NCBI GenBank assembly: GCA_014654415.1
Contig: JACWDC010000002.1
Location: 1-64,000, forward strand
Length of the DNA: 64,000 nt
From: Pelagibacterales bacterium SAG-MED05
GTDB lineage: Bacteria > Pseudomonadota > Alphaproteobacteria > Pelagibacterales > Pelagibacteraceae
Direction: 5' to 3'
A program made the translations under genes and the position numbers. This document shows, piece by piece, positions 1 to 64,000 of the stretch. The notes beneath the pieces were generated by a model. It did not search any database and had not been told where the DNA came from. It worked only from the letters and a program-made list of their open reading frames with translations. Each line of letters begins with the position of its first letter. Position 1 is the stretch's first letter.

Positions 1-2
1 AA

Positions 3-125
3 AAAATGGGTCCCGGAAATACTATAGTAACAATTTTGTGTGATCATGGAAAACGTTATGCAAGCAAAATTTTTAATAAAGAGTTTTTAAGAAGTAAGAA
101 TTTACCTATACCAAGTTGGCTATAG
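3..125 (+). CDS. Cysteine synthase, C-terminal end (partial)
   Basis: The window opens inside a plus-strand gene. Codons in phase from base 3 read [20 protein letters not shown] and continue to a terminal IPSWL before TAG at 123-125. This is the typical C-terminus of the PLP-dependent O-acetylserine sulfhydrylase/cysteine synthase family ([12 protein letters not shown], then FLRSKxLPxPxWL). These enzymes make cysteine from O-acetylserine and sulfide in the cytoplasm. Only about 40 residues are visible, so the exact paralogue (CysK, CysM or a related enzyme) cannot be fixed. Its stop codon overlaps by six bases the end of the convergent aapP gene, leaving no room for a terminator between them. 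Confidence 0.85.
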
Positions 126-851
126 TATTTGACTTAAGAAAAGCTTAGTACGATCAGATTTAGGATTATTAAAAAAGTCTTTTGTTTTAGCTTTTTCAAC
201 TATTCTTCCTTCATCCATAAAAATCATATTGTCTGCAACTTCTTTTGCAAATCCCATTTCATGTGTAACTACAATCATGGTCATTCCAGCTTTAGCTAAA
301 TCAACCATTGAGTCTAATACTTCTTTAATCATTTCGGGATCTAAAGCTGAAGTAGGTTCGTCAAATAACATAATTTTTGGTTCCATGCATAAAGCTCTAG
401 CTAAGGCACATCGTTGTTGTTGTCCTCCTGACAGCTGACCAGGAAATTTTTTTGCTTGATCAGATATTTGAACTCTCTCTAAATTTTTCATCGCAACTTC
501 TTCAGCTTGTTTTTTTGGCATTTTTTTTACCCATATAGGAGCGAGAGTACAATTATCTAATATTGATAAATGTGGAAATAAATTAAATTGTTGAAATACC
601 ATTCCAACTTCTGCACGTATTTTTTCAATATCTTTAGTATTTTCAGATATTTCATTTCCATCTACTATTATCTGGCCATCCTGATGTTCTTCAAGTCTAT
701 TAATACATCTTATCAAAGTAGATTTACCGGATCCTGAAGGACCACAAATTACAATTTTTTCCTGCTGCTTTACTTCAAGATTCACGTCTTTTAATGCTTG
801 AAACTTGTCAAACCATTTATTTACATTTTTAAGTTCTATAATATTTTTCAT
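120..851 (-). CDS. aapP: General L-amino acid ABC transporter, ATP-binding protein AapP
   Basis: A 243-residue ABC ATPase that powers uptake of polar amino acids at the inner face of the inner membrane. Walker [10 protein letters not shown] is at 37-45, the Q-loop FQQFNLFP near 86-93, signature LSGGQQQR at 140-147 and Walker B IMLFDEP at 160-166. Length and motifs match the GlnQ/AapP subfamily and all catalytic motifs are intact. It is the last gene of the aapJ-Q-M-P operon and starts directly after aapM. The AapP name rests on operon order; a glutamine- or glutamate-specific system (YhdZ/GltL type) would look similar. Confidence 0.95.
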
Positions 852-2108
852 TTATCTTTCTGTGCTTAATTTCTTCTCTAAATTTTGACTGTACCTGCTC
901 ATAGCATAACAAATTACCCAAAAAACTAAACCTGCAAAAACATAACCCTCCATAGCCATTCCTAGCCACTCTGGATTTGTTTTAGCTAAATTTACCATAC
1001 CAGCAAGTTCTAACAGTCCTACTACAAAGATTAAAGGAGTATCTTTAACCAACGCTAAAAAGGTATTTGCAATTCCTGGAATAACCAATTTTAAAGCTTG
1101 GGGTAAAACAATAAGAAAATGCATTCTCCAATATCCCATACCAAGTGATTTAGCTGCCTCATACTGACCTTTAGGTAAGGCCTGAAGACCTCCTCTTATA
1201 ACCTCTGCCATGTAAGCTGCCTCAAAAAGGGTTATAGCAATTAAAACTCTAATTAATTTGTCTACATATGTTCCATCCGGCAAAAACATTGGAAACATAA
1301 CTGCTGACATGAATAAAACAGTAATTAATGGAACTCCTCTCCATAACTCTATAAAACCAATAGATGAATATCTTATTGCAGGTAAATTTGACCTTCGACC
1401 TAAAGCTAAAAACATTCCTATTGGAAAACACAATATTAGAGCAAAAGCAGAAACTATAAATGTTAAGGATAATCCTCCCCATGCTCCTGTTTCAATATAT
1501 TTTAAACCAAAATCTCCACCAGAAATTAATTTAAATCCAATGATTGGGTAAATAAATAGTAAAAATAAGAGTAAATATTTTTTTAATTTAGACGGCACAA
1601 AAAATGATGCACCAACAAGAAAAAATAATAAGAAAAAAGCAGTATTTATTCTCCATTGTTCGATATCAGGATACATTCCATAAACAAATCTATTAAGCCA
1701 AACTTTCACAAAAACCCAGCATGCTCCGCTACCAGTACAATCTTGCTTGGTGTTTCCTGCAAAATCAGCATCAAAAATAAACCAATTTAATAAAGGAGGA
1801 ATAAATTTAATAAGAGAAAAAATTACTAGTAGGCTTAATAAAGCATTAAAATTACTTGAATTAAAATTATTATTTATTCTATCAAGCAATCTATTGCCGC
1901 TAAATTCAACTCTAATTAGATAAAGTCCTATTAATCCAAATATGATAGGAATTAAATAACTTAGTGTATCTGGTAAAAATCCAGTAAAATTTAAATTTAG
2001 AAATGTATTGAATATAAAGTCTGCAAAGCCTATTAAAATAAAAAAACTACCTATGCTAACAAAACTTGTCAAATTTTCTTTATTAGGTTTAATAATATTT
2101 ATATGCAT
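852..2108 (-). CDS. aapM: General L-amino acid ABC transporter, permease AapM
   Basis: A 418-residue inner-membrane permease of the HisM/AapM type. There are several N-terminal hydrophobic segments, then the conserved C-terminal permease domain with an EAA loop around SLGMGYWRMHFLIVLPQALK that docks the ATPase. A soluble insert after the second or third helix carries a Cys pair (CTGSGAC), as I recall for long AapM-type permeases. The start codon overlaps the aapQ stop by one base (TAATG), so the two are probably translationally coupled. With AapQ it forms the heterodimeric channel for periplasmic amino acids delivered by AapJ. Confidence 0.94.
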   Translation of the reverse strand: MHINIIKPNKENLTSFVSIGSFFILIGFADFIFNTFLNLNFTGFLPDTLSYLIPIIFGLIGLYLIRVEFSGNRLLDRINNNFNSSNFNALLSLLVIFSLIKFIPPLLNWFIFDADFAGNTKQDCTGSGACWVFVKVWLNRFVYGMYPDIEQWRINTAFFLLFFLVGASFFVPSKLKKYLLLFLLFIYPIIGFKLISGGDFGLKYIETGAWGGLSLTFIVSAFALILCFPIGMFLALGRRSNLPAIRYSSIGFIELWRGVPLITVLFMSAVMFPMFLPDGTYVDKLIRVLIAITLFEAAYMAEVIRGGLQALPKGQYEAAKSLGMGYWRMHFLIVLPQALKLVIPGIANTFLALVKDTPLIFVVGLLELAGMVNLAKTNPEWLGMAMEGYVFAGLVFWVICYAMSRYSQNLEKKLSTER

Positions 2109-3286
2109 TATTTTTCTTTTATTGCCATCTTTTTATTATACCAATTCATAAAAACTGAAATTGATAAGCTTAGTGATAAATACGTAAGCATAGTAATTGA
2201 AATAATTTCAATAGCTCTACCTGTTTGCATTAGAGCTGTACCTGCAAATACCAAAACAATATCAGGATAAGCTATAGCAGCTGCTAAAGATGAATTTTTT
2301 GTCAAATTTAAATACTGATTAGTTGTAGGAGGAATTATTATTCTTAATGCCTGAGGCATAACAACAAGTTTTAATATTTGTCCCCTTGTTAAACCAATAG
2401 AAGCTGCAGCTTCTTTTTGACCTTTATTAACTCCAAGTATACCTGCCCTAACATTTTCAGCAATGAATGTAGCTGTGTACATTGATAAAGCTAAAGCTAA
2501 AGAAATTAACTCAGGAATGATAGTAACTCCTCCTTGATAAACATAAATAGTTTTAGACAATTGAGTTAACTCAGGAATTTTAAAGGACAATGTTACTCCG
2601 CCAATTAAAAAAGATAAAAATGGTAAAATAAATAAAATTGCAAGTGAAATGTAAAATACTGGTATTTGTTTTCCAAATTCATCTCTCTGTTTTCTAGAAT
2701 ATCTAGAGACTAAGATTATTAAAATAGCCGCTGTAATTATTGAGTAGACAAATGTGGAGAAATTTGTCCATATAAATCTGGGGATATACCATCCTTTTAC
2801 ATTTAAAAAACTAATATCATAAAAATTTATAGAGTCTATTGTTAATGGTAATGCTCTTAACGCAGCAAAATACCAGAAAAATATTTGTAATATCAAAGGT
2901 ATATTTCTAAAAATCTCAACGTACCATTCAGCTGCTTTTGCAATTAAATAATTTTGAGATAATCTTGAGATACCGACAGTTACTCCTAGAATTGTAGCAA
3001 AAAAAATACCTATAACCGAAACTAAAATTGTATTTAAAAGACCTACTAAAAATGCTCTTGCGTATGAATAAGAGCCATCATAATCAATTAATGAAAAAGC
3101 AATATCAAAAGAAGATTCTTGAGATAAGAAACCAAAACCAAATGAGATTCCTCTGTTTCCCATGTTGTTCTGTGCATTAATGGTAAAATAAATTATTACT
3201 AAAATTATAAATAAGACAGTAAGAACTTGTGGAATTAAATCCTTCTTCTTATTGCTCATATCAAATTTAAAGTTTTTAAAATTCAT
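2108..3286 (-). CDS. aapQ: General L-amino acid ABC transporter, permease AapQ
   Basis: A 392-residue inner-membrane permease that partners AapM. It has an N-terminal hydrophobic segment (about 18-38), a large extramembrane region, then the binding-protein-dependent permease domain with the EAA motif ASIGLTRGQILKLVVMPQALR near the C-terminus. Length fits the long AapQ/YhdX type rather than the short HisQ type. It follows aapJ after a 59-base gap that contains a strong hairpin, so its transcript level is probably lower than that of the binding protein. Confidence 0.94.
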   Translation of the reverse strand: MNFKNFKFDMSNKKKDLIPQVLTVLFIILVIIYFTINAQNNMGNRGISFGFGFLSQESSFDIAFSLIDYDGSYSYARAFLVGLLNTILVSVIGIFFATILGVTVGISRLSQNYLIAKAAEWYVEIFRNIPLILQIFFWYFAALRALPLTIDSINFYDISFLNVKGWYIPRFIWTNFSTFVYSIITAAILIILVSRYSRKQRDEFGKQIPVFYISLAILFILPFLSFLIGGVTLSFKIPELTQLSKTIYVYQGGVTIIPELISLALALSMYTATFIAENVRAGILGVNKGQKEAAASIGLTRGQILKLVVMPQALRIIIPPTTNQYLNLTKNSSLAAAIAYPDIVLVFAGTALMQTGRAIEIISITMLTYLSLSLSISVFMNWYNKKMAIKEK

Positions 3287-3300
3287 TTAAATGGAGAGTA

Positions 3301-3332
3301 AAAAAAAGGGCCGGATAAATCCAGCCCTTTTT
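3301..3332 (-). terminator. Intercistronic hairpin after aapJ (partial terminator)
   Basis: On the minus strand an A-run and GGGCTGGAT pair with ATCCGGCCC followed by a run of T, separated by a tiny loop. This is the form of a Rho-independent terminator. It lies between the aapJ stop and aapQ, inside an otherwise co-oriented operon, so it more likely attenuates transcription or protects the 3' end of the binding-protein mRNA than ends the operon outright. Confidence 0.8.
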
Positions 3333-3345
3333 AATTAATTAACGA

Positions 3346-4392
3346 TTATCTCGCAGGTGGTACGTAAAGAATACCGCCTTTAGTCCAAAGTTGATTTGGA
3401 CCTCTATTTGGTAAAATATTAGTGTCAGCTATATGTTTTTTATAGATTTCACCATAATTTCCAACTTGCTCAATAATTCTTAAGCTCCATTCGTTATCTA
3501 AACCGAAAGCAGCTCCTAGTTCTCCTTCAGCACCAACTAATCTTTTTATAGCTGGGTTTTCAGAGTCTTTTAAGCTTGATGCATTCGATGAATTAACACC
3601 ATACTCTTCTGCTTCGATCATTACGTTTAGAGACCATCTAACAATATCTTCCCACACAGAGTCACCTTGTCTTACAACAGGTCCTAGTGGTTCTTTTGAA
3701 ATTGTTTCTGGTAATACTTTATGGTCATCTGGAGCACTCAATTTAGTTCTTTGCGCTGCTAATCCAGATTTATCAGTTGTATAAGTATCACATCTTCCAG
3801 CATCATAAGCTTGAACTACTTCATCAGCTTTTTCAAAAGCAATTGGTTCGTACTTAATGTTTTTGGAATTAAAAAAGTCTCTCATGTTTAGCTCTGTAGT
3901 AGTACCTGTGTTTGTACAAGCAGATATACCATCTTTGAAATCATTAACTGAATTGATTCCAGAATTTTTTCTAACCATGAATCCTTGACCATCATAAAAG
4001 TTAACACCAACAAATGTTAAACCAATGTCAGCGTCTCTTGATAATGTCCAAGTTGTGTTTCGTGAAAGTACATCGATTTCACCAGATATTAATGCAGTGA
4101 ATCTTTCTTTTGCACTTAACGGAGTATATTTTACTTTATCAGCATCGCCTAGTACAGCAGCTGCAACAGCTCTACATACGTCAACGTCTATACCAGTCCA
4201 ATTTCCAGATGCATCAGCATTTGAAAATCCAGGAAGTCCTTGTGAAACTCCACATTTAACAAAACCGGCTTTCTTAGTGTTGTCTAAAGTTTTAGATTTT
4301 TTTGAACCTGAACCTCCACCGCTTTGGCCACAAGCCACAAGCAATGACGAAGCAAGCACAACTAAAATCCAAGTCTTAATTGATTTCATCAT
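3346..4392 (-). CDS. aapJ: General L-amino acid ABC transporter, periplasmic binding protein AapJ
   Basis: A 348-residue solute-binding protein. The N-terminus MMKSIKT is followed by a hydrophobic stretch and a lipobox LLVAC (Cys about 21), then a Gly/Ser-rich linker, suggesting a lipid-anchored form. The mature part carries the family-3 fold signature: VKCGVSQGLPGFSNAD, then GIDVDVCRAVAAAVLGD, an SRNTTWTLSRD stretch and YTTDKSGLAAQR. It captures a broad range of L-amino acids for AapQMP. A purine-rich Shine-Dalgarno stretch (GAGAGG) precedes the ATG. The second codon is also ATG and could be the true start. A 16-base palindrome lies 22 bases upstream. Confidence 0.94.
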   Translation of the reverse strand: MMKSIKTWILVVLASSLLVACGQSGGGSGSKKSKTLDNTKKAGFVKCGVSQGLPGFSNADASGNWTGIDVDVCRAVAAAVLGDADKVKYTPLSAKERFTALISGEIDVLSRNTTWTLSRDADIGLTFVGVNFYDGQGFMVRKNSGINSVNDFKDGISACTNTGTTTELNMRDFFNSKNIKYEPIAFEKADEVVQAYDAGRCDTYTTDKSGLAAQRTKLSAPDDHKVLPETISKEPLGPVVRQGDSVWEDIVRWSLNVMIEAEEYGVNSSNASSLKDSENPAIKRLVGAEGELGAAFGLDNEWSLRIIEQVGNYGEIYKKHIADTNILPNRGPNQLWTKGGILYVPPAR

Positions 4393-4414
4393 AATTATGA
4401 TTTCCTCTCTTATT

Positions 4415-4430
4415 ATATTGTTAACAATAT
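4415..4430. promoter_or_regulatory. Perfect 16-bp palindrome in the aapJ leader (candidate operator)
   Basis: ATATTGTTAACAATAT is a perfect inverted repeat centred about 30 bases upstream of the aapJ start, inside the 201-base gap between aapJ and tRNA-Arg. Its position near the start of the transcript or 5' UTR suits a repressor operator, but AT-rich palindromes arise easily by chance in this base composition. I recognise no specific regulator. The rest of the gap has AT-rich promoter-like stretches but nothing else I can name. Confidence 0.45.
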
Positions 4431-4593
4431 TTTTGAAAAATGAATTTCAAAACGTTTCATTATGGATGAATACATGTTGGTGTTCAATATGATTCAAAGT
4501 CACTTCAATGTAGAGGGATATACTATATCTAGAGGACACACTTTTTTTTAGTATACATGTGCAATAAGACAACCTGATTAACATTTTTTTAGT

Positions 4594-4670
4594 TGGCGCG
4601 CCCTGAAGGATTCGAACCTACGACCCTCGGTTTAGAAAACCGATGCTCTATCCAACTGAGCTAAGGGCGC
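4594..4670 (-). tRNA. tRNA-Arg (anticodon TCT)
   Basis: A full cloverleaf can be read on the minus strand: acceptor stem GCGCCCT/AGGGCGC, D arm GCTC..GAGC, anticodon stem TCGGT/ACCGA with loop TTTCTAA (anticodon TCT, reading AGA), T loop TTCGAAT, discriminator G and an encoded CCA end; 77 bases including CCA. The T stem (GTAGG/CCTTC) contains one T-T mismatch at its second pair. AGA is the arginine codon expected to dominate in an AT-rich genome. The gene sits between the aap promoter region and the iron-transport operon. Confidence 0.96.
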
Positions 4671-4694
4671 AATTAAATTAGTAACTATATTTAC

Positions 4695-5765
4695 TTAAAA
4701 ACATACCAAGTGGTCAATATAAATCGGAGTTTTAATGCCAAATTTTTCAGATTTTTCATGTTGATGAATATGATGAGAATGCACAAAAACAGGTAAATGT
4801 TCTCCATTTTTTGTTTTTAAAGTATAAATAAAATTAGTTCCTCTAAATTTTCTATCTACAACTTCTAATTTTAATTTACTTTGATCGTCATGAATTAAAT
4901 CTTCGGGTTGTAAAAGAAGTTTTACTTTTGCACCAGATGAAAAATTATTTGACAGTTTTCCTCTAATTTCACCTAATGAATCATGGTTTAACCTATGAAC
5001 CGCACATTCACTGTCTACAACTTTTACATCAATAAATACTCCTTTATTTAAAAAGTTCGCTACTTCTATTGAATTAGGCTCATGGTGAACATTATAAGGA
5101 ACATCGTATTGTTTTAATTCCTGATTTAAAATAATTCCACACTTGTCAGCCATAGAGAAAGCTTCATAAGAATCATGAGTTACTATAATAGTTGTTAGAT
5201 TTATTCTTTTCAAAAGTTTCTTAACAGAAACTTGAATTTCATCTTTTAAACTTTGGTCTATATTTGAAAAAGGTTCATCTAATAATAATAAATCAGGTTT
5301 AGACATTAAAGATCTTGCTAAAGAGACTCTTTGAGCTTCGCCTGCACTTATTTGATGAGGAAATTTCTCTAAAATAGGCTCTATATGCAAAAGCTTTATA
5401 ATCTCGTTAACATTTATAATAGAACCACTTCCATTAGCTCTTTTTTTTCCAAAATTAATATTATCTATAACTTTATAATTAGGAAACAAAGAATTATCTT
5501 GAAATGATAGTGCGATATTTCTTTTTTCTGGCTCAATATGAGTTTTATTAGAAGAAATTAATTTATCTTTAAGAAAAATTTCTCCAGAGCTGAGTTTTTG
5601 AAGTCCAGCAATAGTTCTTAATATAGTTGTTTTACCGACACCGGAAGGTCCCAATAATGAAATTATTTCTCCTTGATTTTCTATCTTAAGATTAACGTTA
5701 TTAACTTTATTTTTTTCACTAGCAATAAAGTTGCCGTTTATAATTTCAAAAAATTCTTTTGACAT
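4695..5765 (-). CDS. futC: Iron(III) ABC transporter, ATP-binding protein (FbpC/FutC type)
   Basis: A 356-residue ABC ATPase of the iron(III)/putrescine-type family. Walker A GPSGVGKTT is at 39-47, the Q-loop near 89-94 and Walker B LLLLDEP at 159-165. The ABC signature is ISAGEAQR at 139-146 rather than LSGGQQQR; the essential Ser and Gly are kept. The C-terminal third (about 230-356) looks like the TOBE-type domain of this family. It ends the iron operon futA-(56 aa)-futB-futC, 12 bases after futB. It hydrolyses ATP to bring in Fe(III). The symbol is assigned by family and context; sfuC or fbpC are equivalent names. Confidence 0.9.
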   Translation of the reverse strand: MSKEFFEIINGNFIASEKNKVNNVNLKIENQGEIISLLGPSGVGKTTILRTIAGLQKLSSGEIFLKDKLISSNKTHIEPEKRNIALSFQDNSLFPNYKVIDNINFGKKRANGSGSIINVNEIIKLLHIEPILEKFPHQISAGEAQRVSLARSLMSKPDLLLLDEPFSNIDQSLKDEIQVSVKKLLKRINLTTIIVTHDSYEAFSMADKCGIILNQELKQYDVPYNVHHEPNSIEVANFLNKGVFIDVKVVDSECAVHRLNHDSLGEIRGKLSNNFSSGAKVKLLLQPEDLIHDDQSKLKLEVVDRKFRGTNFIYTLKTKNGEHLPVFVHSHHIHQHEKSEKFGIKTPIYIDHLVCF

Positions 5766-5777
5766 TTAAAGATTATA

Positions 5778-7406
5778 TTAGTTTTTTTGTGAAAGTATAT
5801 ATTTTGAAGAAAATAAAATTAAAATTGTAGCCCAACTAATCAAAAACAATGAGGGTAAAGCAGCTGCCTCTATTAAATCTTGAGAAGCATAAACATAAGC
5901 CTGGGTGGCAAAAGTTTCAAAATTAAAAGGTCTAAGTATCATTGTTATAGGTAATTCCTTGATAATTTCCAAAGAGATTAGAAGAACTATTAAAATAATA
6001 TTGTTTTTAAGATAAGGGACATGAATCTTTGAAAAAGTTTTTATTTTTGAGTATCCAAGAAGATATGCGCTTTCATCAATAGAATTATTTATTTTTTCAT
6101 AGCTTGATTTTATCCCGTTAAAAGAAAGTGAAAAAAATCTTATAAAGTAAGCAAGAATTAAACCAAAAACAGAACCGATGAATATTTTTTTAATGCTACC
6201 AATATTAGTATTAGCACTAATAAAATCACTTAAATTTGAAAATAAAGTAATAAAAGCTACAGCTAAGATTACCCCTGGTATAGCATATCCTGAAATAGAA
6301 AAATTTGTTAAGTGATTTAAAATTTTACTTTTAGAAATCCTACTGCCATAGTTAATAAATAGGGAAATAAATACTAAAACCAAACTTGCTAAACCTACTA
6401 AGTATAAAGTATTTAGATTAATCCTTATAATATCTATGTCTTGAATATATTTTGGAAACTTAATTGTCCAATAAATCATTTGTGAAACAGGAAATATAAA
6501 ACTAATAAAAAAAACTAAAAAACAGAAACAAAATGCAAATAATGATTTTTTTCCACTCAGCTTAATTTTGTTAATGGGTTTGAAGCCTCTTCCAGGTTGA
6601 TGGTATTTTGCCTCTTTTCTAGAATAAATCTCTACAGATAAAAGAAGTAATATAAATAAAAGCAGAATGAATGAGATTTGATTAGCAGAATTAAGATCGT
6701 CAAAAGAAATCCATGAATTGTAGATCCCAGTTGTTAATGTAGAAACACTAAAAATAGATACTGTACCGAAATCAGACAAGCATTCCATTGCTACCAAAGC
6801 TAACCCAGCAATTATAGCCGGTCTTGCTGAAGGTAGTATAATTTTTAAAAATGTTTCCTTTTCAGATAAACCAAGATTTTGACCTACTTCTATATAGTTG
6901 TTTGATTGGAAAAAAAAAGAAGACCTAGTTAGAACATAGACATAAGGAAATAATGAAAAACTAATGGCAATAATAGAGCCTAAAACTCCGTCAAATTTTG
7001 GAATATGGGGGTTATAATTATATTCACCAAAAACATTTGTAAGTATTGAGTAAGCAGTGCCGTAATTTTCAAAAAAAGCTATTATAGAAAAAGCAAATAT
7101 ATATCCTGGTATGGCAAAAGCTAAAATCAATGCCCAGCTAAAAAATTTGCTTAATGGAAACTCATAAAATGAAATAAAATATGCAGAAGAAACCCCTAGT
7201 ATAAATGTTATAAATAAAACCGAAATTAAAATTAATAGAGAGTTATTTATATAATCAAGAAGGAATGTATTTTTTAATATTGTAAAATAATTGCTCGTCT
7301 CAGAAAAAAAACTAAGGAAAACTGTAATAATGGGCAGCGCAACAATTAAAGCAATTGTAAAAGAACTAAAAAACCAGAAATTATACTTACTTATTAAATT
7401 TTTCAT
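5778..7406 (-). CDS. futB: Iron(III) ABC transporter, fused permease (FbpB/FutB type)
   Basis: A 542-residue inner-membrane protein with about 12 hydrophobic segments, built as two fused permease halves. Each half has its own EAA loop: NLGLSEKETFLKIILPSARP in the first and LLGYSKIKTFSKIHVPYLK in the second. This two-in-one design is normal for FbpB/SfuB iron permeases. The gene follows the small CSPC protein. Its start codon sits ten bases from the base of a long imperfect hairpin, so translation or transcript level may be tuned separately from the binding protein. Confidence 0.92.
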   Translation of the reverse strand: MKNLISKYNFWFFSSFTIALIVALPIITVFLSFFSETSNYFTILKNTFLLDYINNSLLILISVLFITFILGVSSAYFISFYEFPLSKFFSWALILAFAIPGYIFAFSIIAFFENYGTAYSILTNVFGEYNYNPHIPKFDGVLGSIIAISFSLFPYVYVLTRSSFFFQSNNYIEVGQNLGLSEKETFLKIILPSARPAIIAGLALVAMECLSDFGTVSIFSVSTLTTGIYNSWISFDDLNSANQISFILLLFILLLLSVEIYSRKEAKYHQPGRGFKPINKIKLSGKKSLFAFCFCFLVFFISFIFPVSQMIYWTIKFPKYIQDIDIIRINLNTLYLVGLASLVLVFISLFINYGSRISKSKILNHLTNFSISGYAIPGVILAVAFITLFSNLSDFISANTNIGSIKKIFIGSVFGLILAYFIRFFSLSFNGIKSSYEKINNSIDESAYLLGYSKIKTFSKIHVPYLKNNIILIVLLISLEIIKELPITMILRPFNFETFATQAYVYASQDLIEAAALPSLFLISWATILILFSSKYILSQKN

Positions 7407-7415
7407 TATATTAAA

Positions 7416-7474
7416 TCTCTGGTTAAAGCGGCTTAATTGTCATTTGTTTAAGCTAAAGCATTTTAAACCAGAGA
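7416..7474 (-). promoter_or_regulatory. Intercistronic stem-loop just upstream of futB
   Basis: TCTCTGGTT at 7416-7424 is exactly complementary to AACCAGAGA at 7466-7474. Inside that outer 9-bp stem the arms GCTTAA and TTAAGC can also pair with small bulges, giving a roughly 59-base imperfect hairpin. There is no long T-run after it, so it does not look like a simple terminator. It ends nine bases before the futB ATG and no clear Shine-Dalgarno is visible, so an effect on initiation or mRNA processing is plausible. Confidence 0.6.
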
Positions 7475-7493
7475 ATCTATTGACGTCAAACCT

Positions 7494-7664
7494 TTAATTC
7501 TTTTTGAACATTGATGAAACAATATCTTTAATCTCATTTATCTTTATTTCTGACATTCTTCTATTTGAAATTTTTTGCTTCATCTTTTCAGCTTCTCTCT
7601 TACAAGGCGAGCAACCAGTTTTCAACTCATTTAAGTTGATATTCTTCTTGATTGATCGCCTCAT
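7494..7664 (-). CDS. Small 56-residue CxxC protein in the iron-transport operon
   Basis: An open frame starts at ATG 7662-7664, 18 bases after the futA stop, and ends with TAA at 7494-7496. It begins MRRSIKKNINLNELKTGCSP and goes on with CKREAEKMKQKI to MFKKN. It is Lys/Arg-rich, has one CxxC motif (Cys18, Cys21) and a probably helical second half, with no signal peptide or membrane segment. I do not recognise the family. Its place between binding protein and permease in an apparently Fur-controlled operon suggests an iron-linked role. The CxxC could bind a metal or be redox active; that is inference. No strong Shine-Dalgarno is seen. Confidence 0.6.
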   Translation of the reverse strand: MRRSIKKNINLNELKTGCSPCKREAEKMKQKISNRRMSEIKINEIKDIVSSMFKKN

Positions 7665-7682
7665 AGATTTAACAAACGTTAA

Positions 7683-8702
7683 CTATTTCCAACCTGTGGC
7701 TGTCATTACTTCTAAAGCATCAGCTTGTCTATTTCCGTAATTTACAACTTTAGTTTTAAGATCTTGTTTAAAATCCAATCCCATGTTTACTACGAGAGGA
7801 TGAGGAGAAATACCTGCAATCATTGGATATTCGAAAGTATTATTTACTATGTGATTTTGTGCTTCTTCACTTAATAAAAATTCTACTAGTTTGATTGCAT
7901 TACCCTTATTAGGAGCACCTTTAACTAAACCTGCGCCACTAATATTCATATGCGTACCTCTTCCATCTTGGTTAGGAAAAAATGGTTTTACTTTTTTTGC
8001 AGCAGCTTGTTGCTCTGGCCCTTTTTTTCCAGATAACATTAGAGCTAAATAATATGTATTAGCTACTGCTATATCAGCTTCTCCTGCTGCTACAGCTAAA
8101 ATTTGTGCTCTATCATTGCCTTTTGGAGCTCTAGCCATATTAGCAACCATTCCTTTTGACCACTCTACGATTTTTCTTTTTCCATTATTTTTGATTAATG
8201 AAGCTACGAGTGATTGATTATAAATATTATTTGAAGCTCTTATTACTAATCTACCTTTCCATTTTGGATCAGCTAAACTTTCATAAGTCAAACCAGCTAA
8301 TTCTGCACCACTAACTCTTTCTGGAGCAAAATAAACTATCCTTGCTCTTTTTGCTATTCCAACCCATTTAGAAGTTCTAAAGTTACTAGGAACTGCAGAC
8401 TTAATAGCAGAACTTGTTAATCCACCTTGTAAATTACCAGCAAAAGCGCCTAGTCTTCCAGCGTCAGCAGTAATGTAAAGGTCAGCTTGACTATCCGCTC
8501 CCTCTTCAATTATCCTTTTTTCTAAAGCTCCTGATTTTCCAGATACAACGTTTACTTTAATTCCAGTTTTAGCCGTAAATTTTTGGTAAAGTTGAACATC
8601 TGAGTCGTAATGTCTTGCGCTAAAAATATTCACTTCTTTAGCAAATAAATTTCCCGTAAATGCAAAAATTAATGCATATATTATTAGTGTTAGTTTTTTC
8701 AT
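7683..8702 (-). CDS. futA: Iron(III) ABC transporter, periplasmic binding protein (FutA type)
   Basis: A 339-residue periplasmic iron-binding protein if translation begins at the ATG at 8702. That start gives a normal signal peptide (MKKLTLIIYALIFAFTGNLFA, cleaved before KE). An in-frame ATG ten codons upstream (8732) would start inside a Fur-box-like site and add IIIIKKRRK, so I reject it. The mature protein begins VNIFSARHYDSDVQLYQKF, close to the FutA/Fbp start, and contains the paired tyrosines NTYYLAL expected to bind Fe(III). It is first in the iron operon and should be strongly induced when iron is scarce. Confidence 0.93.
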   Translation of the reverse strand: MKKLTLIIYALIFAFTGNLFAKEVNIFSARHYDSDVQLYQKFTAKTGIKVNVVSGKSGALEKRIIEEGADSQADLYITADAGRLGAFAGNLQGGLTSSAIKSAVPSNFRTSKWVGIAKRARIVYFAPERVSGAELAGLTYESLADPKWKGRLVIRASNNIYNQSLVASLIKNNGKRKIVEWSKGMVANMARAPKGNDRAQILAVAAGEADIAVANTYYLALMLSGKKGPEQQAAAKKVKPFFPNQDGRGTHMNISGAGLVKGAPNKGNAIKLVEFLLSEEAQNHIVNNTFEYPMIAGISPHPLVVNMGLDFKQDLKTKVVNYGNRQADALEVMTATGWK

Positions 8703-8717
8703 TTTTCTTCTTTTTTT

Positions 8718-8736
8718 GATAATGATTATCATTTAC
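8718..8736 (-). promoter_or_regulatory. Fur-box-like site 1 upstream of futA
   Basis: The 19 bases starting GATAATGATTATCATT match the classical Fur consensus at 16 of 19 positions and contain the exact interrupted palindrome AATGAT-T-ATCATT (8721-8733). The site is 16-34 bases before the preferred futA start, where a bound repressor would block initiation. Whether the cell uses Fur or another ferric-type repressor cannot be decided here. Confidence 0.8.
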
Positions 8737-8744
8737 ACTTTATT

Positions 8745-8763
8745 GATAATGATTATTATTATC
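8745..8763 (-). promoter_or_regulatory. Fur-box-like site 2 upstream of futA
   Basis: A second site, GATAATGATTATTATTATC, matches the same consensus at 17 of 19 positions and follows the first after eight bases. Tandem boxes are common at strongly iron-repressed promoters. They lie between futA and the divergent small gene at 8811, so both could be controlled. Confidence 0.78.
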
Positions 8764-8810
8764 AATATTGACGCACCTTATAGTAGAACAATCTTGCTAA
8801 CATCAAAAAA

Positions 8811-9044
8811 ATGAGGTTTATAAGTTATATGTTACAAATTAATCCTAAAAAATTCAAACACATACAAAACAAAACTATTCCATCTCCGTTAAGGCCGAAA
8901 TTTAGAAATAGCAGCGAAACAAATATTTACTTTCTGTCAAAAAGAAAATTTGACGGAAAAAAAAAAGAACAGCTAATTAAACGAGTAAAGTTAATTTTGT
9001 CAATTTTAGCTTTGGGTATTGGTGGCTATTACCTATCAAGTTAG
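8811..9044 (+). CDS. Small hypothetical protein with C-terminal membrane segment
   Basis: A 77-residue frame transcribed divergently from futA. It is basic (many Lys/Arg) over its first 57 residues, including IPSPLRPKFRNSSETNIYFLSKRKF, and ends with one hydrophobic segment LILSILALGIGGYYLSS. This suggests a tail-anchored inner-membrane protein. A second in-frame ATG at 8829 (MLQINPKKF) has a GAGG ten bases before it and may be the true start. Its stop overlaps the converging gene by four bases. I do not recognise it. Sharing a promoter region with Fur-like boxes hints at iron regulation but does not prove it. Confidence 0.55.
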   Translation: MRFISYMLQINPKKFKHIQNKTIPSPLRPKFRNSSETNIYFLSKRKFDGKKKEQLIKRVKLILSILALGIGGYYLSS

Positions 9045-9817
9045 ATTATTTTAGTTTTTACAATTCCTAATTTTTCAATTTTACCAAAATATAAACCTTT
9101 TTTTAAAATTGGAACAACGCCAACTGTAGATCCAGTAAAAACATAAAAGTTTTTATCAAATTTAACTCTATCTTTTTTTAGTTTAGTTAAAACAAACTTT
9201 AAAGAATTAATAGGATCAATATAAACAGTGCCAGTATTTCCATCAACAGACTGATTTGCACTTTTATTTGAAATATTAGTTTTTAAATTATTAACTTTGA
9301 TGTTTTTAAATTTTTTTTTACTTCCAATAATAAATTTTACATTACCTCCAAAATCAGAAGAAAGATCACCTAAATACTTAATTCCTTTTTTTCTTTGTCT
9401 ATATCCAACAACTTCGATACACGGAGCCATATGAGTAATAAATCTTTTAATATTTTTTTTAGTAACAGTTTTATTAGATTTAAAAAATTCTTTTTTAATT
9501 AAATAACAAACTTCAAGTTCAATTCCTAAAGTAAATTTGTTAATCTTTACACTTTTGTTATTATTCAAAAAATTATTTTTATAAACTGCAGCATAAAAAG
9601 GTTCTTTTTCATTTAATTTTTTTAACATTGGTATTCCGGTTCCCCCTGCTTTAAAACCAATAATAGGCTTTTTTATCTTTGACTCACAAATTTTTCTAAA
9701 CTTTTCAGCTTGTGAAATTGTTTTTGTATATTGAACTGGAATAGGAGAAATAATCTTATTTGTTAAAAAAGCAATAACTAATTTATTTGCTACAGAGTCT
9801 ATCTTTTTTATGTTCAT
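9041..9817 (-). CDS. FAH/MhpD-family protein, probable 2-keto-4-pentenoate hydratase
   Basis: A 258-residue cytoplasmic protein of the 2-oxopent-4-enoate hydratase (MhpD/DmpH) branch of the fumarylacetoacetate hydrolase superfamily. Supporting motifs are IIGFKAGGTG near 52-61, the metal-binding glutamates in GIELEV (E100, E102), APCIEVV (E135), GDLSSDFGGN near 150, and GSTVGVVPILKKG near the end. The family adds water to 2-keto-4-enoates from aromatic ring cleavage or performs related decarboxylation. No other ring-cleavage gene is nearby, so the substrate is unknown. It is not in an obvious operon: 45 bases separate it from a divergent small gene. Confidence 0.75.
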   Translation of the reverse strand: MNIKKIDSVANKLVIAFLTNKIISPIPVQYTKTISQAEKFRKICESKIKKPIIGFKAGGTGIPMLKKLNEKEPFYAAVYKNNFLNNNKSVKINKFTLGIELEVCYLIKKEFFKSNKTVTKKNIKRFITHMAPCIEVVGYRQRKKGIKYLGDLSSDFGGNVKFIIGSKKKFKNIKVNNLKTNISNKSANQSVDGNTGTVYIDPINSLKFVLTKLKKDRVKFDKNFYVFTGSTVGVVPILKKGLYFGKIEKLGIVKTKII

Positions 9818-9862
9818 ACTATAATTGCTTTATATTTATACAATTAATGTTATAAATAATCA

Positions 9863-10057
9863 ATGAAAGAGAATTATAGTATTAATGAAATTTTAATTGC
9901 CGTAGACGAACTGCAGAATTTAGAAAAAAAAAAGAAAATAAATCTAATCAAAATTAATAAAAGAAATTTGAAAATAAATTCAGATATACCGTCGAGTACT
10001 TTACAGTTAATTGAAGAAGCGGAAAAAACAATTAGATCAAAGCTGCAATCTGAATAG
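9863..10057 (+). CDS. Small hypothetical protein, 64 residues
   Basis: A 64-residue soluble, charged frame (MKENYSINEILIAVDELQNL to EEAEKTIRSKLQSE), mostly helix-prone, no cysteines, no signal peptide or membrane segment. It starts 45 bases from the divergent FAH-family gene in a short AT-rich promoter region and its end overlaps the GAPDH gene by 26 bases. I do not recognise it. The lack of any other gene in the gap and the natural codon use favour a real gene, but a chance frame in AT-rich DNA is possible. Confidence 0.5.
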   Translation: MKENYSINEILIAVDELQNLEKKKKINLIKINKRNLKINSDIPSSTLQLIEEAEKTIRSKLQSE

Positions 10058-11036
10058 CTGTATCACACATACGATTAGAAAATCCCCATTCATTATCATA
10101 CCAAGAAAGAACTCTACTAAATTTACTTTGGATTACTTGAGTTTGCGTTAAGTCAAATATTGAGCTGTGTGGGTTGTGATTAAAATCTTTTGACACAAGC
10201 GGTGCTGAATTAGTTGCTAATATACCTTTTAAAGGACCGTTTGCAGCTTTACTCATTGCATCGTTAATGCTTTCAATTGTTACTTTTTTTTTTGGTACAA
10301 ATGTTAAATCTATTAAAGATACATTAGGTGTTGGTACTCTTATCGCCGTACCATCTAATTTTCCTTTTAAACTCGGTAAAACTAAGCTCATAGCTTTAGC
10401 CGCACCTGTTGAAGTAGGTATCATGGCATCGCCAGAAGCTCGTGCTCTTCTCAAATCTTTATGTAATGTATCTAATAATTTTTGATCACCCGTATAACTA
10501 TGAATAGTAGTCATGTATCCATACTCTATTCCAAACGAGTTTTCTAAAACCATAGCAACAGGCGCTAAACAATTAGTCGTGCATGATCCATTAGAAATAA
10601 TATTATGCTCCCTTTTTAATTCTTTACTGTTAACACCTTGTACTACTGTGAAATCAACTTCTTTTGCAGGGGCAGAAATTATAACTTTTTTAGCTCCAGC
10701 CACAATATGTTTACCTGCTGAGACTTTGTCTAGAAAAAAACCAGTACACTCTAAAACAACATCTGCACCAAGTTTTCCCCATGGTAATTTGGCTGGATCT
10801 CTTTCTGCAAAAACTTTTATATTTTGATCTCCAATTTGAAATCCATCTCCAGAAGTTTTAACTTCATGGTTAAGTGTGCCGTGTGTACTGTCATATTTAA
10901 TTAAGTGAGCATTAGCCTCTATAGAGCCTAGATCATTAATTCCTACTATTTGAATTTTGCCTTTATAGTTTTCTAATAGGGCCCTTAAAATTAACCTCCC
11001 TATTCTTCCAAAACCATTAATTCCGACTTTAACCAT
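10032..11036 (-). CDS. gap: Glyceraldehyde-3-phosphate dehydrogenase
   Basis: A 334-residue cytoplasmic enzyme converting glyceraldehyde-3-phosphate, phosphate and NAD(P)+ to 1,3-bisphosphoglycerate. The Rossmann start is VGINGFGRIGR, the catalytic motif SNGSCTTNCLAP places the nucleophile at Cys152, and the C-terminal half has DLTFV and SWYDNEWGFSNR. Length is normal for type I GAPDH. It lies five bases after glpU, at the end of the glycerol transport block, so glycerol carbon entering as dihydroxyacetone phosphate could feed straight into it. Cofactor preference (glycolytic NAD or biosynthetic NADP) cannot be settled by eye. Confidence 0.97.
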   Translation of the reverse strand: MVKVGINGFGRIGRLILRALLENYKGKIQIVGINDLGSIEANAHLIKYDSTHGTLNHEVKTSGDGFQIGDQNIKVFAERDPAKLPWGKLGADVVLECTGFFLDKVSAGKHIVAGAKKVIISAPAKEVDFTVVQGVNSKELKREHNIISNGSCTTNCLAPVAMVLENSFGIEYGYMTTIHSYTGDQKLLDTLHKDLRRARASGDAMIPTSTGAAKAMSLVLPSLKGKLDGTAIRVPTPNVSLIDLTFVPKKKVTIESINDAMSKAANGPLKGILATNSAPLVSKDFNHNPHSSIFDLTQTQVIQSKFSRVLSWYDNEWGFSNRMCDTAIQIAALI

Positions 11037-11041
11037 ATATT

Positions 11042-11398
11042 TTATACGTATTTAAATACTAAAACAAAATAAGCAACACAAATTATTGTTGCTATCCACA
11101 GAAGACTGCCCACTAAACCAAGCCAAGCTAAATGAATAAAAGCACTGCCAAGTAAAGATACAAACAATCTATCACCTCTCGTAGTGTCCAATCCTAAAAT
11201 ACCTCTTCTTGGAGACCCCCCTGGAACTTTTTTTTCCCAAAAATACATCGCTGTAATACAGAGAGCTATGAAAATAAAAAAACTTGCCGTAGGCCATGTC
11301 CACGCCATCCATGTTATAAAATCAAAATCAAAAAGACCTTTTTCTTTAGGTTGACCAACCGTAGACCAGCTAGATGCATTAAGATTCGAAAAAATCAT
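11042..11398 (-). CDS. glpU: Small membrane protein of the glycerol ABC transporter operon (GlpU, DUF2160-like)
   Basis: A 118-residue membrane protein. A short N-terminal region is followed by hydrophobic segments around ASFFIFIALCITAMYF and two more near the C-terminus, separated by the polar loop PGGSPRRGILGLDTTRGDR. The aromatic start FDFITWMAWTW and this loop are typical of the DUF2160 family, which accompanies rhizobial-type glpSTPQUV glycerol transporters. Its role there is, to my knowledge, unclear; an accessory subunit is likely. It overlaps glpQ by four bases, supporting cotranslation. Confidence 0.85.
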   Translation of the reverse strand: MIFSNLNASSWSTVGQPKEKGLFDFDFITWMAWTWPTASFFIFIALCITAMYFWEKKVPGGSPRRGILGLDTTRGDRLFVSLLGSAFIHLAWLGLVGSLLWIATIICVAYFVLVFKYV

Positions 11399-12195
11399 AC
11401 TCTCCCCATTGCAAATCCTTTTGCAATATAATTTCTTACAAAGTAAATTACTACAGCTCCAGGTATAATAGTTAAACTACCAGCTGCTGCTAATAAACCA
11501 AGTTCATAACCTGATGTACTTGAGGTTCTCGTCATTATAGCTGCAATTGGTTTAGCTATTGTTGCAGTAAGCGTTTTTGCTAACAATAATTCAACCCAAG
11601 AAAACATAAAACAGAAAAACATCGTAATGCCTATTCCAGCAGCTATAGTTGGAATAAAAATTTTAAAAAAAAATCTTCCAAAAGAATAACCATCAACATA
11701 GGCTGTTTCATCTAATTCTTTTGGCACTGCAGACATAAATCCTTCTAGTATCCAAACGGCAAGAGGTATATTAAAAAGACAATGTGATAACGCTATGGCT
11801 ATATGTGTGTCAAATAAATTTACTGAGGAATAGAATTGAAAAAATGGTAAAGCAAACACAGCTGGAGGGGCCATTCTATTTGTAAGTAGCCAAAAAAATA
11901 AATGCTTATCTCCTAAAAATTTATATCTTGAAAAAGCATAAGCTGCCGGTAAAGCAGCAGATACAGAAATTATAGTATTAAAAACTGTGTATGTAATAGA
12001 ATTAACATAACCCATATACCAAGTGCTGTCTGTAAATATTGTTTTATAGTTATCTAATGTAAAATCTTGCGGCCACAAAGAATAAACATTTATAATTTCT
12101 GTTGTTGTTTTAAAAGACATATTTAACAACCAATAAATTGGTAACATTAAAAAAATTATATAAATTGTAGGAACTAACCATTTTATTTTTTTCAT
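11395..12195 (-). CDS. glpQ: Glycerol ABC transporter, permease GlpQ
   Basis: A 266-residue inner-membrane permease of the MalG/UgpE type with six predicted helices. The EAA loop reads ELDETAYVDGYSFGRFFFKI, the contact point for an ATPase subunit. It overlaps glpP by four bases and glpU by four. With GlpP it forms the pore for glycerol delivered by GlpV. The sugar-permease family alone would not show the substrate; the glycerol assignment comes from glpK, the G3P dehydrogenase and the characteristic gene order. The name must not be confused with the periplasmic phosphodiesterase also called GlpQ. Confidence 0.88.
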   Translation of the reverse strand: MKKIKWLVPTIYIIFLMLPIYWLLNMSFKTTTEIINVYSLWPQDFTLDNYKTIFTDSTWYMGYVNSITYTVFNTIISVSAALPAAYAFSRYKFLGDKHLFFWLLTNRMAPPAVFALPFFQFYSSVNLFDTHIAIALSHCLFNIPLAVWILEGFMSAVPKELDETAYVDGYSFGRFFFKIFIPTIAAGIGITMFFCFMFSWVELLLAKTLTATIAKPIAAIMTRTSSTSGYELGLLAAAGSLTIIPGAVVIYFVRNYIAKGFAMGRV

Positions 12196-13058
12196 GTTCT
12201 ACCCTCATCTTTCATCATTAAGGTGTAAAAAACCCAACATATTAGTAGAACTATTAAAAAATAAATTAATGACATGGCTGCTGCAGGACCAAGATCAAAC
12301 TGACCTAAAGCCATCTTTACTAAATCCAGAGATAAAAAATTTGTTGCATTGCCAGGTCCACCACCTGTTAAAACAAAAGGCTCTGTGTAAATCATAAAGC
12401 TATCCATAAATCTTAAAAGTATAGCTAAAGTTAATACTTTTTTCATTTTAGGCAATTCTATATATCTAAAAACATCCCATCTACTAGCCCCGTCTATTTC
12501 TGCTGCTTGATAGTAAGCTGGCTGAATTGAGTTTAATCCCGCGTAAGATAGAAGAACTACTAAAGAAGTCCAATGCCAAACATCCATCAAAATAGTTGTG
12601 AACCATGCATCACCACTTTGTTGGGTAAAATTATAATCAAAACCAAGTGAGTTTAAAGAGTTTCCAAGAAATCCAATTTCTGGAAGTGCAAATATATTCC
12701 ACATAGCTCCTACAACATTCCAAGGTATCAGTAACGGCATAGACATTAGTATTAAACAGACCGGCACTCCCCATCCCTTTTTTGGCATAGTTAAAGCAAT
12801 AGCTATTCCTAGAGGCAGCTGTATTAAAAGAATAATAAAAGTAAATATAAATTGTCTGCCTAAAGATGCATGAAATCTTTCAGAATGTAAAATTTCTTTA
12901 AACCATCTTGTGCCTTCCCAGGCAAAAACATTACTTCCAAAAGTTTCTTGAAAAGAATAATTAACAACAGTCATTAATGGAACTACTGCATTAAAGGCAA
13001 CCAATACGAATACTGGAATTACAAAAAACCATGCTTTTTGATTGAGCGTTTTATTCAT
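12192..13058 (-). CDS. glpP: Glycerol ABC transporter, permease GlpP
   Basis: A 288-residue MalF/UgpA-type permease with about six membrane segments and EAA loop EIDGASRWDVFRYIELPKM near residue 190. The C-terminal part has FVLTGGGPGNATNFLSLDL, a common motif of sugar-type permeases. Start and stop overlap the neighbours by one and four bases. It pairs with GlpQ in the inner membrane. The first hydrophobic segment close to the N-terminus fits a membrane anchor rather than a cleaved signal. Confidence 0.88.
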   Translation of the reverse strand: MNKTLNQKAWFFVIPVFVLVAFNAVVPLMTVVNYSFQETFGSNVFAWEGTRWFKEILHSERFHASLGRQFIFTFIILLIQLPLGIAIALTMPKKGWGVPVCLILMSMPLLIPWNVVGAMWNIFALPEIGFLGNSLNSLGFDYNFTQQSGDAWFTTILMDVWHWTSLVVLLSYAGLNSIQPAYYQAAEIDGASRWDVFRYIELPKMKKVLTLAILLRFMDSFMIYTEPFVLTGGGPGNATNFLSLDLVKMALGQFDLGPAAAMSLIYFLIVLLICWVFYTLMMKDEGRT

Positions 13059-14122
13059 TATTCAATTATCCAGTTATCTCCATAAGCATACGTGTACTTT
13101 TTATCAAAAGTAATATGTACATTCTCGCTTGGAATTTCTGTAGATGAGTTAGCTAAAATTTTAATACTTCCGCTGCTACATTCAGTATCAATTACTTTAT
13201 GTCTACCTGTATCGCTAACTCTTTTAATCTTAACCTTAATGCCGTCATTAGAAAAATTAATAAATTCTGGACGTATACCTACTTGTGTTTTAGTAAAATT
13301 TGTTTTTTTAATGTTAGTATTGCTAGGTAATATCTTTCCTTCAAAATTAATTTGGCCATTTTTAATTTCACAAGGTAAAATATTCATACCTGGTGACCCA
13401 ATAAAATGTCCTACAAAAGTGTGTTTTGGTTTTTCAAATAACTCAACTGGTGTTCCAGTTTGAACGATTTGTCCCTCATGCATAACAACAACCTGATCAG
13501 CAAAAGTTAATGCTTCAATTTGATCATGGGTAACATAAATCATAGTTCGATTAATTTTTTGGTGTAATTCTTTTAGTTTTGATCTTAAAATCCATTTTAA
13601 ATGTGGGTCAATTACAGTTAATGGTTCATCAAACATAATTACATTCACATCCGATCTCACTAACCCTCTACCTAAAGAAATCTTTTGTTTTCCGTCAGCT
13701 GTTAATCCAGAAGCTTTATTGTTTAAGGTCGATGTCAATTCTAACATCTCCCCTATTTCTTTTACCTTATAGTCAATTTCATTTTCTGAAAGACCTCTAT
13801 TTTTTAATGGAAAAGCTAAATTATCGTAAACAGTCATGGTGTCATAAATAACTGGAAACTGAAATATCTGAGCAATATCTCTCTCGACTGGATTAAGAGT
13901 AGTCATATCTTTATCGTCAAATAACACCTCGCCCTTAGTTGGTTTTAATAACCCTGAGATAATATTTAATAAAGTAGTTTTGCCACAACCAGAGGGACCT
14001 AATAAAGCGTAAGCTCCACCATCCTTCCAATCAATATTAATTTCCCTTAAAGCCCAGTCAATATCGCTATTTTGTTTTGCTAAATAACTATGGCTTAAAT
14101 TTTTTAAAGTGACTTTAGCCAT
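13058..14122 (-). CDS. glpT: Glycerol ABC transporter, ATPase GlpT (degenerate signature motif)
   Basis: A 354-residue ABC ATPase with a standard Walker A GPSGCGKTT (42-50), Q-loop FQFP near 87-90, Walker B VIMFDEP (161-167) and switch His199 (YVTHD). The ABC signature is strongly altered: LTADGKQK at 140-147 in place of LSGGQQQR. The C-terminal third is a TOBE-like regulatory region. It overlaps glpS by eight bases. Two separate ATPase genes in one operon imply a heterodimer; the changed signature would sit against GlpS. The name follows the rhizobial glpSTPQUV scheme and is unrelated to the G3P antiporter GlpT. Confidence 0.88.
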   Translation of the reverse strand: MAKVTLKNLSHSYLAKQNSDIDWALREINIDWKDGGAYALLGPSGCGKTTLLNIISGLLKPTKGEVLFDDKDMTTLNPVERDIAQIFQFPVIYDTMTVYDNLAFPLKNRGLSENEIDYKVKEIGEMLELTSTLNNKASGLTADGKQKISLGRGLVRSDVNVIMFDEPLTVIDPHLKWILRSKLKELHQKINRTMIYVTHDQIEALTFADQVVVMHEGQIVQTGTPVELFEKPKHTFVGHFIGSPGMNILPCEIKNGQINFEGKILPSNTNIKKTNFTKTQVGIRPEFINFSNDGIKVKIKRVSDTGRHKVIDTECSSGSIKILANSSTEIPSENVHITFDKKYTYAYGDNWIIE

Positions 14123-15179
14123 GATTTACCAATCTATTATTTTGATCAAAATATAAAAATTCATCTGTATTCATATACAATTTTGTATCTTCACCAATAT
14201 TTTTTTGCTGAATTCCATTAGATAAGGAAACCCAATTTAGATTTCCATTAGTAAAATGAATTAGACTTTCAGATCCGCTAAGTTCGGAGATTAGCACTTT
14301 TCCATTGATTTCAACCGAGTTATTTCCTTCCTTATATGTTGTAATATTATGAGGTCTTATACCTATCTTATAAAATCCATCTTTAATTTTTACAGCTGAT
14401 TTCCATTGAAAATTATTATCTGTTAGTTTAAATGTATCCCCGCTTTTATTTATTTCGGCAATATTCATTGGAGGATCACTGAATACTTTTGCTGAAGTCA
14501 AGTTTTCAGGCTTATTATAAACCTCTAAAGTTTTTCCATATTGAATAATTTTACCTTTTAAGAGTGTTGCAGTGTTTCCACCGATCATCAAAGCATCTAA
14601 AGGTTCTGTGGTAGCATATACAACAATACAATCTCTATCTTCAAATAGTTTTGGTAGCTCTTCTCTTAATTCTTCACGGAGTTTAAAATCTAAGTTAGCT
14701 AAAGGTTCATCTAATAATATTAAGTCTGAGTCTTTTACTAAAGCTCGAGCTAGAGCGGTTCTCTGCTGTTGTCCTCCAGATAATTCATCAGGTTTTTTAT
14801 TTAACATTGCTGATAGTTTTAATAGTTCCGCAACTTTTCCTACTCGTTCTTTGATTTCTTTTGAATTAACTCCTGTAATTTTTAAAGGTGAAGCAATATT
14901 TTCAAAAACTGTGAAGTTTGGGTAATTTATAAACTGTTGGTAAACCATTGAGCAATTTCTTTTTTGTACCTCTTTACCTGTAACATTTTCACCATTAAAC
15001 CAAACTTCTCCTGATGTAGGTTTATCTAATCCGGCCATGATTTGCATTAAAGTTGTTTTGCCAGCTAGTGTTGACCCTAATAATACATTTATAGTATTTT
15101 TTTCTAATTTGAGATTTGCTGAGTGAATATGAGTTTCAATTCCTACTTTTTTTTCAACATTTTTTAATTCTAAACTCAT
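14115..15179 (-). CDS. glpS: Glycerol ABC transporter, ATPase GlpS (unusual Walker A, no switch His)
   Basis: A 354-residue ABC ATPase partner of GlpT. Its signature LSGGQQQR (133-140) and Walker B LILLDEP (153-159) are normal. Its Walker A is GSTLAGKTT (35-43), not the usual GPSGxGKST, and the switch-loop histidine is replaced: YATTEP at 188-193 has Thr where YVTHDQ has His. These changes fall on the nucleotide face of GlpS, which pairs with the altered signature of GlpT. It is the first gene after the hairpin that follows glpV. Confidence 0.88.
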   Translation of the reverse strand: MSLELKNVEKKVGIETHIHSANLKLEKNTINVLLGSTLAGKTTLMQIMAGLDKPTSGEVWFNGENVTGKEVQKRNCSMVYQQFINYPNFTVFENIASPLKITGVNSKEIKERVGKVAELLKLSAMLNKKPDELSGGQQQRTALARALVKDSDLILLDEPLANLDFKLREELREELPKLFEDRDCIVVYATTEPLDALMIGGNTATLLKGKIIQYGKTLEVYNKPENLTSAKVFSDPPMNIAEINKSGDTFKLTDNNFQWKSAVKIKDGFYKIGIRPHNITTYKEGNNSVEINGKVLISELSGSESLIHFTNGNLNWVSLSNGIQQKNIGEDTKLYMNTDEFLYFDQNNRLVNHG

Positions 15180-15203
15180 ATTTATAAATTATAATTAAGT
15201 TCT

Positions 15204-15234
15204 AAAAAAAGGGGGCAATAAATGCCCCCTTTTT
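15204..15234 (-). terminator. Intercistronic hairpin after glpV (partial terminator)
   Basis: An A-run and GGGGGCA pair exactly with TGCCCCC and a T-run around a five-base loop: a perfect 12-bp stem of terminator type on the minus strand, between the glpV stop (15254) and the glpS start (15179). As with aapJ, it probably lets most transcripts end after the binding-protein gene while some continue into the transporter genes. Confidence 0.85.
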
Positions 15235-15253
15235 AAATTTAGATCAACCTAGG

Positions 15254-16984
15254 TTATTTCCAAGCGTCTTTAAATGCTACGGTTTTTCCTTTAGGTTTTT
15301 CATCAACTTTAGCTTTTGGCGAACCAGCTTTATTTAACCAATAAGAAGCTTCTCTTGGTTTATTAAGTCTAGGTCCACATCCACCGTATGCGTTACTACC
15401 TTTATCAGCAGCTTCCATACGTGACATTACTAAGTCCATCTCATCTGCAAGACGATCCATAGTTTGTTGTGGTGTAAATGTACCAGAGTTAACTTCTCCG
15501 ATGTGCTGCCACCATAATTGTGCTAGCTTCGGATAATCTGGAACGTTGATACCTGTTGGTGACCATACATTTCTATTGTCTGATCTATAGAACTCGATAA
15601 GTCCACCTAGTTCAGGCGCTCTCTTAGTAAAGTGTTTGTTGTTAACAGTACTTTTTCTTACGAAAGTTAAACCAACATCAGCTTTTTTAAGAGATACAGT
15701 TTTTGAAACTGTAAATTGAGCATACAACCATGCAGCTTTTCTTCTTTCAACGTCTGTAGACTTAAACATAGTCCATGATCCAACGTCTTGATATCCAAGC
15801 TTCATACCTTGTTCCCAATAAGGTCCTTTAGGTGATGGGCCCATTCTCCATAAAGGCATACCATCTTTATCAACTACTTTGTTGTTAGGATTTTTTCCTA
15901 CTAAAGAAGCTGTAAAAGCTGTGTACCAGAAAATTTGCTGAGCAACATTTCCTGAAGAAAGAGATGGTAAAGACTGATAAAAGTCCATTGCTGCTGCTCC
16001 CGGAGGTGCATAAGCTCTTAACCACTCATCCCATTTTCTAATTGCGTAAACTGCGGCTGGACCATTTGTAGCTCCACCACGTGATACGTTAGCACCAACT
16101 GGGTTACAAGAACCTTTTTCCATTCTAATTCCCCACTCGTCTACAGGTACTCCATTAGGCAGACCTTTACTTCCTGCACCAGCCATTGATAGCCATGCAT
16201 CAGTCATTCTCCAACCTAAGTCAGGAGCTCTTTTACCGTAGTCCATATGACCATAAATATTAACACCGTCTATTTTCTTTACATCCTCTGAAAAGAATTT
16301 TGCGATATCTTCATAAGCAGACCAGTTTACTGGTACACCTAAATCATAACCATATTTTGCTTTAAATTGTTTTTTGATCTCAGGTCTGTCAAACCAATCT
16401 TTTCTAAACCAATAAAGGTTAGCAAATTGTTGGTCTGGTAACTGATAAAGGTTTCCATCTGGACCCGTCGTAAATTGAAGTCCAATAAAATCTTTAAGAT
16501 CTAAAGTTGGTAAAGTAACATCTTTACCTTCCCCTTTCATCCACTCAGTTAAGTTTACAGCTTGTTGCATACGCGCATGCGTACCAATTAAGTCTGAGTC
16601 ATTTACATACGCGTCGTAAATACTTACGTTCGTTTGCATTTGTGTTTGTACAGCCATTACAACATCACCTTCTCCGATGATTTGGTGTTGCACTTTGATG
16701 CCAGTTATATCTTCAAACGCTTTTGTAAGAGTTTTAGACTCATACACGTGAGTAGGTATTCCCTCAGAAACTACTTTTAAAGACATTCCCTTGAATGGCT
16801 TTGCAGCGTTATGGAACCAATTTAATTCTTTCTCTCTATCTTTTGCAGATAGTACTGAAAGACTAAACTCACCATCAGACCATTTCTTAATTGCTGCAGC
16901 ATGTCCGTCTGCAAATGCATTAGAAATAGTTACGATTGAAAATGAAACAGCAACAGCTATTATAGTTTTAAATGTTTTAAACAT
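15254..16984 (-). CDS. glpV: Glycerol ABC transporter, periplasmic binding protein GlpV
   Basis: A 576-residue periplasmic protein when started at ATG 16984, which has a clear GGGAGA Shine-Dalgarno seven bases upstream and gives a good signal peptide (MFKTFKTIIAVAVSFSIVTI, cleavage near NAFA-DG). A frame extending 31 codons further upstream lacks these features. The mature protein has an extracellular-binding-protein fold, with VVSEGIPTHVYESKTLTKAFE and many Trp/Tyr residues. Length matches the unusually large GlpV type. It delivers glycerol to GlpPQ. It stands alone between a 105-base upstream gap with a palindrome and a downstream hairpin, so it probably has its own promoter and high expression. 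Confidence 0.9.
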   Translation of the reverse strand: MFKTFKTIIAVAVSFSIVTISNAFADGHAAAIKKWSDGEFSLSVLSAKDREKELNWFHNAAKPFKGMSLKVVSEGIPTHVYESKTLTKAFEDITGIKVQHQIIGEGDVVMAVQTQMQTNVSIYDAYVNDSDLIGTHARMQQAVNLTEWMKGEGKDVTLPTLDLKDFIGLQFTTGPDGNLYQLPDQQFANLYWFRKDWFDRPEIKKQFKAKYGYDLGVPVNWSAYEDIAKFFSEDVKKIDGVNIYGHMDYGKRAPDLGWRMTDAWLSMAGAGSKGLPNGVPVDEWGIRMEKGSCNPVGANVSRGGATNGPAAVYAIRKWDEWLRAYAPPGAAAMDFYQSLPSLSSGNVAQQIFWYTAFTASLVGKNPNNKVVDKDGMPLWRMGPSPKGPYWEQGMKLGYQDVGSWTMFKSTDVERRKAAWLYAQFTVSKTVSLKKADVGLTFVRKSTVNNKHFTKRAPELGGLIEFYRSDNRNVWSPTGINVPDYPKLAQLWWQHIGEVNSGTFTPQQTMDRLADEMDLVMSRMEAADKGSNAYGGCGPRLNKPREASYWLNKAGSPKAKVDEKPKGKTVAFKDAWK

Positions 16985-17037
16985 TAATTCTCCCGTTGTT
17001 GTTAGTTTTTTTATTATTTTTATTAATTGAAACAAAA

Positions 17038-17052
17038 TACAATTAAATTGTA
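17038..17052. promoter_or_regulatory. 15-bp palindrome upstream of glpV (candidate operator)
   Basis: TACAATTAAATTGTA is a perfect inverted repeat with one central base, 54 bases before the glpV start in the 105-base gap after glpK. On the minus strand a direct repeat TTTCAAG occurs twice just upstream of it. The position is right for a regulator controlling glpV, but the protein that binds is not identifiable here. Confidence 0.4.
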
Positions 17053-17089
17053 CAGAGCTATTTCTTGAAAAATACAACTTGAAATTGAT

Positions 17090-18571
17090 TTAATTTATTA
17101 AAGCTCTCTTTATTGCTTTTGACCATCCTAATAGAAGAGATTTTCTATTATAGTTTTTCATTTTTGGAATAAATTTTTTTTCTAGACTCCAATTTTTTGC
17201 AATATCTTTTAAAGACTTATACGTGCCTATTTTTAAACCAGCCATAAAAGCTGCTCCTAAGGCTGTCGTTTCATGAACTTTGGGTCTATAAACCTTGACG
17301 TTAACTACATCTGATAAAAATTGAGAAAACCAATTATTCATAACCATTCCTCCATCTACTTTAACCATCCTTGGTCGTAAACCATCATGTTTCATCGCTT
17401 CGAATAAATCATAAGTTTGATAAGCAACTGATTCTATAGTTGCTCTAATAATTTCCTTTGGTCCAGTATCTCTTGTTAATCCACTTAGAACACCTCGGGA
17501 GTTTTGATTCCAGTATGGCGCTCCCATACCTGTAAATGCTGGTACTAAGTAAACATCTTTATTTTCTTTTAAAGACTTTAATATTTTTTCGGTCTCATCA
17601 GCTTTTTTAAAGAAATTCATTCGATCTCTTAACCATTGAACGCCAGCTCCCGCAATAAAAATAGATCCCTCCATTGCATAAGTTGTTTTACCATTAATTC
17701 TATATGCGATGGTCGTTAACAATCTATTTTTAGAGTATATTTTTTTATTGCCTGTATTTAATAATACAAAAGCACCTGTTCCATAAGTGCTTTTTAAAGA
17801 CCCCGGTTCAAAACAACATTGGCCTATAGCCGCTGATTGTTGGTCTCCAACCACACCTGTAATTGGAATCGATTTACCCGTAATTGAAGGATGTGTAGAA
17901 CCGTAGTCATCGGCACAATTTTTTACATCAGGAAGAATATGTTTTTTAATTTTTAATATACTTAAAATTGTATCATCCCATTCATTTGTAGAAATATTAT
18001 AAATCATTGTTCTACTTGCATTAGTAGCGTCTGTTGCATGTGTTTTACCTTTTGTTAATCTCCAAATTAAAAAACTATCTATAGTTCCAAACATAAGTTG
18101 TTTTTTATTCATTAATTTTTTAGCTAATGGGACATTGTCTAATATCCATTTTATTTTAGTCCCAGAAAAGTAAGAATCTATTGGTAATCCAGTTTTATTA
18201 AAAATAAGAGTTTCTTTATTTTGATTTTTTAATTTTTTACAATAATCTGCTTGTCTTCGATCTTGCCAAACAATTGCCCTATAAACAGTTTTTCCAGTTT
18301 TTTTATCCCATAGAACTGTAGTTTCTCTTTGGTTGGTAATTCCAATTGTTAATATTTTTCCTTTGAATTTTTTAGCTTTTAGAATTACATCCTTAAGAAC
18401 TTTTTTAGTAGTATTCCAAATTTCTTCTGGATCATGTTCTACCCATCCACTTTTTGGGAAATATTGTGTAAATTCTTTTTGAGAAGAAAATACTGGCTTA
18501 CCTTTTAAATCAAATAAAATTGCTCTATTAGATGTTGTGCCAGCATCTATTGAAATAATAAATTTTCTCAT
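17090..18571 (-). CDS. glpK: Glycerol kinase
   Basis: A 493-residue FGGY-family kinase that phosphorylates glycerol to sn-glycerol-3-phosphate in the cytoplasm. It begins with the phosphate-binding motif ISIDAGTTSNRAI; substrate-site motifs include ITNQRETTVLWD, PIDSYFSGTKIKW and GVVGDQQSAAIGQ; the C-terminal actin-like half has FTGMGAPYWNQNSRG and VDGGMVMNNWFSQF. Full family length. It overlaps the G3P dehydrogenase gene by four bases and precedes the transporter genes, which traps imported glycerol. Feedback features cannot be judged. Confidence 0.97.
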   Translation of the reverse strand: MRKFIISIDAGTTSNRAILFDLKGKPVFSSQKEFTQYFPKSGWVEHDPEEIWNTTKKVLKDVILKAKKFKGKILTIGITNQRETTVLWDKKTGKTVYRAIVWQDRRQADYCKKLKNQNKETLIFNKTGLPIDSYFSGTKIKWILDNVPLAKKLMNKKQLMFGTIDSFLIWRLTKGKTHATDATNASRTMIYNISTNEWDDTILSILKIKKHILPDVKNCADDYGSTHPSITGKSIPITGVVGDQQSAAIGQCCFEPGSLKSTYGTGAFVLLNTGNKKIYSKNRLLTTIAYRINGKTTYAMEGSIFIAGAGVQWLRDRMNFFKKADETEKILKSLKENKDVYLVPAFTGMGAPYWNQNSRGVLSGLTRDTGPKEIIRATIESVAYQTYDLFEAMKHDGLRPRMVKVDGGMVMNNWFSQFLSDVVNVKVYRPKVHETTALGAAFMAGLKIGTYKSLKDIAKNWSLEKKFIPKMKNYNRKSLLLGWSKAIKRALIN

Positions 18572-19614
18572 CTAAAAGATTCCCAATCTAAATCTAACTT
18601 TTTATCTTCAACAATTGCATTGATCATTCCAAGCATCAAAGGTAATTTTTTATTATCAAAATCCTCTTTTACTTTTTTTCCAATTTCAATAGCTAAATCT
18701 GCACCTTCAACTGTAACTTTTTCCATTTTTGTTTTCTTTGCTTTCAAAAAAGTTAAACCTTCGCCTATATAGGAACCCATCTTTGCATTTCTTCCTCCAC
18801 CAGAACTTACGTAGAGATCACCTAATCCGGCTAACCCTTTGACAGTTTCCTTTTTACCTTTAAGATGCTCAACAAATATTTCCATTTCATAAATAGATTG
18901 TTTGATTAATGCAGAAGCAGTATTTAAATAATTTTTCTCCCTAATTGCATCTGACGCATTAGTGCTACATAGTCCTTTTGCAGCTCCTACAGCCATTGAA
19001 AAAATATTTTTTATCGCTGCAGAAACTTCAACTCCATTTATATCGTCAGAGTAAGAAGTATGATAATAACTAGTATTAAGCATGTTGGCTATTTTCTTTG
19101 CGGTTTGAATTTCTTTATTAGCAATTACAATACTGCTATGGACTCTATTTGCTAAACCAGTTGCAAGACAAGGTCCTCCGACAGCTGAGATATTTGTTTT
19201 AGAGATTCCTTTGTATGATAATAATCTTTTAAGTTTATCGACTAATAATTCATACTTGTTTTCATAAATACTCAGTCCTTTAGTTAACATAAGCAAATTA
19301 GGAAGATTGTCAGCTTTATAAAATTGACTTAGTTGATCTGCAACCCATTCTATTCCTTTTGAACTTACGCCTAAAACTACTAAGTCAACATTAGATTTTA
19401 GCAATTCGTTGAATTTTTCAAATTTAAAAATTTTAATTCCTTCTGGAATTTGAGTATTGAGTCCTGAATGAAAATTTTTATTTCTTTTTAAATTATCAAT
19501 GAATTCATTTTCTAAATGTGTGCCAATAATATTAACATCATGATTATTATCTAAACAAGGCAAAGCAAAAGCAGAGCCCATAGCACCAGCACCTATTATT
19601 ATAATTTTAGACAT
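18568..19614 (-). CDS. NAD(P)-dependent glycerol-3-phosphate dehydrogenase (GpsA-like)
   Basis: A 348-residue soluble dehydrogenase interconverting glycerol-3-phosphate and dihydroxyacetone phosphate. It starts with a Rossmann motif IIIIGAGAMGSAFA; the substrate domain has GPCLATGLANR, NGVEVSAAIKNIFSMAVG (with the catalytic Lys region), and GLAGLGDLYVSSGGGRNAKMG. This is the GpsA family, not the FAD enzyme GlpD. Because it overlaps glpK and is next to glycerol uptake genes, I infer it works in the catabolic direction. A separate biosynthetic gpsA may exist elsewhere, so I leave the symbol open. Confidence 0.9.
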   Translation of the reverse strand: MSKIIIIGAGAMGSAFALPCLDNNHDVNIIGTHLENEFIDNLKRNKNFHSGLNTQIPEGIKIFKFEKFNELLKSNVDLVVLGVSSKGIEWVADQLSQFYKADNLPNLLMLTKGLSIYENKYELLVDKLKRLLSYKGISKTNISAVGGPCLATGLANRVHSSIVIANKEIQTAKKIANMLNTSYYHTSYSDDINGVEVSAAIKNIFSMAVGAAKGLCSTNASDAIREKNYLNTASALIKQSIYEMEIFVEHLKGKKETVKGLAGLGDLYVSSGGGRNAKMGSYIGEGLTFLKAKKTKMEKVTVEGADLAIEIGKKVKEDFDNKKLPLMLGMINAIVEDKKLDLDWESFR

Positions 19615-19615
19615 A

Positions 19616-21028
19616 TTAGTCTTTAAAAAATATTTTTTTGATAATTAAAAAAAAAGATATTAACTCAATTTTTCCAATAATCATAAAAATAATCAAACTT
19701 ATTTTTGATGTTGTTAGTAAATTTGCAAAATTCATATCTTCTATTCCAAACATTGCTGAGGTTGTCGTGTTAGTAATTGTTAGAATAGATAACTTAAATG
19801 ATTTTTCAAAGCCTATATTATCAACTATCAAGATTCCAGAAAGAATAAATAAACTTATAAAAAAAGAGATAAATATTAAAAAAGAAATTTTAATATTATC
19901 ATCTGTAATTTTTTTTTCTGAATCAAATATATTTTTATTTATTATACTGTTAGGACTGATCAACTTAATAATTTCTGTTGAAGCAGTTTTTAAAAGCACA
20001 TAAATTCTCATAAATTTTATTCCTGATGTATTTGATATTAAAGATCCTCCTACAATACTGATTAATATAAAATATAAACTTAAGTTATTATTAGAATTTA
20101 TTAATGATAATCCTGAATTACTTAAACTGCTTAAAACACTTATTATTATATTTAATCCACTATAATTATTTAAATATACTAATAAAATAAAGAAAACAGA
20201 CAATGTAATTAAGTAAAAATCTTCTTTATGTTCTCTAATAATAATTTTTTTTTGAAAAATGTTTAAGATCAAGAAAAAATTTAACATCGATATCAACAAA
20301 GATAATATAAATACTAATTTCTGTGGGTTTGATCGAATGATCTTACCAAGTGAGTCGGTTGGTATAAATCCTCCAGCAGAAATCAAACTCATACTAAGAT
20401 TTAAAGAATTAAACATTCTCACTTCTGAAATATTCAATAATAAAAAAATAATAAAACTTAATGTCGAGTAAAGAATGAAGATTTTAAGCAAAAGATCTTT
20501 AATATTGCTTTCTGAGTTGATTCTAACATCTCCTGAATATGTTAAATCATTCATCTTATATCTAAATTGTTTATTTGAAAAAATAAGAATCAAAAAAAAT
20601 AAAAAATATAAACCACCTATCCATTGAGAAGATGAACGCCACAATATCAAGGTTGGATCAAGATATTTAATATTACTAAAAACAGAAAAACCGGTTCCAG
20701 TAAGACCTGAAATTGACTCAAATATAGAATTTAAGAAAGTCACCTGATAATTACTCAGATAGAAAGGTAGGGCAATAAGTACAGGGATAATCAAATAAAC
20801 TAAAACTATTAATAATAATTGTTCTATAAAATTAATTCTTTTTTGTGATTTTTTTCCAATAAATAAAAGACCTGAACCAGTTAAAAATGAAACGATTAAA
20901 GTAATAAGATAAGAGTTGATGCTTAAAAAATAATCAAAATAAGAAGAGTATAAGATATTTATAAATGCTAAAATGCTTATAGGAAAACAAAATAAACTTA
21001 GATAATAACTGATGCCTTTAAAATTCAT
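19616..21028 (-). CDS. trkH: Potassium uptake protein, TrkH-type membrane subunit
   Basis: A 470-residue, strongly hydrophobic inner-membrane protein with about ten or more helices. The pore-loop regions I can read are SLTGTGFS (near 109), SAGGFIPTDS (near 217), SSLSNSGLS (near 293) and TITNTTTSAMFG (near 430). The region that is normally GGCAGSTGGG-IK reads GGSLISNTSGIKFMR here, a diverged version. It conducts K+ under control of the cytoplasmic TrkA. trkA lies two bases upstream in the same direction, so the two are one unit. Extension into gpsA-like/glpK by 1-base spacing suggests a longer operon. Confidence 0.88.
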   Translation of the reverse strand: MNFKGISYYLSLFCFPISILAFINILYSSYFDYFLSINSYLITLIVSFLTGSGLLFIGKKSQKRINFIEQLLLIVLVYLIIPVLIALPFYLSNYQVTFLNSIFESISGLTGTGFSVFSNIKYLDPTLILWRSSSQWIGGLYFLFFLILIFSNKQFRYKMNDLTYSGDVRINSESNIKDLLLKIFILYSTLSFIIFLLLNISEVRMFNSLNLSMSLISAGGFIPTDSLGKIIRSNPQKLVFILSLLISMLNFFLILNIFQKKIIIREHKEDFYLITLSVFFILLVYLNNYSGLNIIISVLSSLSNSGLSLINSNNNLSLYFILISIVGGSLISNTSGIKFMRIYVLLKTASTEIIKLISPNSIINKNIFDSEKKITDDNIKISFLIFISFFISLFILSGILIVDNIGFEKSFKLSILTITNTTTSAMFGIEDMNFANLLTTSKISLIIFMIIGKIELISFFLIIKKIFFKD

Positions 21029-21030
21029 TA

Positions 21031-22404
21031 CTAAATAGAGCTAACGCTAAAAATACTCTCTACTTCTTTTAATTGTTCTCTTTTTGCAAGAAAAACTACA
21101 AGATCATCTTGTTCGAAAATGAAGTTTGATTTTGGAATAATAACCTGTTCTTTTCTGACAATCGCACCTACTCTAATATCTTCAGGTAAATTTGAGTCTC
21201 TAATTTTTTTATTTAATAATTCTGATTTTTCTAAAATTTTAGCTTCAATAAATTCATATTGCCCATCAAGAAGTGAATAAACAGTTCCTATTGTTCCTCT
21301 GTGAACATGCTCCATAATTCTCGAAACAGTTGTCATCCTCGGATCAACAAGGTCATCAATATTTAAAGAGTCCTGTAATAAGTTGTAATTTGTCTTATTA
21401 ACTATAGCTATAGTTCTTTTCTTTAAACCTTTTTTTTCTGCCAATACACATGCCATCATATTGTTTTCATCATCATTAGTTAAAGCAAGTACGGTTTCTG
21501 AGTCTTCTAAGTTTGCTTCCTTGAGAATATCTTCATCTAAAGCGTCACCATTAATAACAATTGAAGATGAAAGTTCGTTAGCAATTTCTTCAGCTCTTTT
21601 TTTATCTTTTTCTATTATTTTTACTCTTGTATCTTCAAAATTAGTCTCTAGCATCTTAGCTAGGTTCAAACCAATATTCCCCCCTCCAATTATTAGAATA
21701 TTTTTTGATATTTTTTCTTCATGGCCAAATGCTTTAAGAATTATATTTAATTGGTCGCTACTTATCACGACATATACATTGTCGCCATCTAACATTTTAT
21801 CTTCTTTTTTTAGATATATAAATTTTTCTTTTCTTACTGCTCCTAAAATATTTGCCTTAAAGTCAGGAAATTTTTTAGTTAAATCTTTCAAAGGTATACC
21901 TTTAATTGGACAGTTTTTTTCGATTGATATTTCTAACATTTTTACTTTATCATTTGCGAAAGGCACATTATCTAAAGCTCCTGGTGCCTCCAATCTTCTA
22001 TATAAAGATTTAGCCACTTCAAGTTCTGGAGAGATAATTACATCTATAGGAATATTTGATTTATTGTAAAGTTTACCCCATTTTCCCTCTAAAAAATCTT
22101 TAGTTCTAATACGTGCTATTTTTTTTGAAACATTAAACAATGAACTAGCTAATTGACAAACAATCATGTTTGTTTCATCATTTCTAGTAACAGCAATCAC
22201 CATATCTGCTTTTTCAGCTCCTGCATTTTCGAGAACAGTTGGTAGTGTAGCTCGCCCAACGATTCCTTTAACATCTTGGGTGTCGTTAATTTTCTTTATA
22301 TCCTCAGAAGATTGATCAATAACAGTCACTGAATGACCTTGTGCTGATAATTGTTTGCTTATTGAAAAGCCGACCTTACCGGCTCCACATATAATTATAT
22401 TCAT
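21031..22404 (-). CDS. trkA: Trk potassium uptake regulator TrkA
   Basis: A 457-residue cytoplasmic regulator with two RCK_N Rossmann domains: the first starts IIICGAGKVGFSISKQL and the second ILIIGGGNIGLNLAKMLE near 235. Each is followed by an RCK_C regulatory domain. It binds NAD(H) and nucleotides and gates TrkH. Length matches full-length TrkA. It starts one base after the ntrX stop, an arrangement (ntrYX-trkA) that is ancestral in Alphaproteobacteria. Confidence 0.96.
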   Translation of the reverse strand: MNIIICGAGKVGFSISKQLSAQGHSVTVIDQSSEDIKKINDTQDVKGIVGRATLPTVLENAGAEKADMVIAVTRNDETNMIVCQLASSLFNVSKKIARIRTKDFLEGKWGKLYNKSNIPIDVIISPELEVAKSLYRRLEAPGALDNVPFANDKVKMLEISIEKNCPIKGIPLKDLTKKFPDFKANILGAVRKEKFIYLKKEDKMLDGDNVYVVISSDQLNIILKAFGHEEKISKNILIIGGGNIGLNLAKMLETNFEDTRVKIIEKDKKRAEEIANELSSSIVINGDALDEDILKEANLEDSETVLALTNDDENNMMACVLAEKKGLKKRTIAIVNKTNYNLLQDSLNIDDLVDPRMTTVSRIMEHVHRGTIGTVYSLLDGQYEFIEAKILEKSELLNKKIRDSNLPEDIRVGAIVRKEQVIIPKSNFIFEQDDLVVFLAKREQLKEVESIFSVSSI

Positions 22405-22405
22405 T

Positions 22406-23770
22406 TTAGTTTATGCCTTTTATTCCTAAAGATTTTAACTTTCTATGAAGCGCAGATCTCTCCATTCCAATAAAATCTGCTGTTTTAGAAATATTGCCAT
22501 GATTTTTTTTTAATTGTGTAATTAAATACTCTTTTTCAAAATGTTCTCTTGCTTCTTTTAATGGTGAAGCGAAAGATTTTTCCAAAATATTCTTATCACT
22601 TTCAGTCGATGAAGAAGAAACTAAAACATCGTTCATCAATTTACTGATATTTTCTTTGCTTTCATTCGCAGATAAAATAGTAACTCTTTCAACTAAATTT
22701 CTTAATTCTCTTACATTACCTGGCCAATGATATGTGTATAAATTATCATTATTAATATCAATTTTAGACAATTGAACGCCATTAATTTCAGAGAGTTTTT
22801 CTTTAAAGTAATCAATTAACAAAGGAATGTCTTCAGTTCTTGAAGAAAGTGAGTTTAATCCAATTGGAACTACATTTAAACGATGAAATAAGTCTTCTCT
22901 AAATTTTCCTGACTCAACTAATTCTTTTAAATCTTTTGATGTGGATGAAATAAGTCGGATGTTTACATTAATATATTGAGAACCATTCAAACGTTTAAAT
23001 TTTTGATCAATTAAAACTCTTAAAATATTGGCTTGAGTTTCAAAGGGGATTTCTGAGACTTCGTCTATTAATAGAGTTCCTTTATTAGCTCTTTCTAATG
23101 CTCCTGAAGATATGTTTCCATCAAACTCTTCACCGAATAACTCTTTCTCATATGTTTTTTCTTTAAGTAATGCAGCATTCAAAATAACAAAAGATTCTTT
23201 TGATCTTGGAGAGTTTTTATGTATTTTTCTTGCAATTAGTTCCTTGCCTGATCCAGTGGGTCCAGAGATTAAAACTCTACTTTCTGATGAAGATAATTTC
23301 TCAATAGTCTTTTTAATTCTTGTAATTACAGGGCTTTTACCTATTAGTTCAAAAGAGTGAAATAATTTATTTTCAATAATATCTTTTTCTTGTTTTAAAT
23401 ATGCTGTTTCTAAAGCTCTTTTAACGTAATTTAATATTTTTTCTGTAGAAAATGGTTTTTCAATAAATTCATAAGCACCTAATCTTATTGCCTCTACAGC
23501 TATTTGAACAGTTGCATGACCTGAAATCATAATTACAGGCGTCAACTTATTTTTTTTTATAATTAATTTTAAAAGATCAATTCCATCTTTATCTGTCTTG
23601 TCTAATTTTATATCAACAATAGCTAAATCAGGTAGTTTTTTATTTATCTCCAAAACTGCTTGGTCATAATTAGCTGCGGAACGAATATTAAAATTCTGCT
23701 CTTTTAAAATATTACAAATTAAAAAGCGTATGTCTGGATTATCGTCGATAACTAAGATTTCTTTATGCAT
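22406..23770 (-). CDS. ntrX: Response regulator NtrX (no GAFTGA loop)
   Basis: A 454-residue regulator with a receiver domain (LVIDD at 6-10, phosphoryl Asp53, Lys near 105), an AAA+ domain with Walker A GPTGSGKE (170-177) and Walker B GTLLIDEVSE (231-240), and a C-terminal Fis-type helix-turn-helix (ISKTADFIGMERSALHRKLK). The sigma-54-contacting GAFTGA loop is absent: residues 210-225 read ELFGEEFDGNISSGAL. Members of the NtrX family in Alphaproteobacteria also lack it, so this is likely a DNA-binding regulator that does not act through sigma-54. It overlaps ntrY by eight bases. Confidence 0.94.
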   Translation of the reverse strand: MHKEILVIDDNPDIRFLICNILKEQNFNIRSAANYDQAVLEINKKLPDLAIVDIKLDKTDKDGIDLLKLIIKKNKLTPVIMISGHATVQIAVEAIRLGAYEFIEKPFSTEKILNYVKRALETAYLKQEKDIIENKLFHSFELIGKSPVITRIKKTIEKLSSSESRVLISGPTGSGKELIARKIHKNSPRSKESFVILNAALLKEKTYEKELFGEEFDGNISSGALERANKGTLLIDEVSEIPFETQANILRVLIDQKFKRLNGSQYINVNIRLISSTSKDLKELVESGKFREDLFHRLNVVPIGLNSLSSRTEDIPLLIDYFKEKLSEINGVQLSKIDINNDNLYTYHWPGNVRELRNLVERVTILSANESKENISKLMNDVLVSSSSTESDKNILEKSFASPLKEAREHFEKEYLITQLKKNHGNISKTADFIGMERSALHRKLKSLGIKGIN

Positions 23771-25544
23771 TTATTTTTGGGAATGAAATTTCAATATTAA
23801 CTCCGTTTTTATCTTTCTTATTTTTTATTAAAAAATCTCCAGAATGTTCATTAATTATTTTGCTAACTATAGGCAACCCTAAACCTGTTCCTTTTGTCTT
23901 AGTGGTAAAATACGGCGTCATTACTTTTTTTGTATCTGATATACCTGTGCCATTATCAGTTAATCTAACCATTATATAGTCATTATTACTAATAATTTCT
24001 ATGTCAATTTTACCTTTAAAATTAGGGGTTTTTTTAACTAAATCTAAAAATGCTTCTTCAGAGTTTTTAATTAAATTAATAAAGACTCTATTTAATTGTT
24101 CGGCATCTCCATTAATTATTAATTTTTTATGATTCACATTAATGTTTATTTTATTTTTTGATGACATTTTAACAAAATCTACAGATCTATTAATTATATC
24201 AATAATATTAATTTTTTTGAATATTGGTCTTGGCATTCTTGCAAAGTTTGAAAATTCATTAACCAAACTTTCAATATCTTTAATTTGTCTATTTATTGTT
24301 TCCAAATATTTTTCAAAATCCTTAGAATCTTTGCTTATTTTTGATGAGTATTTTTCTCTCAAACGATCAATAGATAATTGGATTGGTGTCAAAGGGTTTC
24401 TTATTTCATGGGCAAGTTTTCTAGCTACACTTTCCCATGCTTCATGTCTTTCAGTGGCAAGCAATTTATCTTGCTGCTTCTTAAGCCTATCAATCATTAA
24501 ATTAAAATTTTTATTTAATAACTTAAATTCTTCATCAGATTCAATATGTGGAACTTTTACATCTAATGCACCTTTACTTATTGCTTCGGATGCGCTGATT
24601 AAATTAACAATAGGTTTTGTTAATCTAGATGCAAAAACAATAGCTATAGCAGTTGATAAGAATAACAATAAAGTTACAACGATTATATAGATAATAGCAA
24701 AAGTAACTTTTATTCCTGTTTGACTGTTTTCAACCGAATAATAAAAATTTACCGCTTGTTCTGTTTCATTTAAATATCTTAAAATTTCAGAGTCAATATT
24801 TCTAGAAATATATAGATAGGTATCAACTAAAGAATTCAATTTAGTCATCACTGTTGTTTTGTTTTCTAAATTATTAGTAATTAAAACTGGTTTTCCTTCT
24901 AAAACTTGATCATAATCTTCATCTGATGGTACAACAAATTCATCTGTAATATCTCTTACATCAGATATTAATATATTTCCCAAACTATCAATCAGATAAA
25001 TATCATCTACTCTTCTTAAGATCTTTTCAGATTTCATAATTGCCTTAAATCGGTTTAGATCAGAATAATAAAAACCAGAGGCCCTATTTAAACCAACGCT
25101 CATTAAAATAATATCAGACTGAACATTTTTTTTACTTTCTTCTAGATAATTTTTAGCCACATCATAAGAATTATTGACTGCATTTGTAATTTGCTTATCA
25201 AAATAATTCTGAATACCAAAATTAAAAAGGAATAGTGAAAATATAGCTACTACCAAAGATGGAATTAAGGTAAAAACAGAGAATATTGAAATATATTTTA
25301 AATTTGTTTGCGAGCCTGTCTTGTTTCTTTTGCCTGTATAATAAAAGCGATAAAAATTTTTAAAAATCAAGGTAAAGAAAATTAATAATAAAATAATATC
25401 AATGATTAATAAAATCTGTAGATTTTGATCTGTTAAAGGGACAAATCCTTCATTGATGAAGGTTAAAAATGTTACAATCCCCAAGAAAATACATAAAAAT
25501 GAAGATAAAATAATCCAATTAAAGTTTTTTATAATTTTAAACAT
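23763..25544 (-). CDS. ntrY: Sensor histidine kinase NtrY
   Basis: A 593-residue membrane kinase, partner of NtrX. The N-terminus has two to three hydrophobic segments, then an extracytoplasmic sensor region (about 110-285), another membrane segment (FAIIYIIVVTLLLFLSTAIA), HAMP, the HisKA box RKLAHEIRNPLTPIQLS, and a HATPase domain with N-box LINLIKNSEEAF, DNGTGI and TKGTGLGLPI. It is shorter than typical NtrY (about 700 or more residues); I see no PAS domain between HAMP and HisKA. It begins 48 bases from the divergent ispDF gene. Confidence 0.93.
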   Translation of the reverse strand: MFKIIKNFNWIILSSFLCIFLGIVTFLTFINEGFVPLTDQNLQILLIIDIILLLIFFTLIFKNFYRFYYTGKRNKTGSQTNLKYISIFSVFTLIPSLVVAIFSLFLFNFGIQNYFDKQITNAVNNSYDVAKNYLEESKKNVQSDIILMSVGLNRASGFYYSDLNRFKAIMKSEKILRRVDDIYLIDSLGNILISDVRDITDEFVVPSDEDYDQVLEGKPVLITNNLENKTTVMTKLNSLVDTYLYISRNIDSEILRYLNETEQAVNFYYSVENSQTGIKVTFAIIYIIVVTLLLFLSTAIAIVFASRLTKPIVNLISASEAISKGALDVKVPHIESDEEFKLLNKNFNLMIDRLKKQQDKLLATERHEAWESVARKLAHEIRNPLTPIQLSIDRLREKYSSKISKDSKDFEKYLETINRQIKDIESLVNEFSNFARMPRPIFKKINIIDIINRSVDFVKMSSKNKININVNHKKLIINGDAEQLNRVFINLIKNSEEAFLDLVKKTPNFKGKIDIEIISNNDYIMVRLTDNGTGISDTKKVMTPYFTTKTKGTGLGLPIVSKIINEHSGDFLIKNKKDKNGVNIEISFPKINA

Positions 25545-25592
25545 TCCAAATAAGCGTTAATTATTCATATAAATATAATATAAGTTTATACA

Positions 25593-26738
25593 ATGAGTTT
25601 TTGTTTAATCATTCTTGCTGGAGGTAATAGCCATAGATTTAGGTCTAATATAGGCAAACCTTATCAAAAAATTGCTGGTAAATCATTAGTAGAAATTAAT
25701 GTCGATAAAGCTCGTCAATTTAAACAAATTAAAAAGATAGTTCTCGTATATAACAAAAAAGACTCAAAACGAGTCAAATCATTAAAATTAAAAAATATTA
25801 AGTTGGTCTTAGGTGGAAAAAATCGACAACAATCTACTTTCAACGCCTTAAAACACTTAAACAATGCAAAAGGAATTTCGAAAGTTTTAATTCATGATGT
25901 AGCAAGACCTAATTTTTCATTAAAATTATTTGACTCAATAATTAGAAATATGAAAAATGCTAAGGCTGTAGTTCCAAAAATTAATATTCAAGATGCTGTT
26001 AAACAAAGAATAAAATCAAGCCAATACGAATACATTATTGGTAAAAATAGAGACAATCTTTTTCTAACGCAAACTCCACAAGCCTTTAATCTTAAAGAAA
26101 TTTACCACCTACACAAAACTAATGTTGCTAAATATAGGGATGATGATGTCTCTTTATATATGGATTTAAATAAAATTAAGTTTATTGAAGGTGAAAAAAA
26201 CAACTTTAAGATTACAGATCAAGCAGATTTTCAAAATTTAAAAAATATTTATAGGTCCCAACAAAGCGTTGGAATAGGCTTTGATGTACATAGACTTGTT
26301 TTAAAAAGAAAACTTTATTTAGCAGGACTAAAAATTGAATCACCTTTAGGTACATTGGGTCATTCAGATGGAGATCCAGTGCTACATTCGATTACGGATG
26401 CAATCCTTGGTGCTTGTAAAATGGGAGATATTGGTCAAATGTTCTCAGACAAAAGTAAGAAATATAAAAATATAAGATCAACAATTTTACTCCAAGAAGT
26501 AATGGAAAAAATAAAAGCTAAGGGTTATTTTATAAATAATATAGATATAAATATTATTACTCAAACTCCAAAAATTAAAAAATATAAAAATAAGATGATA
26601 GAAAATATTTCTAAACTTTGCGGGATTTCTAAAAATCAAATTAATATAAAGGGTAAAACAACAGAGAAATTAGGTGTTGTAGGAAAAGAAAAAGCTATTG
26701 CTTGTGAAGTTATAACGTCGGTAATCAAATATGATTAA
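25593..26738 (+). CDS. ispDF: Bifunctional IspD/IspF isoprenoid enzyme
   Basis: A 381-residue fusion of two MEP-pathway enzymes. Residues 1-220 are IspD (cytidylyltransferase): LAGGNSHRFRSNIGKPYQKI at the nucleotide site, then DVARP and LTQTPQAF. Residues about 226-381 are IspF (MEcPP synthase): metal ligands in GFDVHRL (D231, H233), GHSDGD (256-261) with H265, and DIGQMFSD. The fused form is usual in Alphaproteobacteria. Together with dxr at 52-53 kb it shows an MEP pathway. It starts a plus-strand operon with pgpA (overlap eight bases) and pncC. Confidence 0.96.
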   Translation: MSFCLIILAGGNSHRFRSNIGKPYQKIAGKSLVEINVDKARQFKQIKKIVLVYNKKDSKRVKSLKLKNIKLVLGGKNRQQSTFNALKHLNNAKGISKVLIHDVARPNFSLKLFDSIIRNMKNAKAVVPKINIQDAVKQRIKSSQYEYIIGKNRDNLFLTQTPQAFNLKEIYHLHKTNVAKYRDDDVSLYMDLNKIKFIEGEKNNFKITDQADFQNLKNIYRSQQSVGIGFDVHRLVLKRKLYLAGLKIESPLGTLGHSDGDPVLHSITDAILGACKMGDIGQMFSDKSKKYKNIRSTILLQEVMEKIKAKGYFINNIDINIITQTPKIKKYKNKMIENISKLCGISKNQINIKGKTTEKLGVVGKEKAIACEVITSVIKYD

Positions 26739-27225
26739 AAAAATTAATTTTTTGTTTGTTACATTATTTGGAATAGGAAAAATAAAAAAAATACCAGGAA
26801 GTATTGCGTCTTTAGCCACAATCTTATTTTTATTTTTTTTATTTCATATCATAAATATTGATCCAAATATTGTTTTAGTTTCTTTAATCATAATCTTTTG
26901 TGTATCTCTATATGCAGTCAATATTTTTATAAAGAATTTAGATGATAAAGATCCTAAAGAAATAGTTATTGATGAATTCATAGGTCAATCTATTCCTATA
27001 TGCCTTTATGAAATCGCCCATGATACAACAAAAGAAACTAACGAAATATTAACATTCTATTTTATAATGTTTATTTTATTTAGAATTTTCGATATTACCA
27101 AACCTTATCCTGTAAGCTATTACGATAAGAATTTTAAGAACAGCTTTGGTGTTATAATGGATGATGTTTGTGCTGGTTTATATGTTGTTGCTGTTCTTGT
27201 TTTTTATATGGTTTTAAGTGTATGA
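26731..27225 (+). CDS. pgpA: Phosphatidylglycerophosphatase A
   Basis: A 164-residue inner-membrane enzyme that dephosphorylates phosphatidylglycerophosphate to phosphatidylglycerol. The start LFGIGKIKKIPGSIASLAT is the typical G-x-K-xx-PGT-like PgpA opening, DEFIGQSIP is the conserved acidic motif, RIFDITKPYPVSYYD and GVIMDDVCAGLY carry the remaining conserved acidic residues; four hydrophobic segments. Overlaps ispDF upstream and pncC downstream by eight and four bases. Confidence 0.93.
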   Translation: MIKKINFLFVTLFGIGKIKKIPGSIASLATILFLFFLFHIINIDPNIVLVSLIIIFCVSLYAVNIFIKNLDDKDPKEIVIDEFIGQSIPICLYEIAHDTTKETNEILTFYFIMFILFRIFDITKPYPVSYYDKNFKNSFGVIMDDVCAGLYVVAVLVFYMVLSV

Positions 27226-27692
27226 AGAAAAAAATAATCCAAATTATTAAACTTCTTAAAAGAAAAAAGTTAAAAATATCTGTTGCAGAATCTTGTACAG
27301 GTGGAATGTTTTCAAGTAATATTACTTCTGTTACTGGTGCATCTAAAGTGTTTACGATGGGTTTAGTAACTTACTCCAATCTAGCTAAAACCAGTATTTT
27401 AAAAGTGCCTAAAAAAATCATTCGAAAACATGGTGCTGTAAGTATTCAGTGTTGTTTATCTATGGTTAATAATCTAAGCAAAATTAGTAATAGCAAATTA
27501 TGTGTTTCAATAACTGGGATTGCTGGGCCTAGTGGTGGAACTAAACAAAAACCAGTTGGACTTGTTTATATAGGCCTAAAAAATGGAAAAAAAATCTTAG
27601 TTAGTAAAAACTATTTTAAAAATAAAGGAAGATCTGCAATTCAAAAAGCTACTGTCAATAAATCTCTTAATCTAATTCTGAAGCAGATATAA
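27222..27692 (+). CDS. pncC: Nicotinamide-nucleotide amidase (CinA C-terminal domain protein)
   Basis: A 156-residue cytoplasmic protein, started at ATG 27222, which overlaps the pgpA stop as ATGA; a longer frame with a Cys-rich head (start 27168) is only pgpA in another phase. The family motif ISVAESCTGGMFSSNIT holds the catalytic Ser24, followed by SVTGASKVFTMGLVTYSN and ITGIAGPSGGTKQKPVGLVY. It deamidates NMN to NaMN in pyridine nucleotide salvage. Only the CinA C-terminal domain is present, as is common in Proteobacteria. Confidence 0.92.
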   Translation: MKKKIIQIIKLLKRKKLKISVAESCTGGMFSSNITSVTGASKVFTMGLVTYSNLAKTSILKVPKKIIRKHGAVSIQCCLSMVNNLSKISNSKLCVSITGIAGPSGGTKQKPVGLVYIGLKNGKKILVSKNYFKNKGRSAIQKATVNKSLNLILKQI

Positions 27693-27696
27693 TTTT

Positions 27697-28011
27697 TTAG
27701 ATTGGATAATTAAATCTTTTAAATTCTATAATAATATCCAATAAATGAGCTAAGAAACTGTTAAGAGATAAAAAAATTAAAAAAACATTTATATAAAGAA
27801 CAAATACTAAAGCATTTCTTTGCCTTTTCCTTTTTAAAAATTTACCATCTTCGGGTAACCATTCTTTATTTTTTGATTTGAAATCATAAGAAAACATCCA
27901 ATAAGTAAGATCGCTTTCATTAGTGTCTCCAGTTCTTATGCTTTTAATGTATGAAGATAAAAATTTACAAATAATTGATAATAAAATTAATATTATTGTT
28001 ATGCCCAACAT
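27697..28011 (-). CDS. Hypothetical two-TM membrane protein
   Basis: A 104-residue protein with a hydrophobic N-terminus (LGITIILILLSIICKFL), a central polar region with DLTYWMFSYDFKSKNKEWLPE, a basic patch KFLKRKRQRN, and a second hydrophobic segment ALVFVLYINVFLIFLSL. I do not recognise the family. Its start codon overlaps the ratA-like stop by one base and its end is four bases from the convergent pncC end, so it is the last gene of a minus-strand run. Clean boundaries and coupling support a real gene. Confidence 0.65.
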   Translation of the reverse strand: MLGITIILILLSIICKFLSSYIKSIRTGDTNESDLTYWMFSYDFKSKNKEWLPEDGKFLKRKRQRNALVFVLYINVFLIFLSLNSFLAHLLDIIIEFKRFNYPI

Positions 28012-28454
28012 TATTTATATAGTTTATTGGCTCTTTCTTCAAAGGACTTTGCAATCTTATTAAGTCCTAACTCAAAAGATTTTTTCATTATTGAATTTAA
28101 AACTGTATTTTTTAACTCAAAATCAATGAAGAATTTTAATTGAGTTCCACTATTTATTTCCTTAAAAGTCCATTCATTTTTCAAATGTTTTAATGGTCCA
28201 TCAAGATTTGTAACTATAATTTTGTCCTTCTCTTTATAATAAGAAACATGACTTGAAAAAGTTTCATTAAGAATGCTTTTGCCAACTTTTAAATCTCCTT
28301 TAAACGTAATTAAATCAGTGCTTTCATTCTTATCTTCTATTTTTCCTTCTATACACCAAGGAACGAATTCAGGATATTTTTCAATATCAAGAACCATTTC
28401 AATAAGTTGTTTTTTTTTACAAGGAATGATTTTTTTTATTGTTGCGGATGACAT
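28011..28454 (-). CDS. RatA/Coq10-family START-domain protein
   Basis: A 147-residue soluble protein of the polyketide-cyclase/START superfamily, RatA/Coq10 branch. Characteristic stretches are [50 protein letters not shown] and [21 protein letters not shown]. Coq10-type members bind ubiquinone; E. coli RatA has been reported to affect ribosome subunit joining. In Alphaproteobacteria this gene commonly follows lipA, as here (19-base overlap). A ubiquinone chaperone role seems more likely than a toxin role, by analogy only. Confidence 0.85.
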
Positions 28455-29380
28455 TCAAGTTTTTTATTTCTGGCATCTTGTAGCTTTCTAAAGTCTTCAT
28501 CTGCATGATAAGAAGATCTCGTAAGAGGAGAAGATGACACTAATAAGAAACCTTTTGTTTTTGCAATACTTGCAAGTTCTTTAAACTCATTTGGATGATA
28601 ATAGCGATGCAAAGGATGATGTTTTGCTGAAGGTTGTAAGTACTGTCCAATAGTTATGAAATCAACTTCTGCAGATCTTAAATCATCCATCACTTGAATA
28701 ATTTCCTCTTTATTTTCTCCAAGACCAACCATTATGCCTGACTTAGTAAAAACTTTTTTGTTGCATTGTTTTGCATTTTTTAAAAGCTCTAAAGATGCAA
28801 AGTATCTAGCTCCAGGTCTAACTTTAGTATAAAGTCTTGGAACAGTTTCAATGTTATGATTAAAAACATCAAGGTCGGCTTTAAGAACTTTTTTATAAGC
28901 ATCACCTTTTCTTAAGAAATCAGGAGTTAAAACTTCTATAGAAGTATTAGGATTTTTTTCTCTTGTTGTTTTAACCACTTTATAAAAATGATTTGCACCA
29001 CCATCTTTAAGATCATCTCTATCGACTGAAGTAATAACAACATGTTTTAAATTTAATTTTTTAACAGCATTTGAAATTTTTACTGGCTCAAAAATATCTA
29101 AACTTATTGGTTTTCCAGTTTTAACATCACAGAAAGCACAAGCTCTTGTGCAAGTATCGCCCATGATCATAAAAGTTGCATGTTTTTTACTCCAACATTC
29201 TGTTATATTTGGGCAGTTAGCTTCTTGGCATACTGTTACAAGGTTGTTCTGATTTACAACTTTTTTAGTTTGAAAAAAAATTTTTGAGTCTACAATTTTA
29301 GATCTAATCCATTCCGGTTTTTTTTTAATAGGATTAATAGGTTTATTAACTTTTTCTGGATGTCTAACTTTATTATTCAT
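28436..29380 (-). CDS. lipA: Lipoyl synthase
   Basis: A 314-residue radical-SAM enzyme that inserts two sulfurs into protein-bound octanoyl groups. It has the auxiliary cluster cysteines C51, C56, C62 ([12 protein letters not shown]) and the radical-SAM triad C77, C81, C84 (CTRACAFC), and the conserved C-terminal Ser in LTRSSYHAD. Normal length. It overlaps ftsB by four bases and the RatA-like gene by 19. The pyruvate dehydrogenase genes I would expect between ftsB and lipA in many relatives are absent. Confidence 0.97.
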
Positions 29381-29670
29381 TTTAATTTGATTAAAATTTC
29401 GTCTTTAGTTCCATATCTTAATTTTTCTCTGTATAACATATCTAAATAATCTAAATCATTATTTGTTATTAATTTAATTTTATGTTTCAAATCTTGGAGT
29501 TCTTCATTACGAACTGTTTCTTTTTGTATAAGTTCTTCGTGTATTTGTTTCTTTTCAAAATATGAAACTAGGCCTCTTTCTCCTCCAATAAGATTAATAC
29601 CAACGTAAAGTGTAAGAAATATATTAAATAATATAAGTTTTTTCTTTTTAAAACTTTCAATAAGTCGCAT
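29377..29670 (-). CDS. ftsB: Septum formation initiator FtsB/DivIC-like protein
   Basis: A 97-residue bitopic protein: short basic N-terminus, one membrane segment ([19 protein letters not shown]), then a coiled coil ([21 protein letters not shown]) and the short C-terminal region [19 protein letters not shown] typical of FtsB/DivIC. It would bridge FtsL and FtsQ in the divisome. The position directly after eno is shared with many bacteria, where ftsB follows eno. Sequence is divergent, as usual for this family. Confidence 0.85.
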
Positions 29671-29672
29671 TA

Positions 29673-30929
29673 TTAGATTTTAGCCATTTTAACTTGATTT
29701 CCAAGTTCTTCTTCTATGCGTAACAGCCTGTTATATTTAGCTACTCTTTCAGATCTTGCTAATGATCCAGTTTTTATTTGAGATGATTCTGTCGCTACAG
29801 CTAGATCAGCGATAAATGTATCCTCTGTATCTCCTGATCTGTGAGAAATAATTGTGTTAAAACTAGCTTTTCTTGCCATTGTTACAACCTCTAATGTTTC
29901 AGATAAGGTTCCGATTTGATTAGGTTTAACTAAAATACTATTAGCAGATTTATTATCTATTCCTTTTTTTAATCTTTTTGAATTTGTTGCAAACAAATCA
30001 TCTCCTACAATTTGAACATTTTTACCAATTTCAGCTGTAATTTTTTTCCAAGATTCCCAATCTTCTTCCGCAAAAGGATCTTCGATTGATTTAATAGGAT
30101 AACTCGAAGTTAATTTCTTATAGTAACCAACAACATCATCGACCGAAGTAAAATTACTTGATTGGATTGAATATTGCCCTTCTTTATTGATTAATTCGTT
30201 CGCAGCTATGTCTAGGCAAATTACAACGTCTTTCCCAGGTGTTAACTTTGATTTTTCTATAGCATTTACAATTAATTCAAGAGCTTCTTCATTGGTATTA
30301 ATTGATGGAGCAAAACCTCCTTCATCACCAACATTAGTAAGCATTTTTTTTGATTTTAATAAACTTTTTAAATTCTGAATAACAAGAAAACATTTTTCTA
30401 CTGCATCCATAAAATTTTTTGCTGAGTCTGGTCTAATCATAAATTCCTGGATATTTAAATCATTATCTGCGTGAGCACCACCATTAATAATATTCATTAA
30501 AGGATTGGGTAAAGAAAAAGATTTCCCTAAATTTTTATAAAGCGGTTTTTTAACTGATAGAGCTGCCAATTTTGAATTAGCTAAAGATACAGCTAAAGTT
30601 GCATTTGCTCCGAGATTTTTTTTATTTTCAGTGCCGTCCAAATCTAATAAAACTTTATCAATTTTAGACTGGTTGTTTGGATCCAATCCTTTTAAGCTTA
30701 ATCCAATCTTTTTATTAATATTTTCAACAGCCTTCTTAACACTTTTACCTAAAAAATTATTCTTATTTTGATCTCTCAATTCATGGGCTTCAAAAGCTCC
30801 TGTTGATGCGCCAGATGGTGATATAGCTGTAGCAGAAATATCATTATCTAAAAAAATTTCTGCTTCGACAGTTGGGTTTCCTCTGCTGTCAAAAACTTGA
30901 CGACCTTTAACATTGGTAATTTTTGCCAT
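29673..30929 (-). CDS. eno: Enolase
   Basis: A 418-residue enzyme converting 2-phosphoglycerate to phosphoenolpyruvate. It begins ITNVKGRQVFDSRGNPTVEAE, has SGASTGAFEAHELRD, the metal ligands in VICLDIAANE, IEDPFAEEDW and VGDDLFATN, and ends with ISHRSGDTEDTFIADLAVAT and KYNRLLRIEEELG. It is slightly short of the usual 425-435 residues but complete. Two bases separate it from ftsB; together with gap and tpiA it gives three lower-glycolysis enzymes in the window. Confidence 0.98.
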   Translation of the reverse strand: MAKITNVKGRQVFDSRGNPTVEAEIFLDNDISATAISPSGASTGAFEAHELRDQNKNNFLGKSVKKAVENINKKIGLSLKGLDPNNQSKIDKVLLDLDGTENKKNLGANATLAVSLANSKLAALSVKKPLYKNLGKSFSLPNPLMNIINGGAHADNDLNIQEFMIRPDSAKNFMDAVEKCFLVIQNLKSLLKSKKMLTNVGDEGGFAPSINTNEEALELIVNAIEKSKLTPGKDVVICLDIAANELINKEGQYSIQSSNFTSVDDVVGYYKKLTSSYPIKSIEDPFAEEDWESWKKITAEIGKNVQIVGDDLFATNSKRLKKGIDNKSANSILVKPNQIGTLSETLEVVTMARKASFNTIISHRSGDTEDTFIADLAVATESSQIKTGSLARSERVAKYNRLLRIEEELGNQVKMAKI

Positions 30930-30933
30930 CTAA

Positions 30934-31758
30934 TTATTTTTTAATTAAATTGTCTATTTCAGTTAATTTTTTTAATAAACTTTTCATTTCATTTAATGGA
31001 ACCATATTAGGTCCATCAGATGGAGCATTATCTGGGTCTTCATGGGTTTCGATAAATATTGCGCCCACACCAACTGCGATTGCTGCTCGAGCTAAATGTG
31101 GAACAAATTCTCTTTGCCCTCCACTTTTCTCACCCATTCCTCCAGGTTGTTGAACAGAATGTGTGGCGTCAAAGACAATCGGAAAACCAAATTTTGACAT
31201 AATAGGTAATGCTCTCATATCTGACACTAAAGTATTGTATCCAAAGCTTGCGCCTCTCTCTGTAATCAAAATATTTTTATTTCCAGACTCTTCAATTTTT
31301 TTTATTACATTGGCCATATCCCATGGAGCTAAAAATTGACCTTTCTTAACGTTAATAATTTTTCCTGTTTTCGCTGCAGCAATAAGTAAGTCTGTTTGGC
31401 GACATAAAAATGCAGGTATCTGCAAAACATCAACATGATCAGAAACGATCGAACATTGTTCAGCTGTATGAATATCTGTTAAAACTGGAACATCAAGTTC
31501 TTTTCTTATTTTATCAAAGATAGGTAAAGATTTTTCTAATCCCATCCCTCTTTTGCCTTTAAGACTTGTTCTATTTGCTTTATCAAAAGAAGTTTTATAA
31601 ATTAAATTTATTGCAAGATCAGAAGTAATTTTTTTAAGTTCAGTGGAAATTTTCATTGCATGAGCTTCATTTTCAAGCTGGCAAGGGCCTGCAATTAAAG
31701 TAAATGGTTTGTCGTTAGCAATCTCAAAATTAGAACATTTTACTTTATGATTTTTCAT
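30934..31758 (-). CDS. kdsA: 3-deoxy-D-manno-octulosonate 8-phosphate synthase
   Basis: A 274-residue enzyme joining PEP and arabinose-5-phosphate to make KDO-8-phosphate for lipopolysaccharide. Motifs: [56 protein letters not shown] and [19 protein letters not shown]. Length is normal. It overlaps pyrG by four bases and ends four bases before eno, a conserved order. It fits with the lpx genes later in the window, implying a KDO-lipid A core. Confidence 0.97.
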
Positions 31759-33377
31759 TTTTTTGAATTTATTTTTGCGGCCTTTATAAACGATGAGAAT
31801 AAAGGATGTGGTGTTAAAGGTCTAGATTTAAATTCAGGATGAAACTGAACTCCTATAAACCAAGGGTGATCCTTTAATTCAATAATTTCTGGCAATTTAC
31901 TGTCTGGAGATAAACCTGAAAAAATCATTCCTTTATTTTCAAAATCTTCTTTATAATTAATGTTAACTTCATATCTATGGCGATGTCTTTCTTCAATCTT
32001 TAAAGAATTATAAATTTTACTTATTTTTGTGTCTTTTTTAAGTCTAGCTTCATAGCTTCCTAATCTCATAGTTCCGCCTAAGTCTTTATCAGTCCCTTTC
32101 ATTAATTTACCATCCTTAATCCATTCGCTCATTAAACCTACAACAGAAGCTTTTGAAGAACCAAATTCACTTGATGATGCATTTTTTATATTTAATTTAT
32201 TTCTGGCAAATTCAATAACAGCCATTTGCATTCCAAAACAAATGCCTAAAAATGGTATTTTATTTTTTCTAGCATAGTTTATTGCTGCAATTTTTCCTTC
32301 AGTACCTCTTTTGCCAAAACCTCCTGGTATTAAGATCCCAGATACATCTTTTAATTTATTCTTTATTTCTTTTGGTTTTAAGTAATCAGACTCAATTCTT
32401 ACAAGATTAACCTTCAAATTATTAGCTATACCTCCATGTGTTAAAGCTTCATCTAAAGATTTATAGGCATCTTTAAGTTCTACATATTTTCCAATTATTG
32501 CAATATTTACTTTATTTTTTGTATTTAAAACTAATTGAGTGATTTTCTTCCATGGTTGAAGATTTACTCTCTTTTTAGATTTGATTTTGAAAAATTTTAA
32601 TACTCTTTCATCCAATCTCTCTTTATTAAAGCTTATTGGAGCTTCATAAATCGTTTTTACATCAACTGTTTCAATCACGTCATCAATTGAAACATTACAA
32701 AATAAAGAAATTTTCTTTCTTTGATTTAAAGGAATAGATCTTTCTGACCTACAAATGATAATGTCTGGTTGAATACCAATGCTTCTTAGTTCTTTTACGG
32801 AATGTTGAGTTGGTTTTGTTTTAATTTCATCAGATGCCTTCATATAGGGAACCAAAGTAAGATGAATAAACAAAGTATTTTTTTTTCCCAATTCGTTTGA
32901 AAATTGTCTTATAGCCTCTAAAAAAGGAAGGCTTTCTATATCTCCTACAGTTCCACCTATCTCACAAATAACAAAGTCTTCTTTTGTTACTTCGTTACTA
33001 ATAAACTCTTTAATTCTATTGGTAATATGTGGAATAACTTGAACAGTTTTACCTAGATATTTGCCTTGACGTTCTCTCCTTAATACATCGTTGTAAATTT
33101 TTCCTGTTGTTATGTTGTCAGATTTTTTCGCTGAAATTCCAGAAAATCTTTCATAATGTCCTAGATCTAGATCTGTTTCTGCTCCATCATCAGTCACATA
33201 AACTTCACCATGTTGAAATGGACTCATAGTTCCAGGATCAACATTTAAATAGGGATCTAATTTTCTAATTCGAACTTTGTAACCTCTTGATTGTAAAAGG
33301 TAAGCTAATGAAGCTGATGATAATCCTTTGCCTAAAGATGAAACCACGCCGCCAGTAACGAAAATGTATCGCGCCAT
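31755..33377 (-). CDS. pyrG: CTP synthase
   Basis: A 540-residue enzyme making CTP from UTP and glutamine. The synthetase domain starts [20 protein letters not shown] and includes [15 protein letters not shown] and [17 protein letters not shown]; the C-terminal class I glutamine amidotransferase has GICFGMQ (nucleophile Cys), a GVQFHPEF His-Glu pair. Full length. CTP is also used by the downstream CDP-diacylglycerol, KDO and IspD reactions seen in this window. It follows secG after a 46-base gap with a small palindrome. Confidence 0.98.
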
Positions 33378-33405
33378 GGAAGTATGTTATACTTTAAAAA
33401 CCTTT

Positions 33406-33420
33406 AAACACAAAGTGTTT
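33406..33420. repeat. Small palindrome between secG and pyrG
   Basis: AAACAC-AAA-GTGTTT forms a 6-bp stem with a three-base loop three bases past the secG stop. There is a short T-run only after five further bases on the minus strand, so it is at best a weak terminator or an mRNA 3' end. The stretch has no other recognisable content. Confidence 0.35.
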
Positions 33421-33423
33421 AAT

Positions 33424-33723
33424 TTACTTTGACTGAGGAATTTGTGGAAGGTCTGAATTTTCTTCTTCTTGTTTCTCAAGAACTGATTGTGTTTCACGGA
33501 GCTCATCTCTAGAGATTGCAACTATAACCACGCTGCAAATAATAAATAAAGCAGCAATTACAGAAGTAAATTTAGTTAAAAAACTTCCCATGGATCTCGC
33601 AGATGTGAAATTATCTTGTGAAACACCCAGTCCAAGTGCTCCTCCTTCTGATTTTTGCAATAAAATAGCAATAATCAAAATTACTGCAAGAATTATATTA
33701 ATTGTAATTAATAAACTTTCCAT
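33424..33723 (-). CDS. secG: Protein translocase subunit SecG
   Basis: A 99-residue inner-membrane protein of the SecYEG channel. The first membrane segment is LLITINIILAVILIIAILLQ, followed by the typical KSEGGALGLG and a second segment FTSVIAALFIICSVVIVAI, then a charged tail. It is five bases from tpiA, the conserved tpiA-secG order. Sequence between the segments (SARSMGSFLTKFTS) matches the SecG pattern of FxxxRGxxNFLTR. Confidence 0.93.
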   Translation of the reverse strand: MESLLITINIILAVILIIAILLQKSEGGALGLGVSQDNFTSARSMGSFLTKFTSVIAALFIICSVVIVAISRDELRETQSVLEKQEEENSDLPQIPQSK

Positions 33724-33728
33724 AATGT

Positions 33729-34472
33729 TTATCTATAGTAATTTTTTATTATATCAATAAATTTTTTAGATGATTTTGATGCTCCTCCAATTAAAAAACC
33801 ATCTATTTGTTTAATTTGCCTAAACACACCAACATTATTTTCATCTACTGATCCGCCATAAAGAACAGCAGGACTATTTTTTCTAAAAATTTTCGTTAAA
33901 ATTTTTTTAATATAAGTTGTAGTCATTAACAAATCTTTTGGATTAGGTATTTTTCCTGTTCCAATAGACCAAATGGGTTCATAAGCTACAATAATATTGT
34001 TTTTGTTAAATCCTTTTTCTAAAACTTTATTTAATTGCATTTTTAATATACTAAAAGTTTTATTATTTTTCTTTTGAGATTTATTTTCACCAATGCAATA
34101 AATAACTTTTAAATTATTCTTTAAAGCAAATTTAACTTTGTTTTTTAATATTAAATCTGTGTCACCCTCGGCTCTATTATCGGAGTGTCCAAGTAATGTA
34201 TATTTAGCACCTAAATTTTTAATCATATAAGGACTTACTGCAGCTGTATTGGATGAAAATTTATCTTTTTGGTAGCAGTTTTGAGAACCAATCATGATTT
34301 TTTTATTTCTAAAATATTTAGCAAATGACTCTAAAAGTGTATAAGGAGGTGTAATAATCACTCGATAATTATTCCTGTTTTTATCTTTAGATCTAAAAGA
34401 ATTAATCTTATTAAGTATATTAATTGAAGTGGGAACACCAAACATTTTCCAATTTCCAATAAAATACTTCAT
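33729..34472 (-). CDS. tpiA: Triosephosphate isomerase
   Basis: A 247-residue TIM-barrel enzyme interconverting dihydroxyacetone phosphate and glyceraldehyde-3-phosphate. It starts YFIGNWKM (catalytic Lys), has YTLLGHSDNRAE with the catalytic His, VAYEPIWSIGTGK with the catalytic Glu, and VLYGGSVDENN plus GFLIGGASK for phosphate binding. It would connect the glycerol path (via DHAP) to GAPDH. It diverges from ppiD over a 66-base promoter region. Confidence 0.97.
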   Translation of the reverse strand: MKYFIGNWKMFGVPTSINILNKINSFRSKDKNRNNYRVIITPPYTLLESFAKYFRNKKIMIGSQNCYQKDKFSSNTAAVSPYMIKNLGAKYTLLGHSDNRAEGDTDLILKNKVKFALKNNLKVIYCIGENKSQKKNNKTFSILKMQLNKVLEKGFNKNNIIVAYEPIWSIGTGKIPNPKDLLMTTTYIKKILTKIFRKNSPAVLYGGSVDENNVGVFRQIKQIDGFLIGGASKSSKKFIDIIKNYYR

Positions 34473-34509
34473 TATTTGCCTTAGTTTAAAATTTGATTTA
34501 TAGGTGTAT

Positions 34510-34521
34510 TGTTTTAAAACA
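34510..34521. promoter_or_regulatory. 12-bp palindrome in the tpiA/ppiD divergent promoter region
   Basis: TGTTTTAAAACA is a perfect 12-bp palindrome within the 66-base divergent spacer. It lies 18 bases before the ppiD start and 38 bases before tpiA. AT-rich palindromes of this size are not rare by chance, so this is a weak operator candidate only. Confidence 0.25.
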
Positions 34522-34538
34522 CTTAATAGATTAATAAA

Positions 34539-35993
34539 ATGGCAACTTCAATAGGAAAATTATCTAAATCATTTTTTATAAAGCTTCTTGTAGGTATTAT
34601 CATTTTACCATTTGTATTTTGGGGTATGGGTGATGTGTTTAGAGGAGGAAATCAAAATGTGATCGCCACAATTGACTCTAAAAAAATAAATACTCAAGAG
34701 TTCGTAAATTACCTAAATCGATTAAATTTAAATCAGGAACAAATAAAAAATTTACCAAAAACTGATTTGATAGAAAAAGTTTTATCTGAATACATTGGAA
34801 AAAAAGTTATGGCATTAGAAATAGAAAAATCAGGCATCACTATAAATGACAACTCTCTAAGAAATATAATAAAAAATGATAAATTATTTTTTAAAAATAA
34901 AAAATTTTCAAGAACAGAGTATGAAAAATTTTTGCTTGAAAGCGGTATCACTGCACCTTCTTTTGAGCAAAATATTATTGAACAAGAGTCTAGAAGACAA
35001 TTTTTAAGTTCTTTAGGAGGAGGAATAACAATTCCAAATACTCTAGTAGAAAATGAATTTAATAAAGAAAATCAGACTAAAACCATTAAGTATATTGATT
35101 TAGAAAAATATCATTCAAACAAAAAACCATCACAAGAAAAAATCAAAGAGCTGTATGATAAAAATAAAAATTTATTTATCCAGGAGTTTAAATCTGTTCA
35201 ATATGCTCATATAACTCCCGAAGTTATCTCTGGAAATACAGAATATGATGAAGCTTTTTTTAAACAATTAGATATTATTGAAAATAAAGTTTTAGATGGA
35301 CAGTCTTTTGAAGAAGCTTCTAGGGAAAATAATTTAAAGATCATCAAAATTAATAATATTGACGGCAACAAAAAAGATAAAAATGATAATATAATAAAGA
35401 ATTTATCCGATAATCTCTTCAAAAAAATTTATTTAATTAAAAGTGAAAAATCACCAGAAGTTTTAAAAGTTGATAATAAATATTTCTTAGCAGAAATAAA
35501 ATCTATTAAAAAAAACAACAGGCCTATTAATGATCCAGATGTATTGAAAACGATAAAAGCTCAAATAAACTTTCAAAATAAAATAAAAAATAACGCTTCG
35601 ATTGTTAAAGATATAAGTATGGGAGGATTTGATAACGTAAAAATAGAAAAGTTTTCTAAAGATAATAATTTAAAATTAAATGAATATAAAATATCAAGTT
35701 TAAAACAAAATGAAATTTTTCCAGAGGGAATTATCAAGAGAATATTCTTAACTAAAAATGGCGAGGTAGATCTTATTACTGATAGTACTTTAACTAAAAA
35801 TTTTTTAATTTTAGCAGTTAAAACTCAATATAAAAAAATAGAAAAAAATTCTGATGAATTTGAACAGTATGAGGCTAAAGCAAGACTTAATCTTGTAAAT
35901 AAAATTTATAGAACTTTTGATGAAAATCTTAATGATAAATATAAAGTAGAGTTAAATAAAAAAACAATTGATCGAGTAAAAAATTCATTTTAA
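34539..35993 (+). CDS. ppiD: PpiD/SurA-type periplasmic chaperone
   Basis: A 484-residue protein anchored by one N-terminal membrane segment (FFIKLLVGIIILPFVFWGMG) with the rest in the periplasm. The first part is SurA-N-like (VIATIDSKKINTQEFVNYLNRL, repeated helical chaperone fragments). The parvulin region (about 225-330) is diverged, so peptidyl-prolyl isomerase activity is doubtful. It is shorter than E. coli PpiD (623). The role is help for newly exported or outer-membrane proteins. Its stop overlaps the trpE start by one base (TAATG). Confidence 0.85.
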   Translation: MATSIGKLSKSFFIKLLVGIIILPFVFWGMGDVFRGGNQNVIATIDSKKINTQEFVNYLNRLNLNQEQIKNLPKTDLIEKVLSEYIGKKVMALEIEKSGITINDNSLRNIIKNDKLFFKNKKFSRTEYEKFLLESGITAPSFEQNIIEQESRRQFLSSLGGGITIPNTLVENEFNKENQTKTIKYIDLEKYHSNKKPSQEKIKELYDKNKNLFIQEFKSVQYAHITPEVISGNTEYDEAFFKQLDIIENKVLDGQSFEEASRENNLKIIKINNIDGNKKDKNDNIIKNLSDNLFKKIYLIKSEKSPEVLKVDNKYFLAEIKSIKKNNRPINDPDVLKTIKAQINFQNKIKNNASIVKDISMGGFDNVKIEKFSKDNNLKLNEYKISSLKQNEIFPEGIIKRIFLTKNGEVDLITDSTLTKNFLILAVKTQYKKIEKNSDEFEQYEAKARLNLVNKIYRTFDENLNDKYKVELNKKTIDRVKNSF

Positions 35994-37450
35994 TGAAGAT
36001 TAACAATAGTTTTAAGGAATTCAAAAAAATTCACTGTAAAAAAAAACATCAAGTTTTATTTCGATCAAGAGTCTGTAAACACTATTACAAGATTGAAAAC
36101 TTATTTAAATTTTTATTAGCTGAAAAAAATAGCTTTATTTTTGAGTCAGTGGAAAAAGGTAAAATAAAAGGCAGATATACTATCATTGGCTTAAACCCTG
36201 ATAAAATATGGGATGTAAGTAAGAATATAATAACAATTAATAGTCTAGGAAAAAAAACTAAAAAAAAAGCTAATCCTTTAAATTACGTCAATAGATTAAT
36301 TAAGAATTTTGATATTAAAATTCCAAAGCAATTACCATCAATGTCTTCTATGTTAGTCGGTTATTTTTCTTATGATGTTATTCGTTATATGGAAAATATT
36401 CCTGACAGATGCAAAGATGATCTTAAAATTCCTGATATAAGATTGTCCAGACCAAAAAATTTAGTAATCTATGATAATTTAAAAAAAAAAATTTATTATA
36501 TAGAGAACGTGTATTCAGATACTAAAATCAAAAACTACAAAGAGACCTATAGATCTATTATCGACAAATTTAATTTATTTGAAAGTTATGAAAATATTAA
36601 ACTGCCTGAAAGATTTACTTATAAAAAAAATAAAAATTTAATTAAATCTAATATATCAAAAAAAAAATTTAAATCATTGGTTAAAAAAGCAAAAAAATAC
36701 ATAGAAAAAGGTGATATTTTTCAAGTTGTGCTGAGTCAACGTTTTGAGAGAAAAATTCAGAAAAAACCAATTGAAATTTATAATTACCTCAGAAAATCAA
36801 ATCCTTCTCCTTTCATGTTTTATTTTAACTATGAAGATTTCAATGTTTTGGGAAGCAGTCCAGAAATCTTAGTTAGATTAAGAAGAAATGAAGTAACCAT
36901 TAGACCTATCGCAGGTACTAGGCCTAGAGGAAAAAACAATAAAGAAGACAAAAAATACGAATTAGATTTACTTCGAGATAAAAAAGAATTGGCTGAACAC
37001 CTTATGCTATTAGATCTAGGAAGAAATGATGTAGGTAAAGTAGTTAAGATTAATTCTGTAAAAGTGACTGAAAGATTTAAAGTTGAAAAATATTCACACG
37101 TTATGCATATAGTTTCTAATGTTGTTGGCAAATTTAATAAAAAATTCTCCTTATTTGAGGTCTTATTGTCTGGTTTTCCAGCTGGAACGGTTAGTGGAGC
37201 TCCTAAAATCAGAGCAATGGAAATTATTGATGAACTAGAAAAAAATAAAAGAAAATTATATGCAGGAGGAATTGGATATTTTACACCGAATAATGAATTT
37301 GACACCTGTATTGCTTTAAGAACTGCTTTAATTAAAAATAAAAAATTTTATGTTCAAGCTGGAGCTGGTGTAGTTGCTGATAGCAAGCCTAATAAGGAGT
37401 ACGCTGAAACAGTAAATAAAGCCAAAGCATTGATGAAAGCAATTGATTAA
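35993..37450 (+). CDS. trpE: Anthranilate synthase component I
   Basis: A 485-residue chorismate-using enzyme. The N-terminal tryptophan-inhibition site is readable as SFIFESVEKGKIKGRYTIIG; the catalytic domain has GDIFQVVLSQRFE, PSPFMFYF, GSSPEILV, RPIAGTRPRG, DLGRNDVGKV, HIVSNVVGK, FPAGTVSGAPKIRAMEII and GGIGYF. It makes anthranilate with TrpG. It is coupled to ppiD rather than preceded by a leader peptide or attenuator, and trpG follows immediately. Confidence 0.97.
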   Translation: MKINNSFKEFKKIHCKKKHQVLFRSRVCKHYYKIENLFKFLLAEKNSFIFESVEKGKIKGRYTIIGLNPDKIWDVSKNIITINSLGKKTKKKANPLNYVNRLIKNFDIKIPKQLPSMSSMLVGYFSYDVIRYMENIPDRCKDDLKIPDIRLSRPKNLVIYDNLKKKIYYIENVYSDTKIKNYKETYRSIIDKFNLFESYENIKLPERFTYKKNKNLIKSNISKKKFKSLVKKAKKYIEKGDIFQVVLSQRFERKIQKKPIEIYNYLRKSNPSPFMFYFNYEDFNVLGSSPEILVRLRRNEVTIRPIAGTRPRGKNNKEDKKYELDLLRDKKELAEHLMLLDLGRNDVGKVVKINSVKVTERFKVEKYSHVMHIVSNVVGKFNKKFSLFEVLLSGFPAGTVSGAPKIRAMEIIDELEKNKRKLYAGGIGYFTPNNEFDTCIALRTALIKNKKFYVQAGAGVVADSKPNKEYAETVNKAKALMKAID

Positions 37451-38017
37451 ATGAAAATTTTACTTATAGATAATTACGACAGCTTTACTTATAATTTATA
37501 TCATTACATTTCAAAATTTAAGAAAAATGTTGATGTAATAAGAAATGATAAAATAGACAGCAAAAGTATTTTAAGAGAAAAATATGACAAAATTGTTATT
37601 TCTCCTGGCCCAGGTAATCCTAACCAAGCTGGAAACTGCTTAGAAATTGTAAAGGATGTCCATAAAAAAATACCTATTTTAGGTGTATGTCTAGGACACC
37701 AAGTTATTGGTCAAGTTTTTGGTGGAAGAATTATTAGAGCTAAAAATTTAATGCACGGAAAAACAAGTAAAATTAAGCACAATAAAGTGGGCTTATTTAA
37801 AAATATTCAAAACAATTTTGAGGCTACCAGATATCATAGTTTGGTTGTCGATAGAAAACAGTTTCCAAATGACCTCCTTATTACCGCTGAAACCAAGAAT
37901 AAGACAATTATGGGATTAATGCATAAAGACTATAGTATTCATGGCTTCCAGTTCCATCCTGAAAGTATTAGTACTAAAATGGGTATAAAATTAATAAAAA
38001 ATTTTATAGCTAATTAA
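37451..38017 (+). CDS. trpG: Anthranilate synthase component II (glutamine amidotransferase)
   Basis: A 188-residue class I amidotransferase that supplies ammonia to TrpE. It begins ILLIDNYDSFTYNLYHY, has SPGPGNP, the nucleophile Cys80 in GVCLGHQ and the His-Glu pair in FQFHPES. It starts immediately after the trpE stop and ends two bases before trpD, so all four trp genes form one transcription unit. It may also serve p-aminobenzoate synthesis if no separate pabA exists; this window cannot tell. Confidence 0.96.
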   Translation: MKILLIDNYDSFTYNLYHYISKFKKNVDVIRNDKIDSKSILREKYDKIVISPGPGNPNQAGNCLEIVKDVHKKIPILGVCLGHQVIGQVFGGRIIRAKNLMHGKTSKIKHNKVGLFKNIQNNFEATRYHSLVVDRKQFPNDLLITAETKNKTIMGLMHKDYSIHGFQFHPESISTKMGIKLIKNFIAN

Positions 38018-38018
38018 T

Positions 38019-39014
38019 ATGAGTAAGATTGTAGAAAAATTAAAAAAAGGTGAACATCTGTCTTTTGAACAAAGTAAAACTCTTTTTGTTGATCTAATGG
38101 AAGGTAAACATTCTGAAGATTCAATTATAGAAATATTAGAATCATTTATAAAAAAAGGTGAGACAAAAGACGAACTTGCTGGTGGTATTTTTGTATTAAG
38201 AGATAAAGCCAATAAAGTTAAAACTGACTCTAATACAATAGACACATGCGGGACAGGAGGTGATGGACAAAATTCTCTAAATATATCAACGGCTGCAGCT
38301 ATTGTCCTTGCTAGTATGGATGTAAAAGTTGCCAAACATGGTAACAAAGCTGTTTCATCTAATTGTGGATCTGCTGATGTTCTTGAGGCTTTAAAAATAA
38401 ATATAAATTTAAAACCTAAAGAAGCAGAAAATTCTATTCAAAAGTTAAATTTTGCTTTCATGTTTGCTCCAAATTATCATTCGGCTATGAAACATGTCGG
38501 GCCGGCTAGAAAAAAAATGGGAAAAAAAACTATATTCAATCTCATTGGTCCATTAAGCAGTCCAGCTCAGGTAAAAAGACAAGTGGTTGGTGTATTTGAT
38601 AAAAAATGGATGAAACCTTTTGCAGAAGCATTAAGAGAAAACAGTGTGATACATGCTTATATAGTTCATAGCGATGATGGTATGGATGAGATCTCTCCTT
38701 TTACAAAAACAAATGTAGTTGAATTAAAAGATAATAATATAAATGAATTCACAATAGATCCAAAACAACTTGGAATTATTTGCAATAATAAAGATAACTT
38801 AAAAGGTAAAAATGCAATATATAATTCTATGAAAATAATTGAAATATATAAGGGTTTAGATAATGAGTTTTCACAAGCTGTAGCTTTAAATGTAGCAGCA
38901 GGTTTAATTGTCTCGGGGAAAGAATATGATTTTAAAGATGCGTTTAAAAAAGCTATAAAGCATTTAAACTCAGGTAATGTCTTTCAATACTTATCTAAAA
39001 TACAATCAACTTAA
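38019..39014 (+). CDS. trpD: Anthranilate phosphoribosyltransferase
   Basis: A 331-residue enzyme that attaches phosphoribose from PRPP to anthranilate. Motifs: DTCGTGGDGQNSLNISTAAA (PRPP site), KHGNKAVSSNCGSADVLEAL, FAPNYHSAMKHVGPARK and RTIFNLIGPL-like TIFNLIGPLSSPA. Normal length. The stop overlaps the trpC start by one base. Confidence 0.97.
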   Translation: MSKIVEKLKKGEHLSFEQSKTLFVDLMEGKHSEDSIIEILESFIKKGETKDELAGGIFVLRDKANKVKTDSNTIDTCGTGGDGQNSLNISTAAAIVLASMDVKVAKHGNKAVSSNCGSADVLEALKININLKPKEAENSIQKLNFAFMFAPNYHSAMKHVGPARKKMGKKTIFNLIGPLSSPAQVKRQVVGVFDKKWMKPFAEALRENSVIHAYIVHSDDGMDEISPFTKTNVVELKDNNINEFTIDPKQLGIICNNKDNLKGKNAIYNSMKIIEIYKGLDNEFSQAVALNVAAGLIVSGKEYDFKDAFKKAIKHLNSGNVFQYLSKIQST

Positions 39015-39808
39015 TGGAAAATATATTAGAAAAAATAATAAAAGATAAAAAAGAAAAATTAAATCTCATTAAAAAGAACAATACTATAGATTCTTTAGAA
39101 AGAAAAATTAAAAGTATAAATTTTTTTAATAATTTTAAAGAAAAAATTCAAAATAATAAGAAAATTTCTTTAATTTCAGAAATTAAAAAAGCTAGTCCTT
39201 CAGCTGGTATCTTAATTAAAAACTTTAATCACTTAGACATAGCAAAAATGTATGTAGATAATGGAGCAACTTGTCTTTCAGTTCTTACAGAAGAAAAGCA
39301 TTTTTTAGGAAAATTAGACTTTATTACTGACATTAAAAAAAAATTGAAAATACCAGTGCTAGCTAAGGATTTTTTTATTGACCCTTACCAAATTGCATTG
39401 TCTAAAAGTTACGGCTCTGATTGTATTCTTTTAATTATTGCTGCTCTTAATGGTAGTCAAGCAGATGAAATTTATGATGAAGCTCTCAAAAAAGACCTGA
39501 GTGTTATTGTTGAAGTGCATGATCAAAAAGAAGCTGAAATGGCTTTAAAGTACAAAGATGCTTTAATTGGAATTAATAACAGAAACTTAAAAACACTAGA
39601 GGTCTCAATAAATAACACAATTTCAATTTTTGAAACTATTAAAAGCCATCAAGGACCAATCATATCTGAAAGCGGAATTAAAAATGAAAATGATGTTAAA
39701 TATATTTATGAAAAAACTGGGATTAAAAACTTTCTTATAGGAGAATCACTTTTAAGTTCCGACAATCCAGGCGAATTAATCAAAAAGATCATTCAAATAA
39801 ATCAATAA
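39014..39808 (+). CDS. trpC: Indole-3-glycerol phosphate synthase
   Basis: A 264-residue TIM-barrel enzyme. Motifs: SLISEIKKASPSAG, CLSVLTEEKHFLG, PVLAKDFFIDPYQI, GSDCILLI, VEVHDQKEAE, IGINNRNLKTLEV and ISESGI. It closes the indole ring from CdRP. The run ends here; trpF, trpB and trpA are not in the window. In many alphaproteobacteria moaC and moeA lie between trpC and lexA; here only a 70-base SOS-box region does. Confidence 0.97.
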   Translation: MENILEKIIKDKKEKLNLIKKNNTIDSLERKIKSINFFNNFKEKIQNNKKISLISEIKKASPSAGILIKNFNHLDIAKMYVDNGATCLSVLTEEKHFLGKLDFITDIKKKLKIPVLAKDFFIDPYQIALSKSYGSDCILLIIAALNGSQADEIYDEALKKDLSVIVEVHDQKEAEMALKYKDALIGINNRNLKTLEVSINNTISIFETIKSHQGPIISESGIKNENDVKYIYEKTGIKNFLIGESLLSSDNPGELIKKIIQINQ

Positions 39809-39841
39809 AATAGACCTTTATTTAAAGTTGTAATTTAAGCA

Positions 39842-39856
39842 GAACCTTTGTAGAAC
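39842..39856 (+). promoter_or_regulatory. LexA (SOS) box upstream of lexA
   Basis: GAAC-CTTTGTA-GAAC is an exact match to the alphaproteobacterial SOS box (GAAC-N7-GAAC / GTTC-N7-GTTC), 23-37 bases before the lexA start. A further GTTC half-site occurs at 39874-39877, just before the start codon. This indicates LexA autoregulation and control of anything transcribed with lexA. Confidence 0.88.
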
Positions 39857-39878
39857 ATAGATGTACGAGGTTTGTTCT

Positions 39879-40550
39879 ATGCTTACAAAAAAACAAAAAA
39901 ACTTATTAATTTTTATTAATAAAAAAATTAGATCTTCTGGAATATCTCCTTCTTATGAAGAGATGAAAAATTCACTCAACCTTAAGTCGAAATCTGGAAT
40001 ACATAGATTAATTTCAGCTTTAGAAGAGCGAGGTTTTGTAAAACGTTTGGCTCATAAAGCTAGAGCTTTAGAAGTTATTAAATTACCTGAAAATGCCAGT
40101 GCAAATGACATCTTTAACACTTTTACTCCAAGCGTGATCAAAGGTGGTTTAGATAAAAACAATAAATCCACTGACGTCTCTGTTTTAGGAAGTATAGCTG
40201 CAGGAACTCCAATTGAAGCAATTCAACAAGAAGTTGATAGAGTTGCTTTACCTGAAGATTTACAAAATAATGGTGAGCACTATGGTTTAAAAGTCAAAGG
40301 AGATTCAATGATAGAGGCAGGAATTAATGATGGAGATACTGTTATTATTAAAAAAACTTCTAATGTAGATAGTGGTCAAATCGCTGTAGTTCTAATTGAT
40401 GATCAAGAAGCAACTTTGAAAAGAATTAGAAAAAAAGGAAATACTATTGCTCTTGAAGCCGCTAATCATAATTACGGAACTAAAATATACGCAGCAAATA
40501 GAATAAAAATTCAAGGTAAACTTGTTTCTTTATATAGAAACTTTCATTAA
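39879..40550 (+). CDS. lexA: LexA repressor
   Basis: A 223-residue SOS repressor when started at ATG 39879; this gives the usual LexA opening MLTKKQKNLLIFINKKI. An ATG six codons upstream (39861) lies just after the SOS box and adds MYEVCS, so I reject it. The N-terminal winged helix includes SKSGIHRLISALEERGFVKRL; the self-cleavage bond is Ala108-Gly109 in SIAAGTP, with catalytic Ser143 (GDSMIEAG) and Lys181 (ATLKRI). DNA damage and RecA trigger its cleavage. gltX follows after 19 bases with no terminator, so read-through is likely. Confidence 0.96.
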   Translation: MLTKKQKNLLIFINKKIRSSGISPSYEEMKNSLNLKSKSGIHRLISALEERGFVKRLAHKARALEVIKLPENASANDIFNTFTPSVIKGGLDKNNKSTDVSVLGSIAAGTPIEAIQQEVDRVALPEDLQNNGEHYGLKVKGDSMIEAGINDGDTVIIKKTSNVDSGQIAVVLIDDQEATLKRIRKKGNTIALEAANHNYGTKIYAANRIKIQGKLVSLYRNFH

Positions 40551-40569
40551 AATAGTTTAATTAACTTAA

Positions 40570-41958
40570 ATGTCTTTTAATTGTAGGTTTGCGCCCTCTC
40601 CTACTGGGCCTCTTCATATTGGCGGTGTAAGAACTGCATTATTTAATTGGCTTCTTGCAAAAAAAAATAAAGGAAAATATTTCCTAAGAATAGAAGATAC
40701 TGATAAAGAAAGATCAAGAGATGAGTTCAAAAAACAGATAATATCATCATTAGCGTGGTTAGGAATTGAGCATGATGAGAAAGAGTACATTCAATCAAAA
40801 AATATCAATAAACATGTTGCGGTTGCAGAACAACTTCTTAAAAAAGGATTTGCATATAAATGCTACTCCTCTGAAGAGGAAATTAATGAGCAAAAAAAGA
40901 AATGTAAAAAACTAGGTATACCGTATGTTTATAATAGAAAGTGGAGAGATGCCAAAGATCTAAAAATTCCAGAAGGTGTGAAGCCTGTAATAAGGTTCAA
41001 AAGTAAAATTTCTGGCAATACAATTATTAATGATTTAGTTCAAGGCGAAAGAAATATTTCTAATTCTACAATTGAAGACTTTGTTATTTTAAGAAAAGAT
41101 AAATCTCCAACTTATCAACTATCAGCTACGGTTGATGACCATGAAATGAAAATTACTCATGTAATTAGAGGTGATGATCACATGATTAATTCATTTAAAC
41201 AAAAACAGATTTATGATGCCATGGAATGGGGTGTTCCTAATTTTGCTCACATACCTTTAATCCATAGTGAAAAGGGTAAAAAACTTTCCAAAAGAGATAA
41301 TGCTTCTACGCTAGAAGATTATATCAAAATTGGAATAATAGCTGATGCTTTAAGAAATTATCTTTTGAGACTCGGTTGGTCTTATAAAGACAAAGAAATA
41401 TTTACTAAACAAGAAAGCATTGATTTATTTGATTTAAATGGGGTTGGTAAATCACCCTCAAAACTTGATATGACAAGAATATATTCAATAAATGAAACAT
41501 ATATAAAGACAATTGATGAGAAAGAGTTGTTTGAATTATTTAAGGAATATGTTTCAAAATACAAAAAACCTATTATTCAATCAAAAGAGTCTGTCCTTTT
41601 AAAATCTATGACTTTTTTAAAAAATAAAGCAAAAACTTTAGAGGATATATGGAGCAATTCTCAATATATAATCAATGATAAAATCGAAATAGGATCAGAA
41701 GATGAAAAACTTATCGACGATTTATCTAAAAAGGTTATTGAAGATTTCATTGTTGAATATGAAAAAATTAATTCTTTATCAAGAGAAACTTTAGAGCCGA
41801 TGATAAAATCGTTAATAGATAAACACAAAACTAACTTTAAAGGTGTTGGGCAACCATTGAGAATTGCATTAGTTGGGTCTAGATTTGGACCAGGTTTATA
41901 TGATGTAATCTTATCTTTAGATAAAGCAGACGTTATAAAAAGATTAAGTAAAATTTAA
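40570..41958 (+). CDS. gltX: Glutamyl-tRNA synthetase
   Basis: A 462-residue class I synthetase charging tRNA-Glu. The HIGH-type motif is PSPTGPLHIGG near 9-19, with the KMSKS-type loop KGKKLSKRDNAS near 235-246. RIEDTDKERS and VIRGDDHMINSFKQ are also typical. Its anticodon-binding C-terminal part is complete. It follows lexA closely and overlaps the nuclease-like gene by one base (TAATG). Discriminating or non-discriminating behaviour toward tRNA-Gln is not clear from sequence reading alone. Confidence 0.96.
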   Translation: MSFNCRFAPSPTGPLHIGGVRTALFNWLLAKKNKGKYFLRIEDTDKERSRDEFKKQIISSLAWLGIEHDEKEYIQSKNINKHVAVAEQLLKKGFAYKCYSSEEEINEQKKKCKKLGIPYVYNRKWRDAKDLKIPEGVKPVIRFKSKISGNTIINDLVQGERNISNSTIEDFVILRKDKSPTYQLSATVDDHEMKITHVIRGDDHMINSFKQKQIYDAMEWGVPNFAHIPLIHSEKGKKLSKRDNASTLEDYIKIGIIADALRNYLLRLGWSYKDKEIFTKQESIDLFDLNGVGKSPSKLDMTRIYSINETYIKTIDEKELFELFKEYVSKYKKPIIQSKESVLLKSMTFLKNKAKTLEDIWSNSQYIINDKIEIGSEDEKLIDDLSKKVIEDFIVEYEKINSLSRETLEPMIKSLIDKHKTNFKGVGQPLRIALVGSRFGPGLYDVILSLDKADVIKRLSKI

Positions 41959-42728
41959 TGAAAGATGCAAAATCTTTTAGAACAAGAAAAAGTTCTCTTT
42001 ACGATAAAAAATCTAATTCACCGTTTAAAATAAGCAGATCTAAATTTTTTAACTTCCTAAGCTGTAAAAGATGTTTTTATTTAGATCGTGTTAAAGGTTT
42101 AAAGGAACCCTCAATGCCAGGATGGGCCCTTAATATTGCTGTTGATGAGTTACTTAAAAAAGAATTTGATCAATATCGAAAAGAGCAAAAACCTCATCCG
42201 ATAATGGTTAAACATAATTTAGATTTCATTCCTTATCAGCACAAAGATTTAGATGTTTGGAGAAATTCATTAAAGGGTGGAATTTCATATCTTGACGATA
42301 AAACAAATTTGATTATTCACGGTGGAATTGATGATATTTGGTTTAATTTGAAAGAAAAAAAATTAGTTATAGTCGATTATAAAGCTCAATCGTCGACTTA
42401 TCCTATTTCTGTTTCATCATATTTAGATTCAGAATGGCATTTAAGTTATAAACTTCAGATGGATATATACGTACATATTTTAAGAAAAATGAATTTCTTG
42501 GTTTCTGACTTATCTTACTTTTATGTTTGTAACGGAATTAAAACTAACAATAAATTTGATAATAAAATAAACTTTACAACGACGTTAATACCTTATCGTG
42601 TTGATACCTCATGGATTGAAAAAAAATTATCTGAAATGAAAGATGTTTTAAACTCAGAAAAGGTTCCAGAAATTGAAAAAAGTTGTGAAAAGTGTGCTTA
42701 CTTAAAAGGTGGAAAAGATTTTTTTTAA
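41958..42728 (+). CDS. Predicted PD-(D/E)XK nuclease with paired cysteines
   Basis: A 256-residue protein without signal or membrane segments. The core matches a RecB/Cas4-like PD-(D/E)XK nuclease: GGIDD at 122-126, VIVDYKAQ at 137-144 (D140, K142), and a YKLQMDIY motif at 164-171. A CxxC pair near the N-terminus (C36, C39) and another at the C-terminus (C243, C246) frame the core, like iron-sulfur- or zinc-stapled nucleases of the Cas4/AddB type. No CRISPR array or cas gene is near. It is translationally coupled to gltX and could share the lexA promoter, which points to DNA repair. Function remains inferred. Confidence 0.72.
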   Translation: MKDAKSFRTRKSSLYDKKSNSPFKISRSKFFNFLSCKRCFYLDRVKGLKEPSMPGWALNIAVDELLKKEFDQYRKEQKPHPIMVKHNLDFIPYQHKDLDVWRNSLKGGISYLDDKTNLIIHGGIDDIWFNLKEKKLVIVDYKAQSSTYPISVSSYLDSEWHLSYKLQMDIYVHILRKMNFLVSDLSYFYVCNGIKTNNKFDNKINFTTTLIPYRVDTSWIEKKLSEMKDVLNSEKVPEIEKSCEKCAYLKGGKDFF

Positions 42729-42733
42729 ATTAA

Positions 42734-43402
42734 CTATCTATTGTTATTCTCATTATCGTCATTAGATGATTGATCTGTATTCTCTGATTGAGTTTCCTCT
42801 TCAAGTTCTGGTTCAGGTGTTGGCTCAGGCTCTGGTGTTGGCTCAGGCTCTGGTGTTGGCTCTGGCTCTGGTGTTGGCTCCGGCTCTGGTTCGGGCTGTT
42901 GGTTTGACTCTTGTCTTCCAATATCTGCAGCTGACTTAAGTTCAGGTTCTCTTCTCATGAAGAAATAAATTCCAGCTGCAATAACAGCTATTGCTCCTAA
43001 GATGTAAAGAACAATGTTTAACCAGCTTCCTTCTTCTTCTTTATCTTCTATCTCTTGAGTAAGCGTAAGTTCAGGTTCCTCAGGTTTAGCTTCTTCTTCC
43101 TGAGTTTCTTCTTGTTTTACTTCCTCTTCACTTGGCTCTGGTGTTGGCTCTGGCTCTGGTGTTGGCTCTGGCTCTGGTGTTGGCTCTGGCTCTGGTGTTG
43201 GCTCTGGCTCTGGTGTTGGCTCTGGCTCTGGTGTTGGCTCTGGCTCTGGTGTTGGCTCAGGTTTAATTTCTGGAGGAGGAGATACAACTTTTTCAGTTTT
43301 AACAACTTCTGCTTCAGCTACTTCTTCATCTTTTGGTTTCGGTGAGATAACGCCTGTTGTAACTAAAATTGCACCAATTCCAATGACTATTATAAAGTCC
43401 AT
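42734..43402 (-). CDS. Two-TM protein with PEPTPE repeats
   Basis: A 222-residue protein. An N-terminal hydrophobic segment (3-20) is followed by an acidic stretch, a first run of PEPTPE hexamers (about 48-90), a Glu-rich linker, a second membrane segment (about 127-149, [20 protein letters not shown]), a second PEPTPE run (about 170-199) and an acidic Asn/Ser-rich tail. Pro-Glu arrays are stiff extended spacers, as in TonB, but no TonB C-terminal domain or LysM is present. I do not recognise the family. If both ends of each helix are read simply, the two arrays would lie on the same or opposite sides depending on the first segment's orientation. It converges on the nuclease gene with a 5-base gap. 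Confidence 0.7.
42806..42895. repeat. 18-bp tandem repeat array, second block
   Basis: Tandem copies of an 18-base unit (plus-strand form GTTGGCTCTGGCTCTGGT with CAGG/CTGG variants) encode the C-terminal PEPTPE run of the minus-strand gene. Copies differ by a few synonymous changes, so this block appears older or more diverged than the other. Confidence 0.85.
43133..43261. repeat. 18-bp tandem repeat array, first block
   Basis: About seven nearly identical copies of the 18-base unit GTTGGCTCTGGCTCTGGT encode the N-terminal PEPTPE run. The near identity at synonymous positions indicates recent slippage or recombination; copy number is expected to vary between strains and may be hard to assemble. 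Confidence 0.9.
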
Positions 43403-43481
43403 AGAATCACTATATTTTATTAAAGATTAATTACTATTACATTTTATGATCTTTATGTACGATTTGGGGTGTTGTGGATAT

Positions 43482-44408
43482 TTAGTTTTTTAATGCCAAT
43501 AAATGCTGTTTAATGCTTTCAGATAAAGCTTGTAAATCATAACCGCCCTCCAAAAAAGAAATAACTCTTCCCTTAGAATGTATATTTCCTAAATCAACAA
43601 TTTTTTTTGTTATTTTATAAAAATCTTCTGATTCTAAATTTATATTTGCCAAGGGATCTCTAACATGAGCATCAAATCCAGCTGAAATTAAAATTACCTC
43701 TGGTTTAAATTTATCTATTGATTTAAGTATTTTTTGATCAAATATTTTAAGAAATTCTTTACCTTTAATTCCAGATTTTAGTGGTGCATTGAATACATTA
43801 CCTACTCCAGTTTCTTCATTTGAGCCAGTGCCTGGAAATAATGGGAATTCGTGAGAAGAAGCGTAAGCTACTGACTCATCATTATAAAAAATTTCTTGTG
43901 TTCCATTTCCATGATGTACATCAAAATCAATAATAGCAACTTTGTTTACTTTGTGTTTATTTTGTAAATATCTAGCTGCTACAGCAATATTGTTTACAAA
44001 ACAAAAACCCATAGCTTTAGTTGTTTCTGCGTGATGTCCTGGAGGCCTGATAGCACAGAATACTCTTTCATTTTTATTCATTAAATCATCTACTGCAGCT
44101 ATTCCTGCTCCACATGATCTTAAAATAGCTTTTTTACTATTAGGACAGAGCATAGTGTCTGCGTAAGGCTCATTTTCTACACCTATCAAACTATTTTTGG
44201 GTATATTTGAAAATATTTTTTCAATATGGTTTATTGGGTGAACTAAAGATATTGTTTTAATATCTGCGAGAGGTGCTTCTTTTAATTCAATTTTAAAATC
44301 TTTTATTTCTTTAATTGATTCTAAAATACTATTTATTCTCTCTTTTCTTTCTGGGTGATTAAATCCATTATCTTTAAGTAAACAGTCGTCGTGTTTGTAA
44401 ACTATCAT
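43482..44408 (-). CDS. Histone deacetylase-family (acetylpolyamine/acetoin utilisation) hydrolase
   Basis: A 308-residue zinc hydrolase of the histone-deacetylase superfamily. Motifs: HPERKERI, IRPPGHHAET with the catalytic His pair, AIIDFDVHHGNGTQEIFY with the Zn Asp and His, ISAGFDAHVRDPLANI with the second Zn Asp, and SFLEGGYD. Bacterial members act on acetylated polyamines, acetyl-lysine or other small amides; the substrate here is unknown. It overlaps lpxB by four bases, an unexpected partner. A 79-base gap without recognisable elements separates it from the PEPTPE gene. Confidence 0.9.
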   Translation of the reverse strand: MIVYKHDDCLLKDNGFNHPERKERINSILESIKEIKDFKIELKEAPLADIKTISLVHPINHIEKIFSNIPKNSLIGVENEPYADTMLCPNSKKAILRSCGAGIAAVDDLMNKNERVFCAIRPPGHHAETTKAMGFCFVNNIAVAARYLQNKHKVNKVAIIDFDVHHGNGTQEIFYNDESVAYASSHEFPLFPGTGSNEETGVGNVFNAPLKSGIKGKEFLKIFDQKILKSIDKFKPEVILISAGFDAHVRDPLANINLESEDFYKITKKIVDLGNIHSKGRVISFLEGGYDLQALSESIKQHLLALKN

Positions 44409-45538
44409 TGTAAAAATTTATTTAAAGAAAGGCTTGCTAACTCTGATGAAGATCTATTTGTTTTAAGTGTATTTAAAATTTTTTGAACTTTGTCTACTTG
44501 TTCCGTAATCTTATTTGGATTCTCTAAAAAATTACTTACGTATTCAAAAATATTTTTAGCACTACAATTTGATTGAAGTAGTTCAGGTATAATTTCTTCG
44601 TTAGCTGCAAAATTAATAATATTTGCAAATTTTGTTTTCACAAGACTTTTAACTATTAAAAAATTTATTAAGCCCATTTTGTAAAGAATAATTGAAGGTA
44701 TCTTTGCATTTGAGATTTCTAAAGAAATAGTTCCTGATTTAGCAACTGCAAAAACTGATTTTTCCAAAATATGAGATTTAATTTTATCATCACTTACTAT
44801 TTCACAATTAGTTAAGCCACTTTCTTTAATAAATGATTGAGATAGTTGAAAATATTCTTTAGTAGAATGGAAAACATAAGTCATATCAGTATACTTCAAA
44901 TTCATTAATTTAATAAAATCTAGTAGAATTGGCATTAAAATAACTATCTCGGAATGACGACTGCCAGCAAAGACTGAGATTAAAGCTTTATTTTTGCCTA
45001 TTATTTGATTTATATCAATTTTACTTCGTTCTTTGTTTTGCAATAAAGGATGACCAACAAATTCACAACTTACATTTTCATTTTCGAAATATTTTTTTTC
45101 AAAGCTAAATAATAATAAAATATGATCTATAAATTTTTTTATTTTTTTTACTCTTCCTTCCCTCCATATCCAAACTTGTGGAGCTACATAATGTATAGTT
45201 TTAATTTTAGGATTTAATTTTTTAACTTTTTCTGCCACTCTCAAAGTGAAGTCTGGACTATCTACTGTGAATAAAACATCGGGATCATAATCTATAATAG
45301 ATTTTACAGTTTCGTTAATTTTTTTTCTTATCTTAAATATATTTAAAATTACATTTGTAAAACCTAAATAAGTAATTTCTTTTAAATCATAAATTGATTT
45401 TATCCCTAGAGAATTGAGATTTTCTCCTCCAACAGATAAATATTCTATATTTTGATTTATTTTTTTTAAATCACTTATTACTGTAGAGGCTAATTTGTCT
45501 CCAGAAGGTTCTCCAGTTAAAATAAAAATTTTACTCAT
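44405..45538 (-). CDS. lpxB: Lipid-A-disaccharide synthase
   Basis: A 377-residue glycosyltransferase joining lipid X and UDP-diacylglucosamine. It opens with IFILTGEPSGDKLAS, and shows DSPDFTLRVAEK, HYVAPQVWIWREGRVKKI and FVGHPLLQ, and SGTISLEIS near the end, all family motifs. Peripheral inner-membrane enzyme. It overlaps both neighbours by four bases (sugar dehydrogenase upstream, deacetylase downstream). Confidence 0.95.
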   Translation of the reverse strand: MSKIFILTGEPSGDKLASTVISDLKKINQNIEYLSVGGENLNSLGIKSIYDLKEITYLGFTNVILNIFKIRKKINETVKSIIDYDPDVLFTVDSPDFTLRVAEKVKKLNPKIKTIHYVAPQVWIWREGRVKKIKKFIDHILLLFSFEKKYFENENVSCEFVGHPLLQNKERSKIDINQIIGKNKALISVFAGSRHSEIVILMPILLDFIKLMNLKYTDMTYVFHSTKEYFQLSQSFIKESGLTNCEIVSDDKIKSHILEKSVFAVAKSGTISLEISNAKIPSIILYKMGLINFLIVKSLVKTKFANIINFAANEEIIPELLQSNCSAKNIFEYVSNFLENPNKITEQVDKVQKILNTLKTNRSSSELASLSLNKFLQ

Positions 45539-46596
45539 TTATACATCCTCCAAAGACTGCCGTTATCCGATAGCATATAAAGATCACCTGTTTCTTTTTG
45601 TATCTTTATATCTCTTATTCTGCCTATATTGCCTTTAAAAATAATTTCTTCATTTAAAAATTTATTATCTATAAATTTAATTTTCCTTAAAGATTGATCT
45701 TTGAGAGAGGCAATTAAAGCATTACCATTCCACTCTTTAAATGTAGTTCCTTTATAAATAGTCATTGCACTAACTGCTATAGACGGTACCCAGTATTTAA
45801 TTGCCTTAGTAAATCCAGATCTCCATTTAGGGCCTATTTTAGTTCCGGAATAATTAGTTCCACCCCAACCTAATATTTTCCATCCATAATTTTCTGCAAA
45901 ATTTGCTGAACCAAACCAGTCTCCACCTTTTGCTCCATGATTTGTTAAATAAATCTTATTATCAAAAGGAGAGAGTGCCATACCTTGTGGGTTTCTAACT
46001 CCTATTTGAAAAATTTCAGGCAACCATTCTTTTTTAGATTTGAATTTTGGGTTGTCTTTAGGAATTGATCCGTCAACTTTAATTCTAATAATACTTCCGG
46101 GGTGTTTAGTGAAATCTTGGGCAATCATACCCTGACCACGTTCCCCTGCCGTTATGAATAAATGGTTTTCCTTAATAACTAATCTAGAGCCAAAATGATA
46201 GCCAGAGTCTATTGGCGGTTCTGCTCTAAAAATATTCTTAAATTCTATATTTTTTTTGTTAAAACTTCCTTTTGCTACAGATGTGCTAGTTTCCCAGTTT
46301 CCTCTGTTTTCAGAATATGAAATATAAACTTGCCTCTTCTCATATAAAACGTCAAGCAATCCTCCTTGACCTAGGCTGATAATAGATAGATTGTGTTTTA
46401 TTTCATGTGCTTTCCTATCGTTTAAATTTAAAGTTAATAATCTACCTGTTTTTTCAGTAATAATAACATTCTCTTTATCAATAAATGACAAACTCCAAGG
46501 TTTATTAAAATCATCAAAAATCTTTTCAAATTTTAGATCTGAAGAATACAAATTTGTAAAATTAAACAAAATTAAAAAGATAATTAACTTTTTCAT
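45535..46596 (-). CDS. PQQ-dependent aldose sugar dehydrogenase (YliI/Asd type)
   Basis: A 353-residue periplasmic beta-propeller protein of the glucose/sorbosone dehydrogenase family. A signal peptide (MKKLIIFLILFNFTNLYSS) is followed by FNKPWSLSFIDKENVIITEKTGRL, ISLGQGGLLDV, FGSRLVIKENHLFITAGERGQ, FQIGVRNPQGMALSPFD and LTNHGAKGGDWF, which carry the usual catalytic His and substrate residues. It would oxidise sugars with PQQ and pass electrons to the respiratory chain. No PQQ synthesis genes are present, so PQQ may be taken from seawater or made elsewhere. It lies inside the lpx cluster with 4-base overlaps. Confidence 0.88.
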   Translation of the reverse strand: MKKLIIFLILFNFTNLYSSDLKFEKIFDDFNKPWSLSFIDKENVIITEKTGRLLTLNLNDRKAHEIKHNLSIISLGQGGLLDVLYEKRQVYISYSENRGNWETSTSVAKGSFNKKNIEFKNIFRAEPPIDSGYHFGSRLVIKENHLFITAGERGQGMIAQDFTKHPGSIIRIKVDGSIPKDNPKFKSKKEWLPEIFQIGVRNPQGMALSPFDNKIYLTNHGAKGGDWFGSANFAENYGWKILGWGGTNYSGTKIGPKWRSGFTKAIKYWVPSIAVSAMTIYKGTTFKEWNGNALIASLKDQSLRKIKFIDNKFLNEEIIFKGNIGRIRDIKIQKETGDLYMLSDNGSLWRMYK

Positions 46597-47384
46597 TTTA
46601 CCGTAATAAATATTTTATTTTTATTAGCAAAGTTGATGCATTTCGTTTTTTCTAAAAAAACATTTCTTTTGCTTTTTAGTACAATTCCTTTTAGTCCTGC
46701 TAATTTACACTCTTTTAAAGTTTTCAAACCTACGGTCGGCAAGTCAATTCTTAGATCTTGACCTTTCTTTGGAAATTTAACTAAAACACCTCGATTTACA
46801 AATTTTTTATTTCTACATTTTTTTAACATAATATTAGTGCCTCCTTTACCCTCAATAGCAACTACCTTTTTTTTTCTAATTACTGCGCCTTGGCTAAAAG
46901 TATATTTGCCCAATCGATTTAATATTTTAATAGCTTTATTAATATCAACTTTATCTTCTATATTAGGTTTTGTTTTAGAGTAATTTCCTTTTTTTAAAGT
47001 TAATTCAGGATTAAAGGCTAAAGAATTAATGGTTTTAATTTTTTCTTTTTTAAAAATATTAATTATTTCTTTTAAAATAGCTGCATCACCAAGCTTAGAG
47101 CTTTTTATAATTCTAGGCATGTAATAAACCCCCTTTAAATCCAGTCGAAGTTTAGAAAATTTAGGTTTTTTCACTTTTCCTGCAAATAAAACCTTTTTAC
47201 ATTTATTATCTTTTAAGATTTTAATAATTTTTCCAAATTGTCCCAATGAAACCGAATAAGAATTTTTATCCTTTTTAAAAAATTTGTTTTTAGTTAAATC
47301 AATAATTAAATATCTTTTTTTTTTCTTTATATTTTTTAAGATTTGCCTTGGAAAATCAGTTTCTCCAAATATAAGCCCAATCAT
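46593..47384 (-). CDS. lpxI: UDP-2,3-diacylglucosamine pyrophosphatase LpxI
   Basis: A 263-residue LpxI (DUF1009) protein that hydrolyses UDP-2,3-diacylglucosamine to lipid X. The N-terminal domain starts IGLIFGETDFPRQIL; the catalytic domain has AVIRKKKVVAIEGKGGTNIML, GVLVKFPKKGQDLRIDLPTVGLKTL and LAGLKGIVLKS, including the essential Asp in IDLPT. LpxI replaces LpxH in Alphaproteobacteria. It is seven bases from lpxA and overlaps the sugar dehydrogenase gene by four. Confidence 0.92.
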   Translation of the reverse strand: MIGLIFGETDFPRQILKNIKKKKRYLIIDLTKNKFFKKDKNSYSVSLGQFGKIIKILKDNKCKKVLFAGKVKKPKFSKLRLDLKGVYYMPRIIKSSKLGDAAILKEIINIFKKEKIKTINSLAFNPELTLKKGNYSKTKPNIEDKVDINKAIKILNRLGKYTFSQGAVIRKKKVVAIEGKGGTNIMLKKCRNKKFVNRGVLVKFPKKGQDLRIDLPTVGLKTLKECKLAGLKGIVLKSKRNVFLEKTKCINFANKNKIFITVK

Positions 47385-47391
47385 ATTTCTA

Positions 47392-48171
47392 TTAGCTTTG
47401 TGGTGAACAAATAGGTCTTTTTTTATCTTTTTCTATAAAAGTAACTACTTCATTTACTAGTTCATTGCCTTTGTGTTCTCCGTTAATTTTACTAAGATTT
47501 TCATGTAAGTTTTTTGAATTAAAAATTTCCTTATAAGCACTGCTTAATCCCATAATTTTTTTATTTTCATATTTTTTTCTTCTTAAGCCTATTAAATTTA
47601 GTCCTTCCAGATAGTTTCTATTACCAATGGATAAACCAAATGGTATTACATCTTTTAACACTCCTGTCATGCCACCAATCATTGCTAATCTACCTATTCT
47701 TGTAAATTGTTGTACTGCTGAATTTCCACCTATAACAACTGAATCTTCAATCGTAACATGTCCTCCTAAAGGTACGTTGTTTGCAATAACAACTTCATTT
47801 CCAACCTTACAATCATGAGCTATATGAGATGAAATCATAAATAGACAATTGTTCCCTATAATTGTCTTAGATCCTCCTCCCTCGGTTCCTGGATTTATTG
47901 TAACATATTCCCTGATTAAATTATTTTCTCCAATTTCTAAACTATTTTTTTCGCCCTTAAATTTTAAATCCTGAGGTTGAGTTCCAATGCTAGCAAATGG
48001 AAAAATTCTTGTTCCTTTGCCAATTTTTGTATTGCCTTCAATATGTACATTCGATACCAACTCAACACTATCATCAAGAAAAACATTTGGACCAACATAG
48101 CAAAATGGGCCGATCTTAACGTTTTTTGAAATCTTAGCTTTTGAGTCTACTACACTCGATTTATGAATCAT
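47392..48171 (-). CDS. lpxA: UDP-N-acetylglucosamine acyltransferase
   Basis: A 259-residue left-handed beta-helix acyltransferase, first step of lipid A synthesis. Hexapeptide repeats run from about residue 2 to 180 (KISKNVKIGPFCYVGPNVFL and on), with ISSHIAHDCKVGNEVVIANN containing the catalytic His; the C-terminal helical domain begins near NLIGLRRKKY. Length is normal. Its start overlaps the fabZ stop by one base. Confidence 0.96.
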   Translation of the reverse strand: MIHKSSVVDSKAKISKNVKIGPFCYVGPNVFLDDSVELVSNVHIEGNTKIGKGTRIFPFASIGTQPQDLKFKGEKNSLEIGENNLIREYVTINPGTEGGGSKTIIGNNCLFMISSHIAHDCKVGNEVVIANNVPLGGHVTIEDSVVIGGNSAVQQFTRIGRLAMIGGMTGVLKDVIPFGLSIGNRNYLEGLNLIGLRRKKYENKKIMGLSSAYKEIFNSKNLHENLSKINGEHKGNELVNEVVTFIEKDKKRPICSPQS

Positions 48172-48623
48172 TATTTTCTATCTACTATAGTTGCCGACCA
48201 CTCGGCATCGGCCATTCTTTTTCCGTCAACTTTTGCTGTTCCTTTATATTTCCAAACTCTTCCATGAGATCTCACCGCCTCTATTTCTAAATGTAACTCG
48301 CAATCAGGAATTATTGGGTTTCTAAATCTAGCTCTATCTACGCTCATTAAATAAACTAGTTTGTTTGCGTATTCTTTTGGGTCAATACCGTGTGCAGTCA
48401 AAGCTGCCGCGGCCTGACCAAAAGCTTCAACGATCAAAACGCCTGGCATCACTGGTTGTCCTGGAAAATGCCCTTGAACATAAAAACCATTTTTTTTTAC
48501 ATACATTATCGCTGTTGCTGATTTTAATGGAACTATTTTAGTTAATTTATCTATTAATAACATTGGTTCTCTATGAGGTAATAAACTCTCTATTTTTTTT
48601 TTATCAATTTCAGTTTCGTTCAT
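48171..48623 (-). CDS. fabZ: 3-hydroxyacyl-ACP dehydratase FabZ
   Basis: A 150-residue hotdog-fold enzyme dehydrating 3-hydroxyacyl-ACP. Motifs: LLPHREPMLLIDKL, GHFPGQPVMPGVLIVEAFGQ with the active His and Glu, and DRARFRNPIIPDCEL. I place the start at 48623, where ATG overlaps the lpxD stop as TAATG, the junction style seen elsewhere in the window; an upstream ATG (48635) would overlap lpxD by 13 bases. It shares the hydroxyacyl-ACP pool with LpxA and LpxD. Confidence 0.95.
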   Translation of the reverse strand: MNETEIDKKKIESLLPHREPMLLIDKLTKIVPLKSATAIMYVKKNGFYVQGHFPGQPVMPGVLIVEAFGQAAAALTAHGIDPKEYANKLVYLMSVDRARFRNPIIPDCELHLEIEAVRSHGRVWKYKGTAKVDGKRMADAEWSATIVDRK

Positions 48624-49588
48624 TATTTTTTCCAATTTTTTATAAACTCTTTAAATGGAACAGCTGGATATCCCATCACAACTTGATTGTCTTCTATATC
48701 TTTTATAACTCCACTGCCACCACCTATCTTTACATTGTTGCCTATATTAAGATGGCCAGAGATACCAGCTTGGCCGCCTATCGATACATTGTTGCCTATC
48801 GTTGAGCTTCCTGCAAAACCTACTTGGCCTGCTATCATGCAATTAGCTCCAATTTTAACATTATGTGCCATATGAACTTGATTATCCAAATATGTGTTTT
48901 TCCCAATTTCTGTATCATCAACTGAGCCTCTATCTATTGTGCATCCGGATGCAATTTCAACATTGTCATTAATTATTACTCTACCAATATGAGGAATTTT
49001 AAAATTTTTTTCTTTTAACGGAATAAAGCCAAAACCTTTCAAGCCAATTTTGCAGTCATCTTGTATCACTATATTATTACCCAATATTGAATTTTTTAAA
49101 ATTACATGCGAACCTATTACACAATTACTACCCATCACTACGTCATGTTCAATTATTGAATTGGCTCCAATAACGGTGTTTTTACCAATTTTAACATTTT
49201 TTCCAATTAAAACATTATTACCAAATTTTACACCTTTGTATTTATTCTTAGCGGGTGATTTTAATGATAAATCAGGATAATCAATATCTGCATCTAGGTA
49301 CATTTTTTTTAAAACTTTTGCTAATTCTAACAATACATTTTTTACAATTATTCTTTCAACTTCTTTAGGTAAATATATTTCTAATTTCTTTGTAGTAATA
49401 CAATAGGATGCTTTTGTGATAGATGCCTGAGATTTATATTTTATAGAGTCAAAAAAAGTTAAGTCAAATTTTTTGGATTTTTTTAATGTTTTAATATCAT
49501 TTATCTTAATATTTTTTTTTGATTTTAAATCTAAAAAAAGAGAATTGATAAGACAAGATTTTTTTTTAAAGAAAACAGTTGGTAACAT
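48623..49588 (-). CDS. lpxD: UDP-3-O-acylglucosamine N-acyltransferase
   Basis: A 321-residue trimeric acyltransferase, third step of lipid A synthesis. An N-terminal uridine-binding domain (about 1-110) precedes many hexapeptide repeats (GVKFGNNVLIGKNVKIGKNT and on); catalytic His in QVHMAHNVKIG and a C-terminal helix. Slightly short of the usual 340 residues. Acts in the cytoplasm on UDP-3-O-acylglucosamine. Nine bases after the skp-like gene. Confidence 0.95.
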   Translation of the reverse strand: MLPTVFFKKKSCLINSLFLDLKSKKNIKINDIKTLKKSKKFDLTFFDSIKYKSQASITKASYCITTKKLEIYLPKEVERIIVKNVLLELAKVLKKMYLDADIDYPDLSLKSPAKNKYKGVKFGNNVLIGKNVKIGKNTVIGANSIIEHDVVMGSNCVIGSHVILKNSILGNNIVIQDDCKIGLKGFGFIPLKEKNFKIPHIGRVIINDNVEIASGCTIDRGSVDDTEIGKNTYLDNQVHMAHNVKIGANCMIAGQVGFAGSSTIGNNVSIGGQAGISGHLNIGNNVKIGGGSGVIKDIEDNQVVMGYPAVPFKEFIKNWKK

Positions 49589-49596
49589 TAAACTTT

Positions 49597-50121
49597 TTAG
49601 TTTAATTTAATTGTTTTTAATTTACTGTTAAGTAGCTTAACAATATCTTGAGTGATATCTAAACTTTCATCAGCAAGTAACATGCTTTTTTTGTCTAAAA
49701 CCATTCTAATATTTTTTTCTTTCATATATTCCTTTATTATTGGGTTTAAAGTTTTAAGAAGCTCTGCTTTTGCTTTAGACCTTTGTTTGGAAACTTTAGC
49801 CAAAAGTGAGTTTCTTTCTTTCTGAAGAGACTCAACTTTATTTCTTAAGTTAGTAACTTTTTTTTTATATTCTTCGGCTGATATAACTTTTTTTTGTTTT
49901 ATAATTTTTGTTTCTTCCTCTTGTATGGCTTTTTCTTTTTTCTTAAGTGCCTGTACTCCATTATCTAATTTATTTTTTAAATAATTTTGAGCTTGTTTTC
50001 CAGCATCACTTTGATTTAAAATATATTTAAAATCTAAATAATAAGGAACGTCAGCTGAAAGATTTGTTTGAAAAATTGAAAATATAATTAAAATAAATGT
50101 TATTTTTTTATAAAATTTCAT
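49597..50121 (-). CDS. skp: OmpH/Skp-family periplasmic chaperone
   Basis: A 174-residue secreted protein. Signal peptide (ITFILIIFSIFQTNLSA), then YYLDFKYILNQSDAGKQAQNYLKNKL, a long charged coiled coil (about 55-120), and a C-terminal part with IRMVLDKKSMLLADESLDIT that matches the OmpH family. It would form a trimer that cradles unfolded outer-membrane proteins for BamA, whose gene ends one base upstream of this one. Confidence 0.9.
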   Translation of the reverse strand: MKFYKKITFILIIFSIFQTNLSADVPYYLDFKYILNQSDAGKQAQNYLKNKLDNGVQALKKKEKAIQEEETKIIKQKKVISAEEYKKKVTNLRNKVESLQKERNSLLAKVSKQRSKAKAELLKTLNPIIKEYMKEKNIRMVLDKKSMLLADESLDITQDIVKLLNSKLKTIKLN

Positions 50122-50122
50122 A

Positions 50123-52357
50123 TTAAAATGTTGTTCCTAAATTAAAATTGAAGCTTTCGGTTTCATCCGTAGAATGTTTTGAAATGTTTGTTGAAAAAAC
50201 AAAACTCATTGGTCCTAACGGAGACATCCAACTAACCGCCGCACCTGTTGATGATCTTAATTTATTTGTATCATCAATGCTGTCATCATAATCCGCCCCC
50301 CAAACATTTCCAAAATCTAAAAATAATCCCACATCTGTTTTAGTTGCCTCTGGCAGTAGGTTTGGTAAATTTGCTTCAAAGTTAATTGCATAAGCATAGT
50401 TACCTCCCACATGGTCGTTTCCATCTTTTGGACCTAATTTACCCCTTCGAAAACCTCTTAATTTTTTTGTAGATAAATTTCTTCTTTTGCTTAATCTAAC
50501 ATTATCACCTCCAAGTCCGTGAACTGTGGTGAGGTAAAACTTACTTGCTCCAACAACATCTTCACCCAGTGTTTTATAAGCACTTGCAAATAATGTGTTG
50601 CCTAAAAAGGCTTTATCTGCATAAATTGGAAAACTTTGATCAAATCCAATAATGCTACCATCCGTCGGCATAAAAGCTCTATCACGCTGATCATATGAAA
50701 AACCATAATATCCAGAAAGTTCAGTAAAATCTCCAGCTTGTTTTTTTAATGAATCTGTTGCGTTGTTTTGTGTTCGTAAATCATCAAAAGTTAAGTCCAA
50801 ACCTAATTTCGCAAATATATTTTTATATTGCTCAAATGATGTTCCGGCACCTACTCCAAGAATAGTATTTTCAAATCCTTGATCAGGTTTGTCATTTTTT
50901 GTGCTGGTAATTGAATAGTTTAATGAATTCCCAAGAAAATCATAATTTGGATCCATATAATTTAAAGTGCCTTTTAATGATTCTTGACTAACATCAAGAT
51001 CGAATGAAACATTTTTTCCTTCACCAAGCCAATTGTTTTCGGTAACCATTAAAGCGAAACTTCCTCCATTTGTCCCAATTCCAGCTCCAGCACTAATTTC
51101 ACCTGTAGGTTTTTCTTCAACAGAAATATCAATTATCTTCAAATCTGCAGAAGAACCATTTGAGACTTTTGATTTAACTTCTCCGAAAATATTTCTCGAT
51201 TTAATTTTTGCTATTGATTTACTTAATTTTAAGTCAGTAAAAGGATCACCTTCATCTAATATAAGTTCACCTCTTATAACACTTTCACTTGTAACATTGT
51301 TGCCAAGAATATTAATTCTCTCTACTAGAACTTTTGCACCCTCATATATGTTAAATTTAATTGTTATAGAATCTCCTTCTATAATTTCTTCAACATTATG
51401 CTCAACAAATTGCAAATTCTTCTTTTCTATCAATTCATCAATATCATCTAATAATAATTTAATTTTAAAAGGAGAATAATAATTACCTACAATTTTTTGA
51501 AATTTCTCATTTAATGAAAAAAACAAATTTTTATCAAATACTGGATCCGCGTTGGTAATAATTTTTTTTATAATATATCTATTACCTGCATCTATCGAGT
51601 ATGTTATTTCAACTTCGTTACTTTCTGGTTTTAGTTCTGCAGATTGAGAAGAAATTTGAACATCGTAATAACCTGCAGATTTATAATAATTTTCTAATAA
51701 TCTTTTATCCAAATTAATCAAATTTTGGCTAAATTTTGTATTTCTAGATATAAATTTCCAAAATTTATATTCTTCGCTTGCTATTACATCTCTTAATCTC
51801 TTTTCTCTTACTTTTTTATCACCAGTAAAAGAAATTTTTGAAATCCTAGTTTCCTCACCTTTATTAATTTCAAAGATTAAATCTAAATTACTTTTATCTA
51901 TTTTTCTTATTTTTGTATCAATTTCAACAAAATTAAATCCGGCTGAAGCGTAAATCTTTTTAATTATTTCAATATCTTTTGTTAGCCTATTCTCGATGAA
52001 TGAGTCTTTTTGTTTTAAACTAATTGTTTCAAGAATTTTGTCTTTGTATTTATTACTTTCTTCACCAATTATTATAAGATCATTTATAACTGGGTATTCT
52101 TCTACTAGCACAATTAAAACGCCATTAGATAATTTAATTTTAACATCTTCAAAAAAGTTGGTAGAATATAAATTTGTTAATATATTATTCAGTTCTTTTT
52201 CTGAATAGTCTTTATTTGATTTTATATCCCCATATGCTTTAATGGTTTCTTTGCTCACTCTTTGATTTCCTGAAATTTCTATCTTTTTAACTATCTCCGC
52301 CTTTAAAAAACCTTGGTAGAAGACAAACAATAATAAAATTATAAATAATCTATACAT
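50123..52357 (-). CDS. bamA: Outer membrane protein assembly factor BamA
   Basis: A 744-residue Omp85 protein: signal peptide (MYRLFIILLLFVFYQGFLKA), five POTRA domains (about 22-400; for example VKKIEISGNQRVSKETI, and ERINILGNNVTSESVIRGEL for the fifth), then a 16-stranded barrel with the RGF loop motif LRGFRRGKLGPKDG and a C-terminal aromatic strand signal ending in F. It inserts beta-barrel proteins in the outer membrane. It overlaps dxr by eight bases; rseP, often between them, is absent. Confidence 0.96.
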   Translation of the reverse strand: MYRLFIILLLFVFYQGFLKAEIVKKIEISGNQRVSKETIKAYGDIKSNKDYSEKELNNILTNLYSTNFFEDVKIKLSNGVLIVLVEEYPVINDLIIIGEESNKYKDKILETISLKQKDSFIENRLTKDIEIIKKIYASAGFNFVEIDTKIRKIDKSNLDLIFEINKGEETRISKISFTGDKKVREKRLRDVIASEEYKFWKFISRNTKFSQNLINLDKRLLENYYKSAGYYDVQISSQSAELKPESNEVEITYSIDAGNRYIIKKIITNADPVFDKNLFFSLNEKFQKIVGNYYSPFKIKLLLDDIDELIEKKNLQFVEHNVEEIIEGDSITIKFNIYEGAKVLVERINILGNNVTSESVIRGELILDEGDPFTDLKLSKSIAKIKSRNIFGEVKSKVSNGSSADLKIIDISVEEKPTGEISAGAGIGTNGGSFALMVTENNWLGEGKNVSFDLDVSQESLKGTLNYMDPNYDFLGNSLNYSITSTKNDKPDQGFENTILGVGAGTSFEQYKNIFAKLGLDLTFDDLRTQNNATDSLKKQAGDFTELSGYYGFSYDQRDRAFMPTDGSIIGFDQSFPIYADKAFLGNTLFASAYKTLGEDVVGASKFYLTTVHGLGGDNVRLSKRRNLSTKKLRGFRRGKLGPKDGNDHVGGNYAYAINFEANLPNLLPEATKTDVGLFLDFGNVWGADYDDSIDDTNKLRSSTGAAVSWMSPLGPMSFVFSTNISKHSTDETESFNFNLGTTF

Positions 52358-53537
52358 ATTTTTTAGTTAATATTTTTTTATAAACAACTCTCCTCGACCA
52401 TTCATCTATCTGTAATACCTGATCAATACTTTTAGGCTCTTTTATAGCATATTTATTATAATTTCTATCGTTCAGTACCGTCAATATATACTTATAAAAG
52501 GAAGTAAAAGGTATTTTTTTATGAATATATTGATCAACTAATATTTCATTAACTGCATTTATTATAATTGGAGATGAATTATATTCGCTTGACCTTGATT
52601 TAAGATTTATAATTGGAAATCTTTTTTTATCTACTTTTAGAAATTTTAAACTTTGAAAAAAAATAGTTTTTTTTGAGTTTGGTTTAGATCTTAAAAAATC
52701 TTCAATGTTAACTTTATCCTCAAAAATAGCATTTGCTAACGGAATGAGCATAGAAGTCTCATGATAAATAAATTTATATAATCCGTTTTTAAATTCAATA
52801 ATTGCATGAATTAAAGACTCTGGATGTATAACAATATCAAATTTATTAATATCAATTTCAAAAAGCTTATGTGCTTCTATAACTTCAAGAATCTTGTTCA
52901 TTAAATTAGCTGAGTCTATTGAAATTTTTTTTCCCATTTTCCATTTTGGATGTTTAATAGCTTCATGGGGCTTGACACTTTTTAATTTAGAAATATTAAG
53001 ATTTAAAAAAGGACCTCCTGAAGCGGTGAGATAAATTTTTTTTATATTGTCTTTATTTTGATTTTCTAACAATTTCATTATTGAAAAATGCTCTGAGTCG
53101 ACGGGAATTATCTTTGTCTTGTTTTTTGATGCTACTTTTTTTATTAAGTTCCACCCACAAATAATTGATTCTTTATTTGCTATAAGGACTTTCCTACTTA
53201 TTTTTGTTAACTCAACTGTTGGTTTTAGTCCTGCAATTCCTGGGATTGCTGCTATTGTTATGTCAGATTTTTTAAAATAATTCTTCCTGATGTCAATATC
53301 TTTAATTATTTTAACCTTACTACTCTTAAACTTTTTTTGAACTTTTTCTAAAACTTTCAAATTATTAACAACAAAAAAATCTGGTTTATATTCTTTAATT
53401 TGTTTACAGATTAATTTATAATTTTTATTGGCTGCTAAAATATGAAATTTAAATATTTTTTTTTTTTTATTAAATATTTTTAAAGAACTTAATCCAATTG
53501 AACCTGTAGATCCTAAAATAGAAACAATTTTTTTCAT
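52350..53537 (-). CDS. dxr: 1-deoxy-D-xylulose 5-phosphate reductoisomerase
   Basis: A 395-residue MEP-pathway enzyme making MEP from DXP with NADPH. Motifs: ILGSTGSIGLSSLKI, IANKESIICGW, IPVDSEHFSI with the metal ligands, LTASGGPFLN, HPKWKMGKKISIDSANLMNK and VIHPESLIHAII. Normal length. Placed between cdsA and bamA as in most Proteobacteria. With ispDF this supports non-mevalonate isoprenoid synthesis, which feeds the adjacent uppS. Confidence 0.97.
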   Translation of the reverse strand: MKKIVSILGSTGSIGLSSLKIFNKKKKIFKFHILAANKNYKLICKQIKEYKPDFFVVNNLKVLEKVQKKFKSSKVKIIKDIDIRKNYFKKSDITIAAIPGIAGLKPTVELTKISRKVLIANKESIICGWNLIKKVASKNKTKIIPVDSEHFSIMKLLENQNKDNIKKIYLTASGGPFLNLNISKLKSVKPHEAIKHPKWKMGKKISIDSANLMNKILEVIEAHKLFEIDINKFDIVIHPESLIHAIIEFKNGLYKFIYHETSMLIPLANAIFEDKVNIEDFLRSKPNSKKTIFFQSLKFLKVDKKRFPIINLKSRSSEYNSSPIIINAVNEILVDQYIHKKIPFTSFYKYILTVLNDRNYNKYAIKEPKSIDQVLQIDEWSRRVVYKKILTKKYV

Positions 53538-53538
53538 A

Positions 53539-54189
53539 CTAATAAAATATTAAAAAAGATAAAAATCCAATGGGAATTCCTAATAGTATGCCATCAATTC
53601 TATCTAATACTCCACCATGACCAGGTAAAAAATTACCACTATCTTTCAAAAAAGATTTTCTTTTTAAAAATGAAAAAAACAAATCTCCTATTTGACAGCT
53701 CACTGAGGTTATGCATCCAATTATTATAATATATAAATCAAAGCTTTTAGTTAAATAATAAGTTATCATAAGTATAAATAGAGAAGAAAAAATTAAAGAT
53801 CCTATTACGCCTGAAATAGTTTTGTTAGGACTTATTTTTGTTAATTTAGGTCCTTTAAAGATTTTTCCAAATGTAAACCCTCCAATGTCTGATGCAACGC
53901 AAGTTAATAAAAGTATAAAAATTAAAATTTTTAAATGCAAAAAAGATGAAAGAATTAAAAAATATGCACAGAAAGAAAAGATATAAATTATAAAAATAGT
54001 ACTGAAAAAAAATTGTTTTAATTTATTTTTTTCAAAAATCTTCAAAATAATTTTAAAAAATTCTAATAGAGAAAATATACCAATTATTATCAAAAAAAAT
54101 CCCATAAAATAATTGTTGGCTATCATTAAAAATAATAAAAAAAATAAAATGATCGAAGTATAAACTCTATTTAGTAAATTTTTTGACAT
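53539..54189 (-). CDS. cdsA: Phosphatidate cytidylyltransferase (short form)
   Basis: A 216-residue inner-membrane enzyme making CDP-diacylglycerol. The signature SDIGGFTFGKIFKGPKLTKISPNKTISGVIGS is followed by the C-terminal SQIGDLFFSFLKRKSFLKDSGNFLPGHGGVLDRIDG. There are about six hydrophobic segments. I start it at ATG 54189, one base-step past the uppS stop, giving MSKNLLNRV; the frame extends five codons upstream into uppS. It is about 60 residues shorter than typical CdsA, mainly at the N-terminus, in line with genome reduction. Confidence 0.9.
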   Translation of the reverse strand: MSKNLLNRVYTSIILFFLLFLMIANNYFMGFFLIIIGIFSLLEFFKIILKIFEKNKLKQFFFSTIFIIYIFSFCAYFLILSSFLHLKILIFILLLTCVASDIGGFTFGKIFKGPKLTKISPNKTISGVIGSLIFSSLFILMITYYLTKSFDLYIIIIGCITSVSCQIGDLFFSFLKRKSFLKDSGNFLPGHGGVLDRIDGILLGIPIGFLSFLIFY

Positions 54190-54190
54190 A

Positions 54191-54865
54191 TTAAATTGAA
54201 CCAAAGTTTCTTTTTACTTTTTTAAAATTTTTTATCACCTTTTTCAAATCTTTATCATTAAAATCAGGCCATAATTTATCTAAAAAATAAATTTCAGCAT
54301 AAGCAAGTTGCCACAACATAAAATTACTCAATCTTTTATGACCTCCTGTCCTTATCAAAATATCAGGATCTGGCAAATGATTAGTATAAAGATTCTTATT
54401 TAATGTATTTACATTGATTTTTTTTTTATTTTTTGATTTTTGTAAAGCATTTACTATTTCTACTTTAGAGCCGTAATTAATAGCTAAATTGACAATTATT
54501 TTTTTATTTTTTTTGGTTAGTTTAATAACTTCTTTTAATGTGGATCTTATTTTTAAAGGCAAATTATTTATTTGCCCTATAATATTTATTTTAATTCCAT
54601 TTAAGACAACATTATTCAATTCTTTTTTAAAGTAGCTAATTATCAATTTAAATAAAAAATTAATTTCAGACTGAGGTCTTTTCCAATTTTCAGTTGAAAA
54701 TACATAAAATGTTAATACGGGGATTTTTAACTTTATAGAACTTTGAACAATTTTTTTAACTGTTTTAACTCCGTTTAAATGACCAAAGTTTCTTCCTTTA
54801 TTTCTTTTTTTCCCCCACCTCCCATTACCATCCATAATGAAGGCAACGTGGTTGAGACTATTCAT
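54191..54865 (-). CDS. uppS: Undecaprenyl diphosphate synthase (cis-prenyltransferase)
   Basis: A 224-residue enzyme building the C55 lipid carrier from IPP and FPP. It begins HVAFIMDGNGRWGKKRNKGR with catalytic Asp12, then GHLNGVKTVKKIV, TFYVFSTENWKRP, LAINYGSKVEIV, DPDILIRTGGHKRLSNFMLWQLAYAE and the terminal WPDFN. Its start overlaps frr by four bases. Peptidoglycan and O-antigen assembly depend on it. Confidence 0.96.
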   Translation of the reverse strand: MNSLNHVAFIMDGNGRWGKKRNKGRNFGHLNGVKTVKKIVQSSIKLKIPVLTFYVFSTENWKRPQSEINFLFKLIISYFKKELNNVVLNGIKINIIGQINNLPLKIRSTLKEVIKLTKKNKKIIVNLAINYGSKVEIVNALQKSKNKKKINVNTLNKNLYTNHLPDPDILIRTGGHKRLSNFMLWQLAYAEIYFLDKLWPDFNDKDLKKVIKNFKKVKRNFGSI

Positions 54866-55422
54866 ATCTGTAATATCTCTTTTTCTTTTTCAGCTAAAAT
54901 TTTATCTATATTTTCAATATTAACATCAGTTAATTTTTGAATATTTTTTTCAAATGTTTTATTCTCATCTTCTGAAATGACTTTCTCTTTAAGTGTTTTT
55001 TTTAATTCTTCATTAGCTTCTCTTCTTATATTTCTAATTGATACTTTCGCTTTTTCTCCCATTCCTTTTAAAATTTTTATCAAATCCTTTCTTCTTTCCT
55101 CTGTTAAGTCAGGAATTCTTAACCTAATTATTTGACCATCAATTTGCGGATTAATACCAAGTTCTGATTTTTGTATAGCTGAATCTATTAAGTTTACATT
55201 AGCTTTATCCCAAACTTGGACTGATATAAGTCTAGCTTCGGGAACACTAACTGTTCCAAGTTGATCTATTGGCATTAACTGTCCATAAACGTCAACTTTA
55301 ATAGTATCCAGCATGTTAGAATTAGCCCTCCCTGTTCGAAGTGTAGATAAATCTTTTTTGAAAGATTGAATACTCTTCTCCATCTTAGAAGAATAATTAA
55401 TCTCATTAAATTCTGAGCTCAT
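54862..55422 (-). CDS. frr: Ribosome recycling factor
   Basis: A 186-residue cytoplasmic factor that splits post-termination ribosomes with EF-G. Features: LSTLRTGRANSNMLDTIKVD, YGQLMPIDQLGTVSVPEAR, IRLRIPDLTEERRKDLIKIL and KVSIRNIRREANEELKK, full family length. It starts two bases after the tsf stop. pyrH, which usually lies between tsf and frr, is missing. Confidence 0.97.
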   Translation of the reverse strand: MSSEFNEINYSSKMEKSIQSFKKDLSTLRTGRANSNMLDTIKVDVYGQLMPIDQLGTVSVPEARLISVQVWDKANVNLIDSAIQKSELGINPQIDGQIIRLRIPDLTEERRKDLIKILKGMGEKAKVSIRNIRREANEELKKTLKEKVISEDENKTFEKNIQKLTDVNIENIDKILAEKEKEILQI

Positions 55423-55424
55423 CT

Positions 55425-56291
55425 TTAAATCCCTTCACCAACTTTATATCTAATAAAATTCAATACTTTTACTTCTTTTTCAATTTTATTCTCTTTAAGT
55501 ATATCAGATACTTTCTTTTTAGGATCCATTATCCAAATTTGATTTAAAAGTGTATTGTCATTGATAAATTTAGTAATTTTACCTTTTGATATTTTTTCTA
55601 CCATATCCTGAGGTTTACCAGAATTAGTAATTTCTGCCTTTATTATTTCTAGTTCTTTATTAATTATTTCTTTTTTTATTCCATCTTTTTCAATGGCAAG
55701 TGGATTAGAGGCTGCTATATGCATAGCAACTTTATTTCCAATATCTTCGTTCTTATCTCGCACTATTCCGTCTAACTGAACAATAGAAATTATTTTACCT
55801 ATATTTTTTTCTATTGCAGAATGAACATAAAAAAAATTTAAACCTTTTTTATTATCAAAGAAATTAGTTCTTCTGACAGTTATTTTTTCTCCAATTTTAG
55901 CTATTAGAGCAACTAAACTATCTTTTACTGTCTTTCCATTTTTCATTTTAAAATCATTAAGTTTATCTAAATTTCCCAGAGTTAAAAAATTGATATCTGA
56001 AAGTTCTTTGCAAAAAGAAATAAAGTCTTTATTTTTAGCAACAAAGTCGGTTTCGCTGTTTATTTCTATAATGGACACTTTATTCTCTTTTTCTGTTACT
56101 AGAGCTAAACCTTCTGACGCTGTTCTGCTCATTTTTTTTGAGGCTTTTGCAATACCTTTTTTCCTTAAAAATTCTATTGATTTTTCTATATCTCCTTTTG
56201 AATCGTCAAGAGCCGCTTTACAATCTTTAAAACCCACCCCTGTAAGCTCTCTAAGCTTTTTGATATTATCTAATAAATCTTTATTTGACAT
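55425..56291 (-). CDS. tsf: Elongation factor Ts
   Basis: A 288-residue nucleotide exchange factor for EF-Tu. It opens with IKKLRELTGVGFKDCKAALDD, has DIEKSIEFLRKKGIAKASKKMSRTASEG and the central ETDFVAKNKDF motif that inserts into EF-Tu, and a C-terminal dimerisation-like part with KVLNFIRYKVGEGI. Follows rpsB after 17 bases, as is usual, so rpsB leader control would also affect it. Confidence 0.97.
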   Translation of the reverse strand: MSNKDLLDNIKKLRELTGVGFKDCKAALDDSKGDIEKSIEFLRKKGIAKASKKMSRTASEGLALVTEKENKVSIIEINSETDFVAKNKDFISFCKELSDINFLTLGNLDKLNDFKMKNGKTVKDSLVALIAKIGEKITVRRTNFFDNKKGLNFFYVHSAIEKNIGKIISIVQLDGIVRDKNEDIGNKVAMHIAASNPLAIEKDGIKKEIINKELEIIKAEITNSGKPQDMVEKISKGKITKFINDNTLLNQIWIMDPKKKVSDILKENKIEKEVKVLNFIRYKVGEGI

Positions 56292-56308
56292 TCAGTAAAT
56301 AAATAGGT

Positions 56309-57058
56309 TTATTTTTTTTTACTTTCAGATTTTTTTTCTAATTTTTTTTCTTCTAGAGGTTCAGGATCTTTTATAAATTTTTCCGCATCTTTAATTGTAT
56401 TTTTCAGTAAATCACAGTAAAGATTTATAGATCTTCTAGCATCATCGTTGCCTGGTATTGGAAAACTAATTCCTGTTGGGTCAGAATTAGTATCTAGTAT
56501 TGCTACTATTGGTATTCCAAGTTTTTTTGCTTCTGCAACCGCTAGAGACTCGACATTGGTATCAATAATAAAAATTAAATCAGGTGTTTTTTTCATTTCT
56601 GAAATACCACCTAATGATCTTTGGAGTTTTTCTTTCTCTTTGCTAAACTTTAAAATTTCTTTTTTTGTAAAACCTATATTTTCTTTTGATAACTGTTCAT
56701 TTAATTTCTTTAATCGTTTAATTGAATTTTGTATCGTATTCCAATTCGTTAGCATTCCACCTAACCATCGATAATTAACAAAAAATTGTCCTGTTTCTTT
56801 TGCTAAGTCACTAACTTGTTCAGATGCTTGTTTTTTTGTGGAAACAATAAGAATTTTTCCACCTTCAGATATAGTTTTGTGTACTTGTACTAAAGCATTT
56901 TTCAAAAATTCAACTGTTTGAGTTAAGTCAATTATATGAATAGAATTTTTTTCTCCAAAAATATATTCTTTCATTTTTGGATTCCATCTTAAGGTTTTGT
57001 GTCCAAGATGCACTCCTGCTTCTAATAGTTGTTTGATGTCTACTTTAGGTACGTTCAT
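56309..57058 (-). CDS. rpsB: 30S ribosomal protein S2
   Basis: A 249-residue S2 protein. Motifs: [55 protein letters not shown], and [61 protein letters not shown] in the central domain. A Lys-rich tail ends it. It heads the rpsB-tsf-frr-uppS-cdsA-dxr run. Its leader can fold into a pseudoknot-like structure overlapping the ribosome-binding region (see 57067-57129). Confidence 0.98.
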
Positions 57059-57066
57059 AATTTTTT

Positions 57067-57129
57067 CCGGTTAATCCACCACAGTTACTCCAAATTAACG
57101 GACCGGGGGGCAATGCCCTTAAAACTGTG
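57067..57129 (-). promoter_or_regulatory. Structured rpsB leader with pseudoknot-like pairing
   Basis: Reading the minus strand 5' to 3': CACAGTT (57129-57123), a small GGGC..GCCC hairpin (57118-57108), CCGG-TCCG-TTAAT (57106-57094), AACTGTG (57086-57080), ATTAACCGG (57075-57067), then ATG at 57058. CACAGTT pairs exactly with AACTGTG, and CCGG..TTAAT pairs with ATTAACCGG apart from a four-base bulge. The two stems interleave, as in an H-type pseudoknot, and the last strand covers the Shine-Dalgarno position. Autoregulation of rpsB-tsf by S2 is known in other bacteria. Confidence 0.65.
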
Positions 57130-57177
57130 TGCGAAATTAATTACTGATATATAGAACCAAGCTAAAAAATCAACCTT

Positions 57178-60100
57178 CTAAACGGTTATTTTTCTGACAT
57201 ATTCTTTGCTTTTTATTGCTTTTAGATGGTTAAAATCAAATTTTCTTGAGTTCTGAAGATTATAGTAAATTTTTTTATTCTTATTATGAATAACTAAACA
57301 TATTTCTGTTTGGCCTTTATTTTCTAAAAGTTTTTTTAATTCATTAATATCGTAATTTTCATTCAGCTCTATAATCACTTTTGAATATGGTTTATTAATA
57401 ATGTCATTTAAACTTAATATTTTTCTAACATTTACACGTCTTTGAGATGACTCATTAATCAGTTTATCTTTTTGCAATGTCAAAACAAATGACTCCGACT
57501 CTTTAATTTTGTCTCTACTTTGGATTAAGATTTCAGCAAATAAAAATAACTCAAATTCTCCTTCATTGTCACTAAACTTAACAATGGCAAACGGCGTACC
57601 TTTAGCGCTTTTTTTTTCTTGTATTGACATGATTGTGCCAGCAATTAAAGCTTCGTTACCATTGTTTGTTAAGAAATCTTTGTAAGTCTTAATATTTAAT
57701 TGATTAAAAATTTCTTTATATTCGTTTAATGGATGATCTGAAATATAAAAACCTAAAGACTTAAATTCTTCTAATAAAAGTTCTTTTTTAGTCCACCCTT
57801 TTGATTGAATATAATCAAAATTACTTTGTGCATTGTTGTCACTAAATAAATTTGTTTGATGATTTAGTTTATCATCGTTAATATTTTTTATTTTTTGAAT
57901 TATTTTTGGTATAGAATTTAAAATTTTATTTCTATCTTGATCAAATTCGTCAAATGCACCTGCCTTAACTAATCCCTCTAATTGCAACTTATTTACATCT
58001 TTAGCATCCACCCTATTAATAAAATCAATTAAAGATTTGAATTTACCTTTTTTTTCTCTTTCATTTACTATGTTTGATATTGCTTCAAAACCAACATTCT
58101 TAATAGCACCTAAACCATAATAAATTTTATTTTTTTCTGTTTTAAATTCTGCAAAACATTCGTTTATTGCAGGTCTGATTATCGTAATTTTTAATCTCTT
58201 TAGCTCTTCAACAAATTCTCTTAATTTTGAAGTATTTGTCAATTCAGTTGACATTGTGGCTGCTATAAAATCTTCTTTATAATAAGTTTTCAAAAATGCT
58301 GTTTGATAAGCTATTAATGCGTATGCAGCAGCATGGCTTTTATTAAATCCATACTGAGCGAAAGGTTCTATTTTGGTAAAAACAAAATTTGCCACATCTT
58401 TACCAATACCATTTTTAATTGCTCCATTAATAAATCTTTCTTTTTGTTTGTCTAATTCTGCTTTCTTCTTTTTTCCCATAGCTCTTCTTAAAATATCAGC
58501 TTCTCCTGCAGTGAAGCCTGCTAAAGTTTGAGCAATTTGCATAACTTGCTCTTGATAGATAATAATTCCATAGGTTGGTTTTAAAATTTTTTCTAAAGTA
58601 GGATGAATATAATCAGGTGTTTTAATTTTATTTTTGCAATCATTATAAATTGGTATATTGCTCATTGGGCCTGGTCTGTAGAGAGCTACTAGAGCAATTA
58701 TATCATCAAATCTATTTGGTTTCATTTGTTTAATAGCTTCTCTCATTCCAGTACTTTCTAATTGAAATAGTCCTGTAGTTTCCCCTGTCGATAAAAGATT
58801 ATAAACTTTTTCATCTTCAAGATTAATTTTACTGATATCTAAATCTTTTTTTTTTAATTTTAACCTTTTTAAAGTTTTATTAATTACGGTCAAAGTTTTT
58901 AAACCAAGCAAATCAAATTTTACTAAGCCAGCATTCTCGGAGGAGTACATATCATACTGAGTGGATGGTAAAATTAAATTTGAACTTTGATCTACGTATA
59001 GCGGAAACTGTTCAGCCAATTTATTGCCCGCAATGACAACTCCTGCAGCATGAGTTGCCATATTGCGGTTTAATCCCTCTAATTTTAAAGAAAGATCGAT
59101 AAGTTTTTCAACTTTTTTATTGTTTTTTATTTCCTCTTTAAATCGTGGTTCTCGATCAATTGATTCCTGGAGAGTTAAAGGTCTTGATGGATCAAAAGGT
59201 ACCATTTTACAAATTTTATCTACATGTCCATAAGATAAACCCAAAACTCTACCAACATCTCTTAATGCCATTCTAGCTTTCAGTTTTCCAAAAGTAATAA
59301 TATGGGCTACACCATCTTTATATTTTGATTTTAAATATTCAAATACTTTATCTCTTTGTTCCTCACAAAAATCTATATCAAAATCAGGCATTGAGATTCT
59401 ATCTGGATTTAAAAATCTTTCAAAAATTAAATCAAATTCTATGGGATCAATATCAGTAATATCCAAACTATACGCAACTAAAGAACCCGCTCCCGAACCT
59501 CTTCCGGGTCCAACAGGTATAGAGCTCTTTTTAGCCCATTTAATATAATCAGATACAATCAAAAAATAGCTTGAATAATCCATTGAGTTAATAATATCAA
59601 GTTCATGTATTAATCTATCTTCATATATTTTTTTAATTTTATCTAAAGACTTTTCTTTAGTTTTTTTATAAATAAAATTGTTCAATCTTACGTTTAAACC
59701 TCTTTTAGCCTGTTCCATAAGTTCATGATTAGGAGAAATATTTTTATCATCTGATATAGATGGTAAGATAGGCTTTGATTTTTTTGGTTTAAAATTGAAT
59801 CTTAAAGGAAAACTATAATTATTTTCTAATGCTTCAGGAATATCTTCGTATAACTTTTTAAGTTCATCACTTTTTTTTAAATAGTGTTGATTGCTATAAC
59901 GAAATCTATTTTGATCGCCTATAAACTGTTTTTCCCCTATACAAATCAAAGCATCATGAGCTTCTGCCATTCCAGAATCTAAATAATAAACTTCCTGTCC
60001 AGCAATTAAAGGAAGTTCGTATAAAGATGAGATTTTAAATAAATAATTTTCATAATTTGATTCTTGTGATTCTGCATGTCTTTGAATCTCAATATATAAA

Positions 60101-60591
60101 CGATCTTTAAATGAAGATTTTAGTTTTTCTATTGTTTTTTCAAAATATTTTGTTTTATTGGCATAAAACAATTTTCCGAAAAAATTATTATAGTTTCCAG
60201 TTAATAATATCAAATCTTCGTTGTTTAAAATTAAATCATCAACTTCACAACATGGGTCGTGAGAATTTTTATTTCTTAAATAACTTAAAGAAGATAACTT
60301 TGTTAAATTTTTGTAACCTTTTTCTGAAGTTGCGTATAATGTAATTTTTCCTATCTGATTATCGCTTAATAAATTTATTTGTGTTCCAATAATAGGTTGA
60401 GTACCAACTTTGCTGATTTTTTCTGCAAATTCTAAAGCTCCACACAAATTATAACTATCTGCAAGACCTATTGCTTTGATTTTATTTAGTTTGCAGTAGT
60501 TAGCTAATTCATCAATCTTAATCGCACCTTCGCAAATTGAGTATTGAGTATGTATTTTAATATTATTAAATTCTTTATTATTAGGTAGCAT
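57178..60591 (-). CDS. dnaE: DNA polymerase III alpha subunit
   Basis: A 1137-residue replicative polymerase (DnaE1 type). The N-terminal PHP domain starts FNNIKIHTQYSICEGAIKID; the polymerase core has GPGRGSGAGSLVAYSL, the catalytic PDFDIDFCEEQRDKVFEYL, GLVKFDLLGLKTL, LYRPGPM and PTYGIIIYQEQVMQIAQ; then an HhH region (GLGAIKNVGFEAI), an OB domain (ALIAGTIMSIQEKKSAKGTPFAIVKF) and a short tail. Size is normal. It overlaps lolD by 11 bases. Its downstream 119-base gap holds the rpsB leader and no clear terminator. Confidence 0.98.
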   Translation of the reverse strand: MLPNNKEFNNIKIHTQYSICEGAIKIDELANYCKLNKIKAIGLADSYNLCGALEFAEKISKVGTQPIIGTQINLLSDNQIGKITLYATSEKGYKNLTKLSSLSYLRNKNSHDPCCEVDDLILNNEDLILLTGNYNNFFGKLFYANKTKYFEKTIEKLKSSFKDRLYIEIQRHAESQESNYENYLFKISSLYELPLIAGQEVYYLDSGMAEAHDALICIGEKQFIGDQNRFRYSNQHYLKKSDELKKLYEDIPEALENNYSFPLRFNFKPKKSKPILPSISDDKNISPNHELMEQAKRGLNVRLNNFIYKKTKEKSLDKIKKIYEDRLIHELDIINSMDYSSYFLIVSDYIKWAKKSSIPVGPGRGSGAGSLVAYSLDITDIDPIEFDLIFERFLNPDRISMPDFDIDFCEEQRDKVFEYLKSKYKDGVAHIITFGKLKARMALRDVGRVLGLSYGHVDKICKMVPFDPSRPLTLQESIDREPRFKEEIKNNKKVEKLIDLSLKLEGLNRNMATHAAGVVIAGNKLAEQFPLYVDQSSNLILPSTQYDMYSSENAGLVKFDLLGLKTLTVINKTLKRLKLKKKDLDISKINLEDEKVYNLLSTGETTGLFQLESTGMREAIKQMKPNRFDDIIALVALYRPGPMSNIPIYNDCKNKIKTPDYIHPTLEKILKPTYGIIIYQEQVMQIAQTLAGFTAGEADILRRAMGKKKKAELDKQKERFINGAIKNGIGKDVANFVFTKIEPFAQYGFNKSHAAAYALIAYQTAFLKTYYKEDFIAATMSTELTNTSKLREFVEELKRLKITIIRPAINECFAEFKTEKNKIYYGLGAIKNVGFEAISNIVNEREKKGKFKSLIDFINRVDAKDVNKLQLEGLVKAGAFDEFDQDRNKILNSIPKIIQKIKNINDDKLNHQTNLFSDNNAQSNFDYIQSKGWTKKELLLEEFKSLGFYISDHPLNEYKEIFNQLNIKTYKDFLTNNGNEALIAGTIMSIQEKKSAKGTPFAIVKFSDNEGEFELFLFAEILIQSRDKIKESESFVLTLQKDKLINESSQRRVNVRKILSLNDIINKPYSKVIIELNENYDINELKKLLENKGQTEICLVIHNKNKKIYYNLQNSRKFDFNHLKAIKSKEYVRKITV

Positions 60592-61267
60592 TAACTCGTT
60601 TTATATTACCTTTAAAAATACTCAACTTATAATCCGCCTTGTTAGCAAGTTCTCTATTGTGAGTTGCAAAAATTATAGCTTTGTTTAATTTTTTTAATTT
60701 TAAAAAATAAGAAAATATATCTTCTGAAGTTTTATAATCCAAATTTCCAGTTGGTTCATCAGCTAAAATTAAATCTGTTTCTGAAATTAAAGCTCTTGCA
60801 ATGGCAACTCTTTGCTGCTCACCGCCTGATAGTTCATTTGGAAAATGATTTATTCTTTTTAAAATCTTAACATCCTTTAAAAGTCTTGTAGCTTTTTTGA
60901 TTGAGGTAATTTTTTTCTCACCTTTAATAATTAAAGGCATTATTACATTTTCAAGAACAGTAAAATCTGTAAGTAAATTATTATCTTGAAAAATAATGGA
61001 TATATCTTTTTGTCTTGTTTGATCTTTTTCTTTATCGCTAAAATCTTTTGTATCTTTATTTTTTAATAATATTTTTCCTTTGGTGGGATAGTCCAATAAA
61101 GCAAGTAAATGTAAAAAAGAAGATTTTCCTGAACCGGAAGGACCTACTAATGCAATTAAATCTCCAGTTTTTATCTTAATGTTTACATTATCAAAAAGAT
61201 TAATAGGTCCATTCTTGTGATCATAAGTTTTTTTTAAGTTAATTGTCTCTAGTAAAACTTTATTCAT
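60581..61267 (-). CDS. lolD: Lipoprotein release ABC transporter, ATPase LolD
   Basis: A 228-residue ABC ATPase. Walker [10 protein letters not shown] near 42-50, signature LSGGEQQR near 144-151, Walker B LILADEP, and the family-typical LLALLDYPTKGKI and FATHNRELA. It powers extraction of lipoproteins from the inner membrane for LolA. It follows lolC with an 8-base overlap; the order lolC-lolD-dnaE after proS is ancestral in Alphaproteobacteria. Confidence 0.94.
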   Translation of the reverse strand: MNKVLLETINLKKTYDHKNGPINLFDNVNIKIKTGDLIALVGPSGSGKSSFLHLLALLDYPTKGKILLKNKDTKDFSDKEKDQTRQKDISIIFQDNNLLTDFTVLENVIMPLIIKGEKKITSIKKATRLLKDVKILKRINHFPNELSGGEQQRVAIARALISETDLILADEPTGNLDYKTSEDIFSYFLKLKKLNKAIIFATHNRELANKADYKLSIFKGNIKRVNAT

Positions 61268-62492
61268 ACTTTAGAGCTCGAAAAGTTTTCATTTTAGAAA
61301 TAGTCATAGCTGGAAGATAAGAAGCTAAAGCAGAAATAATTAAAGAGAATATAAAAATTCCCATAATTGAATACACATTAATTTCACTAGGTAATTGCTC
61401 TAAAAAATAAACATCAGAAGGAAAAATTTCAAAATTAAAAACATTTGATAGAATATTTCTTATCATTTCAATATTTAAAGCAAAAATCACACCCAAAAAA
61501 ATTCCTGTAATAGTCGCAAAAAATCCTATTGTAAATCCAGTTAAGAAAAATGATTTTTTTATAGAAGTATTGCTAAGACCTAAAGTTTTTAAAATAGCGA
61601 TTTCTTTTGTTTTATTTTTTATCAAAATAGTTAATCCTGAAATAATATTAAACGCAGCCACAATTAAGATTAATGTTAATATGATAAACATTACATTTCT
61701 TTCAACTTTTAAAGCACTAAAAAAAGATTTATTTAAATCTGACCATGAATAGACAAAATAATTTTGATTAAGTTTCTGTATTTCATTTTTAAATGAATCT
61801 GCTTTCATTGGATTTGTTAAGTAAATTTCAAGATTTTGATCATGTTCTTCTTTATCAAATATAGAGAGAGCATCAGAAAGATTTAAAAAAACAAAATTCT
61901 GATCAAATTCGTAAAAACCTGTATTGAAAACTCCTGCCACAGTTAATGTTTCTTGTTTAGGCAAACTGCCAAAAGGGGTGGCAACAAAAGCTGAGGACAT
62001 TAAATTAATTTTATCACCAATTTTTAAATCTAGGTTGAAAGCTAATTCTGCTCCAATAAAAGCAGTATTTTTTTTAAATTTATTCAAATCTCCCTTGGAA
62101 ATATTTTTTTTTATAAAACTTAAACTTTCTTTATTATTAGAATCAATTCCTTTAATGATAATCCCTTTAGCGTTATCGTTGCTAACTACAATGCCTTCTC
62201 CGGAATATGTTTTAGAAATATTTATATGTTGAAACTTTCTTTTAAGATTTTCTATAAATTCATTTTCAATTTTGAAGCTATTAGATTCTATTACGATATG
62301 AGGATTTAAGCCTAAAATTTTTTTAGTTAAGTCAGTTTTAAATCCATTCATTACTGACATAACGATTATTAAAATTGCAACTCCAAGCATAATTCCTAGG
62401 AAAGAAAAAACAGAAATTACTTTTAGAAATCCTTCTTTTTTTTTAGGACGTAAGTTTCTTAATGAAATTAATCTTTCTGCTTGAGTAAACAA
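61260..62492 (-). CDS. lolC: Lipoprotein release ABC transporter, permease LolC/LolE
   Basis: A 410-residue FtsX/MacB-type permease with four membrane segments: one near 25-45 (FLGIMLGVAILIIVMSVMNG), then a periplasmic domain (about 50-265), and three at the C-terminus (MFIILTLILIVAAFNIISGL and on), ending SKMKTFRALKYE. Typical starting motif RLISLRNLRPKKKEGF. Only one such gene is present, so it may form a homodimer (LolF type). One base separates it from proS. Confidence 0.93.
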   Translation of the reverse strand: MFTQAERLISLRNLRPKKKEGFLKVISVFSFLGIMLGVAILIIVMSVMNGFKTDLTKKILGLNPHIVIESNSFKIENEFIENLKRKFQHINISKTYSGEGIVVSNDNAKGIIIKGIDSNNKESLSFIKKNISKGDLNKFKKNTAFIGAELAFNLDLKIGDKINLMSSAFVATPFGSLPKQETLTVAGVFNTGFYEFDQNFVFLNLSDALSIFDKEEHDQNLEIYLTNPMKADSFKNEIQKLNQNYFVYSWSDLNKSFFSALKVERNVMFIILTLILIVAAFNIISGLTILIKNKTKEIAILKTLGLSNTSIKKSFFLTGFTIGFFATITGIFLGVIFALNIEMIRNILSNVFNFEIFPSDVYFLEQLPSEINVYSIMGIFIFSLIISALASYLPAMTISKMKTFRALKYE

Positions 62493-62493
62493 T

Positions 62494-63810
62494 TTAATTT
62501 TTTTTAATTTTTGACTTAATACTTTCCAGGCTTAATATTTCGCTCTCAGAATTAAGTTCTTTGAACTCATACTTATTCTGTTCTGATTTAGAACCAATTA
62601 TTATTTGATAAGGAATTCCTATTAAATCATGTTTTTTAAATTTATTAGACATATTTTCATCTACATCGTCTAACAATACGTCAATATTTTGTTTTTTTAG
62701 TTCTTTGTAAATTTTTTCTGCTTTTTCTAGGTTTTCTTTATTATTTTTACTAATACTAGGAATGATAACAACATCAAAAGGAGAGACTGATTTAGGCCAT
62801 TTCATTATATTGTTGTTGTAGTTAGCTTCTATTGTTGCTCCAACTAACCTTGAAATTCCAATTCCATAAGATCCCATTTTGACTGATATCTTTTTACCAT
62901 CTTGAGTATCAATTAAACAATTTAAAGGCTTAGAATATTTATCGCTAAAATAAAAAATATGACCAACTTCAATTCCTCTTGTTTTAATTTGGTTTTCTTT
63001 TTTTACATTTTTACTAAAATCTTTTTCTTTATATTTCTCATCAGTTACTGCATAAATAGATGAAAAATCTTCTCTCATTTTCTCTAATGATTTGTCAGAG
63101 AAATCGTATTTATTTAAATCTATTTCAAATATTTTTTTATCTGCATAGATTTGACTCTCGCCCGTTTCAGCTAAAATAACAAACTCGTGTGACAGATCTC
63201 CTCCAATTGGCCCTGTGTCAGCTGACATAGGTATAGCTTTCAAACCCAATCGATTAAAAGTTCTGATATAAGAGTAAAACATTTTATTGTATGATTTTTT
63301 AGCATCTTGGTCCGTCAAATCAAACGAGTAGGCATCTTTCATAAAAAATTCACGACATCGCATTACTCCAAATCTTGGTCTTATTTCATCTCTAAATTTC
63401 CATTGTATATGATAAAGAATTTGAGGAAGAGATTTATAAGACTTTATACTAGATCGAAATATATCAGTTATTAATTCCTCATTAGTAGGTCCATATAACA
63501 TTTCACGACCTTGACGATCTTTAATCCTAAGCATTTCTTCTCCATAATCTTCATATCTTCCGCTCTCCTTCCATAATTCAGAAGATTGAATAGTAGGCAT
63601 AAGCATTTCTTGAGCTCCAATCAAATTTTGTTCTTCTCTAACGATTTGTTCAATTTTTTTCATTACTTTAAAACCTAATGGTAACCATGAATAAATTCCA
63701 GCAGAGGATTGTTTTATCATACCTGCTCTTAACATTAATTGATGAGATTTTATTTTTGCTTCAGCTGGAAGGTCTTTGGTAATAGGTATAAAAAGTTTTG
63801 ATAAATACAT
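62494..63810 (-). CDS. proS: Prolyl-tRNA synthetase (short alphaproteobacterial type)
   Basis: A 438-residue class II synthetase charging tRNA-Pro. It starts LSKLFIPITKDLPAEAKIKSH, includes MIKQSSAGIYSWLPLGFKVMKKIEQIV (motif 1), WKFRDEIRPRFGVMRCREFFMKDAYSFD (motif 2) and GSYGIGISRLVGA (motif 3), then an anticodon-binding domain. It lacks the large editing insertion of the E. coli enzyme, as typical for alphaproteobacteria. The 63-base gap before the rnj gene shows nothing beyond AT-rich sequence. Confidence 0.96.
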   Translation of the reverse strand: MYLSKLFIPITKDLPAEAKIKSHQLMLRAGMIKQSSAGIYSWLPLGFKVMKKIEQIVREEQNLIGAQEMLMPTIQSSELWKESGRYEDYGEEMLRIKDRQGREMLYGPTNEELITDIFRSSIKSYKSLPQILYHIQWKFRDEIRPRFGVMRCREFFMKDAYSFDLTDQDAKKSYNKMFYSYIRTFNRLGLKAIPMSADTGPIGGDLSHEFVILAETGESQIYADKKIFEIDLNKYDFSDKSLEKMREDFSSIYAVTDEKYKEKDFSKNVKKENQIKTRGIEVGHIFYFSDKYSKPLNCLIDTQDGKKISVKMGSYGIGISRLVGATIEANYNNNIMKWPKSVSPFDVVIIPSISKNNKENLEKAEKIYKELKKQNIDVLLDDVDENMSNKFKKHDLIGIPYQIIIGSKSEQNKYEFKELNSESEILSLESIKSKIKKN

Positions 63811-63873
63811 TATTGTAAAAAATTCCTTAAATTTAAGAAATGTTTGTTCACCAAGTAATATATCATAAACCTA

Positions 63874-64000
63874 TTAAATTCTAGCTATATTAATATTTGT
63901 GAAAGGTTTCTTTCCTGTTTTGTCTTTAACAATTCTTCTACAATTTTGTTTAATTGTTTCTATTAAATTTTTTTCTTGGTTTTTGCTTTGTAATGAAAAA
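63874..64000 (-). CDS. rnj: Ribonuclease J, C-terminal end (partial)
   Basis: A minus-strand frame enters from the right edge and stops with TAA at 63874-63876. Its visible 42 residues include LIETIKQNCRRIVKDKTGKK and end PFTNINIARI, similar to the RNase J C-terminus (RRAVRRAVxxxxGKKPxxHVxxxxV). The placement just upstream of proS agrees with the alphaproteobacterial order rnj-(mce)-proS-lolC-lolD-dnaE. The assignment depends on a short tail and on synteny; the catalytic domain is outside the window. Confidence 0.65.
   Translation of the reverse strand, partial: FSLQSKNQEKNLIETIKQNCRRIVKDKTGKKPFTNINIARI

Follow-up and report, generated by a model that had tools for sequence, protein, structure and literature searches.

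The window, that is, the whole stretch of 64,000 nucleotides that was analysed, derives from a SAR11 genome and carries rpsB followed downstream by tsf on the minus strand, both genes being confirmed by NCBIfam (Table 1). On this strand, rpsB is separated from dnaE, the stop codon of which lies at 57180-57178, by a gap of 119 nt. This gap holds the leader described here. The order of genes beyond tsf was also recorded. The end of tsf is at 55425 and the start of frr at 55422, with frr and uppS directly after tsf and pyrH absent at approximately 55423. The common position of pyrH, the gene for UMP kinase, is between tsf and frr. A match to TIGR02075 (pyrH) above the cut-off was found neither in the genome itself nor in any of 41 genomes of the family, whereas 10 of 14 control genomes had one. 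Sub-cut-off matches, in reading frames of 250-425 amino acids, were present in 39 of the 41 family genomes and absent from two, and these weak matches may be other amino-acid kinases.

Table 1. Positions of the genes and leader elements in the window
Feature	Position	Strand	Evidence or remark
rpsB (ribosomal protein S2)	56309..57058	(-)	NCBIfam TIGR01011, 318.3 bits, E 2.1e-95
rpsB start codon ATG	57058-57056	(-)	
tsf (elongation factor Ts)	55425..56291	(-)	NCBIfam TIGR00116, E 6.4e-75
Possible promoter TTGATT, 16 nt, TATATC	57146..57173	(-)	upstream of P1; inferred
P1, 5' strand CGC-A-CACAGUU, conserved bulged A57130	57123..57133	(-)	pairs with 57086-57077
P2 hairpin GGGC-AUU-GCCC	57108..57118	(-)	sequence; hairpin of at least 4 bp possible in 54/79 leaders
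Pseudoknot 5' strand CCGGU, junction J2-3	57102..57106	(-)	79/79 leaders; RF01815 consensus CCGGU
P3 stem CCG/UGG (3 bp, one G-U), loop UUAAUU	57090..57101	(-)	stem test
P1, 3' strand AACUGUGGUG	57077..57086	(-)	alignment covariation
Pseudoknot 3' strand ACCGG	57067..57071	(-)	-13 to -9 from rpsB start

An initial sequence-only reading had proposed that two interleaved stems and a small GC hairpin form a pseudoknot-like fold just before rpsB. The exact 7-bp stem pairs 57129-57123 with 57086-57080, as had been proposed, and the GC hairpin is GGGC/GCCC (57118-57115 with 57111-57108). The patch was rightly described as rich in G+C, with a value of 0.483 at 57060-57119 against 0.183-0.417 in non-overlapping 60-nt pieces of 56500-57699. 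The second stem, of 9 bp with a bulge, was interpreted as CCGG (57106-57103) plus UUAAU (57098-57094) against AUUAACCGG (57075-57067). This pairing is present, but the conserved knot comprises only 5 bp and the extension is found in a minority of relatives. Taken alone, such geometry proves little. A comparable arrangement, defined as one stem of 7 bp or longer interleaved with another of 5 bp or longer that has at least 3 G/C, turned up in 104 of 2000 dinucleotide shuffles of the gap; among 2130 pieces of the same length from both strands of the window, 32 had one. The energy of the nested fold does not stand out from that of shuffles (z = -0.01). The deciding evidence must therefore come from comparison with relatives.

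The comparison set consisted of 79 distinct Pelagibacterales rpsB leaders aligned with MAFFT, and was partly selected by RF01815, the Rfam model of the rpsB motif, itself. P1 is longer than first noted, with 10 bp and a bulged A57130. Its register runs C57133-G57077, G57132-U57078 and C57131-G57079, then the bulge, then C57129-G57080 to U57123-A57086. It was obtained with RNAalifold on the same 79-leader alignment and thus has some built-in lean. An earlier register with a bulged G57079 was dropped for the one with bulged A57130, which adds two covarying pairs. A lack of compensatory changes in relatives had been named as grounds against the fold; P1 has such changes, 7 of its 10 pairs being changed on both sides among the 79 leaders. 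For P1 and the knot together, 96.4% of alignment cells are paired, and there are 79 cells with both-sided changes against a shuffled mean of 22.6. The covariation score of 0.202 compares with 0.077 for shuffled alignments and 0.070 for the best slid version. The bulged A is present in 79/79 leaders and the RF01815 structure line has the same bulge. In 34/79 leaders the innermost pair, 57123-57086, does not form.

The knot CCGGU/ACCGG was recovered exactly by string search in all 79 SAR11 leaders, 4-10 nt from the ATG and at 8 nt in 50 of them. This count includes alignment row L115, which is offset by one base. It was likewise present in 41/41 distinct leaders from 44 SAR11 loci that were picked by S2 protein match alone. 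Three of the five knot pairs are invariant in SAR11 and the other two break in one aligned row each, so the support for the knot there is conservation and not covariation. Outside SAR11, 50 loci were compared (L045-L094, of which 48 carry alphaproteobacterial titles and two are titled Proteobacteria only), and the knot is exact in 47, as CCGGU/ACCGG in 46 and as UCGGU/ACCGA in one (L068). Among the remaining three, the contig of L060 ends too early, L090 has one G-U pair, and L092 contains, by eye, UCGGU/ACCGA at a greater distance from the start. The two compensated forms, in L068 and L092, lend support to the knot itself. A minimal leader of P1 and knot, without P2 and P3, was seen by eye in L091, L093 and L094 (AG-913-F06, AG-422-J16 and AG-453-N02), all uncultured alphaproteobacterial isolates. 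At the level of sequence comparison, the fold, its conservation and its place in SAR11 are demonstrated. The RNA fold before rpsB, with its stem, hairpin and interleaved pseudoknot, is confirmed as real, and a regulatory RNA had thus been correctly read from raw sequence.

P2 and P3 are less certain than P1 and the knot. Of the 79 leaders, 54 can form a P2 hairpin with 4 bp or more, against a shuffled mean of 24.9 and maximum of 34. A P3 stem right after CCGGU reaches at least 2 bp in all 79 (shuffled mean 60.4, maximum 71) and at least 3 bp in 52 (mean 27.7, maximum 41); all three counts are alignment-free within the segment. The P3 variants CUC/GAG and CUGC/GCAG were observed by eye among relatives. 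In the 79-leader alignment the main helices are poorly aligned, with 52.7% of cells paired for P2 and 64.6% for P3. These values are no better than that of the previously proposed knot extension: its extra four-pair helix (columns 65-68) has 60.5% of its cells paired, and its pairs are changed on both sides in 1, 4, 7 and 10 rows. Between P3 and this extension, only the alignment-free test favours P3.

As the conserved form, the longer knot (CCGG and UUAAU paired with AUUAACCGG) was rejected on account of its exact extension being found in a minority of the 79 leaders. This extension is exact over 5 nt in 8/79 and over 4 nt in 26/79, with shuffled means of 2.3 and 9.8. Such counts were reached by 0 of 300 shuffles, which ignore the relatedness of the leaders. 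The single pair at columns 61/91 has gaps in 48/79 rows. The whole-structure score is 0.168 with the longer knot versus 0.185 with P3, a small difference. In the window's own leader molecule the longer knot may nevertheless form.

A full-length match to Rfam RF01815 'rpsB' was obtained at 57133-57050 of the minus strand, with 31.5 bits and an E value of 8.8e-5 when 241 nt were searched, and is the sole RF01815 match in the genome at E <= 10. The score lies below the Rfam gathering cut-off of 40, which is why a whole-window Rfam search at the cut-off gave only a tRNA. This 40-bit value is a score line set by curators and not a structural trait. Meyer et al. (2009; BMC Genomics 10:268, PMC2704228), in the sections available, reported the motif from 'Ca. 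Pelagibacter ubique', where dnaE and rpsB are 129 nt apart and the motif lies between them, and described P1, P2, P3 and a pseudoknot of five bp that J2-3 forms with the strand following P1. The window's leader is situated in the 5' leader of rpsB, its P1 is closed by a junction from which P2 and P3 branch, the motif allowing either of these to be short, and the five-bp pseudoknot joins the same two segments. It is to this published motif, and not by the Rfam score line, that the leader is assigned. As a member of the rpsB motif it is unremarkable and already known. The sequence-only reading had left room for a match to known S2 leaders; that match is RF01815, described in SAR11 in 2009, and the identification as a pseudoknotted S2 (rpsB) leader was correct, with the same P1/P2/P3 and knot. 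Rfam gives RF01815 the type 'Gene; sRNA', whereas the RNA is a cis leader. According to the accessible text of PMC6429828 (2019), which used a related pipeline, the rpsB RNA was found again in SAR11 strain HIMB5. In the accessible part of PMC4448311, rpsB appears only in E. coli table rows.

At E <= 0.01 with strict filters, RF01815 was matched in 108 of 197 Pelagibacterales genomes. At the 40-bit cut-off it was matched in 0 of 197, in the very order where the motif was first described. Across the class, 91 of 142 matched at E <= 0.01 with strict filters and 36 of 142 scored above the cut-off. Caulobacter was the only one of 14 named control genomes to match at E <= 0.01, below the cut-off, and no match to E. 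coli was returned by the control searches even at E <= 10. The SAR11 misses are probably due in part to the filters and to incomplete genomes, because the 41/41 leaders chosen by S2 alone have the knot. The motif is found in every one of the 79 distinct Pelagibacterales leaders, yet is missed by the Rfam cut-off in 197/197 genomes.

A transcription start downstream of the first strand of P1 would remove that strand from the mRNA. Of 33 leaders of close relatives (S2 identity >79%), 31 have a TATA-like box (TATAT, TATAA, TATAC or TGTATA) 17-19 nt ahead of CGCACAC; the distance is 18 nt in 27, and the box is usually preceded by TTGATT. From this we infer a transcript start near 57140, before P1; the box upstream suggests, without proof, that the first strand is retained. 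The window's candidate TTGATT/TATATC was not called by a promoter consensus scan.

The last strand of the fold had been placed at the Shine-Dalgarno (SD) position, where folding would hide the ribosome-binding site. The place was right, the 3' strand of the knot being at -13 to -9 and the fold ending 8 nt from the rpsB start codon, but there is no SD there to hide. No SD 4-mer precedes the window's rpsB, even when the last letters of the knot are counted. Between knot and start, an SD 4-mer occurs in 1 of 79 SAR11 leaders (12 of 79 including the knot's last letters) versus 44 of the 47 other loci with an exact knot. In the loci outside SAR11 the spacing from knot to start is 7-20 nt. The absence was set aside as an rpsB-specific feature, since SD 4-mers are rare before the window's genes in general. 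They precede 9 of 57 predicted genes, with 4.4 expected by shuffling, in a control in which gene starts were taken as the first ATG and are hence uncertain. The missing SD thus seems to reflect a general tendency of this genome rather than a trait of the rpsB leader. No mention of the spacing or of the missing SD in SAR11 rpsB leaders was found in the accessible text of the open-access literature searched.

The leader is very probably the form that the rpsB motif takes in SAR11, acting as an S2-bound cis repressor of the rpsB-tsf mRNA. P1, P2 and P3 would form a three-way junction, with CCGGU pairing with ACCGG before the start codon. Surplus S2 would bind this fold, together with S1 in E. coli, and halt translation of rpsB-tsf, repression setting in once S2 exceeds the free 30S subunits. 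Positions -13 to -9 are inside the span covered by the 30S subunit, so a stabilised fold with the knot at these positions would be expected to hinder ribosome entry directly. Such direct blocking of initiation in SAR11 is a guess from the position of the knot. That S2 is the ligand of the SAR11 leader would follow from the shared motif, and feedback repression by S2 in SAR11 is likely by analogy. As E. coli has no RF01815 match, the transfer of function draws on the statement in the available sections of PMC2704228 that most Gammaproteobacteria share the motif. It has been reported in a 2024 review (PMC10931766, accessible text) that S2 represses rpsB-tsf with the help of S1 in E. coli.

The same conservation might be expected if the fold acted without S2, in protection of the mRNA end or in the tuning of initiation as a standby or S1 site. 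In a leader without an SD 4-mer, initiation may depend on something else. This role is nonetheless improbable, given that other alphaproteobacteria also carry this fold ahead of rpsB (knot in 47/50 loci) and that S2 of E. coli represses its own leader (PMC10931766, accessible text). Action by early transcription termination would have precedent among ribosomal protein leaders, some of which regulate transcription according to the available sections of Meyer et al. (PMC2704228). It is very unlikely here, as the terminator scan returned no terminator-like site in 57050-57400 and 8 nt separate the end of the fold from the start codon. Chance pairing in a short gap, despite the similar arrangements in 104/2000 shuffles, is scarcely credible against the covariation of P1 and a knot in 79/79 leaders.

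Returning to repression by S2, a tentative and rather doubtful extension is that in SAR11 the S2 operator and the region of ribosome entry have become one. The knot strand would then lie where other alphaproteobacteria keep a free SD, and repression would be a direct block of SD-less initiation, unlike the distant mode reported for E. coli. Even for E. coli, the accessible text of PMC10931766 describes the mechanism as unclear, and for this reason the short, SD-less SAR11 layout might help to settle how S2 represses.

The closest known system is the published rpsB motif. The window's leader is in the same dnaE-rpsB gap and the same bacterial order, and has the bulged P1, the short P2 and P3 and the 5-bp pseudoknot linking J2-3 to the strand that follows P1. 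The shortness of P2 and P3 is shared with 'Ca. P. ubique', as stated in the available sections of PMC2704228. The two differ in score, with 31.5 bits for the leader versus the cut-off of 40. They differ also in layout, the SAR11 knot standing 4-10 nt before the ATG, usually without an intervening SD, whereas other alphaproteobacterial loci mostly have one. The rpsB-tsf operator of E. coli (Aseev et al. 2008, as cited in the accessible parts of PMC2704228 and PMC10931766) controls the same gene pair, although the RF01815 control searches do not match E. coli. The accessible text of PMC10931766 states that the ribosome-binding site is not part of the E. coli operator, whereas in SAR11 the knot strand abuts the start region.
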